Below, in pieces: positions 1 to 64,000 of a stretch of 64,000 bases of DNA. Positions within the stretch are counted from its first letter, which is position 1. Each line of letters opens with the position of its first letter. The position numbers were made by a program, and so were the translations under genes. The notes beneath the pieces were generated by a model, which did not search any database, had not been told where the DNA came from, and saw only the letters and a list, made by a program, of their open reading frames with translations. The DNA is from Glaciozyma antarctica PI12 (lineage: Eukaryota; Basidiomycota; Microbotryomycetes; Kriegeriales; Camptobasidiaceae). The DNA lies in the NCBI GenBank assembly GCA_002917775.1, contig KZ627154.1, forward strand, positions 644,081 to 708,080, given 5' to 3'.

Positions 1-43
1 TGGAACGCCGCGAGGAGGGTGGAGCTGATGCGAGCTGGGACAG

Positions 44-972
44 GGTCCGTATGTGCTGCCGCCCCAGTGGATCGACCTCGACGTGCGCTCTACAGACCTG
101 AGCGTGCTCGGCAAGTTTGAGGTCATCATTGCGGATCCTCCCTGGGCTATCCATCAGGAGGTGCGTCGCCACGCCTCCGCACGCGAGCTCAGCCGACTCA
201 CGTACCTCGCAGCTCCCCTACGGAACCCTCACGGACGACGAGATGATGCGAATGCCTATTGGGTTGATGCAGGAGGAGGGAGGGCTGCTCTTTTTATGGG
301 TTACGGGACGCGCGATGGAGCTGGGGAGGGAGTGTCTCGCGGCCTGGGGGTGCGTTCTCTCAAGCTCGTGTGCGAGGAGACGCGACTGATGGGCCTGGAG
401 CAGGTACGAGAGGATTGACGAGCTCGTTTGGATCAAGACGAATCAGTTGCAAGGGCTCATTCGTACTGGGAGGACGGGGCACTGGTTGAATCACTCGAAG
501 GAGGTGCGTCGGCTCGCTCCCCTTCTCCTGCGCGTTATTTCATTCCTTACAGGGGGTTCTAATACACTACTTTACAGCACTGCCTCGTTGCTGTCCGTCG
601 CACTTCTCCCACACCTCCTCCCCTCCCGTACCCCTCCTTCGACACTCAAGTCATCCTCTCCGAAGTACGCGAAACCTCTCGCAAGCCCGACGAGCTCTAC
701 TCAATGATCGAGCGCCTCCTCACCAACCATCCGAACGCGCGGAAATGCGAGCTCTTTGGGAGGACGCACAACCTGCGGAGCGGGTGGATGACGATTGGGA
801 ACCAGTTTGCGGGAGGGAGGGAGAGGGTGTTTGAGGATGGTGTGGTGAGGGCTTTTGGGGAGAGGTGAGTTTGCCTGAGCTGAGTGGAGAATGAAGAGCG
901 AGAAGCTGACGGTAGTCGAACAGGTATCCGGAACGAGGGATGGTGCTCGCAGAACTGCCTCGCGCGGCGTGA
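44..972 (+). CDS. IME4: N6-adenosine mRNA methyltransferase, METTL3/IME4 type (5' truncated)
   Basis: Catalytic domain of the MT-A70 family, which transfers a methyl group from SAM to adenosine in mRNA in the nucleus; in fungi IME4 acts in meiosis/sporulation. The sequence shows the catalytic DPPW motif ([12 protein letters not shown]), then [59 protein letters not shown] and [19 protein letters not shown], in the family's order. Exons run about 44-160, 213-351, 406-501, 573-867 and 922-972, each bounded by GT..AG. The order and spacing match METTL3 rather than METTL14, which lacks DPPW. The N-terminal zinc-finger half lies left of the window; bases 1-43 look like the end of an intron. The frame closes with a short tail after the FGR block. 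Family assignment is firm; the meiotic role is family knowledge. Confidence 0.9.
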
Positions 973-1358
973 CTGCAATACGATGTACGATGTTTTCGCA
1001 GTGCGTACTCTGCTTTGCTTTATGCTTCAATCGAGTGGTTCTGGTTGCCTTTCGACGGAGCGTCGGGGTGCGCGGCGACTTGGACTGCCAGCTCGATGCA
1101 GGGTCGATTTTTTTTTTTCAGGCGCAGGGCACCGATGGCTTCGCTACTTTCTGGGATCGGTACGTGCAGAATCACGTTCACCACTCACCGTCCCATTCAG
1201 TAGGAGAGGACTGCCTTTCCAAGTCGAATGACGGGCGACGACGGCGGACCGGCGATCTCACGAACACTTTTCTTCAAATTGCTTCGCCGGACGCCGTCGA
1301 GTTGGTCTAATCTTCAGAGCAAGATGCGGTTTGACGGAGACCACAACAGCAACTCACG
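973..1358. other. Intergenic region upstream of the hydroxylase gene
   Basis: 386 bp between the methyltransferase stop and the next start codon. It holds a run of eleven T near 1109-1119 and no open frame that I can connect to either gene. It should contain the 3' UTR of the first gene and the promoter of the second; I see no clear TATA box. Confidence 0.4.
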
Positions 1359-2797
1359 ATGGCACGTTCAAGCTTAACCGGCTCGACCCCCTCCGTTCGC
1401 GCATCCTCCCCCGCCCTCTCGGACACCTCGACCTCATCGTCCGACTCCCCCATCACCTACGCCACGACCGCTCCTCTCAAGAAGGCTACTCGTCAAGCCA
1501 AGGACTGGCGTCCACCTTCGACGTTCTACCTCAAGCCGTTCTCAGAGATGACGACGGCGGAACGCATCTGCAATCTGGCTACTTGCCCCGAGTCGATCCA
1601 TGAATTGAAGGACGAGGATCTCGATCGAGGACCGGTTCCTACGCAGAGCGTCTTGAGGGAGAACGCGTTCATTCTGTCGAGGGGGATGTTGCCGCTCGTG
1701 CTTCAGGGCCTGAGTTACTGGGCGTTCCCGAGTGAGTCGATTTTCGTCGAACGGAAGAGGACTACGCTGATCTTGCTGTTGCTTCTCAGACTTCAAATGG
1801 CCTCTGGCGCTTGCGTACCCAATCTACCTCTTCGCATTCATGGGATTCGCGCTTCAAGTGCTAGCGCGCCTGAACTGTTCGTTGCCTTTCCTCTCCTTCG
1901 CTCTGTTCGCTGACCTTCCTCGACGATCTTCAGGGTACTGCGTCAGCTACGGCACCTTTGACGAGAAGAACATCGGTCGCGATAGGACGCCCGACGCCTC
2001 GGTCAACAGCCTTGCGAAGGGAATCACCCTTTACATGCTTCTGCGAACCGGCGCAGCTTTCTACCTTCACTACGACTCGGCCGTCAACCCCCTCGCTGGC
2101 TTCAGTTGGACCTACCCTCTACGTCTCGCTGCGTGGCAGCTCACTCTCGATTACTTCTTCGTGAGTCTCCTTTCGATGACGATGAGAACCGCTGCTGACG
2201 CTCCCACCTCCAGTACTGCTACCACCGCGCGAGCCACGAAGTCGACGCTCTATGGTTCATTCACAAGGCTCATCACGCCACCAAACATCCCTCCGCGTAC
2301 GTTCCTCAGATCCACATCGTGCGAGCTCGTTTTGACCTCTTCGTCGCCAGGATTCTCGCGATTCTCGCTGGCGACTACCAAGAATGCATCGAGATCGCCT
2401 TGGTCCCCCTCGCTGCTACCCTCCTCGTTCCGATGAGCTTCTCAGAGTTGTACCTCACGCTCTGCTACACCATCGTACGTCGTTCTCACTCCTCGCTGCC
2501 GAATTTTCGCTAATCTGCCGCCTTTCTCCAGTACGTCGAGATGCTCGGACACTCTGGCATTCGTGCCAACTGGCCCCACCCTATCCTCTTCGTACTCAAG
2601 CCTTTCGATATGGAGCTCTGCGTTGAAGATCACGAGCTCCACCACCGGTTCGGCAAGAGCGGGCTGAACTATTGCGTCCTCTCCTCCTCCGAGCTTGTAT
2701 CGCGCTGACCTCGTTCGCTCGCAGTGGGAAGCAGTCTCGGTTCTGGGATAAGCTGTTCGGGACGTGCGGGGAGAGGATCGAGACGAAGGGGATGTAG
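1359..2797 (+). CDS. Fatty acid hydroxylase superfamily (sterol desaturase-like) membrane protein
   Basis: Di-iron membrane oxygenase of the ERG3/ERG25/SUR2 superfamily, expected in the ER. Six spliced exons give a Ser/Thr-rich N-terminus, hydrophobic stretches (YPIYLFAFMGFALQVL; an LPLAATLLVPMSF-like segment) and the three histidine clusters that bind iron: HRASHE, HKAHHATKH and EDHELHH. The C-terminus reads SRFWDKLFGTCGERI, the position where family members carry the FWDxLFGT signature. Introns are 50-60 bp with clear CTGAC/CTAAC branch sites. The substrate cannot be told from the sequence; sterol intermediates, sphingoid bases or alkyl lipids are all possible. Start chosen as the first ATG in the exon-1 frame. 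It converges with the next gene, leaving 117 bp between stops. Confidence 0.8.
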
Positions 2798-2914
2798 AGC
2801 CGCGTAGGCCTTGTTCGATGTTTCTGTAACAACTCCACATTTCGTTCGTACCATCTCTCCGACCGTTCTCGTAAACAAGAACACCCAATATTACACTATC
2901 AAAAGAAGCACCAG

Positions 2915-5311
2915 CTACATCGCCACCCCGATATCGTACCCGCAGCTGATCCGCTCTCCCATCATCACCACCGCCACCTCGCTCTCCGTCTCGCTCTCCT
3001 CCGTCCCCGCCAGGGAGACCAACGAGGTTGTCGAATCCGTCGACGAACTCGGCGTCAAAACGAACGTCGGCGTAGTCCCCCTCGGCGTCTTGAGCTCCTC
3101 GGTACTATCCTCCCACGGCCCTTCAGAGCAAACGATCGTAGGAATGCCGAGAGGGATCTTGATCGTGAGAGGAGCGTCTCCGAACCGGGTCGCCGAGTCG
3201 TCCGATTCGTAGACGGGGGAAGAGGTGGGGACACGAGGGAGGGAGGAGGAGGGAGGAGTGCGAGGAGCGTTGAGTTTCGCGAGGAGGTTGGAGAGGGCGT
3301 CCTCGGCTTCGGAGTCGCTGCTCTTGTCGAACGTGGGAGAGGAGAGGGCGTCGAGGAAGACGGGAGAGTTGGTCCCGCTGCTCGAGAAGGTCGAGAATGC
3401 CGGTGAGAGGGGTAGGGTGGCGGATTCCTGCGAAGGAGTGTACGTGTGTCGCTCGACGAACTTGCGAGGGACGGTCGAGGCGCGGCTCGAGGTCTTGACC
3501 GTTCGCTTCGGTTCATGAACGACGACCCGCGTCGTCGTGACTCCCGAGATCGTATCGTCGCTTCCCCTGCGAGTCGGCGAAGGAGGGAAGATGCAGACTT
3601 CGGGAAGGTCTACTCCGCGCATGGTCGCCGGGCTGCTCGAGGCGGGGGACTGGACGAACGCTTCACCGAGTCCGGCGGAGGGGAAGGCGGAGAAGGCCTT
3701 GTCGAGTCCAGGGGAGAAGATGTCGCGCGTCGGTCGCGTGGGGGAGAAGGCGCCGGCGAGAGGAGGGGACCAGGCGTTTGCTGCTCGGGCGGCGGCGGCG
3801 GTGGCGGCGGTGGGGGTGACGGAGGAGGGGCGAGGCTCGCGGATGATGATGGAGTTGGCTGCGGCGACGTTGAGGGGGCTGGGGCGGAGGGAAGGGCGAC
3901 GAGGGTTGGGAGGACGAGGGCGAGGAGTGTCGAGGGGTTGGCTCGAGGTCGACGAGATCGAGTCGAGCGAGGAATGGGTGGAGATGGGGTCGTGACTCGA
4001 TGCGTTGGAGGAGATGGAGGAGGCGGATCCCACCGTGGTGTTCTCGGCGAAGCTGCTCATCGGGCGGTACATGCTGAAGACGCGCGTCCTGCGCTTCGAC
4101 TTCTTCTCCGTCGGACTGACTCCACCCGCGACCTCGCCATTCATCTTCTTCTCCACCTCGGCGAAGACCTCGTCCATCGAGATCCCCTCGAACCGAATCG
4201 AGGGAATCCGCATGCGAGCGCTGAACGCGACGTCCGCAGGTCCCAGAAGCTCCCCCTCGCTCTCCTTCCTCCTCGCGCGCGGCGAATCCTCGTCGTCGGC
4301 ATCTCCGCACGATCCAGGTGAGGTGGGCGAATCCTGCGCGCTCCTGCTACGCGCCCTCGCGGCCTTTTCGTGCGCGAGGTTGAAAGGAGGAGAGGAGGGA
4401 GAGGGCTTGGTCGACGAGGCCGAAAGACGCTTGAGGCGAGGAGGAGTGGAGGGTTCGGCAAACATGGCTTCGACGAAGGAGGAAGGGATGGGAGTCGAGT
4501 TCCTCGAGCGCGTGCTGACCTCCGTCTCGTCCTTCTCCTCGATCTGCGGCTCTGTCAGCCCTTTGACGCGCCACATTCGCTGCGGTCCGTTGCTCGATTT
4601 GCTGCCCTTCCTCCCGTGGCGGCGAGGCGAGCTGTCGGGGGAGGAAGTTATCGAGAGACTGGTAGCTTCCGAGCTCGAGTCCCATTCGTCCGTGAAGGCC
4701 GACGTCGAGGCGAACGACGAGCACGAGGTCGAGACCGTCGAGTTGGAGTGACTGGACCTAATGGCGCGCTGGGGAATGTGGGGGGCGATGGAGGCGGACG
4801 CGTGAGGTTGGGGACGCGACTGGGGTGGGGGGACGTAGTGAAAGGGGGCGCGAGGAGGAGGAGGGTAGGGCTGGGAGTCGGCGGGGCGAGTGTTTGGCGG
4901 AGGGGCGGGGAAGCCGAGAGGGAGGGAGGTGGAGGTCGAAGGGGGTGGGGGAGAAGGCGACGCGATGACAAAAGAAGGTTCGGCGCGAGTGATGGGCGAC
5001 GTTAACGCGTTCTTCTTGTCCGAGGAGCGGCCCCAAGACGAAAAGAGCTTCGAGAGCACCCTTGTCCCTCCCGAATCCTTCCTGCTCCGCGCCGAGAGTC
5101 CCTCCTCCTTCCCTGCGTGCACGACTTCTCCTCCGGACGCGTCGGTGTTTTCCATTTCGGCGATCCCAAGTCCCGAGGGTTCGGCGACGCGGGTGACGGC
5201 AGGCGTACTCGCTGATCCCTGTGAGAGCGCGTACGAACGAAGGCCGTAGGGGTCGCTGGGAGTAGGAGTGGTGGAACGAATATCGTTGTAAGACTTCTTC
5301 GCGGCGAGCAT
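2915..5311 (-). CDS. Ser/Pro-rich protein of unknown function (798 aa, apparently single exon)
   Basis: One uninterrupted frame of 798 codons, unusual in this intron-dense window. No enzyme domain is recognisable. The protein is rich in Ser, Pro, Thr and Ala, with many short S/P clusters and basic patches (PRRHGRKGSKSS), several acidic stretches and repeated R-x-S sites, the pattern of a disordered phospho-regulated fungal protein. Clues that the frame is real: it runs 2.4 kb, has an ATG near its upstream end, and the opposite-strand frames are Arg-rich shadows. A Pro run (PSPPPPSTSTSLP) and poly-Ala (ATAAAARAA) come from GC-rich microsatellites. No function is proposed. Confidence 0.65.
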   Translation of the reverse strand: MLAAKKSYNDIRSTTPTPSDPYGLRSYALSQGSASTPAVTRVAEPSGLGIAEMENTDASGGEVVHAGKEEGLSARSRKDSGGTRVLSKLFSSWGRSSDKKNALTSPITRAEPSFVIASPSPPPPSTSTSLPLGFPAPPPNTRPADSQPYPPPPRAPFHYVPPPQSRPQPHASASIAPHIPQRAIRSSHSNSTVSTSCSSFASTSAFTDEWDSSSEATSLSITSSPDSSPRRHGRKGSKSSNGPQRMWRVKGLTEPQIEEKDETEVSTRSRNSTPIPSSFVEAMFAEPSTPPRLKRLSASSTKPSPSSPPFNLAHEKAARARSRSAQDSPTSPGSCGDADDEDSPRARRKESEGELLGPADVAFSARMRIPSIRFEGISMDEVFAEVEKKMNGEVAGGVSPTEKKSKRRTRVFSMYRPMSSFAENTTVGSASSISSNASSHDPISTHSSLDSISSTSSQPLDTPRPRPPNPRRPSLRPSPLNVAAANSIIIREPRPSSVTPTAATAAAARAANAWSPPLAGAFSPTRPTRDIFSPGLDKAFSAFPSAGLGEAFVQSPASSSPATMRGVDLPEVCIFPPSPTRRGSDDTISGVTTTRVVVHEPKRTVKTSSRASTVPRKFVERHTYTPSQESATLPLSPAFSTFSSSGTNSPVFLDALSSPTFDKSSDSEAEDALSNLLAKLNAPRTPPSSSLPRVPTSSPVYESDDSATRFGDAPLTIKIPLGIPTIVCSEGPWEDSTEELKTPRGTTPTFVLTPSSSTDSTTSLVSLAGTEESETESEVAVVMMGERISCGYDIGVAM

Positions 5312-6222
5312 CGTGACGGCGAGTGATGGAGGGGGGAGGAGGGGGTCGCGGTGGGGAGTGTCTGCACGGCAGGAAGGCGCGTCAGGGAGGAACGGGGAGG
5401 CCTGGAGAGGAGATGCTCACCTCGTTGGTTGGGTACAAGGTTTTAGAAAAGAGCGAACAAAACAAGGCGAGGGGGAGGAATGTGCTGTCGAGCTGTCGAG
5501 CAAAGAGAGATACAGGAAGGGACAGGCGCGACTATGGAAGGAGTCGAGGGGGGAGGAACAGATGTCGAGAGGGGAGAGGGAAAGAAGAATACGCGCCAAG
5601 TCGACCAAACACGGTAACAGGAAAATCGAGCCGTTGAGATTTCGGGATTTCGCTTGCGAAACTTTGTGATCGACGAGGTTTTGGACGCGACGAACACGCG
5701 CCTGTTCCCCCCCCTTCGTTTCGGAGGTACGCTGTAGCTTTAATGTATTTCCCTCTGAGAGAGTCACCAACGAAAGATACTCGCGAATCCAGGCGGATCC
5801 GACCCCTCGAGGAGCGAAACCTCTCTGGACCTCGCCTTCGAAGTCGCGTCGCCAGCAGAGGCTATCTTCAGCCTGCAAGCAGTGCAAGCGTCGGAGCAGG
5901 GTACACTTCCCGCTTCGAGAAAAAAAACGAGCAGGGCCCGTGCCGAGCTTGGACGAAGCAGCAGGCGTCTGGCGGAGGCTAAGACGGATTGAGGTGTGAT
6001 GGAGCTGCGACGGCGTGGAGCCACGGCGCGAAGGAGCTGAACGTGGTCTTAGGAACCAAGTGAGCGTATGGGATAAGGGAGAGGGAGAAGGAACGAATTT
6101 GCGACCTCCGCGGGGTCATGGCGCCGCTAGGTGAGAGGGGCTACCAGCTGCGCCCGTGGTTCCGCGCTACGGAGCGGCGACAAATAACGGCGTATCGCTT
6201 AACACGACGATACATAAGGTCC
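5312..6222. other. Promoter-side intergenic region
   Basis: About 0.9 kb upstream of the Ser/Pro-rich gene and downstream of the MYND-like gene, both on the minus strand. Only short frames that look like shadows are present. A CT-rich stretch on the minus strand just before the start (5312-5345) is typical of fungal promoters. Confidence 0.35.
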
Positions 6223-7750
6223 TTACAAGGGACAGGAACGCGTGTGTCCCTGAACGTAGACTGCATCGGCGTTCCGGCACGCGCTGGTGCAATACCACCC
6301 CCAATCGCATCGAGCGCACTTGACGAGCGCGTTCGAGTCGGCCCTCATACACCTGCGAGCGTTACCATCAGTCCCGAAACCCCTCAGCAGCGGAGAGAAA
6401 GAAGGAACGCACCAGCGGCAAGCTTTCGCCTCCAATTCCTCCTTCGGCTCCTCCTTCGTTCCTCCCTCGCGCTTCTTCTCCCCCTCGTACCACGCTTCCC
6501 GCTGAACGATGTAGATATCTTGCTGTACGCTCCGGCGGTGAGGATTCGCTTGCGTCCGAACGAACTGCCCGAAACTCTTCGCAAGCTTCGTTGAGGCTTC
6601 GTTGCCGACGACGGGGTCGATGAGGACGCTGCCGAGGCGGAGGACGTCGAAGGCGTACCGAATAACGTGCGTTAGGGTCTCGGTCATCACGCCTTGGTTC
6701 CAGTAGCTGCGAAGAGCAGATCAGCGAGGGATTTGGGAATCTTGCGAAGGTGCGCAGACCTCGGGTGGATCTCGTAGACTGTTGCGAACGCATTAGCTGG
6801 AATCAAAGACCTGTTACGAGAGTACGCACACAAGTTACCGCTGCTGTCTTTTAACTCCGCCGCAGAAGGATGCCTGAACACCTTGCCCGATCTCGCTCCG
6901 TACCGCACGTCGCTTCCATCCAACTCGACCGCTGCGAAGGGGCCATCAGTTCCAAGTCCAGCTGCTCAACTGTAAATCCGACGCACCGATATTCCCAATG
7001 TATCCGTTCTCGTTCAACGGCGTGATATCCTCGGGCGACTCCTTCGCTCGAAGCAGCAGCTCTCCCGCCTCATTCCTCCTCGGCGTGATGGCAAAGACGT
7101 ATCGCGTGCGAGAATATGGTATTCGTGATCCAGTCGAAGCGACCGCAGGAATACTGTTGAGCACGTAGCCTTCGTGCATGCCTTGAATATCGCCCAAGCG
7201 AGTCGGAGTTCCGTAGAGCTTGGGGAGAGGGTGAGCGAGGTGTGATCGGGTGGAGAGGTGAACGGACTTGAGTTCGGCTGACGGCGCGCTCTCGCTTGAC
7301 ATCAAAGACTCGGTAGAGATCTGCGCGCGTCAGTGAGGGTCGAGGGAGGGGACGATGAGAGGTGCACCTTCTTGGGTCACAGCGCGGAGGACTGCGATGG
7401 GGATCAGAATGGGCTGGGACGGAGGCGGAAAAGGAGCTCACGAAGACGAGGACTAGTGATAGATATTCGAGAAGCTGGCGTGATGAAGAGAGGAAAGGTG
7501 TCCTGCGCCATCCGAGGGGAGGATTAGCTGGCGTCTCTCTTTCTCGCGGGTGGTGGAGCTTACGGGAGAAACGCTCCGAAAGCCCGACACAGCGTGCATG
7601 AGCTTCTTGTGCGTCTTCCACGCCGCTTTGTAGCAGACACTGCGCGGATCAGTCAGTCGGAGATGTAAAGCGCCGAACGGAGACGTGAGCTTACTCGCTG
7701 CAGAAGGGCGTCCGGACGCCGAAATAGCTCAAGCAGAGTGGGCACACCAT
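6223..7750 (-). CDS. Protein with two MYND-like zinc clusters
   Basis: Spliced minus-strand gene. It opens with MVCPLCLSYFGVRTPFCSD and, after an intron, VCYKAAWKTHKKLM: a Cys/His series of MYND type (CxxC, FCSxxC, WKTHK). The C-terminus holds a second Cys-rich cluster (CRWC; KCARCDWGWYCTSACR; GHTRSC at the end). Between them lies a region of unknown fold with TRYVFAITPRRNEAGELLL and HPRSYWNQGVMTET. Introns with GT..AG and CTAAT/CTGAT branch sites join the last exons in frame. Near 7300-7450 the frame of the second/third exon junction is off by one in my reading, so one splice site is wrong or a base is missing. MYND fingers usually bind protein partners; no SET domain is visible. Start chosen at the first Met before the first CxxC. 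Confidence 0.5.
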
Positions 7751-8498
7751 GAAGCGCTTTAGCGGCGTTCCACCTTCAGTCGTAGCAGGCGCTGTGGAGT
7801 AGACTCATGAGCAGTGGCGACGGTGGGAAGGTCGCGAAGACTCGCCGGAACGGTGGCACTGGGAGCACTCTTCGGCGCTCTGGAGGACTGGGAGTAAGCT
7901 GGGGCTCACTTCAAACCACTCGAGCAGATTACCATGGCTGAAGTGCGCGACACGAAACGCGAAGTGGGAGCAGAGGTGACGGGGAGAAGGAGAGAGGGCG
8001 CCGCGTCGGCGGCGTCTTCCCTTCGCCTCCTTCCCCAACTCTCGCCAACGCCAGCAAGCTACGCCAAACAAGCAGCCGATACACGCCCTTTTCAGCTCTC
8101 CTCCCAGCAATCGTACTCCCCTGCCCATCTCAGCACGACCTCGCTCTTCCCGACTCTCCCGCCCGTCGCCTTCCCATCTCAACTCTCCAGCGCCGTTCCA
8201 CTCCACGCACAGAGCTCAGAGTGCCTGAATACAAATTAGCTAGTAAGGTTGTTGCTGCTCTTGAGGCGAGGGAAGCTGTGGAGGGGAGGCTGGAGAGGGC
8301 TCGCCTCTCTGTTGATCCCTCTCTCGCGCGTCGTGTGGCTGGGAAGCCGTGGGTGAGGGACAAGTGCTGATTGCTTCAGGTTACAGGTACTGGTTGCTCT
8401 CCCTTGCCGTTCTCGTCGCACCTGCTACCCCTCCAGTTGCCCCCACCGACCTCGCGCTACTCGACGCGACTTCCTCCCCACCCCTCTCGAGCTCCACC
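7751..8498. promoter_or_regulatory. Divergent promoter region, MYND-like gene / PSF1
   Basis: The MYND-like gene is read leftwards from about 7750 and PSF1 rightwards from 8499. The intervening sequence has short frames on both strands (for example 7934-8239) with no recognisable motif. Part of it is transcribed leader of PSF1, since the PSF1 start codon is completed only after an intron. Confidence 0.4.
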
Positions 8499-9209
8499 AG
8501 TGCGTCCTTCCTCTGCTGCGCTCCTCCTGCTCGTGCTCAAGTAGCTAACTCTCCCGTAGTGCTCGGAGACCACGGCAACGCCCTCGTCACGGAATCCCAC
8601 CGCTCCCTCCAAACGCGCACCCTCCTCGCCTACAACCCCTCCACCGTCCGCTCCGTCATCCGCGAATCCCACTCCCTAGACGGGGAGCTCGTCCGCGCCT
8701 CCGAGATCTTCTCCACTCAAGTCGAGCCGTCGGATGGGGACATCGCCGAGCTCACCGTCTCAGCCCTCGCGCTGCAGCGGAACAAGCGCGCGCTGCTGGT
8801 TTATCACCGGCAGCGGCTGGAGGTGCTCAAGGATGCGTTTTGGGAGAAGGGAGGAGTGCTATCGGCGGCGTTTGGGATGGAGACGGAGACGAGGAAGCAT
8901 ATGGCTCCGGTGGACGAGGCGTTTGCGAAGGGGTATTCGGAGCTCTGTCTTGCGTTCAAGACGAGCTGGTATGGGGAGGAGGGGCAAGGAGGGACGCAGC
9001 TTATGGACGCGACGGACTTGTTGGGAGGAGGGACGGAGGCGGAACCACCGCGCGACCTCTTTGTGAGCGTAAGGGTGTTGACGGACGTCGGAGAGGTCGA
9101 GACGGTCAGCGGGAGTCGGCTGAGCCTGAACAAGGGGAGTCAGTACTATCTGGCGAGGGAGGATGTCGAGAACCTCGTCGTACTGGGAGCGTTGGAGATT
9201 ATCGATTGA
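8499..9209 (+). CDS. PSF1: GINS complex subunit PSF1, start codon split by an intron
   Basis: PSF1 is one of four GINS subunits; with Cdc45 and Mcm2-7 it forms the CMG replicative helicase in the nucleus. The protein (216 aa; about 200 is usual) begins MLGDHGNALVTESHRS, matching the M-x-GD-x-x-x-x-L start of PSF1. It contains the helical A-domain signature LQRNKRALLVYHRQRL, then PPRDLFVSVRV, and the small B-domain ending LNKGSQYYLAREDVENLV. The ATG is assembled by splicing: A at 8499 after CTCCACC, a 60 bp intron 8500-8559 (donor GTGCGT, branch GCTAAC, acceptor TAG), then TG at 8560. The joined context CCACCATG is a near-ideal start. No other in-frame ATG precedes GDHGN. SLD5, a second GINS subunit, lies about 10 kb to the right. 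Confidence 0.93.
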   Translation, partial: SASFLCCAPPARAQVANSPVVLGDHGNALVTESHRSLQTRTLLAYNPSTVRSVIRESHSLDGELVRASEIFSTQVEPSDGDIAELTVSALALQRNKRALLVYHRQRLEVLKDAFWEKGGVLSAAFGMETETRKHMAPVDEAFAKGYSELCLAFKTSWYGEEGQGGTQLMDATDLLGGGTEAEPPRDLFVSVRVLTDVGEVETVSGSRLSLNKGSQYYLAREDVENLVVLGALEIID

Positions 9210-9733
9210 GGGGCGACAACGGCGTGGAGAGGACGACGCGGCGTGGATAGGACGACGAACCTCTCCTCCCTCCTCCTCCTCCTCTTTCGACAATCCTCCG
9301 CTCGCTGGCCACTACGAATTCCTCTCTCCACACGACCAGCACCTCTCTTTCCTCGACCTCTGCCGGCGCCTGGCCGTCGCTGCCGTCGCTTAGGAGGAGC
9401 CATCGCCGAGTCCTCTCGCCAGGCACACGAGCAGCTCTAGGGAGGAAGGAAGATGGAGAGGGATATGTTTGGGGTGGAGGAGGCCAGCTGCCGGCTCAGC
9501 GCAATGCACAGCGTGGTCGAAGATTCGCAGCAAAGTCCGCGGACTAGATCGCTACCTCGCTCCTTTTCGCTCGCTCGACTCAACTTCGCGCTCCAAGCTT
9601 CTCTCTACGCATCACTCCAGCGACCTCACCCTCGCCACGGTCTCCGGTCGCCTGCTCCTCCCTCGCAGACTTCCAAAATACCGCCCTCGCCCCACGGAGA
9701 ACCTCGACCGCAGAGCCTCGCTCGACTACAAGA
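9210..9733. other. Intergenic region between PSF1 and a membrane-protein gene
   Basis: 524 bp with no supported gene. A CCTCCTCCTC-type pyrimidine tract occurs near 9262-9290. It should hold the PSF1 terminator and the promoter of the following plus-strand gene. Confidence 0.35.
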
Positions 9734-11257
9734 ATGGCGTCGTCGAAGCTCTGGATCGCCGCCATCGTCCTCCCGCCCGTATTCTTCGTGCTCGCTATCG
9801 CAGCGGCGGTCTACTGGTACCGAAAGATGAAGGCGCTCGTCGTCCTTGGGCGAGAGCAGCGGGAGGACCTGGAAGGGACGGTATCGACGCGCTCGAAGTC
9901 GAGTAGGGAGGAGATTCCACTGGTGGCATTGGAGAGGGTGGAGGTGGAGGAGCGCGAGTGGAGGCTGAGAAAGATGCCGGTGGATGAGGTAGATGCGGGG
10001 GAGTGGAGCGGGAGCAGTGCTGGGACTGGGAGAGGGGAATCGTGAGTCCTTTCTGGCTTTGGTGCTGAGGGGGAAAGCTGACTGGCGAGACGGCAGGGCT
10101 AGGACGAGGTCGTCGAGCTCGCTTCCTCCTCCAGCGGGGTACCAGCCACCGTCGCTCTTTCCCAAGAGTGGAGCGAGATCGACGAGGACTGAAGTCTCCG
10201 ATTCGAGCGACGGGAGAGCGAGGACGACGGTGGCGAGGGGACATCGAGTGCTCACGAAGCGACGTTCGACCATCAAATCGACCCCCTCAGTCCCTCATCC
10301 TCAGCGCATTTCGAGGCGAAAGGATTCGTTTGGAGTCGGCGAGGACAAGGATTACGTCGCCGATGTGTCGGACTTGAGCGATACGAATCCGTACGGCGCC
10401 TCGCAAGGACGCCCCTCCGACATCAGCAGCAGCTCATTCCTCGCTCCGCCACCTCGCTCCCGCCGCCATTCTTCCACTTCTCCATCCCCACCTTCCTCCC
10501 CCGACCTCTCCCCTTCGCTCAAACCCGTTATCGTCGATCGGAGCGTGACCACACCGATCGTCCAGGAGCGATCGTCCCACCCCTCGCTTCTCACCAATCG
10601 CTTTACGACTCCCTCGAGCCGGCTTTCGACACGAGCGCCAGCACTCCCCACTTCAGCGACGACTCGATGACCTCGCGACGTTCCAAAGCCGACTCGACGG
10701 CTCCTCTCATTCGGCACCGCCACAGCGATTCCGACTCCGAGCGTCCTCCTCCTCCCCGCATCGCCCTCACAACTCCTACAACGACCGACAACGAGCCTCC
10801 TCAGCTCAGTCTTTCAACCAGTTTTCCCTATCGTCCCTCGCCCCTCGCCGCCACACCCCTCATGATGTCCCCTGCTTCTCCAATCTCCCAGACCGCCCAC
10901 CCGCACCCTTCCTCTCCCACCCCTCCACCCCTCTCCCCCGTCCCCACTACCTACTCCTCCACCAACTTCCACTCCGCCGAACCCTGCCTCTCTCCTGCCT
11001 CTCCTCGCCACATCTCATTCGGAACGACGCACCCTCCCGCTCGAGCGCAGGGGAGGAGGATGTCGCTCGAACAGCGGGAGGAGCTGGAAGCGGCTGCACG
11101 GTTCCCGCACCCATACGAAAAGGGATTGCCGTGGATGCAGGGGCTTATTGATAGTCGGGGGAGTCTGCCGCTGGTCGAGACGGAGCGAGGAGGGTTGACC
11201 GTGCGGGATTTTCTCGTTCTTGCGAAGGCGTACGCTGACCATTCTTCGAGCAGTTGA
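9734..11257 (+). CDS. Single-pass membrane protein with long disordered cytosolic tail
   Basis: Exon 1 encodes MASSKLWIAAIVLPPVFFVL followed by a further hydrophobic stretch and the basic stop YWYRKMKAL, a clear N-terminal transmembrane anchor. The rest is Ser/Pro/Arg-rich and disordered, ending in a better-ordered segment (GRRMSLEQREELEAAARF; GLPWMQGLIDSRG; LTVRDFLVLAKAY). An intron at about 10042-10098 (GTGAGT..CAG, branch CTGAC) joins in frame. Between about 10500 and 10670 the coding frame changes by one without a convincing intron: the frame ending LSTRAPALPTSATTR stops, while SLYDSLEPAFDTSASTPHF continues to the conserved-looking C-terminus. I take this as a one-base assembly error or an unrecognised intron. 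Function unknown. Confidence 0.6.
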
Positions 11258-11416
11258 CGAATCCAGATTCGACGACGGGGTCGCAAGCTCCGACGTCGCT
11301 GAATCCTTCGAGAGGGACTTCGATCTCGGGTGGTGGACACGAGGCGTGATCGAGGTACAGCAGAGTATTCATGGATTCCAACCGGGTGGCTAGTAGGATT
11401 GTAACAAATGCGTCGT

Positions 11417-12893
11417 TCAAGTCCCTAAGGAGCCAGTCATCCATCTGCGAGCGACGAGCGAGCGAACGGTTAGCGGAACTCCGGAGCGAGCGAGCGAAGA
11501 ACGTACTTTTCTTCAAGGTGCACAACAACAAAGTCCTCCTCGCTCTCAAGCTGCCACCATCGTCGCCATTATCGAAGGTCTCGAGTCAGGATTCGCAACC
11601 TGCTCAAGGTCATCAGCACCTCCACCACTTCCTATCGAACGAGAAGACGAACCTTGAGCAACCCCGACTCGCGATCTTCGACCAAATGCCCATCCCACGT
11701 CTTCGCGCTCTCCCCATGGTACGCTCCGATTCCCGAAGACCTTCTCCAAGTCCCCTGCGGCTCTAACGAGGCGCGACGAAGTGGTTCGCGGGGAGGAACG
11801 ACGGTCGCCCTCAGGTCGGCAGTGGCCGAGCGACGACGGAAGGGCTGCGAGGGTTGGAAGAGGTCGAGATTCGAGTGGGATATTGACGGGTTGTGAGGTA
11901 GTGGAGGAGGGGAGGAGGGCGGGAGGTCGTAGCGGAGGGGAGGGTGCTTGAAAGGCGGGAGGGAGCAGGATTGGAGAGGGAGCGAGTGGGAGCGTTGGTG
12001 CGATGGAGGACGACGAGGATGCGAGTACGAGTGCGAGTACGAATGCGACGTCGAATGCGAATGCGAGAGGAGGGACGCCGAAGAAGTCGAGTAGGGCGAG
12101 GTCGGCTCCTCCGGATCCGACTCCTCCTCGCCGATTCCGAATTGCTTCTTGACTCGACGAACGGGAACGGGTCGCGTACCAGAGCCTTGAGAGAGGCGGT
12201 GGCGAGAGGAGAGGACACGACGACCTTCGTGGTCGAGGATGGTCGACGGTGGCGAGGAGAGGCGACGCAGAGAGCGACGCGTGTCGCTCTTGGAGAGGGT
12301 CGAGCTGGAAGAGCTCCTCGTTGGCGAAGAGAGCTCGAGTGGTGGCTCGGAGAAGGGGACTGGAGGGTGCGGGAGGAAGACCCTGCCCAAGCCAGCGAAG
12401 GAGACCTCGCTGCTCCCCTCCGCACGATCCGCCGTTCCTCCTCTCCCTCTCCGCCCTCCTCCCTCCCACTCCCCTCCTCATCCTCCTCCACCAGATTCCA
12501 CGTCCTCAGATCGCCCCACTCCCACTCGCTCGCGCCGCTCGTCTGCATCGCCTCCGTCCTGAGCTCGAGGTACCGCTGAGCACGACGACTGAACGCCTCG
12601 CTCTCGTCGACGGGAGGCACCCAGGGCAGCTGAACAGACTTTTCTGTGCTGCTAGAGGAGCTTGACGGGGTCCTACGGAGGGAGAGGGTGCGGCGAGGAA
12701 GGCCTTTGAGGGAGAGGCAGAAGACCATCGCTCCGAGGTCGGCGACGTTGAGGAGGGAGGCGGGAAGGAAGCAGCGAGCTCTCCTGTGGAACGACAGAAG
12801 TCCGAGTGCACCGGCCTCGCGAGAGTACTCCGCGTTTGCGAGAGCCTGAGTAGGGCTCGTGCTGTCACTCCTCAAGAGGGGTCTTCGAGTCAC
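11417..12893 (-). CDS. Ser/His-rich protein of unknown function
   Basis: Minus-strand spliced gene convergent with the membrane-protein gene. The N-terminal exon reads AGALGLLSFHRRARCFLP, VDESEAFSRRAQRYLELR and EWEWGDLRTWNLVEEDEE, then a long Ser/Pro/Arg region with an imperfect SHSYSHSYSH repeat encoded by a 6-bp-periodic tract near 12018-12062. The frame changes by one near 12380-12440, again without a clean intron. At the 3' end, an intron with donor GTTCGT after ESGLLK, followed by acceptors at 11550 and 11439, gives the C-terminus LESEEDFVVVHLEEK and a stop at 11417. An alternative acceptor at 11597 would end the protein with SIMATMVAA. No domain recognised. Confidence 0.5.
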
Positions 12894-13495
12894 GCGAAAC
12901 GGGTCTTCAGTGTGCTGTTCAGAGCTCCAGAGTGTCGCAAGAGAGCTCGGCGGGCGAGAAAAGCAGGAAGCGGCCTCGAGCTGAAACGGTCAGACCTCAA
13001 GGGGCGAGGAGACCAGGTCCGTCGTTCGCCGCGGAGAACTCCTCGAGCAGCCCGTTTGTTGCAGCTTGCTCCTCCTCGAGAGCTTCTCTGTCGAGTACGA
13101 CCTAAGTCCCGACGCAGCTGCGATCGAATCGAAGACCAAGCCAAAGCATCCCTTGAGCCCTCCGGAGCTCCACCATCGAGGTCTCTTGAGGACACTGAAA
13201 GCACTCTGCCACCCTCGCTGCCGCCTACAGACTCTCTAATTCGTGGAAAGCACTCAGCGATAAAGTGGTTTGAAAAGAAGATTGACAGCGAGGAGGAAGT
13301 AGAACCGCGAGAGCGAAGGCGGGGGAGCAGGGGAGAGTGCGAAGGACTGTTCTCCTCGTCGACGTCCTTTCGCTCCTCGCAAAAGCAGAGTCTCTGTACT
13401 CTCGATTCTCTCACAAGAGACATTAGCGAGGCAGCAGAATAAATAAGGCACTGCAATTCCAACGATCTCCGCTCCTCCCCCTCCCTCATAGCACA
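12894..13495. other. Intergenic region
   Basis: About 0.6 kb upstream of the Ser/His-rich gene and downstream of the CFEM-like gene. Open frames here (for example 12890-13489 minus) lack recognisable motifs and look like chance frames in GC-rich DNA. Confidence 0.35.
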
Positions 13496-13950
13496 AGCGC
13501 AGCAAAAACCACTCCAACAACGCCAACAACTGCACCAGGTCCAAACCTCCCCGCACCTCCCGTCACCGCCTATCGCCCAAAATGAGCTCCCTGCGAACGC
13601 GTCTCCACCTCCCTGAACTCACAGTAGCAGCAGCCCCCGTAGCTCCGGTCGGTATCGAACGCTTTAACAAAGTTCTCCGCACCGCTAAGCCCCGGTAGGT
13701 CAGAAGGCTCGACGCCAGGAGCGAGAGAGGCAGCTTCGGAGATCTGTCGAGAAGTTAGTAGCGGTGCCTCGCGCGGGAGGGACGACGTACCTTGATGGTG
13801 AAGCAGCGAGATACGCAGGTGGGAGCTGAGGCGGGGAGCTGGGATGCGGCGAGAGTTGAGATAGCGAGGAGAGCGGTGAGGGAAGTGAGGGAAGGGTTCG
13901 TGGTTGGGTTCGAAGTGGTTGGACAGGGAGAGAGGCGCTCGTGGACTACG
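13496..13950 (-). CDS. Small CFEM-like, probably GPI-anchored, secreted protein (5' end unresolved)
   Basis: Exon order on the minus strand gives a signal-peptide core (SLTSLTALLAISTLAAS), then PASAPTCVSRCFTIK, an intron 13744-13790 (GTACGT..CTAAC..CAG), then ISEAASLAPGVEPSDLPGL. CVSRCFTIK plus the SDLPGL region is the front half of a CFEM domain, a fungal eight-Cys extracellular module. A second intron 13570-13622 (GTGAGT..TAG) leads to GGAGRFGPGAVVGVVGVVFA, a small-residue/hydrophobic tail ending at a stop, as in GPI-anchor signals. Two problems remain: no ATG is in frame just before the signal peptide, so the start must be spliced in or mis-sequenced; and the frame must shift by one between SDLPGL and the tail, so some CFEM cysteines are not seen. 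Likely cell-wall or membrane protein. Confidence 0.5.
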
Positions 13951-16351
13951 ACGCGGTTTAAACGCTGGCGACGTCGTCGTCGGGACTACGTTCGTTCCCG
14001 CCACGTCAGTCACGCCTCCATCTTCCAGGAAAGGGATTGCCGGATTGCGATGATCGGATCTTGCCTGCCAATCTCGCACGTCAACAGGCCAACTTGGGCC
14101 CGAGTCTCTACTCCTAGCTCCCAGAGAGCGAGAGAACAAATCAGCGAGCAAGAACGTAAAGTAGCCCTCGAGGGAGCGCTGCTGAGCCGAGCTGGGGAGG
14201 TCGGAAGAGAGCAGGTCCTCCAACGCGTCGCTCGCGCACTACCGGCCCCAACCACTGCACCGAGGTCAGCTCCCACCACCAGCCGCCCCGCAATCCCATC
14301 CTTGGCCTCATCCGTGCGCCGTTCTCCATCCCCTGGCCACCTTCCCCCGTTCCTCCGCGCCGTGACGTGGTCCTGGTGAAGCTGGTAGGACCGCTGCTCG
14401 TCTCCAGGGCGTTGGGAGCTCTGAGCGGACGTTGCTAGGGATGCTGAGGTACACGGTGCGCGGGCGACAGCGTCTGTGGAACGAGCTGGGAGGAGGGTGT
14501 GGTCGGAGAACAACCTGCTTAGCTCCTCTTGATCTCGAACCTCTGCTCTCTCGGTGGGTCCCAAGGCCCTCTCTGCGCATACCACGCCCTCTCAGATACT
14601 GCTGCTCTCCGAAGGCCCCCTTGTTCCAGCTGCTCGCCCTCGTCCTCTCCAGAGCGGACCGATCCTCTTCAGTTCTTCAGTTCCCCCGCACCATGAGCAC
14701 GACCTCACCACCTCTACCACCTTCCCACCGCCCACTACCGCACCCTGCACGACCTCCACCTCCACCCCACGAACGCAACTGCTCGATCTCTGCGCCGGCC
14801 CCCTCGTTCTTTCTTCTGCGCTCAGGAGTCCTCTCTCTCGCGACGGAGGCTTGGATCCACGCTGCTTGCTGCTTGCAGTGCTGAAGAACGAATTTTAAAG
14901 GTGTTCTCGAGCTGGATGGCCTGGAATCCGGGGGCAAGGGAAGAAGGGAGTCTCGTTGGGGCGTCGCAGGGAGCGCGATGAGGCTTGAGCAGGACCGTCT
15001 CCTCAACTCGCTAGGCGGGCCCTCCTCCCTGCGCTTCGCCGCTTCGCTCGACACCAGCTCGCTTTTTAGCAACCGAATTCCGCCACAGATGCAGACAGAA
15101 TGGCTGCTGCTCGCTGCTCTGTGTCCCCTGCTCGCTCGAAAGGTGACTTTTGCAGTACGCACTTCAGCGAGACTCCTTCACCGTTATCCCTCTCGATATA
15201 TATTTTCTTTCCAGAAGAAAGACTCTCAATCTGCGTAGCTCTTCGCACTACAAGCTGCTTCGTTTCCAGCGCCAGATGACCTCTTTGTCGCAAAGGTCGA
15301 TTTCCAAGCTCCGGACCGCATTCTTCTCGTGTCACAGGCACGCTTTTCTCCTGACCTGTCTTCCACCTCCTCAACGACACCCCCTTCCCCTCCCGCCGGT
15401 TGTCCTGAGCGTGCCAGAGCCCGTTCTCTTCGCAGGATCAAATATCCCCACCAGCGCTCCCGGCTCCTCCAGGACCCGGGGAAAGATAGGGGAGCCCCGG
15501 TCATTTAGGAGCGATGCAGAGTATCCGGTCGGGGAACTGTTTGAAGAGGATTGAGGTTCGGGAGCGTCGGTTGTGAGCGAAAGGCCGGAAAGTCGTCGAG
15601 TCAGGTGAGTTCGCTATTTCCACGTGTTATCGCCCTTCTATCCCTTGTGTTATCTCAGTTTGATCCAAGATCAGTAGATTCGTTCCCGTTGGGGTGGAAC
15701 ACGAAGAGGTGGACCGCTTGCGGAGGAACAAGGGCGAGCGAGATCGTGCGCCGCGGCTCAGCTAGATTCCGCCTAATTTTTTCGCTCAATTCTTGCGCGT
15801 ACATATTGGCCCGGAGAGAGCGTAACAAGCTCGTTGTAATACATGTACTGCTGTAGGGAGGACTGTAATCTTGTTACTGGCTACCAAACGAGTCATAGTT
15901 ATAGCGAGGTTAGCGCATTTGTTTCCGCCTGCAAATAGCCGCTCGTTGGATCTTCCCCTCAATCACCTCCTCCCTCCTCCCTTTGCTATCTCCCAGTCTA
16001 CGCTCTCACCAGCGCAGCAGTCCTTTAGGTGAGTCTCCTTCCACCCAGCTCAGCCCCAGCCCAGGCGTACAACTCTGGTCGCTGGACCCCCCTCCTCCTT
16101 GGAACGCCAGCGCTCCCCCAACGCTCTTGACTCACCAGCCTCTCCGCAATCGATGAGGGAGCTAGCCCCACCACTCCAGAGGCAGCGCGGCACCCCGTCA
16201 TCAGTGCAGGAAGCTAACCTTTACCTCTCTCCCTCCTCATCCCCACTCGACCCTCCCGACTTGCTCCCCCTCTCCCCCGCAGGCCTTTTCCACGATTCTC
16301 TCCCCGCGCCTCCTCTTCCGCACCCGCCTCCCCTCTCCCTTCCACCGCGCC
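13951..16351. other. 2.4 kb region without a firm gene
   Basis: No frame here can be tied to a known family. There are coding-like fragments on the plus strand: 14698-14979 (LYHLPTAHYRTLHDLHLH; AEERILKVFSSWMAWNPGA), 14978-15238 (MRLEQDRLLNSLGGPSSLRF) and 15230-15500 (FPAPDDLFVAKVDFQAPDRI). They are separated by plausible GT..AG signals but do not join in one frame. The DNA nearest the malic enzyme gene (15600-16350) is less GC-rich and looks like promoter. Confidence 0.3.
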
Positions 16352-18562
16352 ATGTCGACCCAAATCAATGGATCTCATTCGCACAAAACGGTCGCGTTGC
16401 CAGGAGGGAGTCAACCGAGTCATGTGGGGTGCAAAGAGATGCTCGTTGAGAGGGCTCTTGCTAGGCTTAGGTGCGTTTTCGTCTGGGCAAGGAGTGGGGA
16501 AGGAGCTGATTCGGTGTGCGCGCGTAGGAGCATTCCTGGAGACCTTGAGAAGTACACTTTCCTCGCTGCTCTCAAGGAACGTAACGAGAACGTCTTCTAC
16601 TCGCTCGTCGGCAGCAACATGAAGGAATGCACTGTTCGTTCCATCTCCTCTCTCGTCCTATAGGCTCGTTGACTGAATCAACTCTCCCCCACCAGCCTCT
16701 AATTTACACTCCCGTGATCGGTTCGTCTCCCTCTTCACATGCATTCCTCCATCCCAACTAACCTCCTCTGCGCAGGACTCGCCTGCCAAAACTTCTCCCT
16801 CATCCACCCTCCCCCTCCCACGAACCCTTCCACCTCCACAGCGCTCTACCTCGCCGCTTCCGACCTCCTTAACCTCCCCACCATCATCGGGAACCTCAAA
16901 ACGCGTCTCCCCAAGGAGGAGATGGAGATCTGCGTCGTTACGGATGGGAGTAGGGTACTGGGATTGGGAGACCTTGGAGTCGGGGGAATGGGGATCAGTA
17001 TGGGCAAACTCAGTTTGTACGTCGCGGCGGGGGGAGTCAACCCCAAGGCTGTGAGTTTGCGTTTCTCGTCTCGTGAGGCGGACGATTAGCTGAACGCGTT
17101 CGTGCGCAGACCCTTCCTATCGTTCTGGATCTCGGAACCGATAATGAGAAGCTCTTGGCGGACCCTCTCTACGTCGGAGTCCGGCAACGAAGGATGGGCG
17201 ACGTCGAGGCCGAGGCGAGCCTTCTCTTGTCCTTTTCGCGTACTCAAGCTAACGGGGATGCGCAGGCCTACGTCGCGGCGTTCATGGCGGAGATGCACAA
17301 GAACTTCCCCAACATGATCATCCAATTCGAGGACTTCCACACCACTCTCGCCTTCCCCGTCCTCAAGAACAACGTCGAGCGATACCCGTTCGTCCCGTCA
17401 TTCCCTCTACGTATCTACTTAATAACTCTCATCAAACGCAGCTGCTTCAACGACGACGTTCGTGCCAGCCTCCATCCCGCCCTCACCTTGCTAACCCCCT
17501 TCCATAGATCCAAGGAACCGGCGCCGTCGTCCTCTCCGGCGCTATCCGCGCGTTCCAAATGACTGGAATCCCTCTCAAGGACCAACGAATTCTCTTCTTT
17601 GGAGCTGGATCCTCGGGCGTAGGAGTTGCTGAGACTATCTGCCGCTACTTTGTCCTCCAGGGGATCCCAGAGGAGGAAGCAAAGAAGATGTTCTGGCTCG
17701 TCGATTCCAAGGTCTGTCCCTCTCTTCTCTTTCTTCGTACGCGAACTGATGTTGTGGAACGCAGGGACTCGTGGCGAATAACCGAGGAGACGCCCTCCCC
17801 GAACACAAGCGCTACCTCTCCCGCCCCGAGCCCGACGCTCCCACTCTCCGCACTCTCCACTCCGTCGTCTCCCACGTCCGTCCCACGGCCCTCCTCGGCC
17901 TCTCCACCGTCGGCGGGACCTTCACCCGTCCCATCCTCGAGCTCATGGCGGAGATGAACGAGCTCCCGATCGTTTTTGCTTTGAGTAACCCGGTGCAGCA
18001 GGCGGAATGTACGTTTGAGGAAGCGGTCGAGGGGACGGGAGGGAGGGTGCTGTTTGCGAGTGGGAGTCCGTTTGATAAGGTTATGTATCGCGGGAAGATG
18101 GTGGAGGCGGGACAGGGGAATAACATGGTTCGTTCCTTCGTCTCTACTTTCTTTTGCGCCGATGGTACTGATCCCGAGCGTACAGTATGTCTTCCCTGGA
18201 CTGGGATTGGGAGCGATCCTCGCCAACGTCAAGACCGTTCGTCCCCTTCCCTCCCTGTCGCTCTCTCCTTCTCTACTAACCTCCCGCCCTCACAGATCCC
18301 CGAAGCGATGGTACACGCCTCCGCGCAAGCTCTCGCCGACTCCCTCACCCCCTCCGAACGCGCCCGTCACCTCCTCTACCCCGACGTAGAGCGTATCCGA
18401 GAAGTCTCTATCGCCATCGCCATCGGAGTGATTCGTGCGGCGCAGAGGGAGGGAGTGGATAGGAATGAGGGGTTGAGGGGATTGAATGATGAGGAGTTGG
18501 AGAGGAAGATTAGGGGACAGATGTATCATCCGTTGGTGGCGATGGGGGAGGAGGAGGAGTAG
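16352..18562 (+). CDS. MAE1: Malic enzyme (oxaloacetate-decarboxylating malate dehydrogenase)
   Basis: Converts malate to pyruvate, CO2 and NAD(P)H; in oleaginous yeasts it is discussed as an NADPH source. About ten exons spell the whole family: [35 protein letters not shown] (catalytic Tyr in IYTP), [31 protein letters not shown] (metal-binding EDF), [16 protein letters not shown], the Rossmann motif [29 protein letters not shown] and [10 protein letters not shown]. The intron before [15 protein letters not shown] appears to use a GC donor (GAG|GCGAGC..GCTAAC..CAG at about 17216-17267). Start chosen at ATG 16352, giving a short N-terminus; no strong mitochondrial presequence is visible from this Met, so the cytosol is likely. 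NAD versus NADP preference cannot be decided here. Confidence 0.92.
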
Positions 18563-18871
18563 GGAGTGGAATTTGGTGCCTTCGCTTTTGAGCTTGGATT
18601 CGTTGCGAGGAGAGAAGCTGCGAGAGAGATTGGAGAGAGCGGTGAGGAGCAGTTGGTCGAGGAGGCCGCGCGGAAGTCGTCGCACGAACGAACGCAGGAG
18701 AGTACGCTCTACTTCGAGTTCGTTGCGAAGAGGAGGGCGAAGAGGTGTGTGAGGGATGGGTGGGCGCGAGCGGAGACAGCAGCGAGGAGCAGTTCGTTCG
18801 AGGAGGGAGAACGATCACAGCGAGCGAGGTTCACGCCCTCAATGCAGCCTACAACATCGTCCCCCGCCCAC
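18563..18871. other. Convergent intergenic region
   Basis: 309 bp between the malic enzyme stop and the SLD5 stop. A short diverged direct repeat is visible: GAGTTCGTTGCGAAGAGGA near 18715 resembles GGATTCGTTGCGAGGAGAG near 18597. No gene is supported. Confidence 0.35.
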
Positions 18872-19985
18872 TCAAATTAATTCGACCTGCCCACGCCTCA
18901 GAAGCTCCCGCACGGTACTATACCTAAGCATGTGCTGCTCCCCCTTCTCCATCCTCAATACCGCCCCACTGCGTTCATCAGCTCGCTTCTTCCGAGCTTC
19001 GTGAAGGAGACTCACTCGGGAAGAACGACCGGATCACAATCCTTCAGAGCGTGCGCGAATACCGCGAGAGAGAGGTCCGGTCTTGCGACTGCTCGAGGGT
19101 GAGCGAGGGAAGGAAGAGGAAAGGGAAGGACGTACTCATGTGCGGTTCGTCGAGACGCTGGACTTTGTCGGGCATAGCGTCGATACTGCAGGTAGTGGTA
19201 GTACGTTTCTTCGAGTCGTAGGATCCTGCGAGGGGTTAGTGCGGAGGGGGGGACGGGGGAGAGGGGACGGACCCTTGGGCGTGGAAGATCTCGTTAGGGT
19301 ATAAGCGCTCGTGGGCGTCTTCTAGGTCTTCTAGGTAGTGTTGAGCGAATTGCTCGATCTGCGTTGCGTGGGTTAGCAGGGGGAGGGGAGGGGAGGGGAG
19401 GGGAGGGAAGGAGGGAGGGGGATGGGACGCACTTTGTAGATACGCTCGCGCGTGAAGGACTTGAGGACGTGGGTGGCGCGCATGTTCTCGGTGGCTACGA
19501 TAGCGGCGGTCACGTAGTACGACTCCTCCCTATCCGCCGTCTTGTTCACGTCGCGTACGAGCGCTTTCTACGCGCGCGCAGCCTCATCAGCTTCCCTTCC
19601 CCCTGCTTCCTGAGATCAACGAGGCACTCACCCGCTCCGCCAAGTTCCTCACGACCGTCTCCACCAGCTCCACCGGAAAATGAAGCAGCTCCGGCGCCGC
19701 TATCTCATTATTCCAAGCCCTGATCAACCGCTGCACGCTCCTCTCTCCTCGTCCTCCCGTCTCCTCTCCCAGGATCTCCTCGAGCGTAGGACTGTCCCGC
19801 CGAGCGCGAGAGGAGGCGCGGAGGGAGGAGGAGGTGCCAGCGCGTCCTGAGATGGAGGAGACGCGCGCGCGAGGAGGAGAGGCTTGGGTAAAGAAGGAGT
19901 CGTTGCCGTTCGTGGTTGAGCCGCTGGGGGAGTGGAGCTGGGCGTCGTTCGAGTCGTCGTCGTCGTCGTCAAAGAAGTTGCTCAT
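18872..19985 (-). CDS. SLD5: GINS complex subunit SLD5
   Basis: Second GINS subunit in the window. The N-terminus is acidic (MSNFFDDDDDDS, from a GTC trinucleotide run). The A-domain carries the SLD5 signature RLIRAWNNEIAAPELLHFP followed by VELVETVVRNLAER. Later exons give VTAAIVATENMRATHVLKSF, RIYKIEQFAQHYLEDLED, RLYPNEIFHAQG, and the B-domain RMEKGEQHMLRYSTVRELL ending GQVELI, as in SLD5 orthologues. Introns are 50-90 bp; the one near 19379-19435 is an almost pure pyrimidine tract in the transcript. The gene converges with malic enzyme (309 bp apart) and is divergent from the phytochrome gene, sharing a short promoter with it. Confidence 0.92.
19379..19422 (+). repeat. G-rich tract with quadruplex-forming pattern
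   Basis: GGGGAGGGGAGGGG-type repeats: at least five runs of four G separated by single A, on the plus strand. The tract lies inside an intron of SLD5, where the transcript is correspondingly C-rich and serves as a polypyrimidine tract ahead of a TGCTAAC branch site. Confidence 0.7.
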
Positions 19986-20162
19986 CGTCGTCGTCGTCGA
20001 GGTCGAAGCTCGAAGGCAGGCCAGGCGCGTTCGAGGACGTTTTGACCCCAGTTTTTGCCGCACGTGTGACCCCCCCTTTCTGACTTATTCAGGCCGGGTG
20101 CGAAACTCCAGCCAGGGGGTCAACTCAGTCCCTAGCCCAAGTCGGCCCCAATCTCCGCGACC
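19986..20162. promoter_or_regulatory. Short bidirectional promoter, SLD5 / phytochrome, with an E-box
   Basis: The two divergent start codons are at most 177 bp apart, or 390 bp if the phytochrome starts at 20376. The palindrome CACGTG sits at 20061-20066, about midway. Such E-boxes bind bHLH factors in fungi; no factor can be named from sequence. Confidence 0.45.
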
Positions 20163-23100
20163 TTGCTGAACGACTTCCTCCTCTCTCTCTCCCCGCGCGC
20201 CACTCGCTCTCAGCTCACAGCCTCAGCCCAAGGCTCATACTCAGCCACAAAGTCTCACAGTTCGGCAAAGGACTCGGTGCAGGACGGGTTCACCCAGGAA
20301 AGATCGCCTACCGCCCAGACTCAAGACTCTCCCTGCGCCGGGTCGACAGCGAAGAACTCGAACGCTCGAACGGCGATGGCTCTTCCTTCACCATCGCCAG
20401 ACGGTATGGCACCACCACGACCCTCTCTTCACCGTTCTACGACGACACCGTATCCTCCCCAAGCAGCGTCAACTCCGCCTCCCACTCACGCCTCCGCCCC
20501 ATCGCCACCTCCCGTCGAACCTCGTGCACGAGCCAACACGACTACTGCCGCGCCTCGAAGCGTAGGGAGTATCTGGGGCGGCGACGGAGGAGAAGGACCG
20601 GTGGGAGAACGCATTTACCCTCATGCGTCTGTTCGACATTTCCGCCGAGGACCGCGCGTGGAGGAGAGTGAGGGGAGCGTGAATGGGGCGAGTACGGAGT
20701 GGTGGAGCGTTGCAGAGGATACGGGGACGGCTAGTGCGTCCAGTGCGTCCAAGAGTGCTGTACACGGGGTGGGGACGAATGCGACGGAAGTATCGAGCGC
20801 TTGGGGGAGTGAGGTTGGAGAGGTCGATACGCCTGGATCGAACGAGGAGGAGAGGTGGCCTATGGCTGTGCGATTCGAGCATGAGGTATCGGCCGATGGA
20901 GAGAACTTGGTCGTTACAGGTCGGCAAGGGGAGCTAAGGAGTTGCGAGGACGAGGTGCGTTCTCCTCCTCCGTCTCCGTACTCCCAACTAACCGCTCTCG
21001 ATCCAGCCGATCCACTGCCCCGGTGCCGTACAATCCTACGGCGTCCTCATCGCCTTCGACGAAGACCCACACGGGCACTTGATCGTCGCCCAAGTCTCCG
21101 AAGTACGTTCCCCGCTCCCCCTCGTACCCCCTCTCTAACCCCGCACAGAACTCGACGCGCCTCCTAGGTCTCTCACCAGCAACCCTCTTCGCCCTCCCCT
21201 GCCTCACCCACATCCTCCCCTCCTCCTCAACCCTCCGTGACGCTCTCTTCATCATCGACGAACAGGATCTCGAATCCGACGACCCGGAACAATCTCCTTA
21301 TGGGTTCGAGCTCGAGGGATCGGGGTGGACGGCATTCGCGGTCGTTCATCGACCAGATCGAGTGGGGAGACCACGGCGCGCGGTGCTGGAATTGGAGCCA
21401 GTGGGGGATTTTGGACCTCCGCGGGAGGAGGGGATGGAGGTGGTGCAGGAGGAGGGGGATGGGAGAGCGGGGATGGAGAGTGGGGAGACGCGGGTGCCGA
21501 GTGAGGAGGAGCTGAGGACGAGCACGGTTAGTGCGGTGAGACCGCTCAAGGAGATGGCGAGGATTAGGAAGAGGAGGGAGAGGGAGGGGGCGAAAGGGGC
21601 GGGGGGGAGGGGAAGCGATTTACAGATCGTTCAGCTGTTGAGTCAGGTGGACCAGGAACTGCTCAAGGCGACCGATTTGAAGACCTTTACCAAGGTTCGT
21701 TCGCTCTCCTTCTCCGCACGACCGCCCTAATCGACGACGACGACGATGAACAGATCACCGCGAGCGTCTTCACCGAATTGACCGAGTTCACTCGCGCAAT
21801 GGTCTACGAATTCGACGAATCCTGGAACGGCCAAGTCGTCGCCGAGCAAGTCGACTACAACGAAAACGAAGGACCTCTTTCACGGCCTCCACTTCCCCGC
21901 AGGCGACATCCCCGCTCAAGCACGCGAGTTGTACCGCGTCAACAAGGTCCGGTTGTTGTATGATCGCGAGGCGAAGACGGCCAGGATGTGCTGCAGGGAT
22001 TTGAGCGAGGTGGAGAACCTGCTCGATATGTCGCATGCGTTCTTGCGCGCCATGTCTCCTATCCACATTCAGTACATCCCCTCCTCCCTCCCTCCGTTCC
22101 TCACTGACGCCCGAACCGCAGGTACCTAGCCAACATGGGCGTACGAGCAACGATGAGTATCTCGATCGTCGTCTTCGGCAAGCTCTGGGGACTCGTAGCG
22201 CTCCATCACTACGGGACCGAAGGACACCGCGTCTCGTTCCCTATGCGTCAGCTCTGTCGACTTCTCTCCGATTCGATAGGAAGGAACGTCGAGCGGTTGA
22301 CGATGGCGAAGAGGTTGGCGGTGCGCAAGGTCATTAATAGTGCGTTCCTTCCTCCCGAGTTTGTTCAGAGGGTCGAGCTGATTGAGAACGCAGCGATACC
22401 TTCGTCGGAGAATCCTGGAGGGTACATCGTGGCGACGGCTGAGGACCTGCTTGGGCTCTTTAACGCCGACTTCGGCTGCTTGAGCATCGGGGAGGAAGCG
22501 AAGGTGAGCTTGCGTCCGCGATTGTCGTTAGAAGCGAGGCTGATGAGGGGCGCAGATTCTTGGCAAGGTCGACAACTCGCAGGAACTGTTGGCGGTTCTC
22601 GAGTACCTTCGTCGGAAGTGCTACACGTGCGTCGTTCTTCACAGCCTGGTTTCGAGTGAGGCGAGCTGACGCCCCGTGCAGCACCGTTCAAGTCACTACC
22701 AACATCGCGCTCGACTACCCGGATATCGATTTCGCAGGTGGCGTGCGCGACATCGCTGGTTTCCTAACCGTACCTCTCTCGCGCGGCGGGAAGGACTTTA
22801 TCGTCTTCTGCCGACGAGGGCAGCTCGAGGTACGTCCCCTCTCTCCTTCCCAGCGCGCCGCTAATCCCCGCTCGCAGCACATTCGATGGGGTGGGAATCC
22901 CTACAAGAACACGCCTGGTATCGATGGAGCCTCGGCGCTTGAGCCGAGGAAGAGCTTTCGAGCTTGGAGCGAGACGGTCGTGGGCAAGTGCAAGAGTTGG
23001 ACGGACGAGCAGCAGGATACGCCTCAGGTTCTCCTGCTTATATACGGCAAGGTGCGTCTTCCTACTCGACGAGCTGTGGGGTGTTTGCTCGACGAGCGAC

Positions 23101-24857
23101 GCAGTTTATCGACGTGTGGCGGCAGAAGGAGAGCTTGCTGTCGGCTACGCGGTTGGCGAACCTCCTCCTGCTCGACGCGAGCAAAGCTGGTACGTTCGAT
23201 TCTTCCACCTCGTCGTGCACTCGCTAACGCTTCTTTCGCAGTTCGGACCCCGCTCAATTCGATTATCGGCTACCTCGAGATCGCGCTCAACGGGACTTTG
23301 GACCTCGAGACGCGCGAGAACATCTCGACGAGTTATGCGGCCTCGCGTACGTTGGTGCACGTTATTAATGACTTGCTCGTGCGTTCTTACCTCAGCCTTT
23401 CGAGTGCTTTCGCTGATGCGCGAGTTCTCAGGACCTCACGCGCACCGAGGAAGGGAACGAGCTCTTCCTCCGAGATCCTTTCGACCTCCCCTCGACGATC
23501 GAAGGCGCCCTCGCGATCCACCGCAAGGAAGCCATCCGACGAGGTCTCAAGATGGAAGTCATCGAATCGCCTCAAGGGACGCCTGCGACGCTCATTGGCG
23601 ACCCGGCGAAGATTCAGAGGATCATTGGATGCGTCGTTTCGAATGCGGTCGCGCATACGCATGAGGGGGGGATCTTGATCGAGTGGGGAGAGTTGGTGGA
23701 TCATAATGTTGAGGATGCGAAGGAGAAGGAGGACTCGATTCGGATTGGGATCAGCATGTGCGTTCCTTTCTCCGCTTCATCGCGGAGTCTTGAAGCTGAC
23801 GCTCGTTCGCTCGCAGAACCGATACTGGGTACGGTGTCGTCTCCTTCGGCCACGGCGGGCGCCTCGCTGACCTTTTGTGACTTGCGCAGCGTCGGTATCG
23901 CGGACGACAAGCTCGAGCTCATCTTCCGCGAATTCGAGCACATGTCGACAATTCAGGAAGGCGCACAACCGACGGAGCTGTCTCCTATCAGCGTCGGTCT
24001 CGGTCTCGCCATCGTCGCTCGCATCGTTCGCACCATCGGCGGGCAACTCCGCGTCGAGTCGAAGCTCGGCCAAGGCACCAAATTCACCTTCATCCTCCCC
24101 TTCCGCCTCCCCTCCACCTCCGCGACCTCCTCTCCTCGACCTACGGTGGACGCCGCAGACTCGATCTTTGCCGCCTTCTCCTCCAAACCTCCTTCCGACT
24201 CGGCACGCCCTCTCGCCCCTCCCCGTCCTCGCGGCAACTCGAACATCGCACTCGGTCGACCGCGCAAGCAGACCTCCGCGAGCGAGGGCAACAAGTCGGA
24301 GCTCGAAGAGATCCTCGGCGCACTCTCTTCCTCGCACATGCACCCGGACAGCACGGCGTACTCGACCCGGACGTCGGGGATCAAGACTCCCCAATCTTCG
24401 ACCGCCGCTTCCCCTCCTCTCGTCAATTCGAGCTCGTACTTTGGCACCCCACTCCCCATCTCCTCCCGCCCCGAACTCAGTCATCACAACCTCGACAAAG
24501 CAGCTCTCCTCGAAGAATCTTCATTCCCTCCTGGCGAGGCCAAGGTTCAGTCGCTACCCAACTTCTCCCGCTCGTCGTCGGCGGTGAGGACGGGTGGATC
24601 GCTGGCTGCTGAGGTGCGGTTGTCGAGGGCGAGTATGTCGGGAGTGAGGTTCGAGGCGGAGGACAGGGAGAGCGAGGGGTCGATGGGGTTGATGGGTTCG
24701 CTGTCGGACTTTTCGATCGTGCGGTATTTCTCCCTTCTGACGAGGCGGAGTACTGATGCCGTCTCGGCTTCCTCAGGACGGAATGGAGGCGACGATGGAT
24801 GATAGAGATCCTGGGGCGGTGGCGAAGGCGCAGGAGTGGCTGTTGGCGGATTCGTGA
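20163..24857 (+). CDS. Fungal phytochrome (red-light photoreceptor) with degenerate H-box and no receiver domain
   Basis: Order: disordered Pro/Ser-rich N-terminus, PAS, GAF, PHY, HisKA-like and HATPase domains, then a Ser-rich tail. The bilin-attachment region reads SCEDEPIHCPGAVQSYG, with the Cys placed as in bacterial and fungal phytochromes. GAF has FPAGDIPAQARELY (DIP motif) and SPIHIQYLANMGVRATMS with the conserved His, then LWGLVALHHYG. The PHY tongue motif PRxSFxxW is present (EPRKSFRAW). HisKA reads LLLDASKAVRTPLNSIIGYL: the expected His before the RTPLN block is Lys. ATP-binding boxes remain: NAVAHT (N), DTGYGV (G1), IFREFEHM (F), GLGLAIV (G2), GQGTKF (G3). A final exon gives DGMEATMDDRDPGAVAKAQE and a stop; no receiver domain follows. 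Start may be 20163 or 20376. At least twelve introns. Confidence 0.88.
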
Positions 24858-25107
24858 GAGGTGAGTGTTGTGCGGGAGACTTGGCTTTAATCGCGCTGTG
24901 GTTGTTGTAGGTGGGAATTACTCTGTTGTAGTTTGGCAGCGCATATGGTAATCGTTTGGTAGCTGGAAGTACTTGTGTCTGTCGTCGCTGGATCGGTCGT
25001 TCTCGCTGGGAGGATTCGAGAGGAGTAACTCAGGCTCAACTCGCCAGCGCGCCTACCGCTTTCCCTCCCTGCCTCTCCCCGCCACACCTCTCCTCTGCGC
25101 GCTCTTA
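24858..25107. other. Intergenic region
   Basis: 250 bp between the phytochrome stop and the SET-gene start; AT-richer around 24900-24960, with nothing else recognisable. Confidence 0.35.
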
Positions 25108-26607
25108 ATGGTCAACCCAGGCGCGTTACCAGTGCGTTACGTCTCCAGCGCGCTCCTCGCTGTGCATCGCCGCTGACCGTTGGCTCAACAGGGGTCGGAT
25201 CTCGAGGAAGCCCTGAGCCGGTCTCTCGCGTCGTTCAAGCTACAAAGGTGCGCAGGGGTGATACTGCACTGAAGAGGAGCTGATCCAAAATCTCTACAGC
25301 TGGGGAGAAGCGGAGGAACACGCGTCGCGAGGGCTGGAGCTGATACCGGACGGCGGGGACGAGTCACCTGCTTGGAAGTTCTATTATCGGAGGGGAGCTG
25401 CTCGACGGGAGCTCGGTAGGACAAGAGAGGCGGAACAAGGTGCGAAACTGGTGGTCGGAGCACGCTCGAGGAGAGAGCTGATCAGTTGCTCCGACAGACC
25501 TCCAAAGCTCCGTTGAGGCAGGAGCGGGACGTTCGGTCGCCAGGGAGCTGGCAGAGCTTCGCTACCTCCTCTCAACCTCTTCGACCCCATCTTCGTCTTT
25601 CCGCGCCCAGGCGATATCGAGCCCGGCGTCGACCTTTGATTCCCTCCACAGCGATTCTCCTCACGAAGGCCCCACCCCTCCCTTCTTCCTCAACCCCTCC
25701 CTGGGCAAGCAGTCCGGTCTCTTCGCCAACCGCCCTCTCCATCGCGGCGAGCTTTTATCCGCCGAACCTCCCCTCTTCACCGTTCCCGACCTCAGCGCCG
25801 TCGTCTCGAAATCCGCAACCCTCTCTCCCTCCCACCTCACCACTTTCTACGCCCTCGCAAACGCTTTTACCGACCGCCATCGCGCCCTAGGAACCTTTGA
25901 AACGAATGCTTTTGGGCTGGAGAACGGCGCCTCGGCAATCTTCCCCATCGCAGCGCGGTTCAACCATTCCTGCTCACCGAGCGCGAAGGCGAGCTGGAAC
26001 GCTCCCTCGGGGTGTCTTCGCATCTTCGCATTGCGGGATATCGCCGTCGGAGAGGAGATCTTCACGTCGTACATAGGACGCAAGCAGCTGTACGGAGCGA
26101 CGCGTGAATCACGACGAGGTGTTCTGGAATTCGGCTGGAACTTCGCCTGCACATGCGTCGTATGCTCGCTCGAAGGCGATGAGAGGTGGGCGAGCGATAG
26201 GAGAAGGTTGAGGATTGCGGCGATTAAGGAGAGCTTACCGAGGTTGGAACCGGTCGATGCGGAGGCTCATCTTCGGGCGAGCGGGAGGGCGTTGAGGTTG
26301 CTCGAGGAGGAGGGGTATTGGATCGATAGCGAGGAGTTTGCGAGCCATGCGGCGAGCGTGTGTGCTTATCATTCGGATTGGAGCTCGGCGAGTAGGTGGG
26401 GGAAGCTCGACGTGGCAGGCGAGTAGGGATGAATATGGGGAGGATCATCCGGTGGCGGCGGGGATGAAGGAGCTCGCTGAGGAGCCGAGGCGGTTCGCAC
26501 TTGCGGGAAAAGGAGCGCACTTGGATCTGGAGAAGGTGACGGAGGAGGCGTTGGGAAGGTGGGTGGCGATTTTGCGACGCAGAGAGAAGGAAGCTGATGA
26601 GGTTTGA
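25108..26607 (+). CDS. TPR-SET domain protein (SMYD-like), apparent frameshift near the 3' end
   Basis: SET-domain lysine methyltransferase-like protein. Four exons: MVNPGALP; SDLEEALSRSLASFKLQ; a TPR-like segment (WGEAEEHASRGLELIP, WKFYYRRGAARRELGRTREAEQ); then the SET region: NPSLGKQSGLFANRPLHRGE (N-SET), FNHSCSPSAKASWN (NHS motif, SAM binding), LRDIAVGEEIFTSYI (GEE..YI core), and post-SET FACTCVVCSLEGDER. The frame closes at 26426 after SSASRWGKLDVAGE. One base removed in 26398-26410 (a G5 run and CTCGACG) would restore WQASRDEYGEDHPVAAGMKE and a stop at 26607, which continues the helical C-terminus expected of this family. I read this as an assembly indel or recent frameshift. Substrate unknown; histone and non-histone targets occur in the family. 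Confidence 0.75.
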
Positions 26608-27551
26608 GCAGGCTCGAAAAGGGGACGACGCAGTCGGCGTGGTCGTTGCGGCTGGGCTTATTGGGATTTGGGAGCAGCGAGTAGAGCTTGCAAAGGCATC
26701 TTGGTGTTGAGCGGGCCAGAGAGAGCAGACTGCGGCCCTCCAGCAGCGAGAAGCTGGGTCTAAACGCCAGAACGCGAGCGGATAGGTTTGAGGAGAAGGG
26801 ATGCGCATTCCAGAACGTCTTCAGCTCGCAGGTGTACGCATCCTTCAAGCACTGCTGCCGAGCAGCCACAGCGAGCCATCTCCCTCCCACCGCCTGAGCG
26901 TGAGGTCCACACTGCTTTGTCGTCCCCTCCCCCCGCCTTGCCCGCTGCAGATACGTCTTTGGAACAGGGACAGGCACGTCATCAGTATTGATTCTGGTTG
27001 CTCGAAGAGCGTTCAGTCCACGCAGTTAGCTCCCTCCCTCCTGGTGTGTCTCCCGCACGCCCGCCCACTGCTCCTCCTCCGCCGCCTTAGGCACGAACAG
27101 ACTGTATCCCCAGCAGCTGACAACATGGTACATGACACGAGGCTGCAGTTGGCGCCTTCGAGCGCGCGGAGGAGAGTCGAAGGCTGGTGGAGGAGCTGGC
27201 AAGACTGGTGGAGTCGAAGGCGCTGAGGCAGGTAGCGCGACGCGAAGGCTTGCGGGATCCTTTGCTGCTTGGGTCCTGAAAGGCTCTTCGTGACCTGGCG
27301 TGAGGTTGAGTGGTTGGGAGGATGAAGAGAAGCGACCGCGCTGTTCCGCTCCTTCAGCTCTGCCACAACGCTCGACAGATCTGCTCGCAAGCTCCAAAGA
27401 CTGCTTTGGCTACATTCTGCTCTTCTGAAGGTGCTTTGATCAGCAGCGCGAACACAGGAGCTGGGTACCCCGGTCTCACGAGCTCGTCTGGTGCGTCCCC
27501 CTCGACCCGTTCTCGCCGCCGACCCTGCTGACCCCAGACAGCTTCGCCAAG
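26608..27551. other. Region with weak minus-strand coding signs
   Basis: 944 bp upstream of ASA1. On the minus strand, fragments such as LWSLRADLSSVVAELKERN (about 27370-27430) and VMYHVVSCWGYSLFVPKAAE (about 27060-27120) look protein-like, and ELKTFWNAHPFSSNLSARVL occurs near 26780-26840, but they lie in different frames and I could not join them with convincing introns. No gene called. Confidence 0.3.
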
Positions 27552-29100
27552 ATGCTCTCCGTGTTCTCCAGTCTGCCGTCTGCCCAACCTGCACCCTCGT
27601 ACATCCTCCGAGGCCACACCGCGCAGCTCAGCATCCTCTCCTTCTCCCCGGACGGTCGGTCGCTCTACTCGGGGTACGCTCTCTCTCGTGCTCAAATGAA
27701 CTTGGCTAACCCTTTGCAGAGACGTGGACGGCTGGGTGGCAGTCTGGAATCTGAGGACGTTCCGACCCCGGCTCTTCTGGCAAGCGCATGAAGCTGGACT
27801 GCTCAGTATCGAGCCTTGGGCCGATGGTATCCTCACGTGCGCTCCTCCCTTTCTCCATTAGCGCGTGCCGAGCTAACCAATCTTCAGACACGGACGCGAC
27901 AACCAGATCCACTACTTCCGCCTCCCCTCGACCACCCCTTCCATCTCTCGCACAGCTGCCACCGCAGTCCCAAGCCCCAAGGATCCAACACCCCTTGAAC
28001 CTGCCTGGAGTCTCGACGTCAATGCTCTTGCGTACTGCAAGATGTCGCTTCTCCAGCTGCCGAGCGACGCAAACGGTGAACCGCAGGCTCTGGTGGCGGT
28101 ACCGGCGCTCACGAAGGACGATCAGGTGCGTTCGCTTGTCCTCTTCGCAAGTCATTCTCGCCGTTGATGTATCTACAGTTCGACATCTTCCATATCCCTT
28201 CTCTCTCCCGCGTTCATCGATCTATAGGAGCCGACGCCTTCGCCATCAACTCCAAGACTGGTTCGTCCTTCCTCCCCACCCTCTCTCCCTCCTAACGCCC
28301 CACAGGCACCGCCATGGCCCTCTCCCTATTTCTCTCCCCTCCAATTAATTCCTCACCATTACCCGCTTTGCCTGAGGAAGGCACTCTCCACCTCCTGGCG
28401 GGGTACGAAGACGGCCGAGTCGCGCTCTTCCAATTCTCCGGCCCTCGATCAGCAGCTTTCGATCCTCCTACTTCTCACCGCGAAGAGGGGGAGAATTGGG
28501 AACTTTTATGGGAGGAAAAAGGTCATCGAGAAGCTCGTGCGTCTCCTCACTTCCTCCCTCGTGCGAAAGCTGACCCAAGATTCAAAGTGATGGCGATTCA
28601 GCTCGCCCCCGACGCCCAGACCGCATGGAGCGTCGCAGCAGATCACCATCTCTGCCGCTACCGCCTCTTCGACCCCGTACTTCCTCTCCTCCCTCTCGCG
28701 AACCCCGCTAAAAGAGCTCGCAGGAATCTCGAATGGACCGCTTTGACACGCCTGCTCCAGGTCGCGCAGCTATCGATATTCGCTCGGACGGGAAACTTGT
28801 CGGCATCGCAGGATGGGATGGAGAGTGAGTTTTTCCTCTCCTTTCGCGGAACGAGCTAACGAGAGTAGAGCGAGGTTGTACTCTGCGAAATCGGGCGCGC
28901 CGCTCGCGGTGCTTTCGTACCATCGATCGGGCGTGCATGCGTTGGCATTTGCTCCGCTGGTGGAGATTGCGGAGGGTGGGGAGGAGGAGGAGGAGGAGGA
29001 GGAGGAAGGGGGGAGAGCGTGGATGGCGGCGGGAGGGAAGGACGAGAGGATTAGCTTGTGGGAGGTGTATCCGCCGTCGAGGGAGGTTGTCAAAGTGTAA
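27552..29100 (+). CDS. ASA1: ASTRA-associated protein ASA1 (WD40 repeat protein)
   Basis: WD40 propeller related to yeast Asa1 and human GNB1L, which work with the ASTRA/TTT assembly in PIKK (Tel2-dependent) kinase biogenesis. The repeats show the Asa1 pattern: YILRGHTAQLSILSFSPDG, DGWVAVWNLRT, FWQAHEAGLLSIEPW, then ILTHGRDNQIHYFRLP, LLAGYEDGRVALFQF, DGKLVGIAGWDGEARLY and MAAGGKDERISLWEVYPP. Spliced from about seven exons with short introns. An insert of consecutive Glu residues near 28980-29010 (a GAG trinucleotide run) interrupts the loop before the last blade. The stop at 29100 is only about 155 bp before the start of CTF8 on the same strand. Confidence 0.85.
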
Positions 29101-29255
29101 TTCGTGTGTTCTTGAGGGGTTTTTGAGAGGAGAGCGTCGAGAGCACCTCGGCAGAAACTCGAGCTGGCGGAGGACTTGGAGAATCTCGAGAGACGCGACT
29201 TCGACGCGCCGGCGCCTTCCTTCCTCCTCCTCTCATCCTCCTCAACTCCGGAGCG

Positions 29256-29861
29256 ATGTACGCCCCCTCACCACCTTCCCCTGTGCTATACTGAGTCCCT
29301 CCTCCACAGGCGCCTCCCCCTGCGCCCCACTCCCGCCTTCTCCACCTCCCTCCTTCTCCCCGCTCCCACCTCCTCCGACCCCCCTCTCGCCTTCATAGAC
29401 GACGAGCCCTTCCTTATCGAGCTTCAAGGGAGTCTCGAGATGCCCGGCGGGGGGGACGGAGGGAGAGTTGGGAGGTATGGACGGCGTGAGAGTTGGGAAG
29501 ATGAACCTCGATGAACCGGTGCGTTGCCTTCTCTCTCGATGGTGTGAGGCGGGGCCTGATGAGTGTGTAGCATAAACCGATCCTTCAGATCGCGCATCAT
29601 CGGTTGGAGGGGAAGCTGGTCACGCTTTCGGAGCCTTACGCCCTCCTACGAACGACGCCTGCGCCCGAGGAACCGGAGCCTAAACGCGCTCGAAGGTCCT
29701 CGCCACCGAACGGCGGGAGTTCGCCGGAGAAAGCGCGTGAGGAGGAGGTGGTGCGGGAACCGAGGATTGAGATTGTGGGACTTGTGAGGCGCAAGATCGT
29801 CTTCTCGAAACGACCTGAGCCGCTCATCACGCTCAGTTCGGACGCGGACATGGGAGCATAG
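29256..29861 (+). CDS. CTF8: Chromosome transmission fidelity protein CTF8, start codon split by an intron
   Basis: CTF8 with DCC1 and CTF18 forms the alternative clamp loader Ctf18-RFC, acting on PCNA at the fork and in sister-chromatid cohesion. The protein reads MRLPLRPTPAF, FLIELQGSLEMPGG, ILQIAHHRLEGKLVTLSEPY and IEIVGLVRRKIVFSKRPEPL, matching CTF8 in order and in its short length. The ATG is formed by splicing: AT at 29256-29257, a 52 bp intron 29258-29309 (GTACGC..TACTGAG..CACAG), then G at 29310. The exon-1 frame has no upstream in-frame ATG. A run of seven G at 29449-29455 puts the frame off by one; with six G it continues GELGGMDGVRVGKMNLDEP into the next exon, which is the conserved core. 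So the run is probably one base too long in this assembly. Confidence 0.85.
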
Positions 29862-29905
29862 CGAGGAGGGGAGGGAGGGACAAGAATGTAAAATATGCAT
29901 AACAC

Positions 29906-31140
29906 CTAAGGCAGTCCAAGCACGAACGGCTCCTTCTTCCCCAATGCCGCCTTCTTCGCTCCCCGCTCCTCCGTGCGCGCCACCCGCTTCGCAGAAGGCT
30001 TCTTGTCTTTTTTAGGCACGTAAGGCTTCCCGGAGATGACCTTGGGAGAGGCGGCGGGTGTAGGGGCGGGGAGAGGGTGGCCGGCGGCAGCGGCGGCTTC
30101 GCGAGCGAGCTTCTTTGCGGCTTGTCGGGCGTCGATCTCGGCTTGCGAAGGCTTGGGCTTCGTAGGCCTGCGTTATCATCGTTAGTTTCGTCCTGATCGC
30201 ACGAGAGAGAGAAGCGCACCTGTCTACCACCGGCTTGGGTCCCTTGAGCAACGCCTTGCGTTCCTTCTTGCTCAACTCTCCTCCAGCCTCCTTCGTCGCC
30301 TTCTTCAACCTCGCAAACTTCTCCCTTCTCGCCACCCTCTTTGCCAGATCCTTCTTACTCCTCTCCTCCCTCTGCACCGCACGCAAACTTCTCCGCTCCA
30401 TCGCCGCGAGGTTCTTAAGATCGTTCACCGTCGGGTTCACGAGCGCCTTGAGCTCCTCCAACGTTGGCTGAACCTTCTTCGGCGCTGCAGGGGGAGGGGA
30501 AGAGGGTGCCTTGCGCTTGGTAGAAGTGGAGGCGGGGGCAGGCGCTGAGGGACCGCCGAATTGGGTTTGGGCAGAGAGGCGCGCGAGGATGATAGTGTCG
30601 AGTTGGGCGCTGATGGAGCGCGCGTCGACGGAGAGAGAAGAGGAGGGGAAGGAGGGGTCGAGGACGTGGGAGGTGAAGCGCTTTAAGCGGCGGGTGTGGT
30701 CCTGCGATTCGTTGCGTTAGCTTTGAGCTTTGGGAAGGTGCAAGAGGACGCGCCTTGGAGCCTAGGTGCACTTCAAGCATCTTCCCTGGCTTGAGAGCTT
30801 TGGAGGGGCAGACGACGCAGACGGGGATGATGTCGGTGCTCGCTAGGCCGCCGCTGTCGGGCAGGGCGATGGAGTTCTTGAGCGCCTCCTCCGCCGTAGG
30901 GTATCCCTGAGGCGGGGGCAGCAGCTCCTCCTCCTCCTCCTCCTCACTCTCCTCTCCCTCACTGCCCTCCTCCTCGTCCCCGCTCTCCTCGTCTCCAGAC
31001 TCGTCCTCGCTCCCTGATTGTTCGGACGCAGAGTCTTCCTCCCCTTCTGAGGCCGAGTTGCCGGACGAGTCCTCATCGGAGAGTTGGAGCTCCTTGTTTG
31101 ACTCTGCGAGCTTGCGCTGCTTCTGTACGTGGCGGAACAT
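29906..31140 (-). CDS. Acidic/Lys-rich, probably nucleolar protein of unknown function
   Basis: Three exons. The N-terminus is basic (MFRHVQKQRKLAESNK), followed by a long Ser/Glu/Asp stretch, then a compact region (GYPTAEEALKNSIALPDSGG, IIPVCVVCPSKALKPGKMLE, DHTRRLKRFTSHVLDP), a Pro/Ala linker, and a strongly basic coiled C-terminus (MERRSLRAVQREERSKKDLA, KRVARREKFARLKKATKE) ending ALGKKEPFVLGLP. Acidic Ser runs plus Lys/Arg helices resemble ribosome-biogenesis factors, but I do not recognise the family. The gene is convergent with CTF8 (44 bp between stops) and divergent from the Nudix gene. Confidence 0.7.
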
Positions 31141-31417
31141 TGCTAGAAAGGCGTCGGGTAGCGAGCAACAGAGAAATCTGCGCCGAGGAGGCAAAACAGA
31201 CAGTGGACGAAACTCTTTCTGCCTCCTTGACGGCCTTGACCTTGAACTACTTCCTCTGCTCTTTCAGGAACCAAACAGGTCAGACGCTCAAGTCAGAGTA
31301 GGTACTCGCTGCAGAGGAGTAGGCTCAGGCTCACCTTGCTCTCCCCAACAGAACGCATCAGCGACGGCCTCTCCCCGCACTTCTTGCTCCGAACCCCACT
31401 GCTTCGTCGCGCGCGGA
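31141..31417. promoter_or_regulatory. Divergent promoter, nucleolar-like gene / Nudix gene
   Basis: 277 bp between two divergent start codons. No gene is supported; it must drive both neighbours. No distinct motif beyond a CT-rich stretch near the Nudix start. Confidence 0.4.
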
Positions 31418-32460
31418 ATGAACGACGACGTACACGCTGGCTCTTTAGCCACTCCTTCTCGCACCGCCGAGCTTGAGAGCATCCTCGCCAACCTTACCCC
31501 GACCATCTCTCCCTCCGCCGCCTCCTGCCTTCGTCATCTCGCCGCCTTCTCCGCTGCACCAGCCGAGATCGAGTGCGTCCAAATCTCCATCCACATCACG
31601 ACTAACGAGCCCTCGCAGCTTTCCGAAGCCCAAGATGGCCGGAGTCCTCGTCCTCCTCCACATTAATCCTGTCGGCGACCTCTCCGTCACTCTCACAACG
31701 CGTTCAATGCGACTACGTTCTCACCCCGGCGATACCGCCCTCCCAGGAGGCCGCTACGAGTCCACCGATCCCTCTATCGAATACACTGCCGTACGTCCCT
31801 CCCCCCTCCTCACAATCCCTCTAACACCCCCCACAGCTCCGCGAAGCGAACGAGGAAATCTCCCTCCCCCTCCTTCCCTCCTCAACCTTATTCCACCTCA
31901 CCACCCTCCCAGCCTTCACCTCCCGAACTCTCCTCGTCGTCATTCCAGCCCTCTACCTCCTCACCACCCCCCTCCCATCCCTCATCGCCAACCCAGACGA
32001 AGTGGACGCCATCTTTCACCTCCCCCTTCGTTCCTTCCTAGGCCTCGACGCCGAAGGACTTCGACATGCGTACGAAGACTTCGTTTGGCTGGAAGAGCGG
32101 AAGTATCGATTGCACCATTTCTCGAACGAGGAGATCCCGTCGCCGGTGACGGGGTTGACAGCTGATATCCTCATCTCTACTGCGCTGTTGGGGTATTATG
32201 GGCTTAATGAGGAGGAGGAGGAGCTGGAGGCGGGGGCTGGAGCCGGGGTGGGGTCGGGATCGAGGTTCGGGTCGGGGGAGGGAGCGGTTGGGAGGGAGGG
32301 AGCGGTTGGGAGGGAGGGAGCGGTTGGGAGGGAGGGAGGAGCGAGATTGGGGTTCGGGAGAAGGGCGGAGGGGCAGATGAGTTGGAAGGAGATTGTTAGA
32401 ACGGCGTTGGGGATGGAGGGGGTGCAGGGGCTTAGGGATAAGAGGAGTAGTAGGACGTAG
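31418..32460 (+). CDS. Nudix hydrolase, CoA-diphosphatase (PCD1/NUDT7) type
   Basis: Nudix enzymes cleave nucleoside diphosphates linked to another moiety; the PCD1/NUDT7/8 branch degrades CoA and its oxidised forms, often in peroxisomes. Exons give AGVLVLLHINPVGDLSVTLT, RSHPGDTALPGGRYESTD and then the Nudix box core ALREANEEISLP (G..E..REA.EE pattern). The RSHPGDxALPGG stretch is the CoA-pyrophosphatase signature. Introns of 40-50 bp interrupt at DF|PKPK and TA|LREAN. The C-terminal third contains Gly/Glu-rich low complexity including three copies of an 18-bp repeat (GAVGRE), and no clear SKL tail is present. Start taken as MNDDVH, the first ATG in the exon. Confidence 0.85.
32278..32337 (+). 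repeat. Three-copy 18-bp tandem repeat inside the Nudix gene
   Basis: GGAGCGGTTGGGAGGGAG is present three times head to tail and in frame, encoding GAVGRE units. It adds Gly/Arg-rich linker after the catalytic domain. Confidence 0.85.
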
Positions 32461-32499
32461 AGGTGGGAGAATGGGAGGGGGAGGCGCGGCGGAGGGAGG

Positions 32500-33541
32500 C
32501 GAATAGAATGACATTGCATCGAGGTGACTACGCGGAGTTACCAGATGGTGAGAGAGTGGAGCGGGAGAGTCGAGGGGTAGCTGGCGCGGATGATGCGAAG
32601 GTGTATCGTTTAAACTCCTCCTCTCCTCCTCCTGCAACTTGCGCTCGTAATCAGCCATCATCCTCTTCGCAAGCCAAATGAGCGACTCACTCCACCCAAT
32701 CTTTCGCGGATCCCCACCACCGCCTTCGCATCTTCGAGCCCTCGCACAATCGGTCCTTCGGCGATGCACGAGTGGTGACTTTTGAGTGGCGGGAACGAAG
32801 GGAGGTGCTCGCGGTACGGGTACGGCCTTGCCTGCGGTTATTGCCTGCGGTTGAGCTGTAGAACAAGAGGAGAGTTTGAAGATCTGCGAGGATTCGTCAG
32901 CTTGGGGTCGATGGAGAGCAGGAGATGGGACGTCGAAGGACTCGGACTTGGATTTTGTACCTGAGGTAGTGCGCAATGGGTAAGCGTTNGGGTTAAGATT
33001 TAGTATTTTATAGATTTTTCGGGGTTCTTCTTTTCGGATCTCTCGAGTTTTTTGGGACTCAACCAATTCACCGTCGTCGTGCTCCATTCCCTCCGATTTT
33101 GATCTATGCATCGACATTGGAGTTTGAAGATCTCCAAGGGTTCGTCTTCTTGGGTTCATTGATGATCAGGAGATGGGACGTCGAAGGAGGGAGACTCGGA
33201 GTTGGAGGGAGACGACGTACCTGCGAGAGCGGGCAGAGGGAAAGCGCTGGATCCGAGCTCGAACGTTGAAGATCCAGCTTCACAGCTCCCTCACATTCTT
33301 TGGAACTCCCCCAATTCCCCACCATCGAGCTCCACGCCCTCGAGAACCAGCGACCGCGTCGACCTTGGCAAGCGAAGAGCTCGCGAGGTCCGCCTTCAGC
33401 TCCCGCTTTCTGATTCCCTCCTCCTGCCTCCTTCCAAGTCATTTAGCGAGCTGTGGTCGTCCGGGCTTCGTCGAACGGGGAGAGGACGGAGGCGAAGCGA
33501 GCTGCTCGGCGAGAGATCCTCGTCGTCCGAGTCACTCGCGA
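32500..33541 (-). CDS. Poorly resolved spliced gene of unknown function containing a local duplication
   Basis: Minus-strand coding signs: an exon entered through a strong acceptor (TTTTTTCAG at 33542) reads SDSDDEDLSPSSSLRLRPLP; another reads FACQGRRGRWFSRAWSSMVG; a later one reads PATQKSPLVHRR, DPRKIGWSESLIWLAKRMMA and DYERKLQEEERR. The last motif looks like a genuine helical C-terminus. The exons do not join in a single frame in my reading, partly because of an N at 32989 and a duplicated segment (32872-33087 and 33121-33337) spanning an intron. The stop is unclear; the open frame runs on into the 3' end of the Nudix gene. I do not recognise the family. Confidence 0.35.
32872..33087 (+). 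repeat. Diverged tandem duplication, copy A
   Basis: Shares with copy B the sequences GTTTGAAGATCT at its left end, CAGGAGATGGGACGTCGAAG, GTACCTG, AAGCG, TTTTGGGACTC..CCAATTC, and CTCCA at its right end, in the same order and spacing. It contains the N at 32989. On the minus strand this copy keeps a good splice acceptor (GCTGACGAATCCTCGCAG) but has a weak donor. Confidence 0.75.
33121..33337 (+). repeat. Diverged tandem duplication, copy B
   Basis: Second copy of the segment at 32872-33087, about 249 bp away in the same orientation. On the minus strand this copy keeps a near-perfect donor (CTCGCAG|GTACGT), while its acceptor has decayed (CTTGGAG). Confidence 0.75.
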
Positions 33542-34167
33542 CTGAAAAAAGAAAAAATGAGCTTGGGGAGAAAGATCCCTTGCTCGTCGTCCGCAGTTAA
33601 GACGCAGAGGTCGACCGGGGAGGAGCGGTGGCCTAGCGGAGAGGGGACGAGCGACCTGCGTGGGAGTTGCGTCAGCTGTCGAGCTCCAAAGCCCTCCACG
33701 CGCGTACTCTGGGGCGTTCCTGGCAGTCAGTAGAGCTGGTCGGGCTTGCAGACGAGCCTGGCGCTTGGTCGAGGTGAGGGGAGGAGGGCAACCCAGCAGA
33801 CGGACCTCGCGTACTCGCGTCGACAAGGCGGCTCCTCTCTTGACCTTGAACGGTCACCTCGCGCTCAGGACTCTTGCTACGCTCGCTCGCCTGCTGCTCA
33901 GGACCAGGAGCAAGCTCGTACTTAGCAGGTGAGTCTGTTCTCATGCGTTGGGGCGGCTCGTTGAGGCTGGTGACTGACCCTTCCTACTATTCGAAGGATC
34001 TACTCGTTGCGTCGTCCTCAACCTCAGACCAGACGCCATTCAGCACCGCTCTACTAGGTAAGCTCATGCCGCGCTTGCCACTTTGCCCTCTTGCAGCTGG
34101 CCGCCACGAAGCAGAGGCGCTGACCCCGCTCTCTCTCCTCAGCTCCTCCCAACTCTCATCGCTCAGG
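33542..34167. other. Intergenic region before the F-box gene
   Basis: About 0.6 kb between the minus-strand gene and the F-box start. It carries short frames on both strands without recognisable motifs and a poly-A/T-rich patch at 33543-33559 that belongs to the neighbouring intron. Confidence 0.35.
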
Positions 34168-35190
34168 ATGGCCACCACCCTCCCTGAAGAAACTCTCGCC
34201 CATATCCTCTCCCTCGCTCGCTTCAGGGAACCCCCTCGCCGAGGAATCGACGTCGACCGGTCGCACTACGAGACTCTCAGGGCGGCCTCGCTCGTCTGTC
34301 GCGCCTGGCGCTTCACAGCTCAATCCCTCCTCTGGAAGCGCGTGATGCTGGGTGAGAAGCCGGAGCAGATCGAGACGTGGCGCAAGGTGTCGACGCTTCT
34401 CCCAACGACGACTCTACCTGTACTCGCCGCGCTTGTACGGCGGCTACGTCCCTCTCTACAAGCCTCCCCCTCTCGCGGTGCCTCTCGCGAAGAAGGTTCT
34501 CGCAGCATGTCATGGAGTGACCGAGTTGGGCTTGGGTAGTTTTCTGGAGCTGCCGAAGAACATTCTCGCTGGGAGGAACCTCTCGAATGAGCTTTGAGCG
34601 GTCCTGGAGGGGTCTCAGCTGACGTTCTTCTCCAGCCGTGAGGCAGCTCACCCTCTTCAACAACTTACTCTACCGTCCTATCTCGACCAAGTTCTCCCTC
34701 ACCTCTCTCACTCTCGACAACTCGTACTTTGGAGACGGCGTTCTCTCCGCGCTGATTGAGCAATCTCGCTCGACGCTGGTCTCCCTCGTCGTGAGGCCTC
34801 CAACTGACTGGGCTCGCACCGACGCGAAACGTCTCACCGATCAGCTTGTCGCCACCGGACTCGCGCGGAACCTCAAGGAGCTCTACGTCGGCATCATCGA
34901 GCTCCAACCTTTCGTCGAGGCGTGCACCTCGCTCGAGCTGATAGGGATCCAGGACCAGCTCTTCCGCGAAGCGTTCATGTGGAGCCTTCCAAAGTCGCTC
35001 AAGAGGGTGGAGTCCGGCTGGGAACAGATCGGCTCGCCTTGGCGAGCTGAACGAGGCGAACTTTCGCTCCCGGTGCGTGCGAAGCTGGAGAAGATGCAGG
35101 GGCAGGGAATCGTTTTCGCTGCATGGGAGGTACGTCTATTTCTCTTTGCTCAGGTTTGATCCCAAGCTGACGTTCCGTGAGCAGCATTGA
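34168..35190 (+). CDS. F-box protein with leucine-rich repeats, possibly damaged
   Basis: F-box proteins recruit substrates to SCF ubiquitin ligases. MATTLPEETLAHILSLARF, YETLRAASLVCRAWRFTA and QSLLWKRVMLGEKPEQIETW form a typical basidiomycete F-box. Leucine-rich repeats follow: GVTELGLGSFLELPKNILAG, RQLTLFNNLLYRP, FSLTSLTLDNSYFGDGVLSA, LKELYVGIIELQPFVEACTS. The last intron (GTACGT..CTGAC..CAG) leaves a His codon and stop. Two oddities: between about 34380 and 34425 the frame changes by one with no intron; and the exon ending AGRNLS runs into a stop with no GT donor at the expected point (the bases read CTCTCGAATGAG), so splicing would have to use a GT further upstream at about 34537. It may be a recent pseudogene or carry assembly errors. 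No role beyond the family is inferred. Confidence 0.65.
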
Positions 35191-37086
35191 AGTCGTGGTG
35201 GATCGTGCTTTGAAATTGCAGTCTCGTGTTGGTGCTTTTGATCGCTTCTCCTTCTCACACCGCTCTCACTACCCACCACTGCTTCTCCACTGCTCCTACT
35301 TCCGTCTTCCGAAGCGTCAGCTCAGTTCTCGTGCGTCCTCACCTGCTTCCCAAGTGGCGACTCTTTGACTGCCAGTTTTCCTGCTGAAGAGAGTGCTCCT
35401 GCTCCTTTATTCGCACCCGCTTCTGCAGCTACGACTGCTTGGCCAACCCTGCGCCGCTCTCCCGCATTTCGCGCTCTTGAAGTCCCTTCATGAGCTGCTC
35501 GGGTGTGTGTGCAGCTCTTGCGCTTCTGCTTACGTAGCCGTGGCGTGTGATCAGAGTTGCTGGTATATGGAGGCTAGTTCGTAGATGCAGATAGGCTCAG
35601 TGTAAGACAGGGGAGGAAGGAGACCGCGAGAGCGAGATGCTGAAGAATCTCAAAGGTCGAAGAATGTGAGGCGCGAGGAGAATTGAGGGGTGGAGGAGAA
35701 GGGGACGGGAGCAGGAGGAGCGTCTGAGGATAGCTCTTGAGGAATTTAACGTGGTGAGCTTGAATGACTAGCTCGGATTTTGAGAGGAGGGTGTGAAGGA
35801 GTTTCGCTTCGCAATGCGCTTTGCAGGAATTTGCGAAATGGGTTCGTGTGCCTCTGAAAGTGATTCCTCGACAGGAGCTTTTGAGAGAGCGCCTTATGAG
35901 ACTCGCCATACAGGCGGAGCAGTACTTGAGGCTGGGAGTGAGCAAAAGGACTCCTCCAGCTTGCTTTGAATGTTGGTCTCAGATGTGCTCGCTTCTACGA
36001 CTGCGGAGAGGAGCACTTTGATTATAGAAGCTGCCGCACAGCATGACAAGCTTAAAGAAATATCAGTATCATCCATTCCGCACGAAGCGAGACCAGCGAG
36101 CGGGTAACTGGGGCTCTCCAAGGGTCTCAAGACAGCAGCCCGCGACGTCGCACACGTCGTAACGGACTCGCAGCGTGCTAACAGCGTTAAAATTTGGGAA
36201 TGGCCGTCCAAACTGCACTGGAGGAGGAATCATCACTCGCCGAACAACAAAAAGCAGAGGGGCGAGAAATGCACGCGCTGTTTTTCCACCCTGGCTTCAA
36301 GATCTTGAAGCTTTTTCCTCGCCTCCACAGAGCTACTACAGCTCTTTGAAATCATTTCTCAAGGTGCCCGTACTGAACCGCACAAATGAGTGATTAGCGA
36401 GCTTTCTCAAATTCTCGAATTCTCCATGGTTGAAGGGTGGTGGGCGGATGATGTTGCAGATGAGCCAAGACTGAGCGTTACTTGTGAGTGAGTAATACTG
36501 AAGATTTGCTAATACTCTGCGGAATGGATTGGTTGCATGAGCAGGAGTAGGGAGAAGAGCAGCAGACAAGCCTGCTCGATTATGACCAATTCTTCTCCTT
36601 GCCTACCGCCGAGAGTCTCCAACTCCTCAGAACCTTGACCACTCCGTCTCGCAGTACTCTGCACATATTATCGCCACCCCTCTGCTCTCGCACGCAGTCA
36701 GTTTTTGGTGGCCAGCGAGGGGGACCGAGAATTTGCGCCTTCCGCTCTTTCTTTGTTTCTTCCAAGGCTGCCTTTGACTGGTTCAGCCGTTAGTGCTGAG
36801 TAGAGAATGGAGAACAAAGGTGTTATAGGATAAGGCTTTGGAGGGCATGGAGATAATTACGGGGAGGGAAGAACGTGCGGGTTTGAAAAGCGGAGGACGC
36901 GGAGGACGGGCGGTCGTCAGACTTCGGCTTGCGGCCCTCTCGCTCCGATGCTCCCCTCTCGCATCAGAACAGTCAGCAGACCAGTTGGGGATTCGAGACC
37001 AAAAGAAAGGGCCGTACAGGGCCGGCAAAAAAGAGACCACGCGACATTAAAAAAAAAGTACCACTCTGCCCGAAGAAGAGGTGCTG
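35191..37086. other. Gene-poor, AT-richer stretch
   Basis: About 1.9 kb with lower GC than its surroundings and only short frames without recognisable motifs. I see no transposon coding sequence, terminal repeats or rRNA. It may be an old, decayed insertion or intergenic spacer next to the tRNA. Confidence 0.35.
37049..37057 (-). terminator. RNA polymerase III terminator of the tRNA-Ser gene
   Basis: Nine consecutive A on the plus strand, that is T9 on the tRNA's strand, 30 bp past the tRNA 3' end. A long T run on the non-template strand is the usual Pol III stop signal. Confidence 0.8.
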
Positions 37087-37178
37087 CGACGCTGGCAGGA
37101 CTCGAACCTACGCCCTCGTAGAGGAATTGATGGTAATGAAATTCTAATCAATCGCATTAACCACTTTGCTACAGCGCC
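37087..37178 (-). tRNA. tRNA-Ser (anticodon AGA) with a short intron
   Basis: The 92-nt minus-strand sequence folds as a class II tRNA. The acceptor stem GGCGCTG pairs with CAGCGTC (one G-U) and the discriminator base is G, as in serine tRNAs. The D-arm is GCA..TGC enclosing AAGTGGTTAA. The anticodon stem ATTGA pairs with TCAAT. The loop TTAGAA..A gives anticodon AGA with an intron of about 10 nt after the base 3' of the anticodon. The long variable arm is CCTC-TAC-GAGG. The T-arm is GTAGG-TTCGAGT-CCTGC, which also serves as the B box. A T9 terminator follows. Leu is less likely because Leu tRNAs carry A as discriminator. Confidence 0.88.
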
Positions 37179-37510
37179 CTTTGAATGAATAGACGACCAA
37201 TTCTGACTATCCAGTACCAACTGTGAAAAAATGGGCTCATCCCTGGAATGTTTGGAAGCTGGAGATACCGAAGGCCAACACATTCCTCCGGTTGACTCCT
37301 TCAAACCTCACCTGTCCTTCCTTGGGAGAGCTGAAGTGAGTTGCGAAGCTTTGTACGGTGCCCCGCTCTTCAGCTCTCGCGGTCACCACTTGGCTGTGGG
37401 CCGTGGCTTCCAGCTCTCGCACACACCACCAGCTCTCGAACTGTCCGCCTGCCTGTCCCTCTCCATTTGGATTCCAACTCTCACATGAACCAAGTAAGAT
37501 CTTCTTCCAA

Positions 37511-37591
37511 GGAGTCTCAGCCTGCCTGAAATCACGTCTACATTCCGAAAGACTGACGGCAACTGAGCAACCTGGGAAGAGGGAGGGTTGA
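37511..37591 (+). repeat. Diverged direct repeat 1, first copy
   Basis: Matches 37787-37866 in order: GCCTG/AGCCTGAAATCA, CTACAT, CCGAAAGACTGA, GGCAACTGAG, GGGAGG, GGTTGAC. About 275 bp separate the copies. Confidence 0.6.
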
Positions 37592-37640
37592 CAGGATGGG
37601 TCAAACAGAAGGAGGCTGGGAGGACTTTTGTGATGCTAGG

Positions 37641-37727
37641 GCTCTCCTTCGCAATTCCCGTACTCTCGTTGACCACTTTGCTGGAGCTCTCCTTCACAAT
37701 TCCTGCACTCGCGTTGACCGCGTTGCC
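37641..37727 (+). repeat. Two head-to-tail copies of a ~44-bp unit
   Basis: GCTCTCCTTCGCAATTCC (37641) is followed by GCTCTCCTTCACAATTCC (37686); each continues with a matching ACTC..CGTTGACC segment. Confidence 0.65.
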
Positions 37728-37786
37728 CGGCTTTTCCCGGAATTTTCAGCTCCCGCCTTAACCGGCTGAAGCACGTGTTTTTTCCG

Positions 37787-37866
37787 ACGAGTATGAGCCT
37801 GAAATCAAGGCTACATCCCGAAAGACTGAAGGGCAACTGAGAGAGTGGGGAGGAAGGTTGACGAGT
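37787..37866 (+). repeat. Diverged direct repeat 1, second copy
   Basis: Second member of the pair beginning at 37511; shares CCGAAAGACTGA and GGCAACTGAG exactly. Confidence 0.6.
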
Positions 37867-38569
37867 CCGCATGTTTGAGGAGGATCCAGCTCGCGTTTGG
37901 CTTGCATGCTCTGCGGCCCCGTCAAAACAGATTGCAAAACGTGTCGCTCAGCGAGCGAGCGAGCTTTGCAGTGCTCGAGCACGCTCTTGGGGGTTGAGTT
38001 GCCAGTCTCTCCAGCACGTTCCTGGGACGGCGGTGTCAGTCGAAAGGAATTAGCGAAGATGGGGATAAGGATTTGAGAAGGAAGTGGCGGAGGCTTGCGG
38101 GTGTTGATCGTGCGAAGCGAGGTTGCCGCGAGTGAACGTCCGAGCTGTTCGCTGGTCGTGAGTGCCGTCTGAGATCGAGGGAGGCAAATCGGTGCTTCGT
38201 ATCTGGTGGAGGACGAAGTCGAGAGGAGTGGGGAGTTGCTGGGAGCGAGGGGAACTGGATTTAGGGAGAGCTGCTCGCTCTTCGCAAGGAGTGGTGCGAT
38301 AATGAGCGCTCAGCGAGCCGGTGGGGCCGTTGAGTAGCTGAGAGAGAGCGTCCCACTTTTTGAGCAACGGGAAGAAGGATGTGATGCCACAAGAGCAACG
38401 TTGACTCCTCTTCGCAGAACCGTTAAACAGAGAAAGCTGCTTCGGAGGACGCAACATCGGCGAGGTGCGCCGACAAGGATCTCGCTCCTGCCTTCTCAGA
38501 CCTCCTCGCGATCAACGAAACAAAAAGCGAAAGCAATTTAAGCAACTACTACCCCCGTTCCTACAGCTC

Positions 38570-40682
38570 CTACAACCTACGCATCAGCTCGACCTCCTCA
38601 AGCGCCTGCACCACGATCTCCTCCCCAAACTCTTGCCTAAGCTGCTTCATGATGATCTTGTGGAGCTGAATCGTTATCTGGAGCTGCATCGTCATCCCCC
38701 GCGTTCCCGTCCTCAATTCCACCCCTTGAAGCTTCGCGTCCGCCCTCGCGAGACCACTCAACGCCGCGAAAGCCGCCGGCGTCCGATTCTGCCAAAGTCG
38801 GGGCCCGATGGCGACGAGGAGGTTCCAAATGATTCGGGGAGGTGCGTGGCGGGGTCTCCGAGGGATTTGGCGAAGATTTCCAGGATATCGGGCGAACGAG
38901 AGTTGTAGAAGTCGAAAGGGATTGGAGAGGAAGCGGCGTCGTTCGAAGCAAAGAGGAAGTAAGGGGCTCGGGTCCCAGGGGTCGCTCGGAGCCTGGCCCG
39001 ACACTGGCGGACGAGGAAGGGGTTGATCTTGACCGAGGACTGGGTCGGAGCATTCGTCCTGCGCGAGGAGGTTAGCATTAGCATGGAAAGCTGAGAAGAA
39101 GCGCTCACGACGTCGTAATCCTGCCTCCCAACTGCGTCACAGCACCGAGGATCTCGACAGTATCGAACGTCCTCTGAGAGGCAAACGATAGGGCATTGAT
39201 GATGTCGTCCTTCGAGATCTCGAACGCCGTCGCCAACTGACTGAGGCAAGCACCGTCACTCCACTCAGCCTGAGTGACGAAGCCCGCCACGTCGACGAGA
39301 GGACTGAAACGCAGGAAGAACTGTGCGACGTCGGCGGGGCGCCGTGGCGATAGAGCTCGGCTGCGATCCTCCATCACCTCCGAAGTCGAGCTCTCCATCC
39401 CGCTGCCGGCGGCGCGGCTGACCGGACAGCAGCGGCCGTTGACGTCGAGAATCGTCCAAACTGACCCATGCAATTCGGGGGAGCTGAGAATGATGTCGAG
39501 AAGGGATGGCGAGGGAGGTGAGGTGTGGGGAGGCGAGGAGGACGAGTTGGAAGGCGGAAAGACGGCCGTAGGGATGGCGGAGGCGAGAAGCTTGCCGCAG
39601 ATGGACTTGTGCGAGCTCCAGGCCTTGCATTGGCACTCCCTGACGAAGCGAATGGAGCCATGTCAGCCAGTATCGTGGTGGACGAAGAGAAAGTTTTTAC
39701 GCACCTCGAACAGTAGAAAATATTCCTGCCAGTAGCCTGGCACTTGCTGCAACGCGAGAGCTCCACAAGCGAGTTCCGCTTGAGGTCGCGGACTGCGGTT
39801 CGCCGATTAGTGAGGACTCACGACTCATGGACAGAGGGAAGCCACTCACGCGAGCTAGAGCAGGAAGCGCAGGTATCTTGCCGCTGCTCCGAGGTGCAGA
39901 GAAGGGAACGCATGTCGATTTTCTCCTTCGCTCGCTTGGATTCCTGGGGTTGACAGCGTTAGCGCGAGGCGGAAAGGCGGGTGTGCGAAGGAACTCACGA
40001 GAACGCTGAGGGAGATGCCCACAAAGAGGCTGAGAAACCGGTGACGCTTCAGGAGGAAGGCCTCCAGCTGAGCGCGAGCGGCTCGAGAGTCCGGGAAGTC
40101 CTGCTCCATCGAAAAGCCGGCCGCCTTCTCGAGCCCCGCGCTCCTCAGCCACCGCAGCGTCGTCTTCTTAACATCGAAGCCTTGAGCGAGCTCCTCCGCA
40201 TCGAGGAGGAAGTGGCGAGCGAGCTTGAAGAGACCTTCTCCCTTCCCGACCGTGAGCGCTTCCAGCGAGATCTCAGGGCAGAGAAGACGCTCGTTCTCAG
40301 GTGAAGAGCTCCTCCCACTCCCGTGCGGATAGATAACCGCTTCGAGGACCTCGAGAACGACATCCTCCCGCGCAGCTACGCTCAGCTTCTCCCACTCGAG
40401 GTCGAGGCCGGATCCGACGTGCTTCCCCGCCTCGAGCGTGATCGTGATCTCCTGGGACGAGCGGAATATTTCCTCCCGCATCATGACCTTCTCACGATTC
40501 GAGAATTCGTCGTCGGCGTCCTTGATCTGGTCTTGCCGCACGACTCCGGACGCAAGGGAGGTGGTGCCAGGATTGGCGATGGCGCTGCTGAGGCGGAGCT
40601 CCATGACTGCGTTCCATTGGCGAAATAAGGCGCGGTTTACAAGGTGGTGTGGTGAAAGAGTGGTGGAGGAGGGGGAGGACAT
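38570..40682 (-). CDS. MYND-type zinc finger protein
   Basis: Minus-strand spliced gene. The N-terminal exon reads LVNRALFRQWNAVMELRLS, DEFSNREKVMMREEIFRSS and LLDAEELAQGFDVKKTTLRW. Later exons give the MYND finger: CSKCQATGRNIFYCSRECQC then WSSHKSICGKLL, with the expected CxxC, YCSxxC and HxxxC spacing. The C-terminal domain reads GSVWTILDVNGRCCPV, FFLRFSPLVDVAGFVTQ and DTVEILGAVTQLGGRI. This region resembles the product of the neighbouring gene at 41414-42429. In the last 300 bp two frames look coding in succession (PDILEIFAKSLGDPATHLPE, then LHKIIMKQLRQEFGEEIVVQ), so a one-base shift near 38760-38830 is likely. Its 5' end and upstream sequence are repeated exactly, inverted, at the right edge of the window. 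Confidence 0.7.
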
Positions 40683-41062
40683 GCTGGACGCGAGGTGGAG
40701 CTGAGGAGAGGGAGGAGTCAGAACTGCTGTCGGGAAGCTCAGGCTGGCGCGCGCTCCTCTGCGCCCGCACACCCACCTCCCCAGCCTGCAGGGAGACAAC
40801 ACCTACCTCCTGAGAACAGCTGTGCTCTACGGAGAGCGATGAGCGACGTGGTGGGAGGAAGAAAGGCGCGACCTCCCGCCGCCGGGGCTCAAGCGTAAGC
40901 TTCGACCTCGTTTCCTTCTCTGTTCCTCGTCGTGTACTTTCCATCGAACCGAGTAGCTCTAAAAGTGCCCATCATCCGCCGCTACTGGAAGCAGAAATCG
41001 AAAAATCCGCATCGGCGCAGTGCGAAGCGCTTTGCAGAGTGCCTGCCGTTCGAGGTTCCTTC
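40607..41062 (+). repeat. Perfect inverted repeat, left copy (456 bp)
   Basis: Identical without gaps to the reverse complement of 63545-64000, as far as I can read block by block. It covers the first codons and upstream region of the MYND gene. It ends one base before the N at 41063; beyond the N the two loci are still alignable but clearly diverged (to about 41240 versus 63390). Confidence 0.9.
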
Positions 41063-41413
41063 NTCCCGCTCGCTTCGCGGTGGCTTTATTGTCTTCGCCT
41101 CCTCCAAGCGAATCGTTGTACAGCGTAGCCGCACCTCGGTTGAACCTCCACCGCAATCAACTCGAGAATTTGCTCAAGCGGAAGACGGGCAGGAGCTGCG
41201 TCTCTGATCGCTAGCGAGCTTCATTATTCGCGAGGACGAGACGGATCGCTCTCAGTGAGTTTCGCTCTCGATCTCAAGCTCAAGCACTAACGGATTCTGA
41301 AGCAAGCTAACACATGTTTGTACTCCCGATTCAATCCCTCCCTTCGAGACGAGCGAGGCTCCTGATCTCCGCAATGCCAGTCTGCCCTCGCCGCGCTCAG
41401 CCTCCCGTCTCCC
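41063..41413. other. Intergenic region with an ambiguous base
   Basis: Starts at the N; the first 180 bp align with differences to the reverse complement of 63390-63544. It lies upstream of one MYND gene and downstream of the next. No gene is supported. Confidence 0.4.
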
Positions 41414-42429
41414 TCAACCCACCATCACGTACTGCTCCTCAAACTCTTCGCACCGCTGATTGAGTGCCAGAGCCCTCAACTTGGCCGCCTGAGCCACCGG
41501 CGCCCGCCCTCTCGCTGCCGTTCCCCTGAATCCGTGAAGCGCCGTCCAGTCTGCGTCCATCGACAAGACCTCCAACCCTTGGAGTGGCGAGCGCCTATCT
41601 GCTGAGAGCATGAGGTCGCTCAAGAGGTTGTCGAGGATAGTTGGGTCGCGGGGATGGCAGAGCGCGCGGATGAAAGATTGGTGGAGGAGGGGCCCGGGAG
41701 CTGCGGCGTCGGGTCCTGAGTGGGCGAGCTCGACAGGGTGAAGGAAGGGAGGGTCGCCGAGAATGAGGAAGTGAATGGTCGAGGAGGAACGGTAGTGGTA
41801 GAGGAATTGGCATTGGGTGGCGAGCCGCACGGAGGGGATGAAGGTGTTTTGGGGAGGATTCGTCGATCTGGGGGAATCACACACGGTGAGTTTCGCTCAG
41901 GAAAGGGAGAGGAATGACGCACGAAGTAGCATACGTTCCACCAAGGTGCGCAACGACAGCGTACCCAACGGGGACGGAAGGGCTCAGGTCGCGCCTCTCC
42001 TCCTCGGACGCCGTCCTACTCGTCTCGACTCCCATCACGGTCGCCATGGAAGGAGGGGAGTCGATGATGTCCTCGCCGGAGAGACTGAACGCGTCCGCAA
42101 CCTGCTCCATAAGCGTTCGGCAGTCGGCAACGAACGGGCAGAGGCGGATGAAAAAACGCCCGACGTTCGTGCTGTTGCGGTTCGAGCACGCCGTGTCGCG
42201 AGACCTTTCCGCTGCCTGCCTCACGGGATCGAGGCTCCCTCCCGCTCCGATGGGGACGAACGCGCCGCTGACATCGACGACGTGCCAAAGAGCTTTGTTG
42301 GTGCGGTTGAGCTGGAGGATTTGGGAGAGGAGTGCCGAGATCGTGCCTAGAACCGGAGAAAGAGGTCAGAAAAGGGCCTATTCGCGTTAGGAACGAGACC
42401 GTACCATCGAAGGAGCGGGTGGTCGCCAT
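41414..42429 (-). CDS. Paralogue of the MYND protein's C-terminal domain, without a finger
   Basis: Three exons: MATTRSFDG; an intron (GTACGG..CTGACC..TAG); TISALLSQILQLNRTNKALW, HVVDVSGAFVPIGAGG, FFIRLCPFVADCRTLMEQVA, DAFSLSGEDIIDS, YAVVAHLGGTYATS; an intron (GTGCGT..CAG); then STNPPQNTFIPSVRLATQCQ, HFLILGDPPFLHPVELAHS and ending LNQRCEEFEEQYVMVG. The blocks ALWHVVDVSGAFVPIG and RFFIRLCPFV correspond to SVWTILDVNGRCCPV and QFFLRFSPLVDV in the neighbouring MYND gene, and LQGLEV near the end matches LQGVEL there. No Cys-rich cluster precedes the domain. The intron at the very start leaves only eight codons in exon 1, so a longer 5' end is possible. Function unknown. Confidence 0.6.
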
Positions 42430-43001
42430 CGAGTCGTGAGGGACGGGAGGAGCGAGTCAGGGAGCTTGCAGCGCGTTGCGGTAGAGGCAAGTCGAGGTGA
42501 AGTTGGTACAGCAAGAAGCTTCTATGGAGGGGGAGTGGTTAGCTCTGCTCTCCTCCACTCTGAGTCCGTGACGAGAGTTCGAAGCGTCGAGCTGCTCGCG
42601 GTCAACGCGGGTCTCCAGTCGCTCTGCGAACGGCTCCTGCTGTGCCAGTAAGACTGAACACTCACTGAGTAGCGCCTTGAGCTGCTTCGCCACTCGAGGA
42701 GAAATGTGAAAAGAAGGCGAAGAAGAGGAAGAGGTCGAAGCTCGCGCTCAAACCCTGCCGCCGAAGTGCACGCTCTCCTCTCCTCGAGAGTCGACTTTCG
42801 TTTGCTGGCTTCCAAGGATCAGAGTATCTCTGCATCCTACCAAGCCTGCTCCTACACGGGGTGAGGCCTCAGAAGAGATCTCCGCGGAGCCTGTCCTCAC
42901 AGGTCCACCTGGCTTTGGGGGAGAAAAGCAGCGAGAAGCAGTAAACCGCCCTTCGTAGAATACGAACGACACCTTCGATACAACACATAAACACCACTGC
43001 A
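42430..43001. other. Intergenic region
   Basis: 572 bp between the finger-less paralogue and the 3' end of the large Ser-rich gene, both on the minus strand. It should hold the promoter of the first; no gene is supported. Confidence 0.35.
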
Positions 43002-46000
43002 TTATCTCAGCGCGAGAGAAGCGTCCCGCCGACCGAGCGTCGCTACCTCGCCCGACGGCGGATCCCAATACTGTCCCTCCTGCCGCGATCGTCAGCTCAC
43101 CTCGCACTGAAAAATCCCAATCGACGCACCTGCCGCATCCTCAGAATCTCCTCGTTCGTCACCGAACCGCGAGTAACACTGCAACAGCCATCAGCTGTCG
43201 CCTCGAGATCGCGCGGAACCGACTCACTACAACGAAGACCCTCTCGCCTTCCCCTCCCCCTGCTCCTCCATCCCCGTCAATCGATCCGAGAACGCCATCA
43301 TCGAGCCAAGCGCCGAATTAATCCTCCTCAACGTCCCACTCGACCGACCCTTGGGCTTGTTCGAGGTCTTGCTCGCCGGACCAAAGTCGTCTTTGATCGG
43401 CGATATCTTGAGCGAGAGTGAAGTCGACGGTTGATAAGGAAGCTCGCCGGACTCGGCAATGGGTGGAGGGGAGTGGGAGCAGGTCGATTTGTTGAGGCGG
43501 AGGAAGCTGAGGCTGGAGAGGCGCTTTTTAGGAACGCGGCCGGCTCTCGACGTCGGAGGAAGAGAAGTGGGCTGAGGGGAGGAAGTAGACGTCCAGCGCG
43601 AGTCGGTCGGGGAGGTGAAGCTTGTGCTGGTGGAGACGAGAAGGAAGGGGGGAGGGGTGTGGATTGCGGGAGGCGCCTCCTTGCGAAGGAAGTCGTAGAC
43701 CTCGTGCGCCTGCGTCGTCGATCGTCGCTCCAGCGGTGAGTGAACTGAGGAGCTTGAGGAGTTCTGCTGAAGGAAGGGGCGGATGGTGGTCGAGTCGACC
43801 GAGAGGGACGGGAGCGAGGCCGCCAGGAGAGGAGGAGGAGGTGACGCCGAGGACGAGGTGGCGAGATCCTGCGGAGAAGCGTCGACGGCGTCGCCGCCCT
43901 TCGTCGCGTCCACTGCAACCTTCTCCGTACGCGCGACGTCTGACGAGCTCTCACCGCGACGACGAGACGACCGAGTCGAGATCGATGACCTCCGAAGCTC
44001 GTCCTCGAGCTCGTCCTCGTCCTCCTCATTCCGCGACAAGTCTTGCGAGAGCGCCTGGACATCAACAAAGCTCCTTGCCGTCCCGTCGCGCGAACCCTCC
44101 GCCTCTCCCGGAGACGATCCTCCCAGGACAGGTCCGACATCCTCGCGAAAGGGTGGCAATGATTCCGTTTTGTGAGGAGCGACCGAGTCGTCGACTTGGC
44201 GCGAGCTCGAGTTCCAGCGGAAGAGGCTGCCGGCGGAGGAGACGAGTCGGGCGGGGATGGAAGGAGTGACGGTGACGGTGGCGGTAAGGTGGTCGTGCGG
44301 AAGAGGGTTAGAGTGTTCTGGCCCGCCGGAGGGAGAGGGGAGGACGTGTGCGAGCTCGGGGGAGGAAGTGGAGGAGGGTGCGGCGGTGGCGGACGTCGAG
44401 GTGGAGAAGGGGACGGGGGCGTGGCTCTGCGCGTTTCGGATCAAGGTCGTCGTCGCGAGCGAGCTCCAGGTTGAGAAGAGTCGTCCATATCTGCTCGTCA
44501 AAGATCGGTGAAGAGTCGACCAGGTGCGTACTCGAGACGGCTGACGGTGATGCCGTCGCGCTCGGAACTTCCGAGGGCGGCTCCTTGGAAAAGCTCTTGC
44601 GACGGAGGAGAGACAGTGCGCGAAATGTGTTTTTCGGTGAAGGGTTGGGCGAGGTGGATGGAGAGGCGACGGGGGTGGAGAAGGCCGGAGTGGAGGGAGA
44701 ACCGAGGTTGGTCGTCGATTCCATAGGGGTCACGACTTCCTGGTCGCTCGAGTCGCGAGTCGCTGCAAGAAAGCACTGCTTCAGTACGCAAGCCATTCCT
44801 CCCAGCAGACGTACTCACAAGAATCACTCGAGAACTTCTCCGCGAACACCGACCTAGGCCTCTGAGGCGCTTCCGAGTCTTCAATCATCGACGCTCTCCA
44901 CCCCGCCGCCAACGAAACCGCCGCCGCTCCCTGATCAACCTCGGCAATAAACTCCCCGCTCTTCGCACTCCCTCTCCTCCCCGATCTCGCCCTTGTCCTC
45001 TCACGGATCTCCTGCGCGACCCTCCGGTCCTCCTCCTCGAGCGCCTCGAGCTCCGCACGCTTCTCCTCTTCGGCTCTCCGCACTCGATCCGCCTTCCTCC
45101 TCTCCTTGTCGGCTTTTGCTGCTCGCCTCCGTTCGTTACGCTCCCGCTTCTCCCTACGCAGTCGCGCTGAAGTTCGCTCGACGACCGGTGCAGCTTCGTC
45201 CATCGAAAGCTCCTCGATTTCGTCGTCCCCTCCCTCGTCACTCCCATGCACGCTTGCGGTGAGGTCGTATGGATCCGAGGAGGTGTGGGAGAAGGCGGGC
45301 GAGGAGAGTGAGATGGCGGTGGAGGAGGGAGGAGCGAGGGGGGTCGAGGACGAAGGGACGAGGCCGATTGGGAGGGAAGGACGTCGAGGGAAGAAAGTGG
45401 CGCTCGTCGTATCGAACACGGGGAGGGAAGGGCGACGGGGGTTGCTGCCGAAGTCGAGGGAGCCTGGCATAGGGATGAGGTCGTCCCAGCTGCGCCCTCC
45501 ATCGGTCGTCTCCCGCTCTCCAGTCGAAGATCCATCGAGCGCGATAGCCTGAGCCTCCTGCGACCCCGCTTTCACCGCCTCAGCTCCCACCTCCGCACCA
45601 TCCCGACGTCCCATCGCCAGTCCTCCGCTCGACCTCCTTCCTCTCTCCTCCGCCCGCCTACTCCCACTCCCACTCCCACTCCCACTATCACTCACTCGGC
45701 GTTGAACCTCAACCTCCCTCCTCTTCTCGACGCCGCCGTTTGCCTCCCGCTCATCGAACGCTGGTACTGGCTTCCGCTTGACCGAACCCTCTCCAAATCC
45801 TCCTCGCGAGTGTGGCATCACCACAGGCCTGGCCGGCTGAGCTGGCGGTACGTGGTCGACCGCAAGGTCGATGCGGGTCGGCAGGTACGCGTGGGAGGGA
45901 GAGGGAAGAGTAGGAGGGGACTCGAGACGGCGACCTTGGTTGACCGAGCGGGGGGCTACGAGTTCGGTGCGGCACGCCGCACGTTCGACCGTCTGGAAGC

Positions 46001-46600
46001 CTGAGGGAGATGGGTGCTTGGGGACGAGCCAGGGACGACCGGGGAAGATGGTGGCTTGCCGCTGAGAAGGCCGGGGCCCGTCGAGGCTGTTGAGGGCCCG
46101 TCGGTCGGCTTTGCTGTGTTCGTCGGAGGCCAAGTGGGATCGGCTTCCGTTTTGCGAAGAGGACGAGATGACCGACATGCTTCTTCGGTCGGTGTCGAGG
46201 CTGGCGTGGAGTGAGGGAGGGCCGAGGAGGTGGGCGATGGGAGACGGGGTGTGAGGAGTGAGCGCGGCGTCGGGCGAAGCTGGGACTGGAGGGAGCGGGG
46301 ATGATAGAGTCTGCGTAGGTGGAGCTGCAGAAGGTTAGCAGGATTGAGCTAGGAGTACTGGCGCCAATGTGACGGACCTAATTGACAAGCGATGATCCCG
46401 GCGGCGTTCCTGTCCCTGGGCTCCCCGTTGTCTCTAGGATCGTTCGCGAGCAGTTCTACCTCCTTCTGGTGGTGACCCAAGATCGTGAGCAGAGCGGGCA
46501 GAGCAAGGTGGAGGAAGAAAGCGGTCCGGCGCGCGGAGGGCAGCTCGCAGGCAACCTCCGCGGACTTGGAACTCCTCTCCCCACCCGTCGACGCAAACAG
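43002..46600 (-). CDS. Large Ser-rich protein with charged coiled segment (5' end unresolved)
   Basis: Spliced minus-strand gene, over 1000 codons, no catalytic domain seen. An upstream exon reads FFLHLALPALLTILGHHQKE, PRDNGEPRDRNAAGIIACQL; an intron 46325-46377 (CTAAC) leads to a long exon with two RRPSLP motifs (PKA-type sites), FIAEVDQGAAAVSLAAGWRA and a highly charged helix (RLRREKRERNERRRAAKADK). Later exons are Ser/Pro/Thr-rich with PIFDEQIWTTLLNLELARDD and EVYDFLRKEAPPAIH. The C-terminus is reached through two introns (CTGAT..CAG, CTGAC..CAG): VTRGSVTNEEILRMRQ then EGQYWDPPSGEVATLGRRD. The frame changes by one near 44420-44480 (after LELARDDDLD). No start codon is resolved; the frame is open up to about 46600. 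Confidence 0.6.
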
Positions 46601-46852
46601 CGTACGATGGCTTTAGAAACTAGCTTCGTTCGGTGAATTCAACTCTCGGGCGCGGCACACTAGAAAGATCGGTACAGCTTCGTGAGCTTGAGGATTGCAT
46701 GGGAGAGTTCAGAAATCGGCAAAGTACTATGGCAGGGAAGGCGAGAAGTTCAAGATGGTGCTGGAGAATCCAGTGGTATGTAGCGATTGGCGTGCGGGGG
46801 GATAGTGGATGATAAGAGCTCTTTGCCGAGGATCGAGAGCCGAAATGAGTGA

Positions 46853-48483
46853 CTACAGCTCCATTCCTGCTGCGTCCTCCTCGCCTGCGCTGTAGTTGTG
46901 CGCGTCGTCGTCGTCCTGTAAGGAGAGCGCATCAGTACAAGCAGCAAGAATCAATGGCAGCAAAAGACGCACGTCCTCGTCGCTCGATCCATCCTCGTCC
47001 TCGTCCCCATCATCGAGCGTCTCCTTGTTTGCGAATCGCGTCACGTACTCTGCGCACTCGTCAGCTTCTCGCACTCGCGCCCAAGCAAACTGAAACTCAC
47101 CCTTGACCTTCACGTCGTACGCTTTCGCGTCTCGCATCAGGAGAGCCGCCGCCTCGCCGTTGAGCGGATCCGCCGCGTTCGGGTACCGTAGGAGTTGAGG
47201 TAGGAATACCTCGAAAATATTGAGCATATCGTACATTGGCGACCAGGTCTGGTTGATAACGTCGAGGCAGACAGATCCTGAAAGCTCGTCGATGTTGGCT
47301 GAAGAGAGGAGCGGAGTCAGCGAGGGTGCGCTAAAGGGGGGTTGAGAGGCGCGTAGAAGCGTTGATAGGAATGGATGGGTAAGGAGCGGGGGAGGAAGTA
47401 CTGTGACGGAAAGGGGGAGCGAAGGAGAAGGGGTAGGGGACGGGAAGGCACGCACGATGGAAGATCTTGTTCATGAAGCCGATACTGGGTGATTTGTAGG
47501 GGTAGCCATCGGGCAGCTCGACGTGAATCTTCCACACGCCACCTGCGAAGGGAGCTGCGCGGAGAGAGAAGAGTTAGAACGTACTCAAGCAAGGGTTGCG
47601 CGAGACCGCCGTCGAGGACAGTCAAGCTCGAAAGCACAACAGCTGTCCACTTTCTGGCGTATGAAAAGGCACATGCAAGACTCGATACCACCCAAACGCG
47701 GTCTGCTCAGCGAGCGTATCGCGCACAGGGTAGGTCAATCCCGCACGCTGCCTTGCCTTCGCTGTTCCGAGCGACGACCAGCCAGGGCTCATCGCAGGCG
47801 TTCCACTTTTAAGCGAGCAGTTCCAGGTCACAGTACAAGTTGGCGCCGCTCGACCGAGCGCACCTCTATACACACTGGCCCACACCGCCTCCCTCAGGAC
47901 CGCCGCTCCTTCCGCCTCGAACGCGATTCCTAGAAGGAACCCTCGCACAACGCTGAACGAGGAGAGGCTAAAGGCACAAACTGTGCCTTCCGCCGGACGA
48001 GCCAGCGTCCAGCGTAGAGCAAGGAGAACCTCCGTACACCGTCCCCACTCGCCACTCGTATGCTCCCTCTTCACTCCTCCGAAGTGTGCCCACCCCCCAA
48101 CCAGCAACCAGGTCCCACTCACTCTCGGTAGGCCCATGGAATCGCACGTAGAACTCCTGCATGTTGTCGTTCACGAGCGTGACCTCGTAATCGCTCATCA
48201 ACCTGTTGCCAGCCATCAACTCCCGTCACCGCACCTGGAGCCGCGAGACGCACAGCTTCATAACATCCGTCTCGATACGGCGTTTGGGAGAGCTGTGTGC
48301 GGTCGTCAGAGCGGGGACGAGCCGGAGAGGAGGTGAGGACGTATCATCCGAGCGGTTGGTCGGCGGCGGGGAAGGCGGGCTTGGGCGAGATGGGCGGCGG
48401 CGGAGCTGGGAGTTAAGTCGTTTGGTAAGGCGGAGAGCGAGTGCCTGAGCGAGCTGAGTTGGTCGAGTGTGGTGCAGAGTCAA
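46853..48483 (-). CDS. UBC8: Ubiquitin-conjugating enzyme E2, UBC8/UBE2H type
   Basis: E2 that accepts ubiquitin on a Cys and passes it on with an E3; yeast Ubc8 works with the GID/CTLH ligase in catabolite degradation of gluconeogenic enzymes. Exons read [73 protein letters not shown], then [19 protein letters not shown] with the active-site Cys, [38 protein letters not shown] and [12 protein letters not shown]. The C-terminus is an acidic tail ([13 protein letters not shown]..), as in UBC8. The N-terminal SPKRR block is the UBE2H hallmark. The start is uncertain: the only in-frame upstream Met is at 48483, while an intron acceptor just before SSPKRR suggests a shorter spliced leader. Confidence 0.9.
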
Positions 48484-48694
48484 CCCGCCTCCCTCGGCGG
48501 TCTCGTGCGCCGCCGCCAGAGTTCCTCACGCGCTCGAACGCTTTCAATTTTCGATTCGTGCGAAGCACAAGGCACGTACGAGTCCTCTACGCTTGGGTAT
48601 GCAGCCTGCTGTTCGTTTGGCCGCAACCGAACGGGTCCAGAAAAGGAGAAAAGGCGTGCGATCCGACGAACCACCTTCGCATTCCACGACCTCG

Positions 48695-51600
48695 CTACCA
48701 CCCATCCCCCCACCCGTCGTTGCCGCCACCCCGTTGAGCTCCTCCTCCCTGCGATCTATGAGCACCGTATCCCACTCGATCCTGCTCCCAGCCGCCCGGC
48801 TGCTCGTATCCTCCACCTCCGTACGAATCCCTCGCATCGACATACGTGTCGCCGTACACGTCTTCCCGTCCTCCGCGACCTTGGTCGCGGCCTCCATCGT
48901 ACGAATCTCCTCCTCTTCCGACACCCTGCATCTGCGCATTTGCCAAAAGCTCCTCGAGCTCCCGCAAGTCCTGCTCGTCCTTCCTCCCTCCCTTCGCTCC
49001 GCCGCCGTTCCGCGCCTTCTCCGCCTGCGCGCGTTCGTACTGGTCCTTCTTCGAGAAGTTCGGCGAGTTGATCGAAGCGACGAGGGGAGTCGGCATGGGG
49101 AAGAGGTTGCCGAGGAGGGGGGCTTCGTCGTTGGGGTTCGCGACTTGAGGCTGCTTGTTCTTGCCCTTGCCCTGCTGCTGCGGCTGTTGCTGCTGTTTCT
49201 TTTGCTGCGGCTGCTGTTGTCGCTGCTGCTTGTCGCGGCCGTTCGAGTCCTTCTTCGCCTCTGCGAAATTCGGTCAGCGACAGCTTGCGAAGGATGGTAC
49301 CGGAAACTCACCCTTCTCGCCCTCCTCCCTCGCGTTCTTCTGCCACCCACCCTTCTTCTGCATCTCCCTCAACTCCTTCTCCCTCATCTCCTTCTCCTTT
49401 ACCATCGCCAAATGCTCGACATGCGCCGCCCAAGGCATTCCCTCCCTCCCCGCCTCTCCTCCCGACCCTGCTCCCATCCTATCGCGCATCGCCGCCTCCC
49501 TCAGCATCGACTCTCTCCTAGTACCACCAGCTCCCCATCCTCCACCACCCCTCATCGCAGCCTCCCTCATCGCAGCCTCCCTCACAGCCGCCTCCTTCAG
49601 CCCCGCCGACCCTCCAAAGAACCCGTGCTGTGGCGCTCCCCACCCCGTCTGCTGCTCCTGCGAACCCCACGGATTATCCTCCTTCCAGCCCTGCTTCGGC
49701 TCAGCAGCAGCCCACGAGTTCGCTTGCTGAGGAACGCCCCAGCCGTCGGCCTTCTGCGGTCCCCAGCCCGTCGTAGCCTGGCTACCGTAGCCGCCAGTCC
49801 CATGCGATGAGCCAGCTCCCCAGCCTAGGACGGCGCGCGGGAGAGGTTGGCCGTACGAAGAGGGGATGGTGGTAGCTCGGACGGGGTGGCGAGGAGGTTG
49901 TGGAGGGGGACCAGGGACGACGATGGCAGCGGTACCGTAGGCGCAGATCTCGACCTGCGAGGATGAGGTTGGTCAATCTTCACGAAGACGCGCGCGAAGG
50001 GAGGGAGCGTACTTTCGTTTGGCTGATTGGCGCAGACGAGTCGTACTTAAGCCCGAGAACGGCGTTCGCTCCGAGTGCGAGAGCTTTGGCGATGAGTGAC
50101 GAGCACGCATGTCGGCGATCGTTCGCGATGTCGGACTTGAGGGCGTGGGCTTCCGCGGGAGTGAGGTGCTGGTGGTGCGGAGGGACGTTGCGAAAGACGG
50201 AGCCGTCGAGTTGGCCGATGATTTGAACGACTTGAAGGCGGGGTGCTGGAGAGAGTGTCAGCGGTGGCAACAAAGAGGATCCTAATAGAAGTACCGGAGT
50301 CGGTAGTCACTGCAAAGGACGTCAGCGAGGCTTCGCAGAGCTGCCAACCGAGGAGAACGCACCACAGACGAAGTCCTGCATCCTCAAGGGGTCGAATTCC
50401 GGCGAACCACGTCGAGAAGCGATAGGATCCCGGCCTGCATCTCCCTCCCAGTAGTCTCCGCGCGCAGATGACCCCCCTCGCATGCTCCCACCACGTCCCC
50501 TCGCGGCGGGCCGATACTTCTCCGCGCTGTAAACACCTCGTGCCATTCCTGCGACGTCGATCAGCTTTCAAAGAACAGGCGTGAGACGGCGAATTAGTGA
50601 GGGACTCACCAGGAGCAGAACGATGTGCGTCCTCCTCGTCGTCATAGTAAGGCCCAAATCCCAGCTCGGCTTGACCCTCGGAAGAAAGAGATTCCAGATG
50701 GTACTGATCCTGCGCGACGAAGGCGAATCAGCCGAGTCGAATGCGGCAAGGGGGAGCTGCGTACCTCCTCGGAGAGCTTCCAAAATTCAGGATCGTCGTA
50801 GATTCGCGAGGGATCTTCAGACGGCTGGTACGCGCGACGAGAGAAGTGGGAAGCGTTCGAGCGAGAGCGGATGGAAGCTGCGCGGGAGTCGTCCAGGCCA
50901 AGGCTGTGCTTGAACTCGAGGAGCTCGCGGCTGCGAAGGAAGTCGGCACTTAGCAGGTACGTTATGCGAGGAACGGACTCGACGAACCGACGCTGTTCTG
51001 CGATATACTTCTGAGACTCTTCCTGCGTCACGTCAGTCGATGAACCGTTGAGAGGAAGGGGCGACTCACGAAGGCTTTCTGCCTCGCTGCCAACTCTTTC
51101 TGCTGCTGCTCGACCATCGCAACTGCTTGAGCTTCCGCTTCCTCCGTCATCTGCTTCGCACGGAGTTCGGCTTCCTTAGCGGAGCGTTCGCGGACGTCGA
51201 TCTCCGCGAGCTGCTCTGCTGTCTGTGGAAGGTTCAGCGAGTGGCAGCTGGCGCGAAGAGAAGGAACCACGTACGACACCTTCGCGCTTAGCTTCAAGCG
51301 CTGCGACCTCGGCGCGGAGCTGCTCGAGTCTGCGAGAAGCCGTCAGCGAAGTTCGCGTAACGAAACACGAAGGACCGACCTCATCTCAGCCTCCTCCACA
51401 GCGCCAATCCTCCCCGTAGCAACCATCTCTTCGCGAACCATCTTGTCGTGCTCCTCCTACTCACCTCAGCTGTCAGAAATGCGCCGTTCAAGCGTCGAGC
51501 AAGCTCACCAGAACCAGCTTCTCGTGCTCCTCCTTCTCCTTCTTCGCGTCCTCCAATCCTCGCTCCTGGATACCATACGTACGGTCAGCTTCCGTGAAGT

Positions 51601-52070
51601 TACTCGTTCACAGCGGACGCACGATCTTCTTCTGCTCCAACCACTCCTTCTCCGCTACGGGGTTGCGCCTAAGTACTCGTCGGCGTCAGCTCCCCTCCCT
51701 CCACCGCTCCGCCGACTCACCAAGGCGCAGCTCCCAGCTTGAGATCCAGCTTCATCCCGGTACGTGGTTGATCGAATGGGTTTGTAGCGTTCCTATCCAG
51801 CTCCGGGCTCTGTCAGGGAAGGGTTGAGTGAAGAGGCCTTAGCGCGGAGCGAAGGAGACTTACCCAGAGGCCTTTGAAGATGGTGATTCCGGCGGTGGCG
51901 GGTGCCTTGAGAGAGGGAGAGAGACGTGCCAGTACAAGGAAGGTCGGTGTGGGGAGGTCAGGAAGAAGAGAAGGGTCCACTGCACGGCCGCGCCGGCAAG
52001 AGGGATCGAGGGGGACCGCGCGCCGAGGAGAAGGCCTTGAGGAAGGTACGGAACGAATCGAAGGGTACAT
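48695..52070 (-). CDS. Coiled-coil protein with a YbjQ-like (DUF74) domain and Gln-rich tail
   Basis: About a dozen exons. N-terminal part: ATAGITIFKGLW, PELDRNATNPFDQPRTGMKL and a long coiled coil (RNPVAEKEWLEQKK; KKEKEEHEKLVL; QLAEIDVRERSAKEAELRAK; QQKELAARQKAFEESQKYIA). Middle: RELLEFKHSLGLDD, PEFWKLSEEDQYHLESLSSE, GFGPYYDDEEDAHRSAPG. Then a YbjQ-like domain: FVCVTTDSAPRLQVVQIIG, AHALKSDIANDRRHACSSLI, ALALGANAVLGLKYDSSAP, in which AxxLGANAVxGxxxD is the family core. After it come Gly/Gln-rich repeats, KEKEMREKELREMQKK, poly-Gln/Lys and SINSPNFSKKDQYERAQAEK. YbjQ proteins are small and mostly bacterial, of unclear function. The proposed Met at 52070 lies only 20 bp past the stop of RFC5 upstream, so the true start may differ. 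Confidence 0.65.
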
Positions 52071-52090
52071 TGCGAGAGACGTCTGCGGAA

Positions 52091-54082
52091 CTAATCGAGA
52101 CTGAAGCCGAGATGATGCTCTGCGTGAAGAACAGAAGTCAGCGCAAGGAAGATACGGAGTCCGGAGTCCGACTTGCGCTTGTATATGCCTGATGAGGTGG
52201 AGAGAGTGGTTAGCTGCGTCGATGGCAAAAGTAGAAAGAACCGCACTCATAATCTTCGCACAAAAAGCTGGAAGAAGCAAGGCGTCAGTCGGCGAGCACA
52301 AAAACGTGTGCGGGAACATACCCTCGAGGTGGAAGATGGCCTTGCTGCCTAACCGCAGGCGGTGCTCGTAGAACGCAGCCCAGTACACGATATCCCCCTT
52401 CAGCTCCTCGTCCACCCTCTCGACCAGACGTCGCGAGATCGTCTGCGTCCGAGGAGCGGCGTCAGTCTTGCGCTTCTCGCAACGCCAAGGAGGAACGCAC
52501 CGCAATGACCAACGGCGCCGGGATACAGTGCACGAGAAGTTCATAGAGCATACCCCTCACCACCAGCAGCTGTTCAGGCGTCTGCACCGCGATGATCTTC
52601 TCCGCTGCCTTGCCCGCGTACTTCTCCCAATCCGGCCTCGGTACGGCGTTGATATCATCCGAGCGCTGGCGGTTGCCAGTGAGGAGCGAGTGGGAGGAAG
52701 CGATGGTCTTGAAGGTAGGGTCTTGCACGTGGAGGGCTTCGAGGGAGAGGAGGGCGCGGCGAAGGTTGCCTTGCGAGATGCGGGCGAGGAGAGTCGAGAC
52801 GTGGGGAGGGAGGTTTAGGGATTCCTTCTTCGAGACGCTGGCAAGAACTTTGCACATCTGCAACATGGATCAGTAGCTGTCGAGTAGGCGAGCTCGTGGG
52901 AACGCACCTCGTCTTCAGAAGGAGCACCGACGCGCAGAAGGAGGCAGCGACTTCGGATGGGACCGATGATGCGGCTGGTAGAGTTGGCACAGAGAATGAC
53001 ACGGAGAGTGGCGGTGTACTTCTCCATCGTTCGACGGAGGGCGGATTGGGCGTCGCGGGAGAGGAGGTCGGCTTCGTTGATGATGACAACTGCGCAAGCT
53101 TCGTGAGCGAGATGCGGACTTCAAGAGAGCAAGACGGACCCTTGAACCTCTTCTTCGCGTTCAGGTCGACTTGCTGAGTCTGAGCGATGTCTTTGAGGAT
53201 CTCCTGGACGACTGAACGATCCCAGTTGCCGGCATCACTGGGAGAGAAGGTCAGGGAGGAGCCCTCAACGCAAAGGGGACTGCTTACCTCGGGGTGAGCT
53301 CGATGTGGTAGTTACTCTGGACGATGTTGATGTCGAGCTTCTTCTTGCTTGGCGTGAGGAAGGTGCGCTGCTCGATACGAAGCTGGGGGAGGGAGAGAGG
53401 CGCGATCAGCTGCTGCCGCTCGACCGTTCGGCCGCGCGTGTCCTACGACGCATCTGAGGTGCCGTCTTAATGGGTAGTCAAGCTGGCGACTTCAGCATCG
53501 CAACATGCTCGGAAAGCTCGCCGGAAAGAGAGCTCAGCACGTCCTCCTCTCGAAGGTCGGCGGGACGACGCCGTCACAGGGCCAGCGTCTTCCGCCGCGT
53601 GCACCCAAGGTAGAGAGGGAATTAAGTCTAGCCTCAGGCAGGAGAAACTGCACCGGCTGAGCTGGTAGCTGGTACAGCCATCACGCGCAGGACGCGACCC
53701 CCCGCCTTGCTCCCTCAGATCCTCGTCCCTCGCCGACCACGGCCTCTCCCGTTGCTCCGCTACTGATAATCCGTACGTCGACAGCACTTCCGAGAACGCC
53801 CAGTGCCCCATAACCTCGCCCACTCACCTTCTCAACCCCAGGCCCAAACAGCTCCCTCAGCACACACATAATCCTCGTCTTCTTCCCCGCCCCACTCGGT
53901 CCGTAGAAGAGCGTATGCGGAAAGTCACTTGAAGCCTGGGTTGTAAGCGTTAGCACCAGGCTGCCGAAGCGGTGAGGAGGAGGACGAACGAGCGCGCGCA
54001 GACGGGCGGAGAGCTCGCTGTGGTAGTCGAGGGCGTCGAGCGTGCGCGGGCGATGCTTGTCGACGAAGAGAGAGCCTGACAT
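52091..54082 (-). CDS. RFC5: Replication factor C small subunit, RFC5 (human RFC3)
   Basis: AAA+ clamp-loader subunit that helps load PCNA, shared by RFC, Ctf18-RFC and Rad17-type complexes. The protein begins MSGSLFVDKHRPRTLDALDY; Walker A is YGPSGAGKKTRIM, a form particular to this subunit; then LRELFGPGVEK, SDAGNWDRSVVQEILKDIAQ, the Walker B-like VVIINEADLLSRDAQSALRR, TMEKYTATLRVILCANSTSR, the SRC motif (IRSRCLLLRVGAPSEDE), and C-terminal VERVDEELKGDIVYWAAFYE, HRLRLGSKAIFHLEAFCAKI. About a dozen exons. A final short intron (52115-52150) gives the tail DSGLQHHLGFSLD and a stop at 52091; without splicing the same stop is used. NCS6 lies 139 bp upstream on the same strand. Confidence 0.92.
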
Positions 54083-54221
54083 GGTGGCTGAGAGGGGTGG
54101 ACGGTAGACTGGGACAAGGGGGGAGGAGGAGAAGGGAGGACGACGCGAAGGACTTGGCCGACGCGACCGAATTTGGCTGGGGCGACCGACAGCTCCCTGG
54201 AATGAGGTGGCGAGGATCCTT

Positions 54222-55920
54222 TCAGGCCACAAGTGCACTCTGTCGTACTGGTACAGTCCTCTCCTCCAAGTCCTCCTTCAAATCCACCTTCGCGACCCCC
54301 TTGTTCAAGCTCTCCAACAACGCGCACGCCTGGCACAGCGGTGAGGACGAGAGCGACTGGCAACGCGTGCAAGTCTCTGTGGTACGAGAAGATCAGCACG
54401 TACACAGTGGGGATGAAAGAGCCAGCGACGCACGCTGAACAGGCCTCGCCGAACGAATCGCTCCCTTCGACTCCATCCCGATCCCAGGTTCTCCTCCTGC
54501 CTTCTGCCCTCGCAGCTTGAGAGATGCCGCCATTGCTTCTCCAGAATATATCTAAGGGGCAGTGATACTCAGCTTCAGATCGCAGATTGGGAGAAGAAGC
54601 CAACGCACGATATCGACGATCGCACTCGGTCGGACAGCCTCCAAGTCCTTGACCAACGCTCGCGCGTGTCCTCGGTACGCAGTCGGACTGTAGATGCACT
54701 CGGTCGAGTGATAGTCGAGTTTCTGCCGCTCTGCATCAGCCTCGGGAATCGCAGCGGCAGGAGAAGAGCTCACCTTGAAGTAGGCATACATGACGATCTC
54801 CTTCTCGTACGCGTACTTGAACGGCTTGCTCCGCTTGATCGTTCTCGGTAGTCCGATCAATCCGTCCTCCTTGAGCGGCGCGAGGTCGCTCCCCGTTGTG
54901 ATGGCCGTGCATCTCTCCAGCCGCGCAATGTCTCCTCGAAGCACTAGCGAGAGAAGGGTCAAACAGCGAACGGAAAGAAGGCAGAGACGACGAACCATTC
55001 ATTAAAACCGTCTCCGCTACATCGTCTGCGTTGTGGCCCGTAACGACGTGGTCCACCGTCAGGAGATGCGCGCCGCGATCAAGAGCTTGCCGGCGAAAGA
55101 CGCCACAATACGTGCCTGGACCTCGGGTCAAACGGGACCAGCATTCGCAATACACCCACACTCACAGTTCCCCTTCTTGCCAATCTCGCTCACGACCTTG
55201 TCCATCGTCCAGCCGCCGTACAAATCGTGGTACGAAAGGATTTTGAGAGGAAGGCCGTACTGCACTGCGTTTCGCTTGACCGTCTGCGCCAGCCGAGTGT
55301 GAGCTTGCGAGAAACGCTGGAACTGAAAGAGCAGGGGCGTACATCCAGAGAAGCGTCGCGGTACCCGCTGATACCTTCGTCGATCGAGAGCAAGCAGAGG
55401 TCGAGTCCGTAGTCGTAGCGTTCGTTCAACAAGGTCATGATATGCGCGAGCACAGTCGAGTCTGCAAGAGTAGAAGGAGCTCTGTCAGCGCCTGTGTGCT
55501 CCTACGAAGAGCTGGCAGCTCCATCTCCTTCGGCCCCTCTCCCACAAGAGACCCCCCACCACAGCTCCAAGCGGCTCCACCCGCTCCTTCCGTACGCACC
55601 TCCAGCTGTATGCGTCTCCTCCCTTCGATCCGCACAGCCCCGCTTGCCCAAGCCAGCCAGCAGCTTCCCCCAAAAACAAGACGCCACTCACCCTTCCCTC
55701 CACTCGCCCCAATCGCGACCCGCTCTCCCCTCCTAAACAGCTCCTTCCCCTTCCCCTTGCCACTCCTGCTCCCCTCCGCCTGGCCAAAGCCCATGATCGT
55801 GTTGTGAATCTCCGTCTCGAAGACTTCGAAGAAGCATGATTTGCAGACGGGTTGGAGGGTCTTGGGGCGGCGGAGGATGGCGCGGGCGGGAGAGGAAGGA
55901 CAGAGGGTGCAAGGTGCCAT
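54222..55920 (-). CDS. NCS6: Cytoplasmic tRNA 2-thiolation protein 1
   Basis: NCS6/CTU1 with NCS2 thiolates the wobble uridine of tRNAs for Lys, Glu and Gln. It starts [20 protein letters not shown] with two N-terminal Cys, then [18 protein letters not shown]. The PP-loop is [16 protein letters not shown]. Further blocks: [108 protein letters not shown] and the C-terminal zinc region [20 protein letters not shown] ending VRQSALVA. All metal-binding Cys pairs of the family appear present. The start at 55920 is the Met directly before the first Cys pair. Introns are 45-150 bp. Confidence 0.92.
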
Positions 55921-56223
55921 GGCGGTGTAGAGGAGAGGGTAGTCGAAGGGGAAGACGTGAGGTCGGAGGCACGAGAGCAGACGCAAAACAACGCGGGCAA
56001 CTCTGGCTGGCCTGGAGCCTACAGCTGCCTCCAGTACCTGGCGCTGGCCACTATTCTTGCTGGGTGCACACGCAGTACAGGCTATGCAAAGAGCTTGCAG
56101 CAGAGCACGCGGTGTCGAGCCTTCAGAGCTTACCCCAGCACTCGAATCGCGTCGCTCCGCAAGAGGAGGATCCGACCTCGCTCCTCTCTTCCTCCTAGTT
56201 CAAGAGTCGTACATTCCGTTGAG
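55921..56223. other. Intergenic region upstream of NCS6
   Basis: 303 bp between the NCS6 start and the stop of the small gene to the right. It is the only room for the NCS6 promoter; no gene is supported. Confidence 0.4.
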
Positions 56224-56893
56224 TTACATCCTTCGTGGCCCCAAGTACCGTTCCACGACGCTCTTGCGCGCCAATTTCTCCCCCCATTCTCCCTCGCTCA
56301 CGAACCGCACCCTCCTCCCATTTGGCGCCCTCGCAGAATGTCCGTATCCCCTCGGAAGGCGATCGTCGAGCTCTGGCGACTGTCGGTCAGATGCCGAGTT
56401 GTGGTGGGTGTCGGAGGACGAGAAGAGTTGAGACGAGCGTGAGGGTGGTGCTCTTCTGGAGACGGGATTCGCTGGGTAGGGGGAAGGTCGGACGCGAGTG
56501 AGGACGGAGTAGATTGGGTAGGTCGGAAGAGGTGTCGAAGTAGGAGGGATTCGGTTGGATACATGTTTGCGAAGGGTCGGAAGAGGATCGAGGAGGGAGA
56601 GGTCGTCGGGAGAGGAGCGAGGAAGGGACGGAGAGGAGGAGGGAGGAGGGGACGGTTCGGGGGAAGGAAGCTGGCGCTCCGACTGATCCGTGCTGTAGGC
56701 GCTGTCGTCGTCGCTCTGCTCGCCGTCTGTCCTCGCGGGCGGGAAGCTCCATCGTGGAAGGGGTTTACCGGCAGCAGCGCGTCGAGGCCTTGACGGTTCG
56801 GGGGGTCGAGGTGCAGGAGTCTACGGCACAAGTTAGTCAATCTCTGCTGTACTCGAGAGACGTGATAGAGCTTACGGTCGGACTGATCGCCAT
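56224..56893 (-). CDS. Small Ser/Pro-rich protein with an RVRF motif (204 aa)
   Basis: Two exons. Exon 1 (56876-56893) has six codons, MAISPT; a 55 bp intron 56821-56875 (donor GTAAGC, branch GACTAAC, acceptor TAG) joins in phase 0 to exon 2 (56224-56820), beginning TPAPRPPEPSRPRR. The middle is Ser/Pro-rich (DGEQSDDDSAYSTDQSERQL; LDPLPTLRKHVSNRIPP), and the C-terminus is ordered and basic: NGRRVRFVSEGEWGEKLARK, SVVERYLGPRRM. RRVRFV fits the RVxF docking consensus for protein phosphatase 1; that is a motif match only. The exon-2 frame is open for nearly 200 codons with no internal Met near its start, so the gene is easy to miss. No family recognised. Confidence 0.6.
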
Positions 56894-57313
56894 GCCAGGA
56901 GCTCGCGAACACCTCGACGCAGCCTTGCCAGCTCAGTGAGATCTCAGGCAGCCCGCTTCCCGACCTCACTCTGTCAAGCGAGCATCAGCCTCCAGCTCGT
57001 GCATGCGGGAAGAGCAGTCTCACCAGGGAGTCCCTCCAGCCTCTCTAGAAGCCGAGCCAGCCGAGTCGAGTGACGAACCCTTCGGAGAGGTCTGGCGCGG
57101 GGAACCGTGAGCTCTTTGTGCCACGGAGAGGAGAAAACCAGGCGCAGTGACTGGTACTTACACAGACCATGAGCAAGACGAGCAGCGTTGTCGGCGAGGG
57201 GAAGGAGGACAAGCAGCTCCGAGTCGATGCGCCCCCTCCTCTTCCCTCCACGACACACTCGCCAGCACACGAACTAGCGCCGCCAACTCCAGATCTTCAG
57301 CATCAGCAGAACG

Positions 57314-58563
57314 ATGCAGCCTAATCCTGAGCAGGAGAAACCTACGGCCCCCGTTCAGAGCTCTCACCCGCTATCAGGCCGCGCTATCATCGTTACCGGT
57401 AGGCCCCTCGTGCTGTGCTTCAGGCGAGAGCTCATGCGCTTCTCGCTCCACAGGAGCTGCCTCAGGGATCGGTCGTGCCGTGGCTCTCCACCTCGCTTCT
57501 CTCGGCGTGCGGCTGGCGTTGACGGACGTGGACGCGGAGGGAGGCAAGGCCGTGTGCCAGGTGCCTGCGGCAGCTGGGGAACAAGATCGACGTTGTCTTT
57601 GCTACGCTAGACGTTTCGAGTACGTTGCTTTGAAGGCGAAGGCGGAGAGGGAGAGCAAGAGGGAGCTGATGCGGGGTTGGTGTTGCGCAGGTGATGAGGG
57701 CGTTGGGAAGCTCGTGCGGACCTTCCTGAAGACGTACAAGAAGCTGGATGGGCTGGTGAACTGTGCTGGTGCGCATCTCGCTGGAGGAGCACGCCTGGAG
57801 AGGGTTGAGACGAAGCTGATACGCCTCTTCGCAGGTATCAATCTTCCCTCGCCGCCTGCACACGAAGTGACGATGGACTTTTACAACAAGACGATGAGCG
57901 TGAACGCCAAAGGCACTTTCAGCTTCTGCTCGCACTATATCAGGGACATTGTCGCGCCGACCAACCTCTCCGAAGCCCCGAGAGGCGGCTATGCGATCGT
58001 GTGAGTCTCTCGCGCGCTCCATTCTCAGCTCGTACTGATCCTGCTACTTCCCAGAAACGTTGGGAGTACGGCGAGCTTGAAGGGATTGGAGAACAGCAGT
58101 GCCTACGTGAGCCTAGCCGCTCTCGCACGTCAATTCGTCCCCCGTTGACCTCTGTCCGTCCTCAGTGCGCATCCAAACACGCCGTCCTCGGGTTTTCCCG
58201 CGCTATGGCAATAGAGTACGCCAAAGATGCGATCCGCGTCAACGTTGTCGCCCCAGGTCCGTCCTTTCCGCGTTCCCCAGCACCCATCCTCTTTTCTGAC
58301 CCCTCTCGCGAAGGTCCCATCGACACTCCTGCTCCATGCACGCAACTCACTTGACGCTTCAGACGTGACGGTTGAAGAAGCGTGCGAGGTACTTCCGATG
58401 AAGCGGCTTGGAAAGGCGGAAGAGGTGGCGTCGGTGGTGGCGTTCTTGCTCGGGTCAGATTCGAGCTACGTGACGGTGCGTTCCTCGCTGCCTTTGGGAC
58501 GTGGGAGCTGATTATGTGGTGCAGGGTGCGGTAATTCCTGTTGATGGAGGGTGGACAGCCTGA
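57314..58563 (+). CDS. Short-chain dehydrogenase/reductase (classical SDR), apparent 1-base insertion
   Basis: NAD(P)-dependent oxidoreductase of the FabG-like classical type. HPLSGRAIIVTGAASGIGRA carries the TGxxxGIG cofactor motif; ALTDVDAEGGKAV has the Asp after the second strand that often favours NAD. Then KLDGLVNCAGIN (NAG-like), NVGSTASLKG (catalytic Ser), AYCASKHAVLGF (YxxxK), RVNVVAPGPIDTP and the C-terminal LGSDSSYVTG, VIPVDGGWTA. About eight exons. Near 57564 the frame is off by one: the bases GTGCCTGCGG would read on as LRQLGNKIDVVFATLD if one C were absent. All catalytic residues are present, so I take the indel as an assembly error. Substrate unknown. Confidence 0.85.
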
Positions 58564-58753
58564 GCGGCGCAGTGCGCCCTTGATACCCTGTACTTTATTC
58601 GTTGCCGCATTCGCTGCTCCTCACTCTCTCGCTCGACTGCTCTTTGACCTTGCGGAGTCCACTACTATTACGAACTCCTCACACATCCAACCGACTACGA
58701 ACAGCAAATGCCGACTATAAAACTACAAAACTGCGAGCTACCAACCTTCCCGC
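58564..58753. other. Convergent intergenic region
   Basis: 190 bp between the stop of the SDR and the stop of SLM1; AT-richer than flanks, nothing else seen. Confidence 0.35.
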
Positions 58754-61386
58754 TCAAGCCGACTCCGACTTGTCCTTCCTCCCGAACCTCAAGATCGACA
58801 TCCTCTTCGACTTCTTCTCCTTCTTCGCCGGCGCCGAATCGACCATCTGCTCCACTCCTCGCTCCACCGTCCCTACTCCCGCCGTTGGCTCCGTGGCTTC
58901 CGCAGGACGCATGAAGGACGCGGCGATGGGCGTGGTGCTCTTCGCTTCGGCGGGAGAGGTAGCGGCGGGTTCGACCTTGGGAGACTCGATTGGGGAGGCA
59001 GGTGTCGATTCGGGGGCGGTGGGGATCTCAGTCGCAGAAGTGGGGGCCGAAGGGACTGCGCGAGTCGTCGTGTCCACGCTCGGCTCAGTGCTGATTGCGC
59101 TCAAGGTCGGGTCGGTAGTCGGGCTGGCAGGGAGGGGAGTGTTTAGGGGAGTTTTGGAGACCGTGTGCTTCGAGGTGGAAGGGCGAGGCTGGATTCAAGT
59201 GGTCAGCGTGCCGTGGACGGAGAGTGAGGAGAGAACGAACCTGAAGGTCGGCTCCCTGCGGAATTACAGCGTCGTCGTCGACGGCGCCAGACTTGACTTT
59301 CTTGTCGAGGGCCGCGCCGCTCAGCGCACCGGGCAAAGGGACGTACTCAGGCTGCGTGGAGGAGTCAGCTTCGCAACGCCAGAGGTCAAGAACAATGCGC
59401 ACAGTCTCCTCCTCCTCCTCCGCCTCCGTCGTCGACGTGAGCTTGGTCTTCGCCTCGTCAACTAGCTCCTCGTCGCTGCTCGCCGCCTCAATCTCCTCGT
59501 CCGATGTCTCTACACCGCTGACCGCCGCTCCGGCACCCGCTGCGACTCCAGCATGCTGTACCGCCGTCGGTACAGGTCCTTGAAGAGGCGTAAGGACGTT
59601 TACGTGCGAGGTTAGGGTCGACTTGGTGTGCTGTCGTCGCCCACGCATCAGCCCTCGATCCTCGCTCGGCTGCGAAGAAGAACGCACCTTCTGAATCTCC
59701 TCCCACCACCCCTTGAGTTCCTCCCAGCTCTTCGCGCGATACTGCCTCGTAACCTCCTTGTGCTGAACTCCGAGGCTCCCGTAAAGACCTCCAACCGCCG
59801 ACGTCTCCCGTCCTTCAATCGTGAACTTGGCCTCCTTCTGCCTCCCGTTTGACGAAGGCTCTGGCGTAGGCAAGGGCCCGAGAGTCGAGAGGGGGAGGAA
59901 GAGGGAGAGGTAGGGCTTGTCGACTGGCGCGTCGGACGATCGGTACTCGTGCAAGAAGCCAGCGGGCGTGAGGACGAAGAAGCCTGCGTGCGAAGGGCTT
60001 AGCGCGCGCTGTCGCGGGAAGAAGGAACGGGACGAACCGCTCTTCCAGTTCTTGACGAATCGCTTCTTGCGCTCGAGGACGCCTTCCTTGATCGGGAGAG
60101 CCGAGGGGTCGGAGCGATTGGGGTACTCGATCAGGTCGAGGTCGCGAGTGGGTGTCGCGGAGTGGTTGAGCTTCTTGAGCTTCGTGAAGTGATTCCATTC
60201 GGCCTGCGAAGTGTGTGAGTGTGAGCGAAATCGCGAGAACCGAAATAAGAGGGAGCATACGGCAGGCGTGATAGCGATAACTTCGCTGGTGAGCGTGGTG
60301 GGGCGTTTCTGCGCTGCGACGAGGAGCTTTGAGCTGCGAAAGTCGGTGAGTCGATGCTGTGGCTGGCGCAGTGAGAGGTACGGACTTGGCAGTCTCCCAG
60401 GTCTTCCAGCACAACCCAACCGTGTCGAAAACGCTCTTCTCGAACGCAGCGGTCTTGTCCTGCCAAATGAGCGCCAGCGAAAGCAGCTCATTCTCCTTGG
60501 ACACGAGCGCGCGCATCTGCATCTCCGCCGCTGAACGAACGACAAAAGGATCCTCCTCAGCAGTGAGTTCAAGCGGGCTCGACTTGTAGGCCGCGATCGA
60601 TTTGGATAGATGGGTGAGGACACCGACGGAGGAGTCCCTGTGGCGGCGAGGTCAGCAGCGCGACTACGAATGCTAAGGATTGAAAGCCGTACCTCTCTTT
60701 GACCACAACGTCGGCGAACTTGTTGACCTCCTTGTCGAGCGCAGCGATGTGGGCCTTGATGTCGACTCGCTGCAGCATAGGCGTTAGCTCTCTCCTGTCC
60801 TCCAGCTTTGAACAATTCACCAGCTTCTTCAGCGGCGCCACCACCTCGTCCTGAACGAGCTTCGACAGCTCCAGGTGCTCTTCTGCCTCGACGTTCGTGC
60901 CGTCCTTGATTTGACGTAGGAGTTCCGCCCAGCCGGCCTGCTGACCTTCGGGGACCGGAGTAGGGAGGAAGAGAGAGGACTCGGGGAAGGGAGTGAGGAT
61001 GGCGGAGGAAGTCGAGAGGTTGAGAAGGATCTTGGAGTGCGAATGGTGAGCTTGAGCGATGCCTGGCGTGGAAGAGAGGGCGTCAGCACAACCGCGCTAA
61101 CAACAACAAGTTACACGAGCGGAGGGGCCTCACCTTCGAAGTACGCCGCGAGAGACTTGGTGATGCGCTTGACCTCGTGCAGGCGGTTGATGAGGATATC
61201 GGAGGGCCGCGTACCTTCGCGCGGTGCTGGGTCGGTGGGAGCTGGCGGCAAGGAGGTCAGCTGAGGCCGTGTGGGGGGGACTTCTGAGGACGGCGTACCA
61301 GTGGCGGGCCCGGCAACCGTCTCCGCGGCAGGTACTAGCGGTGGAGTCTTGTGCGTGCTCCGCTTGGAGCTGTTACGAGACAGCAT
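58754..61386 (-). CDS. SLM1: SLM1/SLM2-family PI(4,5)P2-binding protein
   Basis: Slm proteins bind PI(4,5)P2 at eisosomes and act as TORC2 targets in sphingolipid and actin control. The N-terminus is Ser/Pro-rich (MLSRNSSKRSTHKTPPLV). An F-BAR-like helical region follows: PSDILINRLHEVKRITKSLA, AQAHHSHSKILLNLSTSSAI, EEHLELSKLVQDEVVAPLKK, RVDIKAHIAALDKEVNKFAD, LTHLSKSIAAYKSSP. The PH domain contains LPIKEGVLERKKRFVKNWKS, FFVLTPAGFLHEYRSSDAPV, FTIEGRETSAVGGLYGSLG and SWEELKGWWEEIQK. The tail is Glu/Ala/Pro-rich and ends in a basic patch (KKEKKSKRMSILRFGRK). About nine exons. Start chosen at the first Met of the open frame; upstream codons lack support. Confidence 0.88.
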
Positions 61387-61929
61387 CGTTGTAGGAACAG
61401 AAGAGAGATCACTCGGAGGTGGAGCTGAGCTGAGAGGGGGGTTGAGCTTGGTTGAGCGGCTTCGGTACGTCTGGGGGTAGAGAACCTGTGCTGTTCTAGG
61501 TAAAAGTGAGGGTCCTTGAAAGGAAAGCAGAACAAGCCGAAAGGAGGAACGGAAAACAGCAGAACAAAGGCAGCGAGGTAGGCCGAGCCCAGCCAAATCG
61601 TCTTGTCCCTTCGCACTAGCGCTCCGCTCTCCGTATAGAGGACCGGGGCTCTGCTTGGACCTGGTCCTGAAGGAGGAGCTACGCAGCAAGCTCAGCTGTT
61701 GCGAATCGCCCAGCTATTGCGTGGGCGTGGGCGTGGCGCGAAGCTCTTGGCCGAAGTCGTTGTTCTCTTCCTCCTCCAGCTCTCTTCTCCTCCTGTTCCC
61801 CCAGATGCAGGCACCCTGCACCGCTGGACGGTGCTAATCAGGCGTACCCACCCGCCGCAACCGCCGAACCCCCGCCGCAACCACCTCCTCGCCGCCAACT
61901 CCACCTCAACTCACGCCGGCCACGCCAGG
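61387..61929. promoter_or_regulatory. Divergent promoter region, SLM1 / PL14-like gene
   Basis: 543 bp between two divergent starts. A direct repeat GCGTGGGCGTGGGCGTGGCG lies near 61719-61738. No gene is supported here. Confidence 0.4.
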
Positions 61930-63320
61930 ATGATCCTCCCCATCGCCCTCTTCGCCTTACTCCTGCAGCTCCCCCAGGCCGTCCTCACCGCCGAACCAGT
62001 TCCTCTCGTCTCAGCCGCCGAACTCGCGCTCAACTACTCCCTCCCCCTCGTCTGGACCGCCCCTCTCCCCCCGACCTCCCTCGCCTACCTCAACGCGACC
62101 GCCTCTCGCGAGTTCCTCATCGACAACTGGAACCTGAGCAGCGGTACCCCTGCCTCTCTCTCCTTTGTCCTGAATCCTGTATCGGCGGGCGTTGCCGGGG
62201 GAGAGGGGCTGGTGTTGGAGGTCGATTACCCGGTGGATTCGCGGGCGGGTGTTCAGTTCCATATGTCGCCGTTTGAGGACTTTACCAGCGTGCAAACAGC
62301 TGTGCTGAGCTACCAGGTGAGTCCGGTCGCGAAGGTCGACTGCTTTGTGGGACGTCGTGGGGTGAACAGGTGGGTTGAGGGGCGATGAGGTGGGCAGAGA
62401 CGGCAGAGCTGGCAGAGCTGGTCCTCTGGAAGCTGGAAGCCGAGCCGACAATGTGGCTTTCGAACGAGGTGGATCAGGAGCTGACGCATGGCTTGGTCTG
62501 CAGTTGGCGTTCAGCGACGACTTTGATTTCGTCAAGGGAGGCAAGCTGCCGGGGCTCTACGGCGGCGATTTGGTGGAGCAGTGTACGGGAGGAGAGCGCA
62601 CGCTGGCGTGCCTCAGTGCCCGGCTGATGTGGAGAGCTCGAGGAGCTGGGGAAGGTGAGCTGCTTGCTTCACGGTGGGCGAGAAACATGAGCTGATCGGG
62701 CGGTGGACCTGCAGTCTATGCCTATACACCAACATACGACTACTTCTGCAACAGTCGTTCAATCCTGTGCAATCTCGAGTACGGAATCTCGATTTCGCGG
62801 GACTCGTTCACATTCGTTCCCAACAAGTGCGTTCCTTTCCTTCCTCCCTTCCGTGAAAAGGTGAACAACAGGTGCTGATCTCACATCCGCAGATGGATGA
62901 CCATTACCCAGCTCATCTCTCTCAACATCCCTCCTTTCAACAACGGCGTGCTCGCTCTCTACGTCGATGGGAAGCTCGCGATGCAGCACGACAACATGGC
63001 CTGGCGGGACAACACCAGCGTCGCCCTCTCCCGAGTCTTGTTCAGCACCTTTTTCGGCGGAGGCGACGCGACTTGGAACAGCCGAGGTGGCCAGACCTAT
63101 TATCGCGGATTCGAGGTGCGTCATGAGCTTTGAGGTTGAGAGGACGTAAGCTGACTGGGCGGTGCAGGCTTATGCTAATTCGGCACCTTCTACATTAGCA
63201 GGGTTGGCTGTCAACATCACCGTGCTTCCTACTATCGCTGCTGCGCCCTCCAGGCTCTCCAACCCCACCCTTTTATTCCTCCTCGCATGTTCCGCTGCCG
63301 CACTTTTGCACTCAGATTAA
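61930..63320 (+). CDS. Secreted, GPI-anchored polysaccharide lyase 14-like protein
   Basis: An N-terminal signal peptide (MILPIALFALLLQLPQAVLT) is followed by a beta-sandwich region typical of PL14-like fungal proteins: GLVLEVDYPVDSRAGVQF, AFSDDFDFVKGGKLPGLYGG, RLMWRARGAGEVYAYTPTYD, WMTITQLISLNIPPFNNGVL, ALYVDGKLAMQHDNMAWRDN and FSTFFGGGDATWNSRGGQTY. KGGKLPGLYGG and FFSTFFGG-type blocks are the family's best conserved parts. The C-terminus LSNPTLLFLLACSAAALLHS is a hydrophobic tail after a small-residue region, as for GPI attachment. Introns include one long one (about 62318-62502). Family members cleave glucuronan/alginate-like polymers, but many fungal ones are uncharacterised. Confidence 0.8.
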
Positions 63321-63544
63321 TAGACGATTCAGATCCACTCTTCGGGAGAGCATTCGACGTCGAGATCAACAAGACTCGTCCTGGCGGAAATAAAGCGCGG
63401 TAGCACGCTAGCGAGCAGAGACGCAGCTCCTCCCCGTCTTCCGCTTAAGCAGATTCTCCAGTCGATTGGGGTGGAAGTTCAGCTGAAGTGCCGCTACGTT
63501 ATCTACGATCCGCTTGGAGGAGGGGAAGACCTCACAGCTACGGC
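63321..63544. other. Intergenic region, diverged homologue of 41063-41240
   Basis: Downstream of the PL14-like gene. From about 63390 its reverse complement aligns with differences to 41063-41240: CTCCTCCAAGCG(A/G)ATCGT, AAGCGGAAGACGGG and GGAGCTGCGTCTCTG are shared. Confidence 0.5.
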
Positions 63545-64000
63545 GAAGGAACCTCGAACGGCAGGCACTCTGCAAAGCGCTTCGCACTGCGCCGATGCGG
63601 ATTTTTCGATTTCTGCTTCCAGTAGCGGCGGATGATGGGCACTTTTAGAGCTACTCGGTTCGATGGAAAGTACACGACGAGGAACAGAGAAGGAAACGAG
63701 GTCGAAGCTTACGCTTGAGCCCCGGCGGCGGGAGGTCGCGCCTTTCTTCCTCCCACCACGTCGCTCATCGCTCTCCGTAGAGCACAGCTGTTCTCAGGAG
63801 GTAGGTGTTGTCTCCCTGCAGGCTGGGGAGGTGGGTGTGCGGGCGCAGAGGAGCGCGCGCCAGCCTGAGCTTCCCGACAGCAGTTCTGACTCCTCCCTCT
63901 CCTCAGCTCCACCTCGCGTCCAGCATGTCCTCCCCCTCCTCCACCACTCTTTCACCACACCACCTTGTAAACCGCGCCTTATTTCGCCAATGGAACGCAG
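63545..64000 (-). repeat. Perfect inverted repeat, right copy (456 bp, runs off the window)
   Basis: Reverse complement of 40607-41062 without gaps or mismatches that I can see; it continues to the window edge, so the true repeat may be longer. Confidence 0.9.
63925..64000 (+). CDS. Start of a second copy of the MYND gene (partial)
   Basis: The first 25 codons, MSSPSSTTLSPHHLVNRALF and onward, are identical to the start of the minus-strand MYND gene at 40682, and the window ends inside them. It may be a true paralogue in inverted orientation or an assembly duplicate of the same locus. Confidence 0.6.
   Translation, partial: MSSPSSTTLSPHHLVNRALFRQWNA

Follow-up and report, generated by a model that had tools for sequence, protein, structure and literature searches.

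Fungal phytochromes have been described as histidine kinases in which the phospho-accepting His is kept and a receiver domain is linked to the kinase (PMC4525182, PMC10813442), and a passage of a 2023 review attributes such a linked receiver to all of them (PMC10813442). The plant phytochromes have lost both features, a loss that has been placed in the streptophyte ancestor (PMC4525182). Phytochromes are described as dimers, some of the plant ones as heterodimers (PMC10813442), and the phytochrome FphB of Aspergillus fumigatus has been reported to bind FphA (PMC12607886). Our search of the literature, limited to titles and the openings of abstracts and mostly to journals other than subscription ones, found no fungal phytochrome lacking either the His or the receiver. 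We have analyzed a stretch of 64,000 nucleotides (hereafter the window) from the genome of Glaciozyma antarctica PI12 that contains a phytochrome gene in which the His is replaced and no receiver was found. We consider the chances about even that this gene is a duplicated phytochrome turned into a photosensory pseudo-histidine kinase that would act by protein contact.

Gene layout and photosensor

The phytochrome gene is readable at positions 20376-24857 of the window (+ strand, as are all the features below) in 15 exons. Its 14 introns measure 46-61 nt and all of them are of the GT..CAG type (14/14). Exon 1 (20376..20954) encodes a Ser/Pro-rich N-terminus and the start of the PAS_2 domain, with the codon of the chromophore Cys at 20943-20945 (within SCEDE). 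PAS_2 continues in exon 2 (21007..21102; PIHCPGAVQSYGVLIAFDED) and is completed in exon 3 (21149..21694), which also holds the linker toward GAF. Exon 4 (21754..22071) corresponds to GAF, with the DIP motif at 21905-21913 and the GAF His at 22064-22066. The end of GAF and the start of PHY lie in exons 5-7 (22122-22339, 22394-22503 and 22556-22626; together 22122..22626), and PHY extends through exons 8-9 (22682-22829 and 22878-23051; together 22682..23051), including PRKSFRAW at 22944-22967. The frame is open across all the exons except for a single break in exon 4, and on the two sides of it Pfam recognizes PAS_2 (40.4 bits), GAF (27.3 bits) and PHY (88.1 bits) in the order typical of phytochromes. 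The motifs SCEDE, DIPAQAR, SPIHIQ, LHHYG and PRKSFRAW are all kept, in agreement with a preliminary description of this DNA in which the photosensory Cys, the DIP motif, the GAF His and PRxSFxxW were considered conserved. By its domain order, bilin-attachment Cys and pocket motifs the product is a phytochrome as judged from sequence, and bilin binding and photoconversion are predicted.

The break that prevents the gene from being read as a single open reading frame is of one base and lies in the GAF region at about 21855-21885 (+), where the upstream frame reads ...VVAEQVDYNENE and the downstream frame DLFHGLHFPAGDIP... At this position a complete paralogue on contig C6 and a database relative, P0061, read straight through. 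An assembly error is the likely cause. The neighboring SET gene also has a one-base frame break, at a place where the frame stays open in relatives of 89 and 87% identity, which indicates that there are indel errors in this stretch. The sequence is not poor everywhere, as inspection by eye showed no break in the malic enzyme gene (16.3-18.6 kb) or in the C6 phytochrome. A small intron is disfavored as an explanation, the GT..AG pairs nearby being 22-37 nt apart with poor donors, versus 46-61 nt for the introns of the gene. Also disfavored is a 79-nt intron (21850-21928) given by a coding model without frame steps, which would remove a conserved segment ending in GLHFPA. The codon model used for counting frame breaks covered 19.0-27.1 kb and was weak (0.14 nats per codon).

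If the break were real, the chromophore pocket would be lost and the question of signaling would be moot. The gene would then be decaying, its kinase centre lost under relaxed constraint and its protein non-working. Besides the break itself, the faster evolution of the window copy points in this direction (a terminal branch of 0.3 plus a shared one of 0.3, against 0.18 for the C6 copy). However, decay is unlikely given an otherwise open frame with regular splice sites throughout, the few conserved sites changed outside HisKA, the existence of a relative in a named genus (Phenoliferia) and the second break in the SET gene, which suggests errors in the sequence. We think that the window copy is probably a working protein.

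Kinase region and receiver

Exon 10 (23105..23189) encodes the first half of the DHp helix and terminates in ...LLLLDASKA. A 52-nt intron (23190..23241, GTACGT...CTAAC...CAG) separates it from exon 11 (23242..23378), which opens with VRTPLN and contains most of HisKA/DHp. The H-box is thus DASKA/VRTPLN (the stroke marks the junction), with Lys (codon 23183-23185) instead of the phospho-His and Ala (codon 23186-23188) instead of the acidic residue at H+1, just as it had been read initially. The H-box was readable in 229 of 236 database relatives, and the window Lys stands apart from all of them (228 His, one Gln). At H+1, 225 of the 229 have Glu. With such near-uniformity the Lys and Ala cannot be ascribed to chance. 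The Thr at H+4, found in 227/229 relatives, is present, and the whole VRTPLN is retained. The single Gln belongs to P0022 (Microbotryomycetes sp. JL201). We rejected the idea that it marks another pseudo-kinase lineage, because the near neighbor P0025 has His and P0022 itself keeps a receiver; one recent change, or else an error, is likelier.

The alternative exon restoring a normal H-box, contemplated in the preliminary description along with a downstream receiver, was looked for and not found. Enumeration of all in-frame introns of at least 25 nt at this place, with GT or GC donors and AG acceptors, gave 23 choices including the chosen one, and none of them (0/23) puts a His before RTPLN, on which ground such an exon was rejected. 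Retention of the intron leads to a stop codon. Neither strand of the window showed an unsplit H-box-like peptide (this search would not detect a peptide interrupted by an intron). It is hardly conceivable that base miscalls or an overlooked exon conceal a normal His: indel errors are probably present in the contig, but the codons AAAGCT are at least four base changes away from any His-Glu pair, so that four substitutions would be required, the adjoining codons and splice sites are normal, none of the splice choices supplies a His and the receiver is absent as well.

The ATP-binding half begins in exon 12 (23432..23757), which holds the end of DHp and HATPase_c, with the N-box at 23621-23659 (IIGCVVSNAVAHT). 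The G1 box, DTGVGI, is split by an intron (23829-23889) between exon 13 (23817-23828) and the start of exon 14 (the box region spans 23817..23898). Exon 14 (23890..24718) then encodes the F box (IFREFE), the G2 box (VGLGLA, 23993-24010), GQGTKF (G3) and a Ser/Pro-rich tail. The boxes had been considered intact, and this holds for G1, F and G2 but not for the N-box, in which Cys replaces the first Asn (an Asn found in 213 of the 225 rows that have letters there, among them the C6 copy) and Ala replaces the Lys, at a variable site. HisKA (43.1 bits) and HATPase_c (65.4 bits) are still recognized by Pfam with Lys at the place of the phospho-His, so that in fold the predicted protein is a pseudo-histidine kinase, and it would not autophosphorylate. 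Among the columns conserved in at least 95% of the sequences, none of 25 is changed in the ATP-binding half, 5 of 29 in HisKA, 3 of 64 in GAF and 2 of 43 in PHY. The excess in HisKA (Fisher p 0.018) depends on the two positions that gave rise to the test and falls to 3/27 versus 5/132 (p 0.14) when they are removed, and P0031, in which the His is kept, differs at 4/29 of the same HisKA columns. The conservation of the ATP-binding half fits the use of ATP in trans or allosterically.

Exon 15 (24777..24857) adds the final 26 residues and the stop, and no receiver follows it. The Ser/Pro-rich tail in exon 14 aligns with the linker that precedes the receiver in the C6 paralogue. Of the 10 Response_reg matches that Pfam lists for the genome, none falls within the window. 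This search is incomplete, as receivers cut by introns are missed (two in L028 went unlisted), and for this reason we turned the receivers of 148 database relatives into a profile and ran it in pieces on the six frames of the window. It gave there only a chance match (E 6.9, at about 41.9 kb in the reverse strand's count), and the same run recovered the receiver of C6 (E 4e-46) as well as the pair in L028. With nothing credible from either search, an overlooked receiver in the window was rejected, and its absence after the tail, already remarked in the first reading, is confirmed. Outside the window the genome has the Response_reg matches, the receiver of the C6 copy, one Hpt locus and a heme oxygenase locus. 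Because its own H-box cannot carry phosphate and there is no receiver in cis, the window copy alone cannot perform the usual fungal His-Asp relay and, if the protein is made, very probably has no phosphorelay of its own.

Paralogue and relatives

The phytochrome on contig C6 of the same genome is complete, with the Cys (CEDE), a normal H-box (NASHE/VRTPLN), the HATPase boxes and a receiver (DLCLMDLQMP), which makes it an evident candidate partner of the window copy. The DHp regions of the two copies are identical at 54 of 81 residues, which makes mixed dimers plausible. The C6 copy is nearest to P0015 (62%), the canonical phytochrome of Phenoliferia psychrophenolica, and it groups with Kriegeriales at low support (74/53). 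No phytochrome above 64% identity was found among the matches listed. The same Phenoliferia species has a second sequence, P0061, that groups with the window copy (support 100/98 and 100/100) and is probably its orthologue, though its branch is long (1.07). The automatic gene model of P0061 has no receiver and lacks the H-box segment, a place at which this model is doubtful; a loss common to both may have taken place. A recent duplication confined to the source species, which would make the copies in the window and on C6 sisters, was rejected by the AU test with P0061 in the tree (p 4e-5) and was not rejected without it (p 0.108). Holding both pseudo-copies together with four Kriegeriales-type canonical rows was not rejected (p 0.08), and with three it was (p 0.019). 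The paralogue, the probable orthologue, the altered N-box and the GAF frame break had all gone unnoticed in the preliminary description.

Possible modes of output

The window protein would bind biliverdin, switch with red light and dimerize. Being unable to carry phosphate, it would signal through contact with other proteins. The likeliest partner is the complete C6 phytochrome, and through this pairing light would tune a shared Hpt-type phosphorelay. The heme oxygenase, the one Hpt locus and two velvet loci of the genome agree with this reading. That the C6 phytochrome or its relay is the main target is a reasonable candidate, at somewhat less than an even chance. A fuller scenario is rather doubtful as a whole: after duplication one copy would have been stripped of the phospho-His, the H+1 acid and the receiver while retaining its light sensing, ATP site and H+4 Thr, and would now serve the complete sister in the same cell, under light control, as a regulatory subunit or as a receiver phosphatase, an independent fungal repeat of the step taken by plant phytochromes.

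The preliminary description had advanced signaling by something other than His-Asp relay. This agrees with the lack of a relay by the window copy alone and with its conserved ATP-binding half. Of a Ser/Thr kinase activity there is no sign. A light-regulated Ser/Thr protein kinase has a precedent in proposals for plant phytochromes (cited in PMC4525182 and PMC4965123), but Pfam detects no protein-kinase domain in either side of the window protein and a later review denies, in the passage concerned, a phosphorylating function to the plant module (PMC10813442), making this option very improbable.

A light-gated phosphatase devoid of kinase activity, with H0 and H+1 dropped and the H+4 Thr and ATP site kept, could dephosphorylate a separate receiver, either that of the C6 phytochrome or that of another hybrid kinase. 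Many HisKA phosphatases need the H+4 Thr, which here is kept within an entire VRTPLN. For CrdS of Myxococcus it is reported that the H+1 acid serves only the kinase and the H+4 residue only the phosphatase, and that the His-to-Ala protein still dephosphorylates the receiver (half-life 2.6 min versus 53.5 without protein; PMC3510030). Deinococcus BphP is described as a light-activated phosphatase that requires ATP (PMC8292422). On the other hand, the H+4 Thr says little, since practically all relatives keep it anyway, DrBphP lost its phosphatase activity with Thr at H+4 (PMC8292422) and PleC requires the His for this activity (PMC3510030). We regard the phosphatase as quite unlikely.

Also unlikely, we think, is an output of the plant kind, in which the DHp/ATPase half would be just a dimerization and docking platform and light would govern the binding of transcription regulators (of velvet or white-collar type), leaving phosphorelay untouched. 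In Aspergillus nidulans, VeA is reported to bind part of the FphA kinase region and LreB its C-terminus (PMC10813442), there are two velvet loci in the genome, and plant phytochromes have likewise lost His and receiver (PMC4525182). Pure docking, however, does not need the conserved ATP site.

Should the pseudo-kinase reading be true, light sensing and phosphate transfer would be separated between two copies in one cell, a natural two-receptor system, and there would be a second, independent instance of the change behind plant phytochromes. The yeast-like host could bring kinase-free phytochrome signaling within reach of simple genetics.

Compared with the group VIII hybrid kinases (such as FphA of A. 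nidulans or the C6 copy), the window copy has the same order of PAS_2-GAF-PHY, HisKA and HATPase_c, at 64% identity or less among the matches listed, but lacks the phospho-His, the H+1 acid and the receiver. Deinococcus BphP is a phytochrome without kinase activity, one that acts as light-activated phosphatase (PMC8292422), but it retains the His and its H+4 residue is Glu. Caulobacter DivL, with Tyr in place of the H-box residue and the other boxes kept, is another pseudo-histidine kinase (PMC4211667), but it is bacterial, with a PAS sensor and no light input, and its ATP domain is dispensable. Plant phytochromes share the loss of phospho-His and receiver with retention of kinase fold and photosensor. 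They differ in their PAS-PAS repeat (in the window copy Pfam gave no PAS match between PHY and HisKA), whereas the window sequence is fungal and carries its bilin Cys within the N-terminal PAS, and its loss would have arisen independently. Finally, FphB of A. fumigatus is, like the window copy, a second, half-disabled phytochrome alongside an intact one (PMC12607886), and is reported to be without the chromophore Cys and with kinase and receiver, the mirror image of the gene described here.

H-box and reading frame

The phytochrome gene of this stretch (contig C9:644081-708080, in a genome of about 20 Mb and 18 contigs) lies at 20376-24857 on the forward strand. It was read from the sequence as 15 exons separated by 14 introns, each 46-61 nt long, with GT..CAG in all 14 introns and a GTRNGT donor match in nine, and Pfam recognizes PAS_2, GAF, PHY, HisKA and HATPase_c domains in its product. 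An ordinary intron splits the H-box: LLLLDASKA closes exon 10 and VRTPLN opens exon 11, leaving Lys at the phospho-His site (H0) and Ala at the acidic site that follows (H+1). At least four base changes separate these codons from His-Glu, and none of the 23 in-frame splice choices at the junction supplies a His before RTPLN. We aligned to a profile both phytochrome copies of this genome and 236 listed database relatives (the best 120 of 1729 and the best 120 of 1365 matches, duplicates counted once), of which 229 have H-box letters and seven, including P0061 (see below), do not. Among these 229 rows of listed relatives, H0 is His in 228 and Gln in one, H+1 is Glu in 225 and H+4 is Thr in 227. 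Between H-8 and H+13 the window copy has lost the commonest residue only at H-4, H-3, H0, H+1, H+8 and H+11. The reading of the junction bears out the preliminary description, in which the phospho-His had become Lys and the next acidic residue Ala. The single Gln belongs to P0022 (Microbotryomycetes sp. JL201, OIV83_006334), which still has its receiver; its near neighbour P0025 has His.

The main weakness of the case is a one-base frame shift in exon 4, between NENE and DLFHGLHFPA, a region unbroken in the paralogue on contig C6 and in P0061. Either the assembly is wrong at this spot or the gene is broken in the strain. The phytochrome frame is open everywhere else, and near 26.41 kb (position 26410) the adjoining SET-domain gene (about 25108-26609, forward strand) also shifts frame by a single base, so that its conserved tail (DEYGEDHPVA...) is no longer in phase with the SET part; the database proteins P0237 and P0238 (89 and 87% identical over the aligned parts) read through it. 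Together the two breaks suggest indel errors in this stretch, but the sequence does not seem poor in general: inspection by eye showed no break in the C6 phytochrome or in the malic enzyme gene (16352-18562, forward strand), whose many exons are separated by short introns. Pfam also recovered pieces of genes for GINS PSF1 (8319-9206, forward), a replication factor C subunit (51816-52553, reverse), a short-chain dehydrogenase (57114-58001, forward) and a PH-domain protein (59088-61079, reverse).

Receiver and ATP-binding half

Pfam matched ten receivers in the genome and none in the window, where a phytochrome-receiver profile run on six-frame pieces gave one chance match only; the same run recovered the C6 receiver and two in the genome piece L028. 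The earlier statement that no receiver follows the tail therefore stands. The tail behind the ATPase domain aligns with the linker ahead of the paralogue's receiver. Its last residues bear a loose likeness to those that follow the receiver in the paralogue, which hints weakly at a deletion. By eye, the receiver sites at C9:408821 and C11:563938 lie within hybrid kinases and that at C3:3166 within a Skn7-like protein. The two L028 receivers, which the Pfam genome search missed, accompany two more histidine kinases (C9:714106 and C9:718999), 6-11 kb past the window end; with near-identical H-boxes (SHELRTPLHGI), the kinases are apparently a tandem pair.

All four boxes N, G1, F and G2 had been described as intact, which holds for G1, F and G2. 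In the N-box, Cys replaces the first Asn, a residue kept by 213 of the 225 rows with letters there in the profile alignment, and Ala replaces Lys at a variable site. We counted per domain the departures of the window protein from columns conserved in at least 95% (or 90%) of 219 canonical rows. At 95% these were 3/64 in GAF, 2/43 in PHY, 5/29 in HisKA and 0/25 in HATPase_c; at 90%, 9/89, 4/65, 6/39 and 1/30. HisKA differs from the remaining domains with a Fisher p of 0.018, which rises to 0.14 once the two sites that had motivated it are removed, and P0031, a database protein that keeps its His, also departs at four of the same 29 HisKA columns. By these counts the kinase half is not eroded overall and the loss is concentrated on the phosphate centre.

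The C6 sister and P0061

The genome has two PHY matches only, in the window and on C6. The C6 phytochrome (L027:1463-6412, our own reading) has an unbroken frame and retains CEDE, NASHE/VRTPLN and the ATPase boxes, and its receiver contains DLCLMDLQMP; its DHp is identical to the window copy at 54 of 81 positions. There are also one Hpt locus, two velvet loci and one heme oxygenase locus (C11:1171002-1171477; pieces L033 and L034), a possible biliverdin source, followed by a stretch that by eye looks like a hydrophobic C terminus.

P0061 (RQP46_005265, 759 aa) comes from Phenoliferia psychrophenolica (Kriegeriales, Microbotryomycetes), which also carries a canonical phytochrome, P0015. GAF, PHY and HATPase_c are matched in P0061; a HisKA match and a receiver are absent. 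Its BLAST score is higher with the window protein (715 bits) than with the C6 copy (678) or the best of 119 other listed proteins (672). With the H-box columns masked, P0061 and the window copy form a clade with support of 100/98 (44 rows) and 100/100 (25 rows), on a long P0061 branch. The AU test rejects the window and C6 copies as sisters when P0061 is included (p 4e-5), not when it is left out (p 0.108). Its predicted gene model runs from WREK straight to YLEL, leaving out the H-box segment, and so read P0061 would be a relative with the same loss. Further candidate orthologues were not seen among the 236 listed relatives (best 120 of 1729 and of 1365). Microbotryum intermedium has, beside a canonical phytochrome, a very divergent second one (P0212, BQ2448_230; 36% identity to P0061, branch 1.89), and second copies occur also in Leucosporidium creatinivorum and other Microbotryomycetes.

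Possible output and known systems

With neither a phospho-His nor a receiver, a protein is unable to carry out the fungal relay in cis. The window protein may instead regulate the C6 phytochrome as its partner, dephosphorylate a receiver, or, by analogy with plants, serve as a docking platform; each of these three outputs would fit. The phosphatase reading has its appeal, since in several HisKA proteins kinase activity uses H+1 and phosphatase activity H+4 (PMC3510030) and DrBphP of Deinococcus is a phosphatase that requires ATP; but in DrBphP itself Thr at H+4 abolished the activity (PMC8292422), a result that makes us rate this reading slightly lower than before. We prefer a regulatory partner, since this genome encodes the sister, phytochromes form dimers (PMC10813442) and two phytochromes of A. 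fumigatus make contact (PMC12607886); the window protein would then act on the C6 phytochrome. The kept residues prove neither a partner nor a phosphatase role.

Passages of Li et al. (2015; PMC4525182) describe the conserved His as present in fungal phytochromes, and parts of a 2023 review give all fungal phytochromes a linked receiver (PMC10813442). The window gene is an exception to both descriptions. It repeats the pattern of plant phytochromes, where His and receiver are both lost and, in the same passages of Li et al., His loss seems coupled with receiver loss. The A. fumigatus phytochrome FphB is its mirror image, and among bacteria the pseudo-histidine kinase DivL of Caulobacter, as portrayed in part of PMC4211667, is a parallel to the window protein.
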